Shown here one piece after another: positions 1-36,456 of a stretch of DNA of 36,456 nt. This stretch comes from Nitrospirota bacterium (GTDB lineage Bacteria > Nitrospirota > Thermodesulfovibrionia > Thermodesulfovibrionales > UBA6898). The stretch is taken from the NCBI GenBank assembly GCA_004321925.1, contig SCQH01000023.1, positions 1 through 36,456 on the forward strand, in the 5' to 3' direction. Under the pieces are notes generated by a model that had not been told where the DNA came from, did not search any database, and saw only the letters and a list, made by a program, of their open reading frames with translations. Both the position numbers and the translations under genes were made by a program. Every line of letters begins with the position of its first letter. Position 1 is the stretch's first letter.

Positions 1-3000
1 GGGTGCTGTATTTTGCGGCCAATGATGTGACTCACGGGGTTGAGTTGTGGAAGAGCGATGGGACAGAAGCAGGGACGGTTCTGGTGAAGGACATCGCGCC
101 CGGATCATCCCACTCAAATCTTCAACGTTTAACGAACATCAACGGGGTTCTGTATTTTATGGCCAATGTCGGGACGCATGGATTTGAGCTGTGGAAGAGT
201 GACGGGACAGATGCTGGCACGGTCATGGTAAAGGACATCAATCCCGGTATAGGCGATTCTCACCCAGACAATATGACCGATGTGAATGGAGTGCTGTATT
301 TTATGGCAAATGACGGCACACATGGGTATGAGTTGTGGATGAGCGACGGCACAGAGGCCGGTACTGTGATAGTGAAGGATATCTATCCCGGTACAGGTAA
401 TTCTAATCCTCACGATCTGATACATTTCAACGGGGTGCTGTATTTTGTGGCCAATAATGGAACGAATGGGTCAGAGTTATGGAAAAGCGATGGCACAGAA
501 GCAGGCACCATGCTGATGAAGGACATGAACCCTGGTTCAGAAGATTCTTACACGTTCGGTCTGACAAATGTGAATGGGGTCCTGTATTTTGGTGCATATG
601 ATGGGACTCATGGGATTGAACTATGCAAGAGCGATGGCACAGAAGCAGGTACGATGATGGTGAAAGATATAAATCCAGGTATAGGGTCTTCGTATCCGTT
701 CAACCTGACAAATGTGAATGGGGTGCTGTATTTTGTGGCCAATGACGGAATGAACGGCTATGAGCTGTGGAAGAGCGACGGGACTGAGGCGGGTACGGTG
801 ATGGTGGAGGATATCTTCCCCGGCCCGACAGGTATGGTGATAGTGAAGGACTATTTCCCCGGCCCAATTGGTACGAATCCTAATTATCTGACAAATGTGA
901 ACGGGGTGCTGTATTTTGTGGCCGATGATGGGACACACGGGAGTGAGCTATGGAAAAGCGACGGGACGGAAGCAGGGACGATAATGGTAAAAGATATCAT
1001 GCCATCAGGGTCTTCAACGCCGTTCAATCTGACGAATGCCAACGGAGTGCTGTATTATTTTGCTTCTGATCCAATAAATGGACAAGAGATATGGAAAAGT
1101 GACGGAACAACATTAGGGACCGTAATGGTGACGAATAACTGGCCATCACGTGATTCGTTTCCGTCAAAGCTAACAAATGTGAACGGGGTGCTGTATTTTG
1201 TGGCCGATGATGGGACGAATGGGAAGGAACTCTGGAAGAGCGACGGAACAGCATCAGGGACTGTGCTGGTAAAGGACATCAATCCCGGCTTTGGTGGGGC
1301 AGATCCAACAAATCTGACAAATGTCAACGGTGTGCTCTTTTTTGAAGCAAATGACGCGATTAACGGGCATGCGCTGTGGAAGAGCGATGGGACAGTCTCA
1401 GGGGCCGAGAGGGTAATGAACCTTTTGCCCTGCGTATACAGCTCGTGCCCTAATACTCTGACGAATGTTGCTGGGGTGCTGTATTTTGCGGCCAATGAAG
1501 GGACAAACGGATACGAGCTGTGGAAGAGCGACGGGACAGCGGCAGGGACAGTACTAGTGAAGGACATCAACCCCGGCTCAGCCGATTCGTTTCCGAAAAA
1601 TCTGACGAATGTAAATGGGGTACTTTATTTTGTAGCCAACAATGGGACGAACGGGAATAAACTCTGGAGGAGCGACGGAACAGAAGCAGGGACTGTGATG
1701 GTTAGGGTCGAAGCAGGGTGGGGGCTTTCACCTGATTCATCGAATTTGACGGATGTCAACGGGGTGCTGTATTTCAGTGCTACTGATCCTGTTAACGGGC
1801 AGGAGTTGTGGAAGAGCGACGGTACAGAGGCAGGGACAATACTTGTGAAGGACATTAATCCCGGTACAAGCAGTTGGTATCCATCAGACCTGACGAATGT
1901 CAACGGCGTGTTATATTTTGTGGCCGATGATGGGACACACGGGCGTGAGCTATGGAAGAGCGACGGGACAACGGCAGGCACCATAATGGTAAAAGATATC
2001 ATGCCAGCAGGCTCGTATTTCAACCTGACAAATGTAAATGGGATTCTTTATTTTCTGACCACCTTTGGAACGGACGGGTTTAAGCTCTGGAAGAGCGATG
2101 GTACGGATGCTGGTACGGTAATGGTGAAGCATATCGCGCCCGGAGGTGTCGTTCCGCAAAACCTGACGAATGTGAATGGAGTTTTGTTTTTTTTCATTGG
2201 CGGGACGACCGGATATGAGCTCTGGAAGAGCGATGGTACAGAAACCGGCACTGCAATGGTGAAAAATCTCTTTCCCTATAGCAATAATAATTGGACAACG
2301 TGGCCATATTTGACGAATGTCAATGGTGTGCTCTATTTCAGTGCCTATGATGCCGAATACGGCCTTGAGTTATTTGCTTTAGATGTTGCTGCCAACCCTG
2401 AATCCCCTTCAAAGATAGGCATCTTCGACCATGGCACCTGGTATCTGGATTCCAACCAGAGCTGGGCATGGGAGGGGACTCCTGCTGATACTCTTGGGAT
2501 ATTTGGTGTAGGTCTGACAAATGCTACCCCTGTGATCGGTGATTGGAATGGAGACGGCACAAGCAAGATAGGGGTGTTCACTGACGGCATGTGGTATCTG
2601 GATATGAACCGTAACTGGCAGTGGGACGGAGAACCAACGGATAAGGTAGGCATATTCGGAGTAGGCATCCCCGGTGCCATCCCAGTAGTGGGCGATTGGA
2701 CCGGAGACGGGATAACTAAGATAGGTGTTTATGTTGATGGCACCTGGTATCTGGACCTGAACAACAACGGTCAGTGGGATGGCGAGCCGACAGACAAGAT
2801 AGGAACATTTGGTATAGGCCTGACTGGAGCTATCCCTGTTGTAGGTGATTGGACCGGAACCGGTATAACTAAGATCGGTGTCAACCTGGATGGCTACTGG
2901 TACCTTGATCTGAACAATAACTGGCAGTGGGACGGAGAGCCGACGGACAAGATGGGATTATTCGGGGTCGGCCTGACCGGGGCTGTTCCGGTCGTCGGTG

Positions 3001-3161
3001 ACTGGAACGCAGACGGGACAACAGAGATCGGTATCTATCAGGATGGCCTCTGGTACCTCGATAAGAACCGCAGTTGGCAGTGGGACGGGGAACCTGCGGA
3101 CCAGTTCGGAGTATTTGGTGTCGGCCTCACCGGTGTTGTTCCCGTGCCGGGGAAATGGTAG
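1..3161 (+). CDS. ELWxSDGT-repeat secreted/surface protein, 3' part
   Basis: The gene is already in frame at the left edge, so the N-terminus, including any signal peptide, is missing. What remains is about 1,053 residues and ends in TAG at 3159-3161. The first ~800 residues are 16 tandem ~48-residue units built on ELWKSDGTEAGT, VMVKDINPG and LTNVNGVLYF, plus a degenerate 17th (ELFALD). They match the ELWxxDGT repeat family, predicted to form beta-propeller-like surface structures. The last ~240 residues are five ~49-residue units of the form KIGxFxDGxWYLDxNxxWQWDGEPTDKxGxFGVGLTGAxPVVGDW; the final one ends in PGKW instead of GDW. No transmembrane or sorting segment is visible at the C-terminus. 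Repeat 6 carries an extra internal duplication (792-869). Adhesin or extracellular-matrix function is a guess. Family assignment is firm; function is unknown. Confidence 0.85.
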   Translation, partial: VLYFAANDVTHGVELWKSDGTEAGTVLVKDIAPGSSHSNLQRLTNINGVLYFMANVGTHGFELWKSDGTDAGTVMVKDINPGIGDSHPDNMTDVNGVLYFMANDGTHGYELWMSDGTEAGTVIVKDIYPGTGNSNPHDLIHFNGVLYFVANNGTNGSELWKSDGTEAGTMLMKDMNPGSEDSYTFGLTNVNGVLYFGAYDGTHGIELCKSDGTEAGTMMVKDINPGIGSSYPFNLTNVNGVLYFVANDGMNGYELWKSDGTEAGTVMVEDIFPGPTGMVIVKDYFPGPIGTNPNYLTNVNGVLYFVADDGTHGSELWKSDGTEAGTIMVKDIMPSGSSTPFNLTNANGVLYYFASDPINGQEIWKSDGTTLGTVMVTNNWPSRDSFPSKLTNVNGVLYFVADDGTNGKELWKSDGTASGTVLVKDINPGFGGADPTNLTNVNGVLFFEANDAINGHALWKSDGTVSGAERVMNLLPCVYSSCPNTLTNVAGVLYFAANEGTNGYELWKSDGTAAGTVLVKDINPGSADSFPKNLTNVNGVLYFVANNGTNGNKLWRSDGTEAGTVMVRVEAGWGLSPDSSNLTDVNGVLYFSATDPVNGQELWKSDGTEAGTILVKDINPGTSSWYPSDLTNVNGVLYFVADDGTHGRELWKSDGTTAGTIMVKDIMPAGSYFNLTNVNGILYFLTTFGTDGFKLWKSDGTDAGTVMVKHIAPGGVVPQNLTNVNGVLFFFIGGTTGYELWKSDGTETGTAMVKNLFPYSNNNWTTWPYLTNVNGVLYFSAYDAEYGLELFALDVAANPESPSKIGIFDHGTWYLDSNQSWAWEGTPADTLGIFGVGLTNATPVIGDWNGDGTSKIGVFTDGMWYLDMNRNWQWDGEPTDKVGIFGVGIPGAIPVVGDWTGDGITKIGVYVDGTWYLDLNNNGQWDGEPTDKIGTFGIGLTGAIPVVGDWTGTGITKIGVNLDGYWYLDLNNNWQWDGEPTDKMGLFGVGLTGAVPVVGDWNADGTTEIGIYQDGLWYLDKNRSWQWDGEPADQFGVFGVGLTGVVPVPGKW
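792..869 (+). repeat. 39-bp tandem duplication inside ELW repeat 6
   Basis: Two adjacent in-frame 39-base units, 792-830 and 831-869, encode G-T-V-M-V-E-D-I-F-P-G-P-T and G-M-V-I-V-K-D-Y-F-P-G-P-I. The other ELW repeats have only one copy of this strand. The unit looks like a small slippage or recombination duplication that has since diverged. Confidence 0.75.
2412..3158 (+). repeat. Five ~147-bp tandem repeats encoding WYLD/GDW modules
   Basis: Five consecutive units each encode one ~49-residue module starting KIG or EIG, with the conserved cores WYLD-x-N-x3-W, WDGEP-T/A-D, GxFGVGL and PVVGDW. The Asp/Asn/Gly-rich GDWxGDG joints resemble the calcium-binding loops of FG-GAP/VCBS-type repeats. 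Calcium binding is inference only. The modules cap the C-terminus of the ELW-repeat protein. Confidence 0.75.
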
Positions 3162-3204
3162 CTGTGGGGATACGATAATAGAGAACTAGGGCAGAGAGGA
3201 TGGG

Positions 3205-3429
3205 TTATTGATTCTCTTTGATGATGTGGTATCCCAGTTTTTCGATGTTCTCCCTTGTCAGCTTCAGGAGCAGTTCCTCCGGGATCTTTGTATCATCAAA
3301 GGTTATCGCCACCTTCCCGTCTTCGGATGAGATCTCTTCCACTCCGTCCATCTTCCCGATAAAATGCATCAGGGCCAGGGAACACTCGTCGCAGAATTCT
3401 TTTTGGACAGCGAGATGCGTTTTTTTCAT
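3205..3429 (-). CDS. Small CxxC heavy-metal-associated (HMA-like) protein
   Basis: This 74-residue protein begins MKKTHLAVQKEFCDECSLAL. The Cys-x-x-Cys at residues 13-16, followed by a helix with the MDGVEEI pattern and a strand with KVAITFDD, matches the beta-alpha-beta layout of HMA/CopZ-type metal-binding domains. The usual GMTCxxC loop is replaced by FCDEC. It lies 25 bases downstream of the diguanylate cyclase on the same strand, so it may be the last gene of the pilus/GGDEF transcript. No good Shine-Dalgarno is seen before the ATG. Binding of Cu(I), Zn or another soft metal is plausible from the fold. It could equally be an anti-toxin-sized regulator, but the CxxC argues for metal or thiol chemistry. 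Confidence 0.6.
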   Translation of the reverse strand: MKKTHLAVQKEFCDECSLALMHFIGKMDGVEEISSEDGKVAITFDDTKIPEELLLKLTRENIEKLGYHIIKENQ

Positions 3430-3454
3430 AGTTTATGGATGGCCCAGCGCATAC

Positions 3455-5044
3455 TTATGCGGCAGTTTCCACCCTGTTCCTCCCGTTCTCTTTTGCGAGG
3501 TAGAGCGCTCCGTCAGCTTTTTTGATAAGGTCTTCAATGTTCTGCATTTCAGATCCTAACGACGCAATGCCAAGGCTCACGGTAGCTCCCGTCTCCTCTT
3601 CAACACCCTTTCTTATTCTCTCTGCCGGTGCATATGCCCCGGCAGCGTCCGTCTCAAGGAGAGATACGAGAAATTCCTCTCCCCCGTATCTAACGACAAG
3701 GTCAGAGTCCCGCACATTTTTTGAGATAGTGTCGGCAACACCCGCGAGCAGTTTGTCCCCGGCACTATGGCCATGGGTATCATTGTATTTTTTGAAATGA
3801 TCAATATCTATCATAAGGACCGAGAAGGACCCGCCATACCGCCTGACCTTCAGAAAGTTCCTTTGCAAAACAATATCCATAAGCCGCCTGTTGGCAAGTC
3901 CTGTCAAGGGGTCTTTGAGGGACAGGGCCTTTGTTTTCTCATAGAGCACGGCCAGTTCAGAGTTCTTCCGTGCAAGTTCCTCACTCTGCAGTCTGATCTG
4001 CTCTTCTGCATTCTTCTGCTCGGTAATATCCTCGACGAAGAGCAATGCCTTTATATCACCACCTTCTTCCATCAGAGGCATGCCGCTAAAGTTCCTGATC
4101 GAGGTTTTTTTTCCGAAATGAGATTCGTATTTCACTGCTTTCATCGAAAAGGACCTGTTATCAAAAACGCGCCGTATTTCATCCTCCAATCCGACCTTTT
4201 TATAACTGTCCAAAGCGAACACGTTCAGGGCCATAAACTGTTCCTCAAGGGCCCCGCTGATATTCAGCATAGCCTGATTGACATATGCTATATCCCCGTT
4301 TCTTTTTACCAGATATACCCCGAAAGGCGCTTTGTCCAAAATGGTATACATGATATCGTACAGACCGATTATCTCCATCTCTTTTTTCTTGCGATCTTCA
4401 ATGGTCCTGGCAGCTTTCAGCACTGCAGTGATGACCGCTGCCAGCAGGACCAGCATAATGAGGGACAATACGGCATACGAGCGTGCGATCAGTTTATCGA
4501 GACTTGCGCTGCTTGAGGTTATATCGAGATATATCTCAAATGCGCCCAGAAATGTGGCATCTTTCAGTATCGGCACATAGGTCTCGACCACATCAGCAGT
4601 CAGGATCTGACCTTCAAGTGACTTCGTGTCTTTTTTCGCGATCTTCGAGTATAATCTTCCCTTTGCCACGACATCACGAAAGTATTTCTCCCTGTTGATC
4701 TGTCCCACGTCCTCCGGATTGGTGGAATAGATTGTCTCTCCCGATGGAGAGAAGACCTTCATCTTCATCAATCCGAAATTTCTTCTTATCGTATCAGCCT
4801 CTGCAGAAAAGTCGGCGGGAAGGGTCTCTTTTCTCAGCTCTGTCCCCTGCCTCTGAAATATGTCAGCAAGGTGCGTCGCTATACGCACGGCATCGTTCTC
4901 AGTATCCTTTGCCAGATGGTCTCTGAATGAGGGGGTGACAAACAGAACGACATACACAGGGACAATTACCACTGAGGCAACGGAGATAACGAGAACTCCC
5001 CAAAGCAGACTGAACCGGATATTAAAGAGACTCACTGCGCTCAT
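3455..5044 (-). CDS. Membrane diguanylate cyclase (periplasmic sensor-PAS-GGDEF)
   Basis: This 529-residue protein would make c-di-GMP from two GTP. Order of parts: transmembrane helix ~residues 10-36; periplasmic sensor ~37-188, including IYSTNPEDVG and DVVETYVPIL; second helix ~190-212; PAS ~228-345 ending in DITEQK; a short coiled coil; GGDEF domain from ~375. The active-site signature is GGEEF at residues 454-458. RDSD five residues before it matches the RxxD inhibitory (I-site) motif, so product inhibition is likely. It starts 57 bases after the secretin stop, on the same strand, so it probably belongs to the pilus operon. GGAG directly abuts the ATG; the in-frame GTG three codons later would have better spacing. 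The sensor is clearly paralogous to that of the cyclase at 34667-36286. Confidence 0.9.
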   Translation of the reverse strand: MSAVSLFNIRFSLLWGVLVISVASVVIVPVYVVLFVTPSFRDHLAKDTENDAVRIATHLADIFQRQGTELRKETLPADFSAEADTIRRNFGLMKMKVFSPSGETIYSTNPEDVGQINREKYFRDVVAKGRLYSKIAKKDTKSLEGQILTADVVETYVPILKDATFLGAFEIYLDITSSSASLDKLIARSYAVLSLIMLVLLAAVITAVLKAARTIEDRKKKEMEIIGLYDIMYTILDKAPFGVYLVKRNGDIAYVNQAMLNISGALEEQFMALNVFALDSYKKVGLEDEIRRVFDNRSFSMKAVKYESHFGKKTSIRNFSGMPLMEEGGDIKALLFVEDITEQKNAEEQIRLQSEELARKNSELAVLYEKTKALSLKDPLTGLANRRLMDIVLQRNFLKVRRYGGSFSVLMIDIDHFKKYNDTHGHSAGDKLLAGVADTISKNVRDSDLVVRYGGEEFLVSLLETDAAGAYAPAERIRKGVEEETGATVSLGIASLGSEMQNIEDLIKKADGALYLAKENGRNRVETAA

Positions 5045-5101
5045 CTCCGGTCCGGGGATCCGGGAATAGCGGGAAGATGCACGAGGGACCGGACCCGCAG
5101 G

Positions 5102-6709
5102 TCATTTGCCTGGCCCTTGCGGGGCATCCAGCTGGGGCACGGTCTGGAACTTTCTCTCCATCATCCGCAGCCTGTCTTCAGATTCCCTGCTCATTTCGCT
5201 GACATGCTGCCTGTTCAGAATATACGGGGTCAGAAGGATAACGAGTTCAGTCTTGGTCTTTTCCTGGGACACTTGTGAGAACAGGCTGCCCAGATACGGT
5301 ATGTCCCCGAGCACGGGAACGGATCTTTTTGTCTCGGATATCCGGTCCTTGATAAGGCCTGCTATGACGACGGTCTGCCCTGTCCGGGCATTCACGATGG
5401 TATCCACTTCCCTGGTAGAGATGACCGGCATATTGCTCCTTTTGTCAGGGGAAACAGATATCTCTGTTATCTCCGAAATGCTCGGATGAATATACAGGGT
5501 TACCATGTCTTCCTCATCTATCTGGGGAGTGACATCAAGAAAGATGCCGACCTCGTCGACCTGGGGAGTGTTCGTGGTTTCCGTGATATTCGACGTACCC
5601 GGGATAACGGTCGTCTTGGTGAGCCAGGAAACCTGCCTGCTCGTAAGTTTGACCAATGCCTTTTGGTTGTTAATGGCCGAGATCCTGGGGCTTGACAGAA
5701 TATTAAGGGTCCCCTGCTGTTTCATCGCATCAAGGATCACGTTTAACTTGTTGTTGGTGAGATTGACCTGAAAAAATTGTTCAGCCGCCAGGGGGATCAA
5801 TTTCTGTGAGACACTGATGACATTTCCGTCCATAAACTCAAAGCCTTTCCAGTCGACGCCGAGCGCATAGGTATCATTGAGGGCAACCTCGATAAAATGC
5901 GCCTGGATCATCACCTGCCTTCTCACTGAGTTCTGGATATCCTCAAGGAAGGCCTCGATCTTTTTCATGTTGTCGGAATAGTCTTTGACATACACAAGAC
6001 CGGACTGCTCGTTCAGGATAAGTTTTTTCCCGCCTTTGTCCCCCTTGGTGGAAGCGCCTTCACCGCCTGAGCCGGCCTCTCCGAATATCAATACCTCAAG
6101 CCCCCTGGACAATTCCTTCCAGAAATTTGATCTATCCTCTGTCGTTATCTTTACGCCGGCGGTGCCGGAGGCGGAAGCCGCCTGAGCCGGCACCGCCGTC
6201 TCGCCATGCTGTCCGGATGACTGCGCCGAGATGGACGCATTCATGGTGCTTGAGGAATTCCGCGAACCCCGTATATAGTTTATGTGAAAACTCTTTGAGA
6301 TGAGACGCGGACTGGTCACCCGGATGACCCCGTCTTCAACAAAGACCGTATAACCAAGGGGCTTCAGCACCGCATCCAGTATCTCAAATATATCCCTGTT
6401 CCTGATATTGACCGTAACTTTGCCCTTGACGTCCTTGTCAGCAACGATGGGAAGGTCGCTGTCCTTTGACAGGAGGAAGAAAACGTCGTTTATATCAGTG
6501 TCCCTGACGACCAGTGAAATCTTTTCTTTGGATCCGGATGGGCGCAGTTTCCCCAGCTTTTCGACTTCTGTTTCCGCGGGTTTTCTTTCGAACGGCGGAG
6601 GCACATAGTCCTTTATGGCCATGGTATCAGAAACCTTTATCATCTTCGGGGTGCTGCAGGCAGATAGTAACATTACAAACAGGCATGCAGATATCAGTTT
6701 CATCGCCAT
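5102..6709 (-). CDS. mshL: MSHA-type/type II secretin (MshL/PilQ/GspD family)
   Basis: This outer-membrane secretin of 535 residues would form the channel for a pilus or pseudopilus. It has a lipoprotein signal ending LLSAC (Cys18). An STN/N0-like domain lies at ~60-125 (VRDTDINDVFFLLSKDSDLP), followed by a Ser/Gly-rich linker of a kind seen in MshL proteins. N1-like segments follow, and the C-terminal secretin domain spans ~300-505. That domain carries the family signature VPVLGDIPYLGSLF. The start is fixed by AAGGAG seven bases upstream of the first ATG; a second ATG lies two codons in. The gene is one base from the end of the PilP-like gene. Secretin identity is secure. The choice of MshL over PilQ or GspD rests on overall architecture and gene order. 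Confidence 0.88.
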   Translation of the reverse strand: MAMKLISACLFVMLLSACSTPKMIKVSDTMAIKDYVPPPFERKPAETEVEKLGKLRPSGSKEKISLVVRDTDINDVFFLLSKDSDLPIVADKDVKGKVTVNIRNRDIFEILDAVLKPLGYTVFVEDGVIRVTSPRLISKSFHINYIRGSRNSSSTMNASISAQSSGQHGETAVPAQAASASGTAGVKITTEDRSNFWKELSRGLEVLIFGEAGSGGEGASTKGDKGGKKLILNEQSGLVYVKDYSDNMKKIEAFLEDIQNSVRRQVMIQAHFIEVALNDTYALGVDWKGFEFMDGNVISVSQKLIPLAAEQFFQVNLTNNKLNVILDAMKQQGTLNILSSPRISAINNQKALVKLTSRQVSWLTKTTVIPGTSNITETTNTPQVDEVGIFLDVTPQIDEEDMVTLYIHPSISEITEISVSPDKRSNMPVISTREVDTIVNARTGQTVVIAGLIKDRISETKRSVPVLGDIPYLGSLFSQVSQEKTKTELVILLTPYILNRQHVSEMSRESEDRLRMMERKFQTVPQLDAPQGPGK

Positions 6710-6710
6710 C

Positions 6711-7181
6711 TTATTTCTCCTTGTCAGGTATATCAGTATACATCTTGATCTCTCTCACGCCGGCAGCATCCTTTACGAAAATGCTGTAGGGTGTAATGTC
6801 AGTAATAAGCACGTTCTCAAACACGTCCCCGGTTTCGACAACCCACCCGTTCACCAGTGCAGAACGTCTGCCGTCACGGACGGTTATGCCCTGCAGTTTT
6901 ATGCCGGTCGTCTTATGTATTTCACGGCCGGCCGTCATCGCCGGCCCGCCCTTATACCGGAACGGGTCGCGTCTCCACTTTTCCCTGTCCCGGGGGACCG
7001 GAAACCCTGATGCCATCCGGAGTGTTCCTGACTTTCCGGTGGTCTCGGGGAGTGCGGCAGTCACCGCCTCTCCCTGAGGCCTTACCGGCGACCTTTTTCT
7101 GAGAAAGAAATTGAGATCGTATATGACCACAAGAATGAACAGGACGCCGACAACGGCCAGGATAGCTCTATTGCGCAGCAT
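6711..7181 (-). CDS. PilP/GspC/MshK-like inner-membrane pilus assembly protein
   Basis: This 156-residue protein has one N-terminal transmembrane helix (~residues 5-27), a Pro-rich linker, then the motif WRRDPFRYKG. A small C-terminal domain follows with the pattern LQGITVRDGRRSALVNG, VETGDVF and VLITDITPYSIFV. That layout is typical of the HR/PilP domain of GspC, PilP and MshK proteins, which link the inner-membrane platform to the secretin. It overlaps the end of the PilO-like gene by 14 bases and ends one base before the secretin. Sequence-level similarity is weak, as usual for this family, so the call leans on length, topology, motif and position. Confidence 0.7.
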   Translation of the reverse strand: MLRNRAILAVVGVLFILVVIYDLNFFLRKRSPVRPQGEAVTAALPETTGKSGTLRMASGFPVPRDREKWRRDPFRYKGGPAMTAGREIHKTTGIKLQGITVRDGRRSALVNGWVVETGDVFENVLITDITPYSIFVKDAAGVREIKMYTDIPDKEK

Positions 7182-7704
7182 CCTGCCCCCCTGCTGAATA
7201 GATCTCCATGGTCATATCGGTTTTGAGCACGTTATCGACCGGCTTCATCCGGAGCTCAACGATCCGTTTATATCTTTCGATGTTCTGAACTTCCCTGATA
7301 TATTCAACCGTTTCCCGGTAATTTCCCTCAAGGGTGATCTTAATTGAGTGGGTCTCGAGGGCTTTTTCATTCCTGCCGGTCTTGCCCCTGGTCACATTCA
7401 TGCGGGCAGGCGCATCAGCTGTCTTCACGGTGCTAACCTGATGTTTAACGATGCCCGAGACACGTGCCGCGGCATACAGGTCTTCTACGAACAACGCTAC
7501 CGCGGCTTTTCCCGGTACTATCTTCTCCAGATTCCCGCTGGCGGGCTGTTCCGTCCGCATGGTCAGTTTTACGGCCTTCAACTTTGCCGCCTCTGCGTTC
7601 ATGCTCCGTATCTGGCCGGTCCTGTAGTAAAGGTAGCCCGCAACAGCAGCGAGGGACAGAAGGATGACGGCTGTCTGAAGTATTCCTTTATTGCTTTTTA
7701 TCAT
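7168..7704 (-). CDS. PilO/MshJ-like inner-membrane pilus assembly protein
   Basis: This protein has 178 residues, with a single transmembrane helix at ~7-27 (GILQTAVILLSLAAVAGYLYY). A short coiled-coil stretch follows, then a ferredoxin-like periplasmic domain with ITLEGNYRETVEYIREVQNI. That last pattern is characteristic of PilO/GspM-type proteins. The reading frame overlaps the preceding PilM-PilN gene by 17 bases and the following PilP-like gene by 14, which suggests translational coupling. Expected role: partner of the PilN-like domain in the inner-membrane alignment complex. Confidence comes mainly from the domain pattern and the conserved M-N-O-P-secretin order. Confidence 0.78.
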   Translation of the reverse strand: MIKSNKGILQTAVILLSLAAVAGYLYYRTGQIRSMNAEAAKLKAVKLTMRTEQPASGNLEKIVPGKAAVALFVEDLYAAARVSGIVKHQVSTVKTADAPARMNVTRGKTGRNEKALETHSIKITLEGNYRETVEYIREVQNIERYKRIVELRMKPVDNVLKTDMTMEIYSAGGQDAAQ

Positions 7705-9124
7705 ATGGCAAAACCCTGTAGGTTACCTGGAAATGGACATGCGGATCCTTTGAATCATTGCTCGCGGAAAAAGACGGCTCCTTTAAAAGTGAGAGCCGCC
7801 CCGAACTGCCGATACTGTCGACGACAGTCGTGAAATACCTTTTCCCGCCGGTCTCGGCACCGGCTTTGCCCGTAAAGCTCAGCTGCATGACCTGCTCTCC
7901 CCCTTCCTGTTTAAGAAAAAGTTCTTCAAGAGACACCTCCTGCGGAAGGTTGTTGCCCAAATACCTGAATATGTCGTAGAGCATCGGCTGCTTTTCTGCA
8001 AGCCGCAGCAGCGATCCCCTGGGGTCCGGAGACTTGACCGTCCCCGCCGAGGCAAGGGCCAGTGCCTTGTTTTCCCTGAGTTCGGCATCCAGCAGCCTCA
8101 ATGCGTTCTTATGGCGTGTTTCGGCAATGAAAAAGATCGCCATGACAGCTGCAATATAGATAAAGAACAGCATCGTCATGGCAGACCGGCTGAGCCTGAG
8201 ACGTTTCTTCCCTGATTGCGCAGCCAGGACGAGATTTGCGGCTGAACCGTCAGCGACGCCGAGTGAAAGTCCGTACAGTGCGACAAATTCGGCTCCGTTG
8301 ATCAGCTCTTTCCCGAAGGGGTTCCAGAGAGAAGCCTTAATGCCGATAGCCTCTTCAATGGCGTCGGCTATCTTTTCCACATTATCGACCATGCCGCAGA
8401 GCAATACCTTTTCTATCGGTGTATCTGAAAAATTCTCCCGGTAAGAGATCATGAATTTATACAGAGCGTCGATGATCCCGTAGAGCCTCTTCTTCCGGGT
8501 CCTCTCGATATCCTGTTCTTCAGCAGACCCCTCTGTCTCCACGGCGGGAACCGGCAATATTTCATAGGCAGTGATCCCGGCCGGTGCAATGACCATGATC
8601 TCGATAGAGTCAGCACCAACCTCAAAGATCGCAGACGTCTGGGGTGGGCCGCTGAGTGAGCGTTCAAAGGCCCTGAGGTTCGCATGGAAGGAAGCTGTTG
8701 CTGCTTTGACCTTTATGCCGAATCCGGAAAAGAACAGGGTAAACTTTTTCAGGCCTTCAGGATCGACAAGGGCGGCAACAAATTCCTGTTGACGGCCTCC
8801 TGAATCCCGTGCCATCAGATGAAACACCGGGTCCCCGATACCTTCCTCGACAATGAGCTTCCTCCTGACGATCAGTCGTGCATCGTCAGGAGACATCTTC
8901 TGAAGTTTATATATCTTTATCTTCACCTCTGAAGAAGGCAGGATAAGGTGAGCACTATCCAGCTTCACCCCGGATTCATCGGAGACCTGCCGGAATATTT
9001 CCTGCGCCCCGGCCGCGTTCTCGATCGAAAGGGATCCAAATTTCTTCGTATACGGGGATCCCCGGCCGTCGGTTATGAGGACCTTTAAGGCCCCACCCCT
9101 CATGTCAAAAAAGATAGTGCTCAT
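7688..9124 (-). CDS. PilM-PilN fusion (GspL/MshI-like) pilus assembly protein
   Basis: This is a single 478-residue protein where many type IV pilus systems have two. Residues 1-~300 are a cytoplasmic actin-like PilM/GspL domain (opening STIFFDMRGGALKVLITDG; later IFEVGADSIEIMVI and KVLLCGMVDN). A transmembrane helix follows at ~315-335 (AMTMLFFIYIAAVMAIFFIA). The periplasmic PilN-like region has LPQEVSLEELFLKQ and a ferredoxin-like fold pattern. The start codon overlaps the prepilin stop by four bases (ATGA type). Expected role: coupling the ATPase and platform to the PilO/PilP-like proteins. The fused layout resembles GspL and MshI more than separate PilM and PilN. Confidence 0.82.
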   Translation of the reverse strand: MSTIFFDMRGGALKVLITDGRGSPYTKKFGSLSIENAAGAQEIFRQVSDESGVKLDSAHLILPSSEVKIKIYKLQKMSPDDARLIVRRKLIVEEGIGDPVFHLMARDSGGRQQEFVAALVDPEGLKKFTLFFSGFGIKVKAATASFHANLRAFERSLSGPPQTSAIFEVGADSIEIMVIAPAGITAYEILPVPAVETEGSAEEQDIERTRKKRLYGIIDALYKFMISYRENFSDTPIEKVLLCGMVDNVEKIADAIEEAIGIKASLWNPFGKELINGAEFVALYGLSLGVADGSAANLVLAAQSGKKRLRLSRSAMTMLFFIYIAAVMAIFFIAETRHKNALRLLDAELRENKALALASAGTVKSPDPRGSLLRLAEKQPMLYDIFRYLGNNLPQEVSLEELFLKQEGGEQVMQLSFTGKAGAETGGKRYFTTVVDSIGSSGRLSLLKEPSFSASNDSKDPHVHFQVTYRVLPYDKKQ

Positions 9125-10002
9125 GGCCCGGTCACCGTGTAATTGATGGTCGGAAGGTTCACGAGGATAACATTCAGCCCGTCAGGGACAAATACCGCCG
9201 TATAGTTCGCGCTTGGGGTGCTGCTTCCTGCGCAGGAGCTGTTGGGGTAGAGGAGGGACCTGAACTCGGACTTGCCTACCGGGAGTTTCACGGGGAAAGC
9301 GCTGCTGAAGTTCTGGGCGAGAGGCTTCGATCCCCCTGCATTGATCTGGCCGATGTTCAGGGCTATGCATGCCGTGGCAACGTTCGTTGCACCAAGTGGC
9401 CCGGTGTATGTGGCTGTTATAAGGGCGGAATAGGCAGGCGTTACCGGAATGGCTGTCGAGTTGAAGAAAACAAAATTCAGATTTCCCTGGACTTCGCCCG
9501 TCGGGGTCACTTCCGACTCATTTATTCTGGCAATGCCCGGATCCGTATTATCATCAATGTCGTCGCCAGTTCCCAACTGTCTGTCCGGCCCTTTGCTCTT
9601 TAGGGTTGCAGCCACTCTCCTGCCCCCTGCTTCAGTTGTTGTATAGATAAACTCGTTTGACCAGGCGTCTTTGTTATAGGTGCCCGGATCGAAAGCTGCC
9701 GGCATATAGGAAGGAACAAGTTCAGCAAGGGCGGCCGGCAACTGCCCGTTGTCCCCGACAAAACCGTAGTTGGTCCTGATGCCGTTTTGTATCATCCTCT
9801 GGTCGCCGACCATTGCCCGTTTCAAGTCGAGCATTCTCTCTCGCGTCAGTTCGATCTCGTTGCCTTCCCATATCCGGTAGACAAAAGGGACCATTATCCC
9901 TGCCAGTATGGCGACGATAGCCATGACCACGATCACCTCAATGAGCGTAAACCCTCCTCTCCCTCCCGGGAAGGGGGGTGGCATATTTTCCCGCCCCGTC
10001 AT
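9121..10002 (-). CDS. Type IV prepilin / GspG-like pseudopilin (large)
   Basis: This 293-residue protein has a class III signal: a basic leader ending G-G, then the mature start FTLIEVIVVMAIVAILAG with Glu at +5. If the annotated ATG is right, the leader is 17 residues; starting at Met7 would give 11. A GspG-like middle segment has DAWSNEFIY and GPDRQLGTGDD, the latter resembling the calcium-site end of major pseudopilins. A Ser/Thr/Pro-rich ~120-residue extension with a possible Cys pair follows. The gene overlaps both neighbours by four bases. It is likely cut and N-methylated by a prepilin peptidase encoded elsewhere. Whether it forms the fibre or sits at the tip cannot be told here. Confidence 0.88.
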   Translation of the reverse strand: MTGRENMPPPFPGGRGGFTLIEVIVVMAIVAILAGIMVPFVYRIWEGNEIELTRERMLDLKRAMVGDQRMIQNGIRTNYGFVGDNGQLPAALAELVPSYMPAAFDPGTYNKDAWSNEFIYTTTEAGGRRVAATLKSKGPDRQLGTGDDIDDNTDPGIARINESEVTPTGEVQGNLNFVFFNSTAIPVTPAYSALITATYTGPLGATNVATACIALNIGQINAGGSKPLAQNFSSAFPVKLPVGKSEFRSLLYPNSSCAGSSTPSANYTAVFVPDGLNVILVNLPTINYTVTGP

Positions 10003-11207
10003 CGTACCCTGATCCCCCCGACGATCTTGTATATAGGGAGGAATACCGAGAGAAGGACGAACAGGACGATCCCGCCGAGTAGCATGATTATCAACGGTTC
10101 CATGTACGTCATGATCTTCTTGAATACCTCGGGGACCTCCTTGTCGAAGATGCTGCTGGCCCTGAGGGCGACACTGTCAAGGTTGCCGGTCCTCTCGCCG
10201 ATAGAGACCATATCGACGACCAGAGAAGGGAATGTTCCTGACTTCCGCATCGCTGATGCAATACCCTCGCCGCTCATGACCGAAACGGTGACCCTCGAAA
10301 GCGCTTCATGCATGACCGTATTTCTGACAACGCCTGCCGAGATCGTAAGGGTATGCTCCATACTTATTCCAGAGGTATAGAGCGTGGCCAGGGCCTTGAA
10401 ATAGCGGGAGAGATTGATCTTCCGGACAAGCATGCCGATCAGGGGCAGCCGCAGCACTAATCCGTCAACACTTTTCCTGCCGCTGTCCGTATTGGCCCAC
10501 ACCTTTAACAGGACAATGGCGGCTGCACAACCTCCGGTGATATACAGGAAATACCGGTTGAAGAAACTCGCCAGCCCCATGATGATCCGCGTCTGGATCG
10601 GCAGTTCCACATTCAGGCCGACCAGGATGTGCAGAAGCCTCGGGAAGACAAAGGTGAAGAGAAGGATGACCAGCAGGCCCACTGCCCCGAGCACCATCGA
10701 CGGATATATGATTGCGGACTGCATTGTCTTCCTGAAATTTATCTGCCACTCAATATAGTTCATGAGGTCGGTGAGTATGGCTTCCAGGCTCCCCGAGCTT
10801 TCGCCTGCCTTGACCATCTGGACATAGTAATACGGAAACAGGGCCGGGTGATCCTGCATCGCTGAAGAGAGCGGCAACCCCGACTCCATTTTCTCATAGA
10901 GCAGCCCGGCCGCATAGGACAGCCTCTTTTTCTCCCGGTTCTGCATCATGTCCATGAGTCCGCTCATAAGGGGTATCCCCGACGTGATAATGAGATGGAG
11001 AAAAAAAGAGAAGTTCAGGAGGTCCTGATCGCTGAATCGCGGACCCCTCTGCAGACTGAGATCGAAGAGGCCCGTCTTCTTTGCCTCGATGAGGGTCAGT
11101 CCCTGCATGTTCAGCTTCCCCTCGAGTTCAGACTCGTTCGCGGCGATCAGTTTTCCTGTCAGAACGGTCGAGGCCTCAGTGATGGCCCTGTAGGAATAGG
11201 ATGCCAT
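9999..11207 (-). CDS. PilC/GspF inner-membrane platform protein
   Basis: This 402-residue polytopic protein has the standard duplicated GspF architecture. A cytoplasmic N-terminal stretch with MASYSYRAITEAST and LIEAKK leads into the first GspF domain (QDLLNFSFFLHLIITSGIPL). Membrane helices follow around PSMVLGAVGLLVILLFTFVF and YFLYITGGCAAAIVLL. The second GspF domain (LSRYFKALATLYTSGISM) leads to the C-terminal helix PLIIMLLGGIVLFVLLSVFL. Length is normal for the family. The ATG shares one base with the ATPase stop, and the stop overlaps the prepilin start by four, so expression is tightly coupled. It should anchor the hexameric ATPase and extract pilins from the membrane. Confidence 0.94.
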   Translation of the reverse strand: MASYSYRAITEASTVLTGKLIAANESELEGKLNMQGLTLIEAKKTGLFDLSLQRGPRFSDQDLLNFSFFLHLIITSGIPLMSGLMDMMQNREKKRLSYAAGLLYEKMESGLPLSSAMQDHPALFPYYYVQMVKAGESSGSLEAILTDLMNYIEWQINFRKTMQSAIIYPSMVLGAVGLLVILLFTFVFPRLLHILVGLNVELPIQTRIIMGLASFFNRYFLYITGGCAAAIVLLKVWANTDSGRKSVDGLVLRLPLIGMLVRKINLSRYFKALATLYTSGISMEHTLTISAGVVRNTVMHEALSRVTVSVMSGEGIASAMRKSGTFPSLVVDMVSIGERTGNLDSVALRASSIFDKEVPEVFKKIMTYMEPLIIMLLGGIVLFVLLSVFLPIYKIVGGIRVR

Positions 11208-12670
11208 CAGTAGTCCGTCAGCCTGGTCACACTGGTGATCTCTTCAACGGAAGTAAGGCCCAATCTGACCTTTTCCATGCCGAGTTCATACATAGAGCTG
11301 AACCCTTCCTTTTTTGCCTGTTTCCCGATATCACTAAGACTGGCCTTATAATTGATCATATTGCGGATCTCTGTCGAGATCTGCAATATCTCGTAAATCA
11401 CGGTCCTGCCGGCATACCCGGACTCACCGCAGGCACTGCACCCTTTTGCCCTGAAGGCCGACTGTTTTGAGGGGTCAATACCGGTCCGGGTATAGACGGG
11501 GTCGTCCCCCGGTATCTCCTCCCTGCAAACCGGGCATAACAGCCTCACCAGTCTCTGTGCGATCACTGCTTCGATCGTGGCCGAGACAAGGAAGGGCTCG
11601 ATGCCCATATCGATCAGCCTCGTGATACTGGACAAAGCATCATTCGTATGGAGGGTGCTGAAGACGAGATGGCCGGTGAGCGAGGCCCTGATCGCAAGTT
11701 CGGCCGTCTCAAGGTCACGCATCTCGCCGACGAGGATAATATCGGGGTCCTGCCGCAAGATAGATCTGAGCCCTGTCGCAAAAGTGAGGCCTGCCTTGAC
11801 GTTTACCTGCGCCTGCCTGATCAGAGGCAACTGGTATTCAACCGGGTCTTCGATAGTGAAGATATGTTTGCTCACTGAGTTGATCAGGGAGAGGCAGGAA
11901 TAAAGGGTGGTGGTCTTGCCCGAGCCTGTCGGGCCGGTCACAAGGACCATGCCAAAAGGGGCCTTCAGGATCTCATGGATGATCTCTGTGCCGTGCGGCA
12001 GAAATCCTATGTTCTCAAGCCCCAGCCTGACCTGCGTCTTGTCCAGTATCCTTATGACAAGGTTTTCTCCGCCCATTACGGGGAAGGTCGATATCCTGAG
12101 GTCGAGTTTCCTGTTCTTGTACTGGAATTCCGCCCCTCCGTCCTGAGGCACCCTGTTTTCAGCTATATTCATCTTTCCGATGATCTTGATCCTCGAGACT
12201 ATCGGGTTCAGCAGGTCAGGCGGCAGATACATGCCGTGATGCAGCCTGCCGTCAACTCTGTAGCGTATTCTGGTCCCTTTGCTGTCAGGCCCGATATGGA
12301 CGTCCGTAGCCCCCCTGCTGACGCCTCCGCCAAGTATCTTTTCAACGAGCCTTACAAGAGGTGACTGCGCGAAATCAGACTCGGTCTTTCCCCCGCCGGT
12401 GGCCTGAAATACGGCACTGCTCTGCCTGACAAGGTGCTCGATCTCTTCCGGGACCTCGACAGCCTCTTCCCGGGGGGCCTGGGCATCACCTTCATGCGTC
12501 ATGGAGAGGACTTTAAAGAGGTCCGGCTGGCTGATGAACCCACGGCTGAAGAGGATAGAACCGATAAGCTCCCCTGTTTTTTTCTGTTCCGCCAGCCCTA
12601 TCCCAAGCTGCTCTTCGGTTATCAGGCCGGCTTCAATAAGCCGCTCGCCTATTCGTTTACGGGGAGGCAT
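11207..12670 (-). CDS. PilB/GspE/MshE-type assembly ATPase with MshEN-like N-terminus
   Basis: This 487-residue ATPase powers pilin polymerisation. Walker A is GPTGSGKT at 246-253; the Walker B region is IILVGEMRD at 311-319. Asp and His boxes are present (VSRGATDVHIG, STLHTNDA). A zinc site comes from two Cys pairs, C379/C382 and C411/C414, as in GspE and PilB. Residues 6-29 read RIGERLIEAGLITEEQL and so on to Gln29. A second copy starts at 35 after exactly five residues (LIGSILFSRGFISQPDL). This matches the paired 24-residue motifs of the MshEN c-di-GMP-binding domain, although the second motif has Leu35 where Arg is expected. ATPase assignment is certain; nucleotide binding by the N-terminus is inference. 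Confidence 0.94.
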   Translation of the reverse strand: MPPRKRIGERLIEAGLITEEQLGIGLAEQKKTGELIGSILFSRGFISQPDLFKVLSMTHEGDAQAPREEAVEVPEEIEHLVRQSSAVFQATGGGKTESDFAQSPLVRLVEKILGGGVSRGATDVHIGPDSKGTRIRYRVDGRLHHGMYLPPDLLNPIVSRIKIIGKMNIAENRVPQDGGAEFQYKNRKLDLRISTFPVMGGENLVIRILDKTQVRLGLENIGFLPHGTEIIHEILKAPFGMVLVTGPTGSGKTTTLYSCLSLINSVSKHIFTIEDPVEYQLPLIRQAQVNVKAGLTFATGLRSILRQDPDIILVGEMRDLETAELAIRASLTGHLVFSTLHTNDALSSITRLIDMGIEPFLVSATIEAVIAQRLVRLLCPVCREEIPGDDPVYTRTGIDPSKQSAFRAKGCSACGESGYAGRTVIYEILQISTEIRNMINYKASLSDIGKQAKKEGFSSMYELGMEKVRLGLTSVEEITSVTRLTDY

Positions 12671-12725
12671 TCGTTAATTATCCTGGCCCTGACCGGCGTC
12701 AGTTGATTTTGATCTGCCACCCGGG

Positions 12726-13298
12726 TCATTTCGCTGCTCCTGCTCCTCCGGCACTACCTCCCGCAATCCGCACTCCTATGTCATCTCCCTGAAGAGCAGT
12801 GTCATTCGCATTTGTTTCGAGCTGTCTGTTCGGCCCCGCAGAAATTATCCAGACCGGCTGCCCCGCAATTGCAAAACCATTTGCGTTTGTTATATAGGCG
12901 TTTCCCCAGGGATCAGCGCTCACCTGCGCAATATATGGCCCCTTCCAGTTAGGCGAGTAACAGTTGTTGGTATTTGAGGAAAAATGGGCATCAAAGGAAG
13001 TGGCCACGCTCGTGTCATATCCCAAGCCTGCAAGGTTGGGGTCAAGATTGCCGGCCCCCGTCAGAAAAGTAATCGTGGGACTGCAATTCCCGTCCATAAG
13101 TGGCCAGGCCCCGGTGTCTTTTCTGAAGACGAACATAACGGTAGATATTGACTTGATGTCAGCCGAGGCCCTTGTGATTTTTGATTCATCGATCTCCTTG
13201 AATATGATCGGTACCAGAATGCCGGCGAGAATAGCGATGATCCCGGCGACGACGATGACCTCGATCAGGGTAAAACCTTTATTATTTCCGATCTTCAT
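12726..13298 (-). CDS. Type IV prepilin / GspG-like major pseudopilin
   Basis: This 190-residue prepilin has an eight-residue basic leader, MKIGNNKG, then FTLIEVIVVAGIIAILAG with Glu+5. It retains GspG-type features: KGPYIAQVSADPWGNAYI, then ISAGPNRQLETN and a C-terminal GDDIGVRI. It ends in a Gly/Ala tail. A strong AGGAGG lies before the ATG. It is the first gene of the minus-strand pilus operon, and 55 bases separate it from the ATPase. First position and the short standard leader make it the best candidate for the major subunit. A pseudopilin of a type II secretion-like machine is the main alternative. Confidence 0.9.
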   Translation of the reverse strand: MKIGNNKGFTLIEVIVVAGIIAILAGILVPIIFKEIDESKITRASADIKSISTVMFVFRKDTGAWPLMDGNCSPTITFLTGAGNLDPNLAGLGYDTSVATSFDAHFSSNTNNCYSPNWKGPYIAQVSADPWGNAYITNANGFAIAGQPVWIISAGPNRQLETNANDTALQGDDIGVRIAGGSAGGAGAAK

Positions 13299-13487
13299 AT
13301 ACGCCCTCCTGTTTTGGTATAGTACAAAGTGTATGGCTGTCCGGATCCTCAGGGAATCATCCCCTATAATGTAGAGTATGTCACAGGAAAACCGTTATTA
13401 CAAGAAATTTTCCATCCCCCGGCATCATAAAAAATGTACCCCCATTCTATCAATATACCTCAAACAGAGCTATACTAAAAGTCAGAA
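13299..13487. promoter_or_regulatory. Divergent intergenic region between pilus operon and sensor kinase
   Basis: These 189 bases must hold the leftward promoter of the pilus operon and the rightward promoter of the kinase. On the plus strand TATACT at 13471-13476 lies 11 bases before the kinase ATG, with no clear -35 and no Shine-Dalgarno. On the minus strand the first prepilin has AGGAGG close to its ATG; a -10-like TACTAT lies ~30 bases upstream of that ATG, but no convincing -35 was found. The arrangement would let one regulator act on both sides. Confidence 0.45.
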
Positions 13488-16400
13488 ATGAATATATTGA
13501 TCGTTGATGATGATCCCGCCGGCAGAAATGTTTTGAAACTGATGGTCGAGCATTACGGGCATTGCGTCATTGAGGCCGCTGATGGGCAGGAAGGCCTTGA
13601 TATGGCCAGGGAGCATAAGCCCGATGCCATCATTTCAGATGCCGTGATGCCCCGGATGGACGGGTTCCATTTTCTGGATGCCGTCAGGCATGATGAAGCG
13701 CTCGGCAACATACCGTTCATTATATTTACCGCGATCTATACCGGAGATGAAGAATCTAAACTTGCCCTTTCCCTCGGGGCGGACGCGCTGATAGCCAAGC
13801 CCAAGACGCCGGCCGCTTTCTGGGAGGAATTCACTGCAGCGCTAGCCAGGAATGCATCCGGGAGGGAAACGGGCGGCAGAACGCGTATAGACGGAAAAGA
13901 AGAGGAGCGCTTCAGGGAATACTGCCGGCTTGTGGCTGCCAAACTCGAAGAAAAGGTCCGGGAGCTTGAAACTGATGTCGCGGAGCGCAGGCGCCTGGAG
14001 GAAGCTCTCAGGAAGTCGGCCGTTGAATGGCGCAGCACGTTCGACGCCATGGGCGATGCCGTTGCTTTAATGGACAAGGACGGCAAGATACTCCGCTGCA
14101 ACAGGGCGATGGCTGAACTGCTCGGCAAGGATTTCACCGAAATTGTCGGCCGTCAATGCTGGGAGATCGTCCATGGTACGTCGATCCCCGTTGAAGCATG
14201 CCCGCATGAATTAATGAAAAAAACCCTTAAGAAAGAGACGGTCCTTCTGCCGGTGGGTGCGCGGTGGTTTGAGATCTCCGTAGACCCTTTTTTTAACAAC
14301 GAAGGAAATCTCGCAGGCGCCGTCCACATCATGGTGGACAAAACAGAGCAGAAACTCAACCAGGACAGCCTGTCTCAGTCCGAGCAGCGTTACAGAAATC
14401 TTGTTGACAGCGCGCAGGATGTTATTTTTTCGCTAGACCGTGACGGAACGGTCGTGTCGCTCAACCCGGTGTTCGAGTCAATTACCGGCTGGCCGCTGGA
14501 CGAGATCATGGGCCGGAAATTCGAAAGAATTGTTCATCCCGACGATCTGAACATTGCCATGGAAAACTTTCTTAGTGTAATGAAGGGGGGATCTCCGCCT
14601 CTTCACGTGTTGCGGATTCTCCACAGGACAGGCGGCTGTCTTTACGGCGAGTTTCTGACAAAACCGTATATTCAGAACGACACCACGGTCGGGCTGTTTG
14701 GAATAGCCCGGGATATCACCGAACGAAAACATCTTGAGGACGAACTCAAGGCAGTTAAGGAATTCTCCGAAAACCTTATTCAGAATTCTGCAGTGGCCAC
14801 ATTCGTGCTGGATGCGCAGCATACTGTGCTGATCTGGAACAGGGCCTGCGAGGAACTGACCGGATATTCCGCTTCTGAGATGATCGGAACTGCTGACCAA
14901 TGGAAACCCTTTTACAGTTATGAACGGCCTGTTCTGGCCGACATCGTCATGGACGGCAGCCCTGAGAAGTTGCCGGCATTATATCCGGTATCGTCCAAGT
15001 CCCTTCTTATGCCCCGCGGCCTTCATGCCGAAGGGTGGTACAAAAATATGAACGGCAAAGACCGCTTTATCGTCTTCGATGCGGCCCCCATATACAGCAC
15101 CTCCGGAGAGGTCGTTGCTGCCATTGAGACCCTTCAGGACATTTCAGAAAGAAAGTTGGCTGAAGAGCAGCTTTTTATGGCTCAGCATGAATGGGAAGAG
15201 ACCTTCAATACCATTACGGATATGGTGACCGTCCATGACAAGGATTTCAATATCATACAGGCCAACAAGGCCGCTCAAAGGATACTCGGCCTTCCGTTCC
15301 TCGAGGTGAATAAGGTTAAATGTTTCGAGTACTTCCATGGCACCGGTTGTCCGCCCGAGGGCTGCCCGAGCTGCCAATGTCTTGTTACCGGAAAGCCCTC
15401 CATTGCCGAGGTGTTCGAACCTCATCTGAAGATGCATATTGAGATACAGGCCATCCCGCGTCTGGACAGCAGCAACCAGGTAGTCGGACTGATCCATGTT
15501 GTCAGAGACATCACCGAACGTAAAATAGCAGAAGAAAGGATAAAGCAGCACAGCCGGGAAATCCTGTCCCTTGCCGAAGCGTCCAATGTTGTCCTTACGA
15601 CGACTACCGCTACCGACACCGCCGCGTCCGTGGATTTTCATTCATATATCTGTGACATTGCGCGGAGGGAGTTCAATCTCATCTTTGTCTGGATAGGATG
15701 TTTAGAAAAGGAGAGCTTTACCGTTTACCCTGCAGGGCAGTCCGGTTTTGAAGATGGATATTTGTCGAACATCAAAATCACCTATGATGATTCACCGTCT
15801 GGAATGGGACCGACAGGCATGGCTGTCAAAACCCGCAGGGCTCAAACTGCAAATGATATCCGGACCGACCCTCTTTATGAGATCTGGAGGCAGGAAGCGC
15901 TGAAAAGGGGATTCCATTCTTCAATGGCAGCGCCGCTTATCAATTCTGAAGGCGACGTCATCGGAGTATTAAACCTTTACAGCGACAAAAAAGATTTCTT
16001 CAGCAGGGAGCGGATCGAGTTGTTTCAGATATTTTCAAACCAGGTATCAACTGCAATGGAAAACAGGCTGCTTATCGAAAACCTGGAACGAAAGGTGGCT
16101 GAAAGGACAAAGGAACTCGAGGATGCGAACCAGGAGCTTCAGACGGTAAACAGGGAACTGCTTCTGCGGCGGGAAGAGGCTGATGCCGCAAGCAAGTCGA
16201 AGTCGGACTTCCTGGCCAACATGTCCCACGAGCTGAGGACGCCGCTCAACGCGATCCTGGGTTTCTCCGAGATCATGCTGGCAGATATGGCGGGCCCGCT
16301 GACCGAAAAGCAGAAGGAATTTCTGGGTGACATATCAACCAGCGGCAGCCATCTTTTGTCCCTGATAACCGACATCCTCGACCTGTCGAAGATCGAGGCC

Positions 16401-16937
16401 GGGAAGCTTGAACTTGAGCTGAGCTCCTTCAGTCTTAAGGAACTCGTCGAGGGCTCGCTTGTTATGTTCAAGCAGAAGGCATTAAAGCATGCGATCAGCG
16501 TAACGACGGAGATCGACGATACGATAACAGACATCACCGCTGATATGATGAAGCTGAAACAGATCATGGTGAATCTGTTAAGCAATGCCTTCAAGTTCAC
16601 TTCGGATGGGGGCAGCATCAGTATACGTGCGCGGACAGTCGGGGCAGGTCCTGAGCCGGCCCTTTTCCCCGCAGAGCAGCCCTATGGGGTGCCCCAACAG
16701 GAGTTCATCGAGATCACGTTAGCAGATACCGGTATCGGAATATCGCAGGAAGATCTGCTGAGACTTTTTCAGCCTTTCCAGCAGATCGAGACAAGCCTGA
16801 CCAGAAAGTATGCAGGCACGGGGTTGGGTCTGAGCCTCTGCAGGCGGCTGGTGGAACTCCATGGCGGCAGGATATGGGCCGAAAGCGAACCGGGCAAAGG
16901 CAGCAGTTTCGTGTTCACTCTGCCGATGCGACGGTGA
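13488..16937 (+). CDS. REC-PAS x4-GAF-HisKA-HATPase sensor histidine kinase
   Basis: This 1,149-residue cytoplasmic signalling protein has no transmembrane segment. An N-terminal receiver (1-~118) has the acidic pocket DDD at 7-9, phosphoacceptor Asp51 and Lys104. Four PAS domains follow at ~178-290, 291-417, 418-557 and 558-680, three of them ending in the D-I-T/S-E-R-K motif. A GAF domain lies at ~700-865. HisKA carries His914 in NMSHELRTPLNAILGFSE. The ATPase domain shows NLLSNAFKFT, DTGIGIS and GTGLGLSL. PAS1 and PAS4 contain a Cys-bearing HGT...CP motif; PAS4 has four Cys in 11 residues near residue 620. It is followed 50 bases later by the HD-GYP gene, its likely output partner. There is no Shine-Dalgarno before the ATG. 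Confidence 0.93.
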   Translation: MNILIVDDDPAGRNVLKLMVEHYGHCVIEAADGQEGLDMAREHKPDAIISDAVMPRMDGFHFLDAVRHDEALGNIPFIIFTAIYTGDEESKLALSLGADALIAKPKTPAAFWEEFTAALARNASGRETGGRTRIDGKEEERFREYCRLVAAKLEEKVRELETDVAERRRLEEALRKSAVEWRSTFDAMGDAVALMDKDGKILRCNRAMAELLGKDFTEIVGRQCWEIVHGTSIPVEACPHELMKKTLKKETVLLPVGARWFEISVDPFFNNEGNLAGAVHIMVDKTEQKLNQDSLSQSEQRYRNLVDSAQDVIFSLDRDGTVVSLNPVFESITGWPLDEIMGRKFERIVHPDDLNIAMENFLSVMKGGSPPLHVLRILHRTGGCLYGEFLTKPYIQNDTTVGLFGIARDITERKHLEDELKAVKEFSENLIQNSAVATFVLDAQHTVLIWNRACEELTGYSASEMIGTADQWKPFYSYERPVLADIVMDGSPEKLPALYPVSSKSLLMPRGLHAEGWYKNMNGKDRFIVFDAAPIYSTSGEVVAAIETLQDISERKLAEEQLFMAQHEWEETFNTITDMVTVHDKDFNIIQANKAAQRILGLPFLEVNKVKCFEYFHGTGCPPEGCPSCQCLVTGKPSIAEVFEPHLKMHIEIQAIPRLDSSNQVVGLIHVVRDITERKIAEERIKQHSREILSLAEASNVVLTTTTATDTAASVDFHSYICDIARREFNLIFVWIGCLEKESFTVYPAGQSGFEDGYLSNIKITYDDSPSGMGPTGMAVKTRRAQTANDIRTDPLYEIWRQEALKRGFHSSMAAPLINSEGDVIGVLNLYSDKKDFFSRERIELFQIFSNQVSTAMENRLLIENLERKVAERTKELEDANQELQTVNRELLLRREEADAASKSKSDFLANMSHELRTPLNAILGFSEIMLADMAGPLTEKQKEFLGDISTSGSHLLSLITDILDLSKIEAGKLELELSSFSLKELVEGSLVMFKQKALKHAISVTTEIDDTITDITADMMKLKQIMVNLLSNAFKFTSDGGSISIRARTVGAGPEPALFPAEQPYGVPQQEFIEITLADTGIGISQEDLLRLFQPFQQIETSLTRKYAGTGLGLSLCRRLVELHGGRIWAESEPGKGSSFVFTLPMRR

Positions 16938-16987
16938 ATTATTGACTGCCGTGCAGGCACACCTGTTGAAATATTAAGGAGGACAAT

Positions 16988-18109
16988 GTGACAGAGGAAA
17001 AAAATCAGAGGATCCTGATAGTTGACGATGAACCGATGAATCTTAAGGTAATCTCTTTCATACTCGAAAACTACGGCTACGCCTATGAGACCGCAACAAA
17101 CGGAAAAGAGGCGCTTGAAAAGGTAAAAACTTTTTCTCCGGACCTGATCTTCCTTGACATCATGATGCCCGAGATGGACGGGTATGAGGCCTGCCGGAGG
17201 ATAAAAGAAGACCCTTCGAGCCGAAATATCCCCATTGTCATGGTGACGGCGCTTGCGGACAAGGATGCAAGGCTCCTTGGGCTCAAGGCCGGGGCGAACG
17301 ATTTTCTGTCAAAACCTGTTGACACGGCAGAGCTGATGTTACGGGCAAAGAACCTGCTGAGGATCAAGGAATTTGAGGATTTCCTGAAGCACCATAACGA
17401 GCTGCTGGAATCCGAGGTCAACCAGAGGACGGCGCAACTGAGCACTGCCCTTGATGATCTGAAGCGGGTGCATGAGGAGTTGCTGGATTCCAAGGATATT
17501 ATCAAAAAGGGATATATCGACACGATATACCGCCTGACCATTGTTGCCGAGTTCAAGGATGAAGACACGGGCTCTCATATCAAGCGGATATCTTATTACA
17601 GCGATCTTCTGTCCGGGCAGTTGGGCCTGACCGGGGAGGACAGAGAGATATTGACCTATGCAAGTCCGATGCACGACATCGGAAAGGTCGGGATCCCCTC
17701 TGACATCATCCTGAAGCCCGCACGGTTGAACACTGAGGAATTCGCCCTGATGAAAACGCATACTACCATCGGCGGCAGGATACTGCAGGGCTCCTTATCG
17801 AAATTCCTGCAAATGGCCGAGAGCATTGCGCTGAGCCACCACGAACGCTGGGACGGCGGCGGTTATCCAAAAGGCCTGAAAGGGGAGGAGATCCCGATCG
17901 AGGGCAGGATCATGAACATCGTGGACCAGTATGATGCGCTCCGGAGCAGAAGGCCCTATAAACCTCCTTTTGACCATGAAACAACATACAAGATAATTGC
18001 CGAGGGTGATGGAAGGACGAAGCCTGAACATTTCGACCCTGACGTGCTGGCTGCTTTCAGGGTCCTTCATAAGCAGTTCGATGAGGTATTTGAGTCGCAC
18101 AGGGATTAG
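16988..18109 (+). CDS. REC-HD-GYP response regulator (c-di-GMP phosphodiesterase)
   Basis: This protein of 373 residues begins at GTG with AAGGAGG five bases upstream. The receiver domain has phosphoacceptor Asp57 ([11 protein letters not shown]) and a SKPVD motif. A coiled coil (~125-175) connects to an HD-GYP domain. That domain shows [10 protein letters not shown] and the diagnostic [25 protein letters not shown] proteins hydrolyse c-di-GMP to pGpG or GMP using a two- or three-metal centre, and the metal-binding His/Asp residues look intact. It probably receives phosphate from the kinase just upstream. A phosphodiesterase next to a pilus operon that itself carries a cyclase suggests local c-di-GMP control. 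A scaffold-only role is possible but not suggested by the motifs. Confidence 0.94.
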
Positions 18110-18458
18110 CCGCGGCCGGTCTGTTCATAACCATAAGGCAGCTGCAGGCATAATCGTTTTCGTCTGATTACTACAGAGACCTTTTCGAAGGTCCGGCAGG
18201 TTACTAAGGAGTTCATTAGAAAAGCCTCACAATTAGTCATTCCGGCTTGTCCGGAATCCTTCTGAAAACAAAGATAGATTCCGGACAAGCCGGAATGACA
18301 GAATGACTGGGAATGTGTCTTTACTTACGATTTTATTAGTATCTATATGGTTAATTCACAGGTTCTTCAAAATGTTCTGTTCTAATAGAAATATGAAAAG
18401 AGAACCCGATCTGACTGATCACAGAAACCTGAACCATTCCAGAAGAGAGGACACTATT
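18110..18458. other. Long intergenic region upstream of the FecR gene
   Basis: This 349-base gap holds a perfect inverted repeat (18236-18299, listed separately). After the repeat the sequence turns AT-rich. An open frame runs through from 18303 into the FecR gene, but the region before 18459 lacks coding character and a ribosome-binding site. The FecR promoter presumably lies here; no -35/-10 pair was convincing. Nothing recognisable was seen in 18110-18235. Confidence 0.6.
18236..18299. repeat. Dispersed inverted-repeat element, copy 1
   Basis: Two perfect 23-base arms (18236-18258 and 18277-18299) flank an 18-base loop. Each arm starts or ends in GTCATTCCGG and contains a smaller palindrome, TCCGG-CTTGT-CCGGA. 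The reverse complement of the loop contains ATCTATCTTTGTTTTC, which recurs in the element at 36342-36448. It could fold into a strong cruciform or RNA hairpin. It resembles REP/MITE-type dispersed repeats. Confidence 0.85.
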
Positions 18459-20225
18459 ATGAAGAGATTGAGACCCCTGATGTTCGCGCTTGTAATGTTT
18501 CTTCTTCCCTCCGTTGTTGCTGCAGCCGACCTCGGTATGCTGCGCGTCAGCCTGCTTGAGGGCGAGGTGCTGTTCAGCAATGAAGACACCGGAGACTGGG
18601 TACCGGCTTCGGTGAACATGCCCCTTAGGGAAGGGGACAGGCTCTGGGTGCCGGAACGCGGGCGGCTCGAGATCATGTCCCATGACGGCTCAAGCCTCCG
18701 TCTTGACGAGAGATCGTCCCTCGAAGTGTTGACCGTTCAGCAGAATTCGGTTCAGTTCTACCTCAATGAGGGGTATATCTATATGAACTTTACCGGCGGC
18801 TCGGGCAGTGTTGTCCAGCTCGATACACCGGCAACCTCGGTCAGGACCTATGAAAGGTCGACCTTTATAGTAGAGGTCCAGAGCGATGCCGATACCAGGA
18901 TAGCTGTCTTTAAGGGTTCTGTTTATGCCGAGTCCAGGTCAGGCAGGACCAGGGTTGCCGGCGGCAAGGCCCTTCGCGTCGAAGGCGACAACACCTATGC
19001 AAACCTGACGCCTCTTCCCCCTGTGGATGCATGGGAGCGCTGGAACAGGGACCGTGACAGCAAGGTCTATGACCGGAGATACAGTTCGCGGTACCTCCCT
19101 GAAGAGCTTGAAAGCTACTCCTTCGATTTTGACGATAACGGCAAATGGATCTTTTCGAGCGAATATGGTTATGTATGGACACCGACCGCCCATGTGCCGG
19201 CCGGCTGGGCGCCTTACCGCAACGGCAGATGGATCCGGGCGGGCAGCGACTATGTCTGGGTGGGGTATGAGCCCTGGGGCTGGGTGCCCTATCATTACGG
19301 CAGATGGGCTTCGATAGGTTCCTACGGCTGGTGCTGGGTCCCGCCTGCGAGAGGTTCTGTCCTTTGGGGTCCGGGATATGTGGGATGGGTACATGAGTCT
19401 TCTTATGTGGCCTGGGTCCCGCTGGCACCGGGCGAAGTTTATTATGGATATGGCGATTACGGCCCCAACAGCATCAATATAGGCATCAGCTTCAACTTCG
19501 GGAACGTAAGGCCGAGATACCGCAATGCCTTTGTCCGTAACGGGTATACCGCAGTCCATCATGACAACTTCATCAGGGGAAGGCATGTGGACCTGCAGAT
19601 CAGGGATAATCCCTTTTCCCGTGAGCATGCGATATTCGGAAGGCCGCAGGTATCCCCGGAAAGGATGGTATCACGGCCGGTCGTGAGAGAAACAGCTCCC
19701 TTCAGACAGCCTCCGCAGCCGATCCGGGATGTCAGGGTAAAAGAATTGAAAAGCGTACGGCCGTTCGTGCGCGAGCAGAACCGGTCTGTTTTTAAGCCTG
19801 AGATCGCACCGAAGACCATGCCGGTGAAGATCATCAAAGAGAAGGCCACGCTGGATCCGCTGAGATCGGAAGACCTCATCCGGAGCAGGGCCATCCGGTC
19901 AAGAGAAACGATACAGAGACCGGGGACCGATGAAATAAAGGGCAGCGGCAAACCCTTTATACGCCAACAGCCGCAGGTAAAACAGCGCCCGTCCGCCCCG
20001 CTGATAGAAAGAAAGGCGCCTGTCGAGAAGCAGTCCGGGGTCGATGAGACGAAAGGCAGCGTCAAGCCGGTGACAAAACAGCCGGCACCGGTAAGGCAGC
20101 TTCCGGCCCCGGCCGATAGAAAGAGTTCTGTCGGGAAGCAGATCGAACAGAAGACAGAAAAACCCTCCCCGCAGGATTCAGAAAAGCGTGAAAAGGGCGG
20201 GTCATCCCCCGAAAGGGCGAGATAA
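18459..20225 (+). CDS. FecR-domain protein with DUF6600-like Trp/Tyr-rich region
   Basis: The start is set at the ATG at 18459, giving 588 residues. AGAGAGG lies just upstream, and a signal peptide follows (MKRLRPLMFALVMFLLPSVVAAA). A FecR domain comes next, with LREGDRLWV, GSSLRLDERSSLEVL and TPATSVRTYERSTFIVEV. The middle region is rich in Trp, Tyr and Gly (GYVWTPTAHVPAGWAPYRNG, WVPYHYGRW) and matches the DUF6600-type segment found behind FecR domains. The last ~180 residues are basic, Pro/Gln-rich and probably disordered. They include two imperfect ~33-residue repeats beginning DEIKGSGKP and DETKGSVKP. It should be periplasmic or envelope-exposed. Its substrate is unknown; iron signalling should not be assumed because no FecA or FecI partner is present. 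Confidence 0.85.
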   Translation: MKRLRPLMFALVMFLLPSVVAAADLGMLRVSLLEGEVLFSNEDTGDWVPASVNMPLREGDRLWVPERGRLEIMSHDGSSLRLDERSSLEVLTVQQNSVQFYLNEGYIYMNFTGGSGSVVQLDTPATSVRTYERSTFIVEVQSDADTRIAVFKGSVYAESRSGRTRVAGGKALRVEGDNTYANLTPLPPVDAWERWNRDRDSKVYDRRYSSRYLPEELESYSFDFDDNGKWIFSSEYGYVWTPTAHVPAGWAPYRNGRWIRAGSDYVWVGYEPWGWVPYHYGRWASIGSYGWCWVPPARGSVLWGPGYVGWVHESSYVAWVPLAPGEVYYGYGDYGPNSINIGISFNFGNVRPRYRNAFVRNGYTAVHHDNFIRGRHVDLQIRDNPFSREHAIFGRPQVSPERMVSRPVVRETAPFRQPPQPIRDVRVKELKSVRPFVREQNRSVFKPEIAPKTMPVKIIKEKATLDPLRSEDLIRSRAIRSRETIQRPGTDEIKGSGKPFIRQQPQVKQRPSAPLIERKAPVEKQSGVDETKGSVKPVTKQPAPVRQLPAPADRKSSVGKQIEQKTEKPSPQDSEKREKGGSSPERAR

Positions 20226-20228
20226 CGG

Positions 20229-21413
20229 TTATTTCCGTTTTATGATGGGTTTTACGGCGGCATCTCTCTGTGAGCGTTCCATAACGTTACGAAGAGGGAT
20301 GCCGCTTTTTTCTGCTATCTTTTTGCAGTCCTCATATTCCGGGGAGGACTTGCGGATGGCGCCGTAACGGGAGGTCTTGACCCTGACCGGCCCATGTTCT
20401 GTCCGGACTTCCCTGATCTCCCGCTCCATCAATATCCGTGACGCCGCGTAGTATCTTACCCCGATGCTGGTCGTCTCACTCAGGATGATCCCGGTCATCC
20501 TGGTCACGTCCTCCTGAGTGCAGAGAACGCTCAGTTTGACCGCAGGCCGCATCTTTTTCATCATGATCTGTGTGAGCCAGACATCGAGGGCGCCTGCCCG
20601 GAAAAGCTGTTCAGTGACATACTCGCAGAGCTGCGGGTTCATGTCATCTATGTTCGTCTCAATAACGGTGACCCTGTCGGCGGGAGCCGCCTGTTCTGCA
20701 GCACCGATCATGATCCGAAGGACATTCGGCATCGACTCAGGGTCTTTTCCTCCTGCACCGGTACCGATGGTCTCGGGGACGAACGGGGGCAGGCCGCCGA
20801 ACCCGCGAGCAAGTGTTTTGATAAGTGCCGCACCGGTCGGGGTGGTCATCTCGAACGTTCCGTTGTCAGCATAAACAGGGACTCCCTTAAGCAGTTCCGT
20901 CGTTGCCGGCGCAGGCACCGGGAGGGTCCCATGACAGGTCTTCACCCTGCCTCCGCCGAGATTTATCGGGGAGGCATAGACCGCTTCAATACCGAGCAGG
21001 TCAAGACCCAGCAGTGTCCCGAAGATATCAATAAAGCAGTCAACAGCGCCGAGCTCATGGAGGTGGATGGAGTTGAACGCTTCTCCGTGGACCCTGGCCT
21101 CTGCCTCAAAGAGGGCCCTGAACACGGCAAGCCCCTGCCGTGTTATCGCAGGGGGCAGGCCAGAGGCCCGGATGATCTTTTCAACGTCCTTCCATTTCCG
21201 CTGCACAGCAGCACCATTGGTGATATGGACATCGACCTTTGTGGCAGCGATACCGGCCCGCTTCACTTTTATTGCCGAGAGGGTATACCCCTTCAATTTC
21301 AGCTTCTTGAGCCGGCGGCCGAGCTCTTCAATCGGGACCCCGGCATCGACAAGTGCCCCCAGGCACATATCCCCGCTGATCCCTGAAAAGCAGTCAAAAT
21401 AGGCTGTCCTCAT
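20229..21413 (-). CDS. larC: LarC-type nickel pincer cofactor biosynthesis protein
   Basis: This protein has 394 residues starting MRTAYFDCFSGISGDMCLGAL, the hallmark N-terminus of the LarC/DUF111 family. Other family features are IHLHELGAVDCFID, NLGGGRVKTCHGTLPVPAPA and VIETNIDDMNPQ. LarC inserts nickel into the pyridinium bis-thiocarboxylate mononucleotide in a CTP-dependent reaction, completing the cofactor of lactate racemase-type enzymes. The frame is continuous; there is no LarC1/LarC2 frameshift as in Lactobacillus. The start at 21413 is chosen from family homology; upstream frame extension to 21638 runs into mobBA and lacks family sequence. No Shine-Dalgarno is seen, but TATAAA lies 12 bases upstream. 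No larA, larB or larE is in the window. It is convergent with the FecR gene, with stops three bases apart. Confidence 0.92.
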   Translation of the reverse strand: MRTAYFDCFSGISGDMCLGALVDAGVPIEELGRRLKKLKLKGYTLSAIKVKRAGIAATKVDVHITNGAAVQRKWKDVEKIIRASGLPPAITRQGLAVFRALFEAEARVHGEAFNSIHLHELGAVDCFIDIFGTLLGLDLLGIEAVYASPINLGGGRVKTCHGTLPVPAPATTELLKGVPVYADNGTFEMTTPTGAALIKTLARGFGGLPPFVPETIGTGAGGKDPESMPNVLRIMIGAAEQAAPADRVTVIETNIDDMNPQLCEYVTEQLFRAGALDVWLTQIMMKKMRPAVKLSVLCTQEDVTRMTGIILSETTSIGVRYYAASRILMEREIREVRTEHGPVRVKTSRYGAIRKSSPEYEDCKKIAEKSGIPLRNVMERSQRDAAVKPIIKRK

Positions 21414-21425
21414 ATCAATTAGTAT

Positions 21426-21431
21426 TTTATA
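21426..21431 (-). promoter_or_regulatory. Candidate -10 of larC
   Basis: TATAAA, read on the minus strand, ends 12 bases before the larC ATG. No good -35 is visible. With no Shine-Dalgarno before the ATG, a very short or absent leader is likely. Confidence 0.35.
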
Positions 21432-21468
21432 GGAGAAGCCCCGGAAAAGGAAGTCCGCCTCTGCTGCT

Positions 21469-21497
21469 TTGCAGAAGGCAGGCGTATTCTGTATCAT
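21469..21497 (+). promoter_or_regulatory. Candidate promoter of mobBA
   Basis: TTGCAG (21469-21474), a 17-base spacer and TATCAT (21492-21497) end seven bases before the ATG, so the predicted transcript would start at or next to the start codon. This element and the larC -10 share a 91-base divergent gap. Confidence 0.45.
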
Positions 21498-21504
21498 GTA
21501 AGGT

Positions 21505-22560
21505 ATGACACCGGCGTGTATTATCGGGCTGAGCGGGCATTCGGGCTCAGGCAAAACGACCCTTATCGAAAAGGTACTGCCTTTGCTGAAAAGGGAAGGG
21601 CTCTCTGTCGGGGTCCTGAAGCATACCTCCCACCACATCCTCTCCCTCGATCAGGAGGGTAAGGATACTGACCGGTTCTACCGGGCGGGAGCTGAGGTTG
21701 TGGCGGCACAGGACACAACGCAGATCTTTTCACGGTCGGCCGATCAGGAGGGGGACCTCCTGCATGCCCTTGGCGTCTTCCCCTGCGGGCTCGATCTGGT
21801 CATTGTCGAAGGCCATAAGGGCAGCAATATCCCGAAGGCATGGTTCGAATCAAAAGCACCTCAACCGGATGCTCATCAGAATACGGAATATAAAACGGTC
21901 ATCTGCCGTGACGACCCGGGGCATGTTGAAAAAATTCTGGAGTTCATAAGGAAAGAACTGGAAGCACAGTTTCAGAGAAGGCCGGTCTTTGCGGGTCTGC
22001 TGATCGGGGGGAAGAGCAGCCGGATGGGCAGGCCGAAGACCCTGCTTGAGATCAGCGGGACGACCCTTGTTGAGCGTACTGCAGGCATTCTCGCCGGCGT
22101 GGCGCCGCGCCTGCTGCTTCTGGGCTCGGCTGAACTGCCCGGGTCATTGCTCCCGGCAGACCGTCTTCCGGATGCAGACGATTCACGGGGACCCCTTTCG
22201 GGCATGCTCAGCGCCTTCAGGTGGGCCCCCCAAAGCACCTGGCTGATATCCTCGGTCGATATGCCTCTGATGCGCCGGGAGGCCTGGGAATGGCTGCTGG
22301 CCCAGAGAAGGCCGGGGGCCTGGGCTGTCATGCCGCAGCGGGAGGGCTCCGAAAAAGTGGAGGTGACCGGCGCCTGCTATGAACCGATGATATTCGGATA
22401 TGCAGAATCCCTGGCTCAGAAGGGGATCGCACGGCTCCATGCCATGGCCTCGCATCCGAAGGTCCTCAAGCCAGTGGTCCCGAAGCATCTCGCAGATGCC
22501 TGGGGGAACGTCAACACCCCCGACGAATGGGAACGGATCCTCTCAGCAGCCGGTCAGTGA
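21505..22560 (+). CDS. MobB-MobA fusion, molybdenum cofactor guanylyl transfer
   Basis: A single 351-residue protein joins two functions. Residues 1-~150 are MobB, the GTP-binding adapter: P-loop GHSGSGKTTL, then LKHTSHHILSLDQEGKDTDR and FYRAGAEVV. Residues ~158-351 are MobA, which adds GMP from GTP to Mo-molybdopterin: GLLIGGKSSRMGRPKTLLEI, GPLSGMLSAF and the metal-site SSVDMPLM. The product, MGD, serves DMSO-reductase-family enzymes, nearly all of which are respiratory or redox enzymes. This fits an organism whose cytochromes and TorD-type chaperone lie nearby. The stop overlaps the convergent cytochrome gene by seven bases. There is no Shine-Dalgarno of normal spacing. Confidence 0.92.
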   Translation: MTPACIIGLSGHSGSGKTTLIEKVLPLLKREGLSVGVLKHTSHHILSLDQEGKDTDRFYRAGAEVVAAQDTTQIFSRSADQEGDLLHALGVFPCGLDLVIVEGHKGSNIPKAWFESKAPQPDAHQNTEYKTVICRDDPGHVEKILEFIRKELEAQFQRRPVFAGLLIGGKSSRMGRPKTLLEISGTTLVERTAGILAGVAPRLLLLGSAELPGSLLPADRLPDADDSRGPLSGMLSAFRWAPQSTWLISSVDMPLMRREAWEWLLAQRRPGAWAVMPQREGSEKVEVTGACYEPMIFGYAESLAQKGIARLHAMASHPKVLKPVVPKHLADAWGNVNTPDEWERILSAAGQ

Positions 22561-24380
22561 GTAAACGCTCCTTTTTTGTGATCAGCCTGCAGTTTCCTGT
22601 AAAGGTCCCGGTCCCTGACCGCAGGGAGGGCAAAGTCTCCCGGTAAGCTCCATTTGTCCCTGAAGGGCAAAAGCTCCGGAGGAACAGAAGTGCCGTCAGC
22701 GCCTTTAAAATCGGTCACCCGCAGGCCCTTCCGGTCGGCGATTATGCTGTACTCGCCATCCTCCAGGTTCTTATACGAACCGCCCTCGAATTTTACGACG
22801 ATCTTCTGCGCCTCTGATGCATGGCAGTCGTCACAGTCCCTGGACTTCCCGGTCGCGTGGGCAATGCGGTCGAGGTTCAGCCAGACCATGGTGTTGCGGT
22901 CCTTGTCGTCGAGGTCCCTGACCAGCCCGGTTATGGCATAGGAGTCGTTCGAGAAATAACGCCGGTCGATCGCGGCCTCCGGTCGGTTCCTGAAGATGAG
23001 CTGTTTCGACAGTTTGACCTCCTCAGGTTTCACATTCCCCGACGTATGCGGGACCGGATGCACCGGTATCCATATGCCTTTTGGGTTCTTTATCAGCAGC
23101 GGCCTGATCGCTTCCACCTGGTAGTCCTGTATCCTTGTGAGCGGGTTCTCAGCCCCGGCAGGGCCGACCGCTGACCAGAAATTAAAGGCATAGCCGCCGA
23201 TCAGCCGGGTATGACATGCCGCGCAGTCGACGTTCCGGTGAGGTCCTGCCGCGTGTGTTCTGACCACCTGCGCATGGCATTTGTCACAGCTGACGTCCCG
23301 CCTCAGGTCAGCATGGGCCTTTGTCTGCCTGTTGGGCTCATGGCAGTCAACACATTCGATGTTGTTTTTCATGTGAACGTCCTGCTGCCGGTTCAGGATC
23401 TCTTTGCCGTTATGTCCGGCCTGGGTAAATTCAGCCCTGAGGTATCCGTCCCCCCGTCTCCGCTCCAGCGGGCCGGCATGACAGATAAAGGCCTTTCCGC
23501 CGCCATAGCAGGAAAAGGACGAGGGTTTTTTGACGAAGGTATGGGCGATGCTCTGCTCATTTCCCGCTTTCTTTCTGGTGTCGAGATGGCAGTCGAGGCA
23601 TCCGACATGGCATTTATTGCAGGTCCTCTGGGTGTTATGTGACATCTTTTCAGAAAGACGGGCCGTTGAATGTTCATTATAATAATTCATGTTCTCGGTG
23701 GTGAAATTGTCCTGGCCGGGCCTGGTGAGCTGCCCGGTCCAGAGACCGCAGCTCTGCGGTCCTGCCGGCCCGGTCCAGGCCCTGTACTGGCTCTGGGTGT
23801 GGGCCCCTGCTGCACCGCCCATCGGGCTTTTCAGAAAGCTCTGCACGATGTCCGTATGGCACTTCCCGCAGGTCTGTTCCGCAATAACAGGGTTGAAGGC
23901 GAAGGTCAGGGGATTTTTGTCCTGCAGGAGGAGCAGGTTGTAAGCGGGATTGTCCCTGAGCCGTCCGTCGGCCTGTACCTTAGGAAGCAGGTGGGTCGAC
24001 CGGTTTGTGCCTTCCGGTCTCAGCTCCTTCCAGGCTTCGCGGTCCTTGGCGGGCATGCTGTTTCTGTTTATGACATTGAACTTTGGGTCGGACAGGCGGG
24101 CAGATACGACGCCCTGGTGTGCTTCATCCTTCAGCGCTGCCCGGGGATTGCCGAGATGACAGTCCGTGCATGCCGCCTGCATCCGCGTCTGCTGCCTGAC
24201 CGCTTCCTCGGTCAGGTAGAACTGCGGCGCCCCTTGTTCGGATATCCTTGCCCTGTCCCCGTGGCAGAGGACGCAACTGTCCCCGCCTGAGGAGGCAGGG
24301 GCTGCGAAGACTGCAAGGACAGACAAGACCAGCAGAGAAATGTGTCTGACACCTGATACTGCCCGACCGTTCTTCTTCAT
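22554..24380 (-). CDS. Exported nonahaem c-type cytochrome with an extra C-x8-CH motif
   Basis: The 608-residue protein starts at an ATG with GGAGGAG upstream and has an N-terminal export signal (~1-31). Nine CxxCH haem sites start at Cys36, 71, 171, 254, 261, 343, 365, 386 and 516. A tenth possible site, Cys291...Cys300-His301 (CYGGGKAFICH), has eight residues between the cysteines instead of two. It is followed by AGPLERRRGDGY. A 118-residue haem-free stretch separates the ninth-last and last haem regions (~391-515). The protein is probably periplasmic or outer-surface. I recognise it as a multihaem cytochrome of a family found in metal- and metalloid-reducing bacteria but cannot name it. 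No partner gene adjoins it; neighbours are MobBA (convergent) and a divergent zinc-ribbon gene. Confidence 0.9.
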   Translation of the reverse strand: MKKNGRAVSGVRHISLLVLSVLAVFAAPASSGGDSCVLCHGDRARISEQGAPQFYLTEEAVRQQTRMQAACTDCHLGNPRAALKDEAHQGVVSARLSDPKFNVINRNSMPAKDREAWKELRPEGTNRSTHLLPKVQADGRLRDNPAYNLLLLQDKNPLTFAFNPVIAEQTCGKCHTDIVQSFLKSPMGGAAGAHTQSQYRAWTGPAGPQSCGLWTGQLTRPGQDNFTTENMNYYNEHSTARLSEKMSHNTQRTCNKCHVGCLDCHLDTRKKAGNEQSIAHTFVKKPSSFSCYGGGKAFICHAGPLERRRGDGYLRAEFTQAGHNGKEILNRQQDVHMKNNIECVDCHEPNRQTKAHADLRRDVSCDKCHAQVVRTHAAGPHRNVDCAACHTRLIGGYAFNFWSAVGPAGAENPLTRIQDYQVEAIRPLLIKNPKGIWIPVHPVPHTSGNVKPEEVKLSKQLIFRNRPEAAIDRRYFSNDSYAITGLVRDLDDKDRNTMVWLNLDRIAHATGKSRDCDDCHASEAQKIVVKFEGGSYKNLEDGEYSIIADRKGLRVTDFKGADGTSVPPELLPFRDKWSLPGDFALPAVRDRDLYRKLQADHKKGAFTH

Positions 24381-24486
24381 CTGCTCCTCCCCGGATGCAT
24401 TATTCAATAACTGAGCTCCATATTTGATTATACCGCGATATGCCTGTTTTTGAGCGCTTTTTTGAGGTCCCCGGAATATGATTATT

Positions 24487-24516
24487 ATCATAGAAATAGA
24501 TCTATATTCTGGTAAA
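24487..24516 (-). promoter_or_regulatory. Candidate promoter of the nonahaem cytochrome gene
   Basis: On the minus strand, TTTACC (24511-24516), an 18-base spacer and TATGAT (24487-24492) would give a leader of about 100 bases before the ATG at 24380. The element lies immediately beside the divergent -10 at 24518-24523. Confidence 0.5.
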
Positions 24517-24517
24517 C

Positions 24518-24523
24518 TATAAT
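24518..24523 (+). promoter_or_regulatory. Consensus -10 before the zinc-ribbon gene
   Basis: A perfect TATAAT ends only four bases before the ATG at 24528. There is no Shine-Dalgarno, so either the transcript is leaderless or this is a chance match. No clear -35 is seen. Confidence 0.4.
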
Positions 24524-24527
24524 TACC

Positions 24528-24779
24528 ATGTTAAAAGAAGGATGCCCAGGAAGCACAGAGATCAGGAGCCCTTATCCGCAGGACATCACCTGCTTCTGGT
24601 GCTCGGCAAACAACGAGATCTGGTCTGATGAGACCGAGACCCAATGCAAGGGCTGCGGGAAGAAGATCACGAGGGACCCGGCCCCGTCCTGCCTTGAATG
24701 GTGCCCTGCGGCGAAAGAATGTGTAGGGGCCGAGAAATATGAGAGATTCATGCAGGCGTGCAACAGACGAGATAAGTAA
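24528..24779 (+). CDS. Small cysteine-rich zinc-ribbon-like protein
   Basis: This 83-residue protein has nine cysteines. Two CxxC pairs, TCFWC (residues 21-25) and QCKGCGKK (~40-47), form a zinc-ribbon-like knuckle. A second cluster follows, CLEWCPAAKECVG, then EKYERFMQAC. The CxxC spacing supports one structural zinc; the LEWCPAAKECVG block is a recognisable motif of small uncharacterised proteins in anaerobes. It sits divergently from the nonahaem cytochrome, with 147 bases between starts, and ahead of a strong terminator. Function is unknown. A redox or regulatory role beside the cytochrome is only suggested by position. Confidence 0.7.
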   Translation: MLKEGCPGSTEIRSPYPQDITCFWCSANNEIWSDETETQCKGCGKKITRDPAPSCLEWCPAAKECVGAEKYERFMQACNRRDK

Positions 24780-24811
24780 AATATTTCCTGAGAGCTGTCA
24801 GTCCATAAAAA

Positions 24812-24835
24812 AAGCCCCTTCGGATGAAGGGGCTT
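24812..24835. terminator. Bidirectional intrinsic terminator
   Basis: Stem AAGCCCCTTC (24812-24821) and GAAGGGGCTT (24826-24835) encloses the loop GGAT. There is a T-run on the right (CTGTTTTTTG) and an A-run on the left, so it can end both the rightward zinc-ribbon transcript and the leftward cold-shock transcript. Confidence 0.92.
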
Positions 24836-24877
24836 CTGTTTTTTGCAAAGATCTAAGGACTTCTGAATAAGACCCTG

Positions 24878-25078
24878 TTAAGCCTTTGCCACCTTGACAG
24901 CCTTTGGACCCTTCGGGCCGTCTTCGACCTCAAAGGTGACTGCCTGGCCTTCTGCAAGGGTCTTAAAGCCGCTTGCTTCGATCTCGGAGTAATGTACGAA
25001 GACATCTCCTCCGTCTTCCTTGGTGATGAAACCAAATCCCTTGGCCTCGTTGAACCACTTCACGGTACCTTTCTGCAT
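24878..25078 (-). CDS. CspA-family cold-shock protein
   Basis: This 66-residue single-domain OB-fold protein has both RNA-binding motifs: RNP1-like KGFGFIT and RNP2-like VFVHYS. It opens [18 protein letters not shown] and ends [10 protein letters not shown]. It binds single-stranded RNA and DNA and melts RNA secondary structure. The start at 25078 is supported by AGGAGG nine bases upstream and by family length; the upstream in-frame extension is not homologous. The leader is long (~125 bases from the candidate promoter) and contains an intrinsic-terminator-like hairpin at 25126-25160. Long structured leaders are typical of regulated csp genes. Confidence 0.96.
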
Positions 25079-25125
25079 ACTGCTGTTCCTCCTGAATGAT
25101 ATTTTGAATATTTCAGAGTTTTGCA

Positions 25126-25160
25126 ATAAAAAAACCGCAAAGTCTAAAGTCTTTGCGGTT
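25126..25160 (-). terminator. Terminator-like hairpin within the csp leader
   Basis: On the minus strand the stem AACCGCAAAG / CTTTGCGGTT (25151-25160 with 25133-25142, 8-base loop) is followed by a T-run and ATTGC. It lies between the candidate csp promoter (25210-25239) and the csp ribosome-binding site. It could therefore be an attenuator or the 3' end of a short RNA. Confidence 0.7.
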
Positions 25161-25209
25161 GCATGGTAGAGCTGCATCGTATTACAAAAACTTCTGAAAC
25201 TTCACTTCT

Positions 25210-25239
25210 TTTATATCATACCCCCGGCGAAAAAAGCAA
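25210..25239 (-). promoter_or_regulatory. Candidate promoter of the cold-shock gene
   Basis: On the minus strand, TTGCTT (25234-25239), an 18-base spacer and TATAAA (25210-25215) predict a transcript start near 25203 and a leader of ~125 bases. An overlapping TATGAT is also present. Confidence 0.5.
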
Positions 25240-25310
25240 GATGTCCCTGCAAGGGGCCGGGACGCCATTGAGCAGGCCCGCAGGTGTTACGCCGGTCCCT
25301 TCATCTCCTG

Positions 25311-25316
25311 TATAAT
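25311..25316 (+). promoter_or_regulatory. Consensus -10 before the PBP1A gene
   Basis: TATAAT ends eight bases before the ATG at 25325. The best -35 is a weak TTACGC at 25287-25292, 18 bases away. There is no Shine-Dalgarno, so the transcript is probably leaderless or nearly so. Confidence 0.45.
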
Positions 25317-25324
25317 AGTTCATT

Positions 25325-27139
25325 ATGACGGGCCTTGAGCAGGAACTCGAAACAGCAGAACGGCAGCACCGTTCAAAGAAGGTCATTATCTTCTTTCTGC
25401 TGCTTTGCGCGGTCACCGGTATCATGGGGGGTGGGGTCTACTGGATGCTCCTCGATCTGCCGAAGGTCAATGCGATCGGTGAATATGTCCCGATGGAGTC
25501 CTCCAGGGTCTTTTCGGCCGACAGGAAGGTCCTGGCGGAATTCTACTATGAACGCAGGACCTTTGTTCCGCATTATAAGATCCCGGACCAGGTGAAGAAG
25601 GCCTTTATCGCGATCGAGGACGCACGCTTCTACCATCATCCGGGAGTTGATGTCATCGGGACGATCCGGGCCCTGGTCCACGACATCAGGGTGGGCGGCA
25701 TGGTCCAGGGCGGCAGCACCATAACCCAGCAGCTTGCGAAGATGCTCTTTCTGAAACCCGAGAAGTCCTTCAGCAGGAAGATCAAGGAGGCGGTCATCTC
25801 CCTTCAGATCGAGAAGCGGTACACCAAGGACGAGATACTCGGCATATACCTTAACCAGACCTATTTCGGCACGCGGTCCTTCGGTATTGAGGCTGCGGCA
25901 CAGACCTATTTTGGAAAGCAGTCAGCGGACCTTACCCTTGGCGAGGCCGCACTGCTTGCTTCGCTCCCGAAGGCCCCTTCCCAGTATTCACCGTTCAAGA
26001 ACCCCCAGAGGGCCAGGGACCGGCGTGCTGTGGTCCTTGCGGCAATGCTCAGACACAAGTTCATCGACGGGGACCAGTACAGGGAGGCGCTTCTGACGCC
26101 TCTGCCGTCGGCCCCCCATTTCAGGAAATATGAGGCCCCGTATTTTGTCGAGATCCTCCGGCAGAGCCTCGAACATAAATTCGGCCAGGAGATCTATACC
26201 GCAGGCTACAGGATCTATTCGACGATCGATTCAGGCCTGCAGCATGCGGCAGAGGCAGCGCTCGAGCAGGGGGTGAAGAACGTAGAAAAAAGGGTAAAAC
26301 CGGGTATCCAGGCCGCTCTGGTGGCGGTCGATATACGGACCGGGCATATAAAGGCGCTGGTCGGCGGGTTCGATTTCTGGGAGAACCAGTATAACCGGGC
26401 GACGCAGGCCCTCCGGCAGCCCGGCTCTGCCTTCAAGCCGTTCGTCTATGTTACGGCCCTGGAGGGGGGGATGACCTCCGAGGACCTTGTCCTGGACAGC
26501 CCGATATCCTTTAAAGGTGCACGCCCCGGGCAGCCCTGGACCCCGAAGAACTATGACGGGAAATATCATGGGGCCGTCACCCTCAAGACCGCTCTGTCGC
26601 GCTCCCTCAACGCTGCCACGGTCAGGCTTACCAGCAAGGTCGGGATCGATAATGTCATCTTCACCGCACGCAAGCTCGGCATCACGAGCGATCTTCAGCC
26701 GTATATGCCGATCGCCCTGGGGGCCTCGGATGTCACGCTCTTAGACATGGTCGGCGCGTATGCATCCTTTCCGAACGGCAAAAAGCCGGCCCTGATATCC
26801 TACAACAAGATCGAGAACCGGGAGGGCATTGCGGTTGAGGAGGTCTATCCTGAACTGACCGGGATACTGGAGGAGGGGGTGGTCGCGGAGCTCAGGAAGA
26901 TGCTCCGGGCCGTTGTGACGGAGGGGACAGCCGTGCGTGCAAAGGCGGTCGGCCGCAGTGTCTACGGCAAGACCGGGACGACAAATGATTATACCGATGC
27001 CTGGTTCATCGGATTTGACGACAGGCTGGTCGTCGGGGTCTGGGTCGGCAGGGATAACCACAAGCCGATCGGGCCGAAGGAGACAGGCTCCTCAGCCGCA
27101 CTGCCGATCTGGATCGAATTCATGAAACAGGCGGAATAA
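25325..27139 (+). CDS. Class A penicillin-binding protein (PBP1A type)
   Basis: This 604-residue bifunctional peptidoglycan synthase has a cytoplasmic tail and transmembrane helix at ~19-41. The GT51 transglycosylase domain (~60-235) has catalytic Glu98 in AIEDARFYHHPG, then GGSTITQQLAK, RKIKEAVISLQIE and LNQTYFG. The transpeptidase domain (~325-600) has Ser368 in SAFK (368-371), SLN at 427-429 and KTGTT from 549. The protein is shorter than E. coli PBP1A (~850) and lacks a C-terminal extension, which is common in this group of bacteria. All catalytic motifs are intact. It is monocistronic as far as can be seen, followed by a repeat-filled gap. Confidence 0.95.
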   Translation: MTGLEQELETAERQHRSKKVIIFFLLLCAVTGIMGGGVYWMLLDLPKVNAIGEYVPMESSRVFSADRKVLAEFYYERRTFVPHYKIPDQVKKAFIAIEDARFYHHPGVDVIGTIRALVHDIRVGGMVQGGSTITQQLAKMLFLKPEKSFSRKIKEAVISLQIEKRYTKDEILGIYLNQTYFGTRSFGIEAAAQTYFGKQSADLTLGEAALLASLPKAPSQYSPFKNPQRARDRRAVVLAAMLRHKFIDGDQYREALLTPLPSAPHFRKYEAPYFVEILRQSLEHKFGQEIYTAGYRIYSTIDSGLQHAAEAALEQGVKNVEKRVKPGIQAALVAVDIRTGHIKALVGGFDFWENQYNRATQALRQPGSAFKPFVYVTALEGGMTSEDLVLDSPISFKGARPGQPWTPKNYDGKYHGAVTLKTALSRSLNAATVRLTSKVGIDNVIFTARKLGITSDLQPYMPIALGASDVTLLDMVGAYASFPNGKKPALISYNKIENREGIAVEEVYPELTGILEEGVVAELRKMLRAVVTEGTAVRAKAVGRSVYGKTGTTNDYTDAWFIGFDDRLVVGVWVGRDNHKPIGPKETGSSAALPIWIEFMKQAE

Positions 27140-27147
27140 AAAAAGAC

Positions 27148-27203
27148 GCATAGCGCATAGTGCAAAGAGCAAAGAGCGTAGAGCATAGAGCAAAGAGCAA
27201 AGA
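27148..27203. repeat. Eight tandem 7-bp repeats (GCAWAGA type)
   Basis: Eight uninterrupted heptamers follow the PBP1A stop: GCATAGC, GCATAGT, GCAAAGA, GCAAAGA, GCGTAGA, GCATAGA, GCAAAGA, GCAAAGA. Because seven is not a multiple of three, all frames stay open locally, which produces a spurious Leu/Cys/Ala-rich reading frame on the opposite strand. The array may be variable in number between strains. Confidence 0.88.
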
Positions 27204-27204
27204 T

Positions 27205-27287
27205 AATTCTTAATTTTGAATTCTTGATTTTGAATTGTGGAAATAACACGCAGTGTTACGTTAATTAAGAATAAAGAATTAAGAATT
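27205..27287. repeat. AT-rich imperfect palindrome (MITE-like)
   Basis: The outer arms AATTCTTAATT (27205-27215) and AATTAAGAATT (27277-27287) are perfect inverses. The following ~14 bases continue to pair imperfectly, and a perfect palindrome TAACAC-GCA-GTGTTA (27244-27258) lies near the centre. No reading frame is associated. The structure abuts the heptamer array and a terminator. Confidence 0.7.
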
Positions 27288-27295
27288 AAGCAAAA

Positions 27296-27327
27296 AAGGC
27301 CCGCATGCCTCGTGGCACGCGAGCCTT
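27296..27327 (-). terminator. Intrinsic terminator of the parvulin gene
   Basis: A 14-position stem with two mismatches starts AAGGC at 27296 and ends GCCTT at 27327, with loop TCGT. The run of As at 27292-27297 gives a U-tract when read leftward, which fits termination of the minus-strand gene ending at 27348. Confidence 0.8.
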
Positions 27328-27347
27328 GTTTTAAATCGGGTCAGTGT

Positions 27348-28295
27348 TTAATGAGCCTTTGGCTTGGGTTCCTCTTTCGGTTTTGGCTCATCTTTTTTTA
27401 CGGCGTCCTTCTTATCCTCAGCAGGCTTTCCGGCTCCGGTCTCCTTAGACGTCTTTGCCAGGGCCTCTTTCTTTATCTCGACCGTATAGGTCTTTTTCAG
27501 CTCATCGACATATTTGTCAAAGGCCTCTTTCTGCCTCTCGCCCGAAAGCCTTTGGCTGATAAGTTCCTTTATCCTGTCGAATTCGATTACCGGACCAGTC
27601 TTCTTGTCGGTCACCTTTATGATGTGATAGCCGAAGTTCGACTTGACCGGGGCGCTTGTCTCGCCCTTTTTCAGCGCTGCGGCAGCCTTCTCAAACTCAG
27701 GGACCATCTGCCCCTTCGAGAAATATCCGAGGTCGCCGCCGTTCTTGCCCGAGCCCTTGTCAATGGACTCCTTCCTGGCTATGTCCTCGAACTTTTCGCC
27801 CTTTTTCAGACGGCCGGATATTTTCAGGGCCTCTTCCTCTGTCTTGACCAGGATGTGGCTGGCCTTTATCTGGCTGGTCGTTGCAAAGTCTTCCTTGTGC
27901 TTATCGTAGTATTCACGGACCTCCTGGTCGGAGACCTTTGACCGGGACATGATCTCCTTCTCAAGCAGCTCCGAAACCAGGGTAAGCTTCTTGAACTCCT
28001 CAACCTTTTTGGTGAAATCAGCGGACTTGTCGAGGCCTTTTTTCAGGGCCTCCTGATAAAGGATCTCTTTCTTGATCAGTTCATCAAGAAATTTCTCCCT
28101 GCCTTTTTGGTCCGCAAAGATCTGCTGGGCATAATCAGGGAGGGACTTCAGGTCGCGCTCGAGGTCGGCATCGGTAATGACCGCACTGCCAACCTTTGCC
28201 AGAACGGCCCCCTTCTGCTCCTTTGACCCGGCCGGCTGCTTGTTGCACGCAACCAGCGCTCCAAGGATAAGGATAGCGATAAACATTCTTTTCAT
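27348..28295 (-). CDS. Parvulin-type peptidyl-prolyl isomerase lipoprotein (SurA/PrsA-like)
   Basis: This 315-residue envelope foldase has a lipoprotein signal, MKRMFIAILILGALVAC, with Cys17 as the likely lipid anchor. An N-terminal SurA-type chaperone segment (GSAVITDADLERDLKSLP) and a charged helical linker lead to one parvulin domain at ~140-240. That domain has IKASHILVKTEEEA, GGDLGYFSKGQMVPEFEKAA and FGYHIIKV. The C-terminal ~45 residues are Lys/Glu/Pro-rich and probably flexible. GGAGG lies before the ATG. It should speed folding of exported or outer-membrane proteins. It has only one parvulin domain, unlike two-domain E. coli SurA. Confidence 0.9.
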   Translation of the reverse strand: MKRMFIAILILGALVACNKQPAGSKEQKGAVLAKVGSAVITDADLERDLKSLPDYAQQIFADQKGREKFLDELIKKEILYQEALKKGLDKSADFTKKVEEFKKLTLVSELLEKEIMSRSKVSDQEVREYYDKHKEDFATTSQIKASHILVKTEEEALKISGRLKKGEKFEDIARKESIDKGSGKNGGDLGYFSKGQMVPEFEKAAAALKKGETSAPVKSNFGYHIIKVTDKKTGPVIEFDRIKELISQRLSGERQKEAFDKYVDELKKTYTVEIKKEALAKTSKETGAGKPAEDKKDAVKKDEPKPKEEPKPKAH

Positions 28296-28343
28296 AATAT
28301 GGTCCTCCGGATTGATATGATTTCCAAACTGCTTTGGTCCTCT

Positions 28344-28373
28344 TTTATAGCATACATTTCGCAGGTTTTGTAA
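28344..28373 (-). promoter_or_regulatory. Candidate promoter of the parvulin gene
   Basis: On the minus strand, TTACAA (28368-28373), an 18-base spacer and TATAAA (28344-28349) would give a leader of about 40 bases that includes the GGAGG site. Confidence 0.4.
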
Positions 28374-28379
28374 GTCGTT

Positions 28380-28407
28380 TTGACAAAAAAAGTGTTTTTG
28401 TGATAAC
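28380..28407 (+). promoter_or_regulatory. Promoter of hemL
   Basis: A perfect TTGACA (28380-28385), a 16-base spacer and an extended -10, TGT-GATAAC (28399-28407). The predicted start is ~28414, six bases before the ATG, and no Shine-Dalgarno is present. It is the best-matching promoter in the window. Confidence 0.65.
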
Positions 28408-28419
28408 TTTAAAAGTTAT

Positions 28420-29706
28420 ATGAGAAATTACGATAATTCACGGAAACTCTTCAAACGGGCCAGCCGGGTCATCCCCGGAGGGGTAAACAGTCCGGTGCGC
28501 GCCTTCAGGGCGGTCGGCGGCAACCCTCTTTTCATTGAACGGGCAAAAGGTTCGCGGATATTTGATGCCGACGGCAATTCCTATATTGATTATGTCCTCT
28601 CCTGGGGGCCGATGATCCTGGGACATGCAAACCCGGTCGTGCTCGCTGCCCTGAAAAAGGCCCTGGCAAAAGGCACAAGCTACGGGGCCCCGACGGCCCT
28701 TGAGATAGAGCTCGCAGAGCTCGTCCTTAAGATCTACCCCTCTATGGACAAGGTGCGGATGGTGAATTCCGGCACCGAGGCCACGATGAGTGCGATCCGC
28801 GTTGCACGCGGCTTTACCGGCAGGGACAAGATCATCAAATTTGAGGGCTGTTATCACGGCCATGCCGACGGACTCCTGGTCAAGGCAGGCTCAGGAGCGG
28901 CGACCTTTGGTGTTCCGGACAGCCCCGGCGTTCCGGAATCCTATGCCCGAAATACCGTTACCCTTCCGTTCAACGATATCCCCGCATTAAAGAAGACGAT
29001 AGAAAAGCAGTGGCGGGAGATCGCCTGCGTTATCATCGAGCCGGTGGTCGGCAACATCGGGTGTGTACTGCCCCGTCCCGGCTATCTTGAGGCCCTCAGG
29101 AAACTGACGAAGGCCCACGGGATCGTCCTTATCTTTGATGAGGTGATGACCGGGTTCCGGGTGGCATTTGGCGGCGCCCAGGCCCGTTATGGCATCAAGC
29201 CTGACATGACCTGTCTTGGCAAGGTCATCGGAGGCGGGCTTCCTGTCGGGGCATACGGCGGCAGGAAAGAGATCATGTCGATGGTATCTCCCGAAGGACC
29301 GGTCTATCAGGCAGGGACCCTGTCCGGCAATCCGCTGGCAATGACCGCCGGAATCACAACGATAAAGGAGCTCTCAAAGGCGGGGGCATACAGGGACCTG
29401 GAGAAAAAGGCCTCCCAGCTCGAGCGCGGTCTTAAGGATGCTGCTAAAAGGGCAGGCGTCAGGACCAGGTTCTATCGCGCGGGAAGCATGTTCTGCACCT
29501 ATTTTGCCGGGGCAGAGATCGTTGATTATCAGACCGCCAAAAGCGCCGACGCGACGCTCTTCGCGCGGTTCTTTACCGCCATGCTCCAGAGGGGAGTGAA
29601 CATTGCCCCGTCCCAGTTTGAAGCAGGGTTCATGTCCCTTGCACATTCCGAAAAGGACATCGAGCAGACCGTTGCGTCGGCCTATGATGTCCTGAAAAAG
29701 CTGTAA
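28420..29706 (+). CDS. hemL: Glutamate-1-semialdehyde 2,1-aminomutase
   Basis: This 428-residue PLP enzyme converts glutamate-1-semialdehyde to 5-aminolevulinate, the first committed haem intermediate in the C5 pathway. Diagnostic features: [13 protein letters not shown] near the N-terminus, [20 protein letters not shown], the PLP-phosphate region [19 protein letters not shown] with Asp240, and Lys268 in [17 protein letters not shown] as the Schiff-base lysine. Length is standard. It lies 54 bases upstream of the 11-haem cytochrome, and co-expression would match haem supply with demand. Confidence 0.97.
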
Positions 29707-29760
29707 CTCGTAATAAGAAAATAAAGAAGCGCTTAACTGTATTTAAGGGAGGTTTTTTCG

Positions 29761-30759
29761 ATGCTCAATCCGTTTAAGATGTTCAGTAATTTACTCACCT
29801 GGTTCAGCGAAAAGGTGTCGGCCAAGGTAAAGATCATGCTGGCGGTCGGCATGCTCATGTTCATCATCCTGATGGGCTACGTCGCTTACCGGATCAATGA
29901 TTATTTCGAGAACGACCCGCAGGCCTGCATGACCTGCCATGTCCATGATGACGCCAACAATGCCTGGCATGTCAGCGAGCATAAGGACGTGAACTGTCAT
30001 GAGTGCCATCATTCGACAAAGAAGGACCAGGTCATCCAGATGTACCGTTTTGTCTTTATGGGCGTCAAGTCGGTTGCCCCGAGGCATGGCGAGGTGATCG
30101 TAGCCTGGAAGATCTGCTATTCCTGCCACTGGGAAGGGAACAAGAAATTCCCGAAGGCAAAGCTGATGAACAACTCACAGCTTCATTCAAAACATGTGTT
30201 CATGGAAAAGATAGAGTGCGTCAAGTGCCACGGCTACAAGATCCATCAGTTCACTGCCGAACCCCGGTTCTGTGTCAAATGCCACGAGGGCAGGGAGGTC
30301 CATGGCATCGGCATGGAGGCGCTGGCCTGCCTGAATTGCCATACGGACAGGACAAAGGACCTTAAGCCCGGCAGGAAGAAATGTCTCTATTGCCACGGCA
30401 GTGAGAAGAACCGTCAGGAACTGCTTGCCGACGGAACGCTGGATGTCACGCATTATAAGCCTGACGAAAAGACGATCAAAAAGGCGATCAAGATCGTGGT
30501 GCCCGACAATGCCCCGATGCAGTTCGACTGCTATCAGTGCCATAAGCCTCATAAGACGGCCCGGCCGGACTGGGGCAACTGCAAGACCTGTCATCCCAAC
30601 ACGGCCACGGTCGGCAAGCATGCGATGCATATCGACATGGGCCTGAAATGCAAGGACTGCCACAAGCCTCACATCTGGAAAGTGACGCCTGAGCAGGCGA
30701 AGAAGGACTGCGTGAAGTGTCATGAATATAAGGACCCCAAGACCTTTATATCACAGTAA
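29761..30759 (+). CDS. Membrane-anchored 11-haem cytochrome (NapC/NrfH-like N-terminus)
   Basis: This 332-residue protein has one N-terminal transmembrane helix (~24-44, IMLAVGMLMFIILMGYVAY) and 11 CxxCH haem sites, the first at Cys56 (CMTCH) and the second at Cys79 (CHECH). The anchor plus first haems resemble NapC/NrfH quinol dehydrogenases. The remaining haems form a c-type wire through the periplasm. AAGGGAGG precedes the ATG. A strong terminator follows immediately, so it is separated from the tetrahaem/Fe-S/NrfD genes. It would move electrons from the quinone pool, or from the neighbouring NrfD complex, to periplasmic acceptors. The final acceptor cannot be read from the sequence. Confidence 0.92.
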   Translation: MLNPFKMFSNLLTWFSEKVSAKVKIMLAVGMLMFIILMGYVAYRINDYFENDPQACMTCHVHDDANNAWHVSEHKDVNCHECHHSTKKDQVIQMYRFVFMGVKSVAPRHGEVIVAWKICYSCHWEGNKKFPKAKLMNNSQLHSKHVFMEKIECVKCHGYKIHQFTAEPRFCVKCHEGREVHGIGMEALACLNCHTDRTKDLKPGRKKCLYCHGSEKNRQELLADGTLDVTHYKPDEKTIKKAIKIVVPDNAPMQFDCYQCHKPHKTARPDWGNCKTCHPNTATVGKHAMHIDMGLKCKDCHKPHIWKVTPEQAKKDCVKCHEYKDPKTFISQ

Positions 30760-30773
30760 CTGAACAGTATCAG

Positions 30774-30810
30774 AGGGGCAGACCGGATAATCGGGCTGCC
30801 CCTTTTTTTT
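30774..30810 (+). terminator. Intrinsic terminator after the 11-haem cytochrome gene
   Basis: Arms AGGGGCAG (30774-30781) and CTGCCCCT (30796-30803) plus an inner ACC/GGG side, followed by eight Ts. The next promoter's -35 begins inside or just after this T-run. Confidence 0.93.
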
Positions 30811-30839
30811 GACGATTTTTATCGGCTTTGCTGTATAAT
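30809..30839 (+). promoter_or_regulatory. Promoter of the tetrahaem/Fe-S/NrfD operon
   Basis: TTGACG (30809-30814), a rather long 19-base spacer and a perfect TATAAT (30834-30839). The leader would be ~30 bases and contains GAGGTG six bases before the ATG at 30877. Confidence 0.6.
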
Positions 30840-30876
30840 TAGTAAATAAATAAAATCGCAAAACGAGGTGCGCTCA

Positions 30877-31350
30877 ATGAAGAACCATGTTTTCAGGCCG
30901 TTACTCGTAGTGATCGGCCTTGTTGTTCTGGTCCTGCTGATCAGGCCGTTCTATGTGCCGAAGGATTTCGGCGTACATGAACGCGGGTACATGTATGGCT
31001 GGTACCGTCAAAGCAATACCGAAGACTGGAAAAAAGTGAAGGTCAAATACCAGGGCTCTGAGTATTGCAAGGACTGTCATGCCGACAAGCTTGAAAGCAT
31101 CTCCCAGTCTCCTCACATGATCATCCAGTGCGAAAATTGCCATGGTCCCGCACTTGATCACCCGTCTGACCCCGAGAAGCTGACGATCGACAGGAGCAGG
31201 GGGCAGTGCCTGCGCTGCCATGCAAAACTGTCCTACCCGAAGAGCAGCAGGGCGGGCATCAAGGGCATAGACCCTGACACCCATAATGCCGATACCGAAT
31301 GTGTCTCATGCCATAACCCGCATAAGCCTTCCCTGGAGGGACTGAAATGA
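30877..31350 (+). CDS. Membrane-anchored tetrahaem cytochrome c
   Basis: This 157-residue protein has an N-terminal helix (PLLVVIGLVVLVLLI) and four CxxCH sites: CKDCH, CENCH, CLRCH and CVSCH. The start at 30877 has GAGGTG at good spacing; an in-frame GTG three codons upstream lies within that ribosome-binding site. Its stop overlaps the Fe-S gene's start (ATGA). Tetrahaem cytochrome + four-cluster ferredoxin + NrfD is the composition reported for Cbc4-like menaquinol oxidoreductases in Geobacter and is reminiscent of Nrf, Hmc and Qrc modules. It is probably the periplasmic electron exit or entry point of the complex. Confidence 0.9.
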   Translation: MKNHVFRPLLVVIGLVVLVLLIRPFYVPKDFGVHERGYMYGWYRQSNTEDWKKVKVKYQGSEYCKDCHADKLESISQSPHMIIQCENCHGPALDHPSDPEKLTIDRSRGQCLRCHAKLSYPKSSRAGIKGIDPDTHNADTECVSCHNPHKPSLEGLK

Positions 31351-32129
31351 TATCACGGAGAGATTTATTAAAGAAAGCAGGCAAGGCAGTAGCCGGGGCC
31401 TCCATATCCCTTGCAGCGATAGAGTTCCTGAGCCCGGCGCGGGTCCAGGCCCTGAAGGCGGACAAGGCGGTCCGCTGGGTATTTCTGGTCGATACCTACA
31501 AGTGTGTCGGCTGCGGCCTGTGTGTCAAGGCCTGCAAGAACGAGAACGAGATCCCGTATGACGCCAATGTCACGCGTACCTGGGTGGAACGGTATGTCAT
31601 CACCAGCGACGGCAAACTGCATGCCGATTCCCCGAAGGGCTGCCGGGACGGGTTCACCACCAGCAAGATCGATGTCGGGATGGGAAAGTTGCAGGACATC
31701 AAGAACGAGGACATCAAAAAGGCCTTCTTTGTCCCGAAGCTCTGCAACCAGTGTGAGAACCCGCCCTGTGTTCAGGTCTGTCCTGTCGGTGCGACCTACC
31801 AGGCCCCGGATGGGGTTGTGCTTGTCGACAGGACATGGTGTATCGGCTGCGGCTACTGCATCATGGCATGTCCGTATGGTGTGCGGTTCTTTCATCCCAA
31901 ATACCATACTGCGGAAAAATGCAATTTCTGCTATCACCGCATAAACAAGGGGCTCAAGACCGCCTGCGTTCAGGCCTGCCCGTTCGGGGCGCGCCAGATA
32001 GGGAACATGAAAGATCCGGATGACCCCGTAACCAAGATCATCACGACCGAACGAGTGGGCATTCTGAAGAGCGAATTCGGAACGAAGCCCCAGGTATTTT
32101 ATATCGGGCTGGACGAGGAGGTAAAATAA
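31347..32129 (+). CDS. Tat-exported four-cluster ferredoxin subunit (NrfC/PsrB/HmcB-like)
   Basis: This 260-residue protein begins MISRRDLLKKAGKAVAGASI, a twin-arginine signal (SRRDLLK), so it is folded with its clusters in the cytoplasm and exported. Sixteen Cys are arranged for four [4Fe-4S] clusters: CVGCGLCVKACKNE, CNQCENPPCVQVCP, CIGCGYCIMACP and CNFC...CVQACP. This is the DmsB/NrfC layout. It passes electrons between the NrfD membrane subunit and the tetrahaem cytochrome. It overlaps the cytochrome stop by four bases and ends one base before nrfD-like, so the three are co-translated. Confidence 0.95.
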   Translation: MISRRDLLKKAGKAVAGASISLAAIEFLSPARVQALKADKAVRWVFLVDTYKCVGCGLCVKACKNENEIPYDANVTRTWVERYVITSDGKLHADSPKGCRDGFTTSKIDVGMGKLQDIKNEDIKKAFFVPKLCNQCENPPCVQVCPVGATYQAPDGVVLVDRTWCIGCGYCIMACPYGVRFFHPKYHTAEKCNFCYHRINKGLKTACVQACPFGARQIGNMKDPDDPVTKIITTERVGILKSEFGTKPQVFYIGLDEEVK

Positions 32130-32130
32130 G

Positions 32131-33384
32131 ATGGTACATGGAGAAATCTGGACCTTAAAAGAGCTCTTTGTCACACCGAACGAATATATCTACTGGAGCG
32201 TGCAGATCGTCATGTATCCCTTCATGACCGGGCTGGTTGCCGGGGCGTTCGTGCTTTCCTCGCTCTATCATGTCTTTGGCATCAAGGAGCTGAAGGACAT
32301 CGCACGTTTTGCGCTTGTCTTTTCCTTTGCACTCCTGTTTGCCGCCCCCATGCCCATCATCCTGCATCTGCAGCATCCGCTTCGGGGGATCAATGTCATG
32401 ATGACGCCCCATTTTACATCGGCGATCGCTGCCTTCGGAATCGTCTTTTCGGGCTATGGCGCGATCGTCGCATCCGAGCTCTGGTTCCTTTACCGGAAGC
32501 ATTTTGTGGAGCAGTCCCTGTTGCTGAAAGGGAAGCAGGACCGGAGCCTCGGCGAGAGCCTGCTGTACCTTATCTTTACCGTGCTCACCCTGGGGTCCTT
32601 CGACATCACTGAAGAGGCCCAGCACAGGGATGAGAAGGCGATAAAGGTGCTGGCCGGCATCGGTATCCCGGTCGCCTGTTTTCTGCACGGCTATGCCGGC
32701 TTCATCTTCGGCTCGGTCAAGGCCAACGCGCTCTGGATGACGCCCCTGATGCCGGTCATCTTCATCATGTCGGCGGTCGTCTCGGGCATTGCGCTCTGCA
32801 TGCTCACGTATATCGCGACCATGGAGATCAGGAAGTTCCTGGCCTGCAGGCAGCAGTCTCCGTCCTATTCACCCGAGTGCCGTGAAGAGATAAAGAGCGT
32901 CGAGGTCAAGGTCATCCAGATGACCGCGAAATACCTCCTGTTCTTCCTGATCTTTGCCATAAGCCTTGAACTGCTCGATCTTATCTTCAGGGGCTACACC
33001 GCCACGAAATCCTGGGATGTGCTCAGAAGCGTCATCTACGGCAAGGATTTCACCTCCATTTTCATCCTGCAGTACGGACTCGGGAACTTAATTCCGTTCA
33101 TTATTTTCCTGACCCCCGGCCTTACCATCCGGCGGGCGGTCGTCGGGGTCCTCTTCGTCATGTTCGGCGTCTTCATGATGAGATGGAATGTTGTTATCGG
33201 CGGCCAGGCCTTTTCCCTGACCTTCAACGGATATATGCATTATCACCTGCCTATCATCCCGCATGACTGGGAAACGCTCAAGGAAGGCCTTTTCGGGGCA
33301 CTAGGGGTCTTTGTCATGCCGTTCGTCCTCTTCTATTTCCTTACCAAGATATTCCCGATCTTCGGTCTCAAGGAATCGCATTAG
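32131..33384 (+). CDS. NrfD/PsrC-family quinone-interacting membrane subunit
   Basis: This 417-residue polytopic membrane protein has about ten hydrophobic helices. It begins MVHGEIWTLKELFVTPNEYI and has conserved-type features such as YWSVQIVMYPFMTGLVAGAF, LQHPLRGINVM and the late helices ending ITFNGYMHYHLPIIPHDW-like sequence. NrfD/PsrC proteins exchange electrons with menaquinol and carry no cofactor of their own. The length, ~100 more than E. coli NrfD, is like PsrC/HmcC-type members. It is followed by a strong terminator. Direction of electron flow cannot be read from sequence. Confidence 0.92.
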   Translation: MVHGEIWTLKELFVTPNEYIYWSVQIVMYPFMTGLVAGAFVLSSLYHVFGIKELKDIARFALVFSFALLFAAPMPIILHLQHPLRGINVMMTPHFTSAIAAFGIVFSGYGAIVASELWFLYRKHFVEQSLLLKGKQDRSLGESLLYLIFTVLTLGSFDITEEAQHRDEKAIKVLAGIGIPVACFLHGYAGFIFGSVKANALWMTPLMPVIFIMSAVVSGIALCMLTYIATMEIRKFLACRQQSPSYSPECREEIKSVEVKVIQMTAKYLLFFLIFAISLELLDLIFRGYTATKSWDVLRSVIYGKDFTSIFILQYGLGNLIPFIIFLTPGLTIRRAVVGVLFVMFGVFMMRWNVVIGGQAFSLTFNGYMHYHLPIIPHDWETLKEGLFGALGVFVMPFVLFYFLTKIFPIFGLKESH

Positions 33385-33406
33385 CAGTGTATGAAGACAG
33401 CATCGT

Positions 33407-33445
33407 CTCCCTGCCTTTTTCCGATAAGGCAGGGAGTTTTTTTTT
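33407..33445 (+). terminator. Intrinsic terminator after the NrfD-like gene
   Basis: A perfect 11-bp stem (CTCCCTGCCTT at 33407-33417, AAGGCAGGGAG at 33426-33436) with an 8-base loop and nine Ts. It lies only 39 bases before the TorD-type start. Confidence 0.95.
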
Positions 33446-33475
33446 ATGGGGTCGTGAAAAAGGCGGTATGCGCTC

Positions 33476-33991
33476 ATGATCTTTCCTGAAGAGGACAGCC
33501 GTGAACGGGCAGATGCTTACCGTGTGCTGGCGGATCTTTTTTCGAGGCCGCCCCGGCAGGACCTGCTGATAAAGGTGAGGGCGGACCTTGAGCTCGATTC
33601 TCAGGAGTCCGAATACGAGATCAGCAGCGATTTCAATGACCTGTTCCTTATCCCGCAGGGCAGGGTCCTGCCGCTCGAATCGGTGTTCGTTGGTTCAGAC
33701 CCTGTCGGCACACGCTATGCCCTGATGCAGTTCTATACCCAGGCCGGTCTGACGATCGATGAGGAATTCCGTTTTATACCTGATCACCTCTCCCTCGAAT
33801 TTCTCTTTATGTCCTACCTGATCGGGACCGGCAATACCCCGCTGCAGGAGGATTTTCTGGATGAGCATATCCTGCGCTGGGTCCCGGCCTTCTGCGAAGA
33901 AGCGGCACAGTATGCGCAGACAGGTTTTTACCGCGAGATCGCAGACCTGACGAGTGCGTTCGTCCTGAAGGAATACCAGGGGTTTGAATAG
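33476..33991 (+). CDS. TorD/DmsD/NarJ-family redox enzyme maturation chaperone
   Basis: This 171-residue all-helical cytoplasmic protein has ERADAYRVLADLFSRPP at the start and the family signature PDHLSLEFLFMSYL, equivalent to the E-PxDHL-xxEL motif of TorD-like chaperones. These bind Tat signal peptides and hold molybdoenzymes until the cofactor is loaded. No molybdoenzyme catalytic subunit is encoded nearby; the adjacent Tat substrate is the Fe-S subunit. The gene has only a weak GGCGG-type ribosome-binding site and begins just after a strong terminator, so its expression may depend on read-through or a cryptic promoter. Confidence 0.85.
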   Translation: MIFPEEDSRERADAYRVLADLFSRPPRQDLLIKVRADLELDSQESEYEISSDFNDLFLIPQGRVLPLESVFVGSDPVGTRYALMQFYTQAGLTIDEEFRFIPDHLSLEFLFMSYLIGTGNTPLQEDFLDEHILRWVPAFCEEAAQYAQTGFYREIADLTSAFVLKEYQGFE

Positions 33992-34002
33992 GAGATGACG
34001 CC

Positions 34003-34233
34003 ATGGGCATGAATCTTTTTTCGAAGGATTACCTTCAGGCCTGGTCTGTCGGGCTGGGCCTGGTCATATCGACCTTTGTCGGTCTTGGGATCGGCTACTG
34101 GCTTGACCGGTGGCTCAATACCTCCCCCTGGCTGACGATCATATTTCTCATCCTCGGCATCATCTCAGGGTTTCGGGACCTTCTGAGGATGGCGCGGCGG
34201 CAGGACAATGGACCTGATCCAAAAGATCATTAG
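34003..34233 (+). CDS. AtpZ-like F0F1-ATPase accessory protein
   Basis: This 76-residue membrane protein has two helices (~14-34 and ~43-60) and the AtpZ-type pattern GLGIGYWLDRWLNTSPWLTII...GIISGFRDLLRMARR. AGGAG lies before the ATG; a second in-frame ATG follows two codons later. AtpZ proteins lie upstream of atpI in many bacteria and assist F0 assembly or Mg/Ca transport. The 3' end overlaps the next gene by 26 bases. Confidence 0.85.
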   Translation: MGMNLFSKDYLQAWSVGLGLVISTFVGLGIGYWLDRWLNTSPWLTIIFLILGIISGFRDLLRMARRQDNGPDPKDH

Positions 34234-34558
34234 ACGCTCGGTCCTGGTCCTGGTCCCCCTGGCGGCTGCCTCCTCCCTCATCGAATGGTGGCGCTTCCCC
34301 CTGGGGGTCCTGGCCGGGGGAGGGCTTGCCCTGGCCAATATCAAGGGGCTTGCCTGGGCGGTGCAGGGGCTTCTGGGTACGCAGCGGGCCACCCTCGGCA
34401 TGCTTTTTTTCAGTCAGTTCCGGTTCTTTGCGCTCTTTATCATCCTTGCGCTGCTCGCCTCTTTCAGGCTGGTCAACATATACGGCGTTTTCGCCGGATT
34501 TACGGTTGTCTTTGGTGTTGTGATGGTCGAAGGGTACCGGCACGCGAAAACAGGCTGA
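34208..34558 (+). CDS. ATP synthase subunit I-like protein
   Basis: This 116-residue protein has four predicted membrane helices (LVLVPLAAASSLIEWW; FPLGVLAGGGLALANIKGLA; FFSQFRFFALFIILALLASF; IYGVFAGFTVVFGVVMVEGY). The topology, the ALANIKG motif and position after AtpZ fit the AtpI family, which helps assemble the F0 c-ring. The usual following genes atpB and atpE are absent here; a diguanylate cyclase comes next. Family call is from topology, motif and context. Confidence 0.75.
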   Translation: MDLIQKIIRRSVLVLVPLAAASSLIEWWRFPLGVLAGGGLALANIKGLAWAVQGLLGTQRATLGMLFFSQFRFFALFIILALLASFRLVNIYGVFAGFTVVFGVVMVEGYRHAKTG

Positions 34559-34611
34559 TGCCCTGCAGTAACGGACGTGCCGCATGTCGGAAAGACGCAG
34601 GGGCCGGGAAC

Positions 34612-34640
34612 TTGCAATATATTCCCAAACATGCAATTAT
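34612..34640 (+). promoter_or_regulatory. Candidate promoter of the second diguanylate cyclase
   Basis: TTGCAA (34612-34617), a 17-base spacer and AATTAT (34635-34640) would start transcription near 34647, ahead of GGAGGG at 34661. Confidence 0.4.
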
Positions 34641-34666
34641 GTAGTGTCTACGAATTTATCGGAGGG

Positions 34667-36286
34667 ATGACAGGAACGGTGGTCAAATCAAATCTGCTCA
34701 GAGGAAGTCTGCTGGTATCGATCGTCGCCGTTATATTCCTTCCTCTGTATACCTTTCTTTTTCTTCACCCGTCGTTCGACCATCTGCTTGCCGGGAAGAC
34801 CGAAGAGGAGGCTGTTCGGTTCGCCAGTCATCTTGCTGCCATGCTGCTCCCGGAGGACCATCCGCTCACCAGGAAAGTCGTCACCGACCACTTCCGGCAT
34901 GAGATCGAGATGGCATCACGGGACATGCAGCTGGTCAAGGTGAAGCTCTTCGCTCCTTCCGGAGAGATCATCTATTCCACGGACCCGAAAGAGATCGGGG
35001 AAATGAACAGCAAGCGATATTTTCACGATATCGTTGCGGCCGGGAGGACCTATAGCCAGATCGTCAAGAAATCGGGTCAGTCCCTGGAAGGCCAGAAGAT
35101 GGTGCGCGATGTTGTCGAGACCTATGTGCCGCTGATGCGCCAGGGCAGGTTCATCGGTGCCTTCGAACTCTACTATGACATCACCAGCAGCAAGGAGAAA
35201 CTCGCCAGGCTCCTTACCGAGTCTTCTATCATTGTCTTTACGGTCGCTCTGGGTCTGCTTGCCGGCGTGATCATCAGCACCGTGAGGGCCAGACGGAGCA
35301 TCCTGGCCTGCGGTGTGGCTGAAGAGGAATTAAGGAAGCACCATGACCACCTTGAGCAGCTGGTGGAGGAGCGGACTCGCCGGATCGAGCAAGAGATGCA
35401 GGAGAAACGGCAGGTCGAGTCCTCCCTGCAAGACACGGAGGCGAAGTACCAGTCTCTGGTCGAATCGACCGAGGACTCGATCTATCTCGTGGACAGGGAC
35501 TACCGGTATCTGTTCATGAACAAGAAGCATATGATGAGGATGGGGATGCTCCCCGGGCAGTACCTCGGCCATTCCTATACCGAATTCCATCTCTTCGAGG
35601 AGGCCGCCCGGTTCAGGGAGAATGTCGACCGGGTCTTTGAAGAAGGGAAGTCGCTGCAGAACGAGCATAAAAGCAGGCGGGATGACCGCTATTTCCTTCA
35701 GACCCTGAGCCCGGTAACAAATGATGACGGCGCGGTCATTGCCATAACGGTCGTCTCGAAGGACATCACGGACCGCAAACAGATGGAAGAGGAACTGAGG
35801 TCTCTGTCCCTGACCGATTCCCTGACAGGCCTTTATAACCGCAGGGGGTTCCTCGCCCTGACCGAGCAGTATTTCAAGATCGCCCAGCGCATGAAAAACA
35901 GGGTGTCGGTCCTGTATGCCGACCTTGACGACCTCAAGGTCATTAATGACAACCATGGCCATCAGGAAGGCGACAAGGCATTGATCGAGGCCGCGGGCGT
36001 CCTGAGGGAGACCTTCAGGGAATCGGATATCGTCGCCAGGATCGGCGGAGACGAGTTCGTGGTCATGCCGGCAGCCCTGGGCAATGCAACCATACAGTCG
36101 GTCATCGAAAGGTTCCAGGCCAACATTGCGGCCGCAAATGCCCGGGAAGAACGGACCTACCGGCTTTCGATCAGCTTTGGTTTTGCCGAGTATGACCCGG
36201 CTCAGCCCTGTTCCGTGGAGGAGCTCCTGGCGCGCGGCGACCGGATGATGTATGAACACAAAAAGGGAAAGAACCATCGGGGGTAA
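34667..36286 (+). CDS. Membrane diguanylate cyclase (periplasmic sensor-PAS-GGDEF), paralogue
   Basis: The protein is 539 residues from the ATG at 34667, chosen because it aligns with the start of the cyclase at 3455-5044; GGAGGG abuts it, and an in-frame GTG at 34679 is an alternative. It has a helix at ~10-33, a periplasmic sensor with IYSTDPKEIG and DVVETYVPLM, a second helix (~185-205), a coiled coil (LEQLVEERTRRIEQEMQEK), PAS ending DITDRK, and GGDEF. The active site is GGDEF at 460-464, with RESD five residues before it as an I-site. All features predict an active, product-inhibited cyclase. The sensor is strongly similar to that of the other cyclase but the PAS differs, so they may sense the same signal. 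Confidence 0.9.
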   Translation: MTGTVVKSNLLRGSLLVSIVAVIFLPLYTFLFLHPSFDHLLAGKTEEEAVRFASHLAAMLLPEDHPLTRKVVTDHFRHEIEMASRDMQLVKVKLFAPSGEIIYSTDPKEIGEMNSKRYFHDIVAAGRTYSQIVKKSGQSLEGQKMVRDVVETYVPLMRQGRFIGAFELYYDITSSKEKLARLLTESSIIVFTVALGLLAGVIISTVRARRSILACGVAEEELRKHHDHLEQLVEERTRRIEQEMQEKRQVESSLQDTEAKYQSLVESTEDSIYLVDRDYRYLFMNKKHMMRMGMLPGQYLGHSYTEFHLFEEAARFRENVDRVFEEGKSLQNEHKSRRDDRYFLQTLSPVTNDDGAVIAITVVSKDITDRKQMEEELRSLSLTDSLTGLYNRRGFLALTEQYFKIAQRMKNRVSVLYADLDDLKVINDNHGHQEGDKALIEAAGVLRETFRESDIVARIGGDEFVVMPAALGNATIQSVIERFQANIAAANAREERTYRLSISFGFAEYDPAQPCSVEELLARGDRMMYEHKKGKNHRG

Positions 36287-36341
36287 AAGAAGGAAGCCGG
36301 ATAAGTGAATTTATTAACCCGGCAATTGGATATCCTAATCT

Positions 36342-36448
36342 GTCATCCCCGGGCTTAAAGCCCCTACTGTTGGCTTGTCGGGGATCTTTCTTTGTTTTCG
36401 GAGAGATTCCGGATACCCAAACATCGGGCACAAGCAAGCCGGAATGAC
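36342..36448. repeat. Dispersed inverted-repeat element, copy 2 (expanded arms)
   Basis: Starts GTCAT and ends GGAATGAC. Its core at 36372-36413 matches the reverse complement of copy 1 (18236-18299) at 36 of 42 positions, including the loop sequence CTTTGTTTTC. Unlike copy 1, each arm contains an extra ~20-25 bases; the left one includes the palindrome GGGCTT-A-AAGCCC. It follows the cyclase stop and may act as its transcription terminator. Confidence 0.75.
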
Positions 36449-36456
36449 AAAGTTAA

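Follow-up and report, generated by a model that had tools for sequence, protein, structure and literature searches.

A CbcSTU-like electron-transfer module with an 11-haem cytochrome and a probably separate TorD–AtpZ–AtpI unit in a Nitrospirota bacterium

Results

Genes and Features of the Locus

The window analysed was the whole 36,456 nt stretch of contig SCQH01000023.1, and coordinates are positions within it. The following features were located.

28420–29706, + strand: hemL (glutamate-1-semialdehyde aminomutase), outside the complex; assigned from sequence, general knowledge and synteny
29761–30759, + strand: CytA, 11-haem c-type cytochrome (11 CXXCH; first haems NapC/NrfH-like)
30868–31350, + strand: CytB, tetrahaem cytochrome, CbcS-like (4 CXXCH; PF14537/PF14522)
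31347–32129, + strand: Fe-S protein with Tat signal, CbcT/DsrO/NrfC-like (PF13247)
32131–33384, + strand: NrfD-family integral membrane protein, putative quinol-binding subunit, CbcU-like (PF03916)
33407–33445, + strand: predicted intrinsic terminator (hairpin 33407–33436 with an 11 bp G+C-rich stem, then T9)
33476–33991, + strand: short TorD/NarJ-family protein, 171 aa (PF02613)
34003–34233, + strand: AtpZ (ATPase_gene1; PF09527, 68.0 bits, cut-off 26.6)
34208–34558, + strand: AtpI, ATP synthase subunit I family (PF03899, 22.7 bits, slightly below the cut-off of 25.1)

The five ORFs from CytA to TorD had been listed in an earlier note on this DNA, and all are present at these positions; the AtpZ gene and the hairpin between NrfD and TorD had been overlooked. 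The region contains 15 CXXCH motifs in six frames, compared with a mean of 0.1 in shuffled sequence. In most relatives, hemL is also the upstream neighbour of the module.

The Core Module and Its 11-Haem Neighbour

CytB has four haem motifs and an N-terminal membrane anchor, its true start is likely to be the ATG at 30877, and its ORF overlaps that of the Fe-S protein by 4 bases. The Fe-S protein begins with a twin-arginine sequence (MISRRDLLKK), of which the RR pair is invariant in 14 relatives, and contains 17 Cys residues, sufficient for the four [4Fe-4S] clusters it is predicted to bind. It scores below the cut-offs of the NCBIfam TtrB, DsrO and NrfC models, and its best solved relative is Thermus PsrB (2vpw_B, 'NRFC PROTEIN'; E 6e-51). 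NrfD matches PF03916 with 126.6 bits, and its full-length identity to the corresponding proteins is 66–91% in most of the order and 64–73% in Desulfobacterota; a profile search by sequence found no solved relative. CytB lies directly 5′ of the Fe-S and NrfD genes in 31 of 33 Nitrospirota loci and 43 of 47 others, most of the remainder being cut by contig ends. This gene order is kept in both Nitrospirota and Desulfobacterota, and the core is widespread in the latter phylum.

Several relatives carry an insert of multiple kb between NrfD and TorD, with genes for a tetrahaem cytochrome, a DsrO-like Fe-S protein, a DsrP-like NrfD with CBS domains, a Rieske protein, a cytochrome b and a pentahaem protein. 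The insert was considered as a possible site of a molybdenum subunit, and this was rejected, as its genes are of the cytochrome, Fe-S, NrfD-like and Rieske types.

CytA has a single N-terminal membrane helix, and its resemblance to NrfH/NapC is limited to the N-terminal part. Residues 28–159 reach 38.2 bits against TIGR03153 (NrfH; cut-off 134.2) and the protein scores 15.3 bits against PF03264 (cut-off 24.1), both too low to place it among the NrfH/NapC quinol dehydrogenases. An AF2 model was uninformative (pLDDT 51.6). The gene is found near the core in 26 of 28 Nitrospirota loci versus 0 of the 39 loci outside Nitrospirota whose upstream sequence was long enough, and stays with the core even in rearranged loci (L193, L196, L198 and L200). 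We propose that CytA serves the core as an electron acceptor or partner specific to this lineage. A literature search on 11-haem cytochromes of Nitrospirota returned nothing relevant.

Absence of a Molybdoenzyme Subunit

The earlier note had stated that the module encodes no molybdopterin subunit, and no molybdoenzyme gene was found in the window or on its contig. The module was also examined in relatives for such a subunit, the presence of which would have pointed to a simple loss here, and none was found inside it at 112 loci from two phyla. With no catalytic subunit, the module falls outside the Mo-dependent CISM enzymes (Psr, Ttr, Phs and Dms). Three molybdoenzyme finds were made within 5 kb of a module or past its end, namely an NADH-type formate dehydrogenase (L219), Nar (L238) and NuoG-like genes 8–9 kb away (L060 and L247); these are separate systems.

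The Short TorD Gene and Its Neighbours

The TorD protein exceeds the PF02613 cut-off (69.3 versus 22.2 bits), retains the conserved D103-H104 pair and gave an AF2 model (pLDDT 83.8) matching the folds of DmsD and of YcdY (9m26, the nearest solved structure, TM 0.75). Profile score, fold and D-H pocket together place it in the TorD/NarJ (REMP) family, and it is the sole PF02613 gene of the genome. A phylum-wide search found the short form confined to the source order.

The hairpin in the gap between NrfD and TorD is the best-scoring one of the region, and none of 500 shuffles of the gap reached its score. Together with the T9 run, it is predicted to end the module transcript before TorD. Hairpins occur at the same position in L043, L044, L079 and L059; a terminator after NrfD is not present in every relative. 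On the other side of TorD, AtpZ starts just 11 bases 3′ of the gene and overlaps AtpI.

Of 111 genomes from the order, which are mostly drafts, 105 have an AtpI orthologue, and 40 of the 43 orthologous short TorD genes adjoin AtpI, compared with 9 of 43 lying within 1.5 kb of NrfD. The presence of TorD is independent of that of the module (odds ratio 1.07, p = 1.0; Fisher test, phylogeny ignored). TorD occurs without the module in 17 genomes, while G003, G004 and G010, three genomes that look complete and belong to the same genus or family, carry the module and no PF02613 match at all. Outside Nitrospirota, none of 47 modules has a detected TorD gene in the flanking sequence analysed. The earlier assignment of TorD to the module is thus not borne out, because of the terminator, the AtpZ–AtpI linkage, the independent presence and the module genomes that lack TorD. 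A full-text literature search found no description of TorD linked to AtpI.

Comparison with Known Systems

The Geobacter Cbc4 complex (CbcSTU) consists of a tetrahaem c-type cytochrome, a 4Fe-4S protein and an NrfD-type subunit encoded in one operon with no molybdenum subunit (PMC11434368, PMC10989804), and the same three components are encoded together here. Geobacteraceae loci in our comparison have the same gene order and an NrfD 65–72% identical; the likeness of the present module to the named CbcSTU is one of composition. One of them (L238) adjoins narG. The 11-haem cytochrome beside the module distinguishes the Nitrospirota arrangement from Cbc4.

In cable bacteria and Desulfobulbales, the DsrOhPh-tetrahaem locus encodes an NrfD-family protein, an Fe-S protein and a tetrahaem cytochrome outside the dsr operon, and electron transfer from quinone to periplasm has been proposed for it (PMC13047784). 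The present module is alike in composition and in lying outside a dsr operon; cable bacteria add the one-helix protein TMH1, and here the 11-haem cytochrome is added instead. Four Desulfobulbaceae loci (L249, L254, L256 and L261) were among those compared.

Other systems are more distant. Subunits resembling NrfC and NrfD recall the E. coli-type NrfABCD system, but the operon lacks NrfA and NrfB, no NrfA lies in the window, and the NrfC and NrfD models give 163.8 of 377.6 and 36.2 of 347.6 bits, respectively. The genome's NrfA-like gene adjoins NapA on a different contig. Scores against NCBIfam HmcA, HmcB, QrcC and QrcD were all far below cut-off, placing the module outside Hmc and Qrc. The earlier note had set the whole combination apart from textbook operons; for the core, complexes of the same composition have been described, whereas for the 11-haem addition none was found in the literature searched.

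Discussion

The locus is best explained as two unrelated transcription units lying side by side, a reading we hold to be probable: a CbcSTU-type oxidoreductase (29761–33384) and a TorD–AtpZ–AtpI unit beginning at 33476. From gene content, order and homology, we infer that the first most likely encodes a menaquinol:periplasmic cytochrome c oxidoreductase whose 11-haem partner is specific to the lineage, in agreement with the quinol-to-periplasm path suggested earlier. NrfD would bind and oxidise quinol in the membrane, although sequence does not distinguish this direction from quinone reduction. From NrfD, electrons would travel along the four clusters of the Tat-exported, periplasmic Fe-S subunit and reach the tetrahaem cytochrome anchored in the membrane, then, as an addition in Nitrospirota, the 11-haem cytochrome. 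The latter, anchored by one helix, may act as a branch point or a long wire to outer-membrane cytochromes or to soluble acceptors in the periplasm, such as the NapA/NrfA-like enzymes whose genes lie at other sites in the genome. A molybdenum subunit would not be expected in such a unit. TorD would be a redox-enzyme-maturation-family chaperone with a client encoded elsewhere.

If TorD were instead the relic of a molybdenum subunit once present in the module and lost here, its company would be familiar, as CISM enzymes (Psr, Ttr, Phs and bisC-hybA-nrfD) share Fe-S and NrfD subunits and are often accompanied by TorD genes. This reading is extremely improbable and already contradicted by the two-phylum survey, in which the position of the catalytic subunit is held throughout by the tetrahaem subunit. 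Scarcely better placed is the earlier suggestion that TorD acts on the Fe-S subunit, as a Tat-proofreading or cluster-assembly chaperone. The genes are adjacent and share a strand, a twin-arginine signal is present in the Fe-S protein, and Tat signal peptides are bound by TorD-family proteins (PMC3712460), but the intervening terminator, the independent distributions, the genomes with one and without the other, and the flanks outside Nitrospirota largely refute it.

There is about an even chance that TorD serves in the maturation of a molybdoenzyme from another locus of the genome, either NapA or a formate dehydrogenase exported by the Tat pathway. The genome encodes NapA and several formate dehydrogenases with Tat signals, and as its only PF02613 protein TorD has kept the family fold and D-H motif. 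Against this, the TorD-less genus-mate G004 and the TorD-bearing G000 have the same set of molybdoenzymes, and three TorD-bearing genomes (G000, G009 and G033) have no molybdoenzyme orthologue in common, barring NuoG-like proteins in two. The usual chaperone of NapA is NapD, which also counts against this client, and NapA as a strict, dedicated client was rejected, since in G003 and G004 NapA is present and the short TorD is absent. No cognate molybdoenzyme was found beside TorD in the scan of the 112 module loci, and no single one tracks its presence. A non-molybdenum client for the short TorD-like clade, possibly tied to AtpZ–AtpI, is an unlikely, tentative reading. AtpZ and AtpI are associated with metal transport and ATP-synthase rotor assembly. 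Within the NarJ/TorD/DmsD/YcdY family, which TorD resembles in fold and D-H motif and from which it differs in its short form and AtpZ–AtpI linkage, YcdY is tied to a zinc enzyme rather than a molybdoenzyme (PMC4464133). If the tentative reading holds, this would be the second TorD branch, after YcdY, to leave molybdoenzymes.

Two probably unrelated units remove the apparent paradox of a molybdoenzyme chaperone in a molybdenum-free operon. The composition of the core is already known; for the 11-haem partner in Nitrospirota and the TorD–AtpZ–AtpI linkage, no description was found in the literature searched. On present sequence comparisons, a widespread electron-transfer operon of Nitrospirota may be placed beside Cbc4 and the cable-bacterial DsrOhPh-tetrahaem locus.

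Gene content of the window

The window makes up one contig (C25) in a draft genome of 3.2 Mb, and the genes described in the earlier note were all found where it had placed them. The features considered here are:

1-3161, repetitive open frame, 1052 aa
22554-24491 (-), multihaem cytochrome, 645 aa
29761-33384 (+), redox module: cytochromes CytA and CytB, Tat-signal Fe-S protein, NrfD
33476-33991 (+), short TorD/NarJ-family protein (PF02613), 171 aa
34003-34233, AtpZ (PF09527), 76 aa, overlooked in the earlier note
34208-34558, AtpI

CytA carries 11 CXXCH motifs and CytB four, the Fe-S protein has a twin-arginine start and 17 cysteines, and both NrfD and TorD pass the Pfam cut-offs. Packing is close from CytB to NrfD: CytB and the Fe-S gene overlap by 4 bases, and a single base separates the latter from NrfD. 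AtpZ starts 11 bases past TorD and overlaps AtpI. The 645-aa cytochrome has about 10 CXXCH motifs and is weakly matched by the Geobacter ExtN, ExtO and ExtS models. The 1052-aa frame, with ELWKSDGTEAGT-type repeats, is probably part of a surface or secreted protein that the contig end truncates.

The core complex and the molybdoenzyme question

The three-gene core (tetrahaem cytochrome, Fe-S protein and NrfD) was found in Nitrospirota, Geobacteraceae, Desulfuromonadales, Desulfobulbaceae, Syntrophaceae and a few others. In one locus (L238) it is adjoined by narG, a layout recalling that of G. metallireducens cbcSTU-2 (Gmet_0325-0327), which presumably also has nar neighbours, and which is noted as a lead. 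As a complex, the core belongs to a known kind. Judged by gene content, it has the composition of Geobacter Cbc4 (CbcSTU), in which CbcS is a periplasmic four-haem cytochrome (PMC11434368, PMC10989804). The DsrOhPh-tetrahaem locus described in cable bacteria and their relatives has this gene content too, and quinone-to-periplasm electron transfer has been proposed for it (PMC13047784).

The lack of a molybdenum subunit, remarked on in the earlier note, is real: a molybdoenzyme profile and 14 single queries gave no molybdoenzyme gene inside the module in any of 112 loci. Matches in the flanks belong to separate systems, namely an NADH-type formate dehydrogenase (L219), a nitrate reductase (L238), NuoG-like genes 8-9 kb off (L060, L247) and a divergent gene about 7.5 kb off (L050). 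Simple loss of the subunit, which the earlier note had proposed to look for in the clusters of relatives, is ruled against by these molybdenum-free loci and the separate nature of the flanking matches.

The TorD-family gene

The earlier note had counted TorD as part of the module. This is not supported, and the gene is better regarded as a neighbour than as a component, given a terminator-like hairpin, its linkage to AtpI, its independent presence, and module-bearing genomes without PF02613. NrfD and TorD are 91 bases apart, and between them lies an 11-pair hairpin with T9 directly behind it. This is the best terminator-like site of the region; shuffling the gap 500 times never gave as high a score. 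Similar hairpins lie 3′ of NrfD in four other genomes (G002, G003, G015, G029), and some relatives have none. In several relatives another redox module, of the make-up given below under the other redox genes, separates NrfD from TorD or AtpZ, so the site accepts insertions.

A short-TorD profile, which splits short from ordinary TorD proteins (at least 160 versus at most 97 bits), found 43 copies in 42 of the 111 genomes of the order. AtpI lies on the same strand within about 540 bases in 40 of the 43, and NrfD within 1.5 kb in nine. TorD and module occur together in 25 genomes, TorD only in 17, the module only in 40 and neither in 29, and are thus independent by a statistic that ignores phylogeny (odds ratio 1.07, p = 1.0). 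No PF02613 match was found in three module-bearing relatives (G003, G004, G010; 98-100% complete); as a caution, in G003 the short-TorD profile gives a weak 46-residue fragment at a contig edge, away from the module locus. The order hemL-TorD-AtpZ-AtpI occurs in G009 and G033 with no intervening module.

The adjoining of TorD and AtpZ-AtpI (33476-34558) is thus kept across the order, in 40 of 43 orthologous loci; one full-text literature search turned up no paper connecting a TorD protein with AtpZ or AtpI. Within a phylum-wide sample, the short form is confined to this order. It has a TorD-family fold (AF2 pLDDT 83.8), with YcdY (TM 0.75) and DmsD as the closest solved folds, and retains the invariant D-H pair. 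By default, it would serve a molybdoenzyme encoded in trans. This genome has no other PF02613 gene, and it encodes several formate dehydrogenases and a NapA adjoining an NrfA-like cytochrome. Orthologues of these molybdoenzymes, however, are also present in G004, which lacks TorD, and no obvious single catalytic molybdoenzyme is common to TorD-bearing G009, G033 and this genome. YcdY is a family member able to serve a non-molybdenum enzyme (PMC4464133).

Other redox genes

NapA (NCBIfam equivalog, above cut-off) directly adjoins the NrfA-like multihaem cytochrome on contig C94 of this genome (L071, 3011-7506), which suggests that the organism reduces nitrate to ammonium. In many relatives a second redox module lies beside the first (L047, 10633-16319; similarly L042, L064, L190, L193, L195 and L230), comprising a tetrahaem cytochrome, DsrO-like Fe-S protein, DsrP-like NrfD, Rieske protein, cytochrome b and pentahaem cytochrome. 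In some relatives its DsrP-like NrfD carries two fused CBS domains, which looks unusual for an NrfD protein.

The 11-haem cytochrome

The N-terminal part of CytA shows an under-cut-off likeness to NrfH/NapC, and its structural model was uninformative. The first haem motif (residues 56-66 of the CytA alignment A4) is CXXCHxM in some relatives, as in NrfH, whereas the window's clade has CXXCHxH, hinting from sequence that this haem has another ligand.

Among loci with at least 2.5 kb of upstream sequence, a CytA-type 11-haem cytochrome is present in 26 of 28 from Nitrospirota versus none of 39 comparable loci from other phyla. In loci with a rearranged gene order (L193, L196, L198, L200) it is still found close to the core, and so, unlike TorD, it behaves as a partner. 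The new element of the module is this lineage-specific 11-haem partner of the core.
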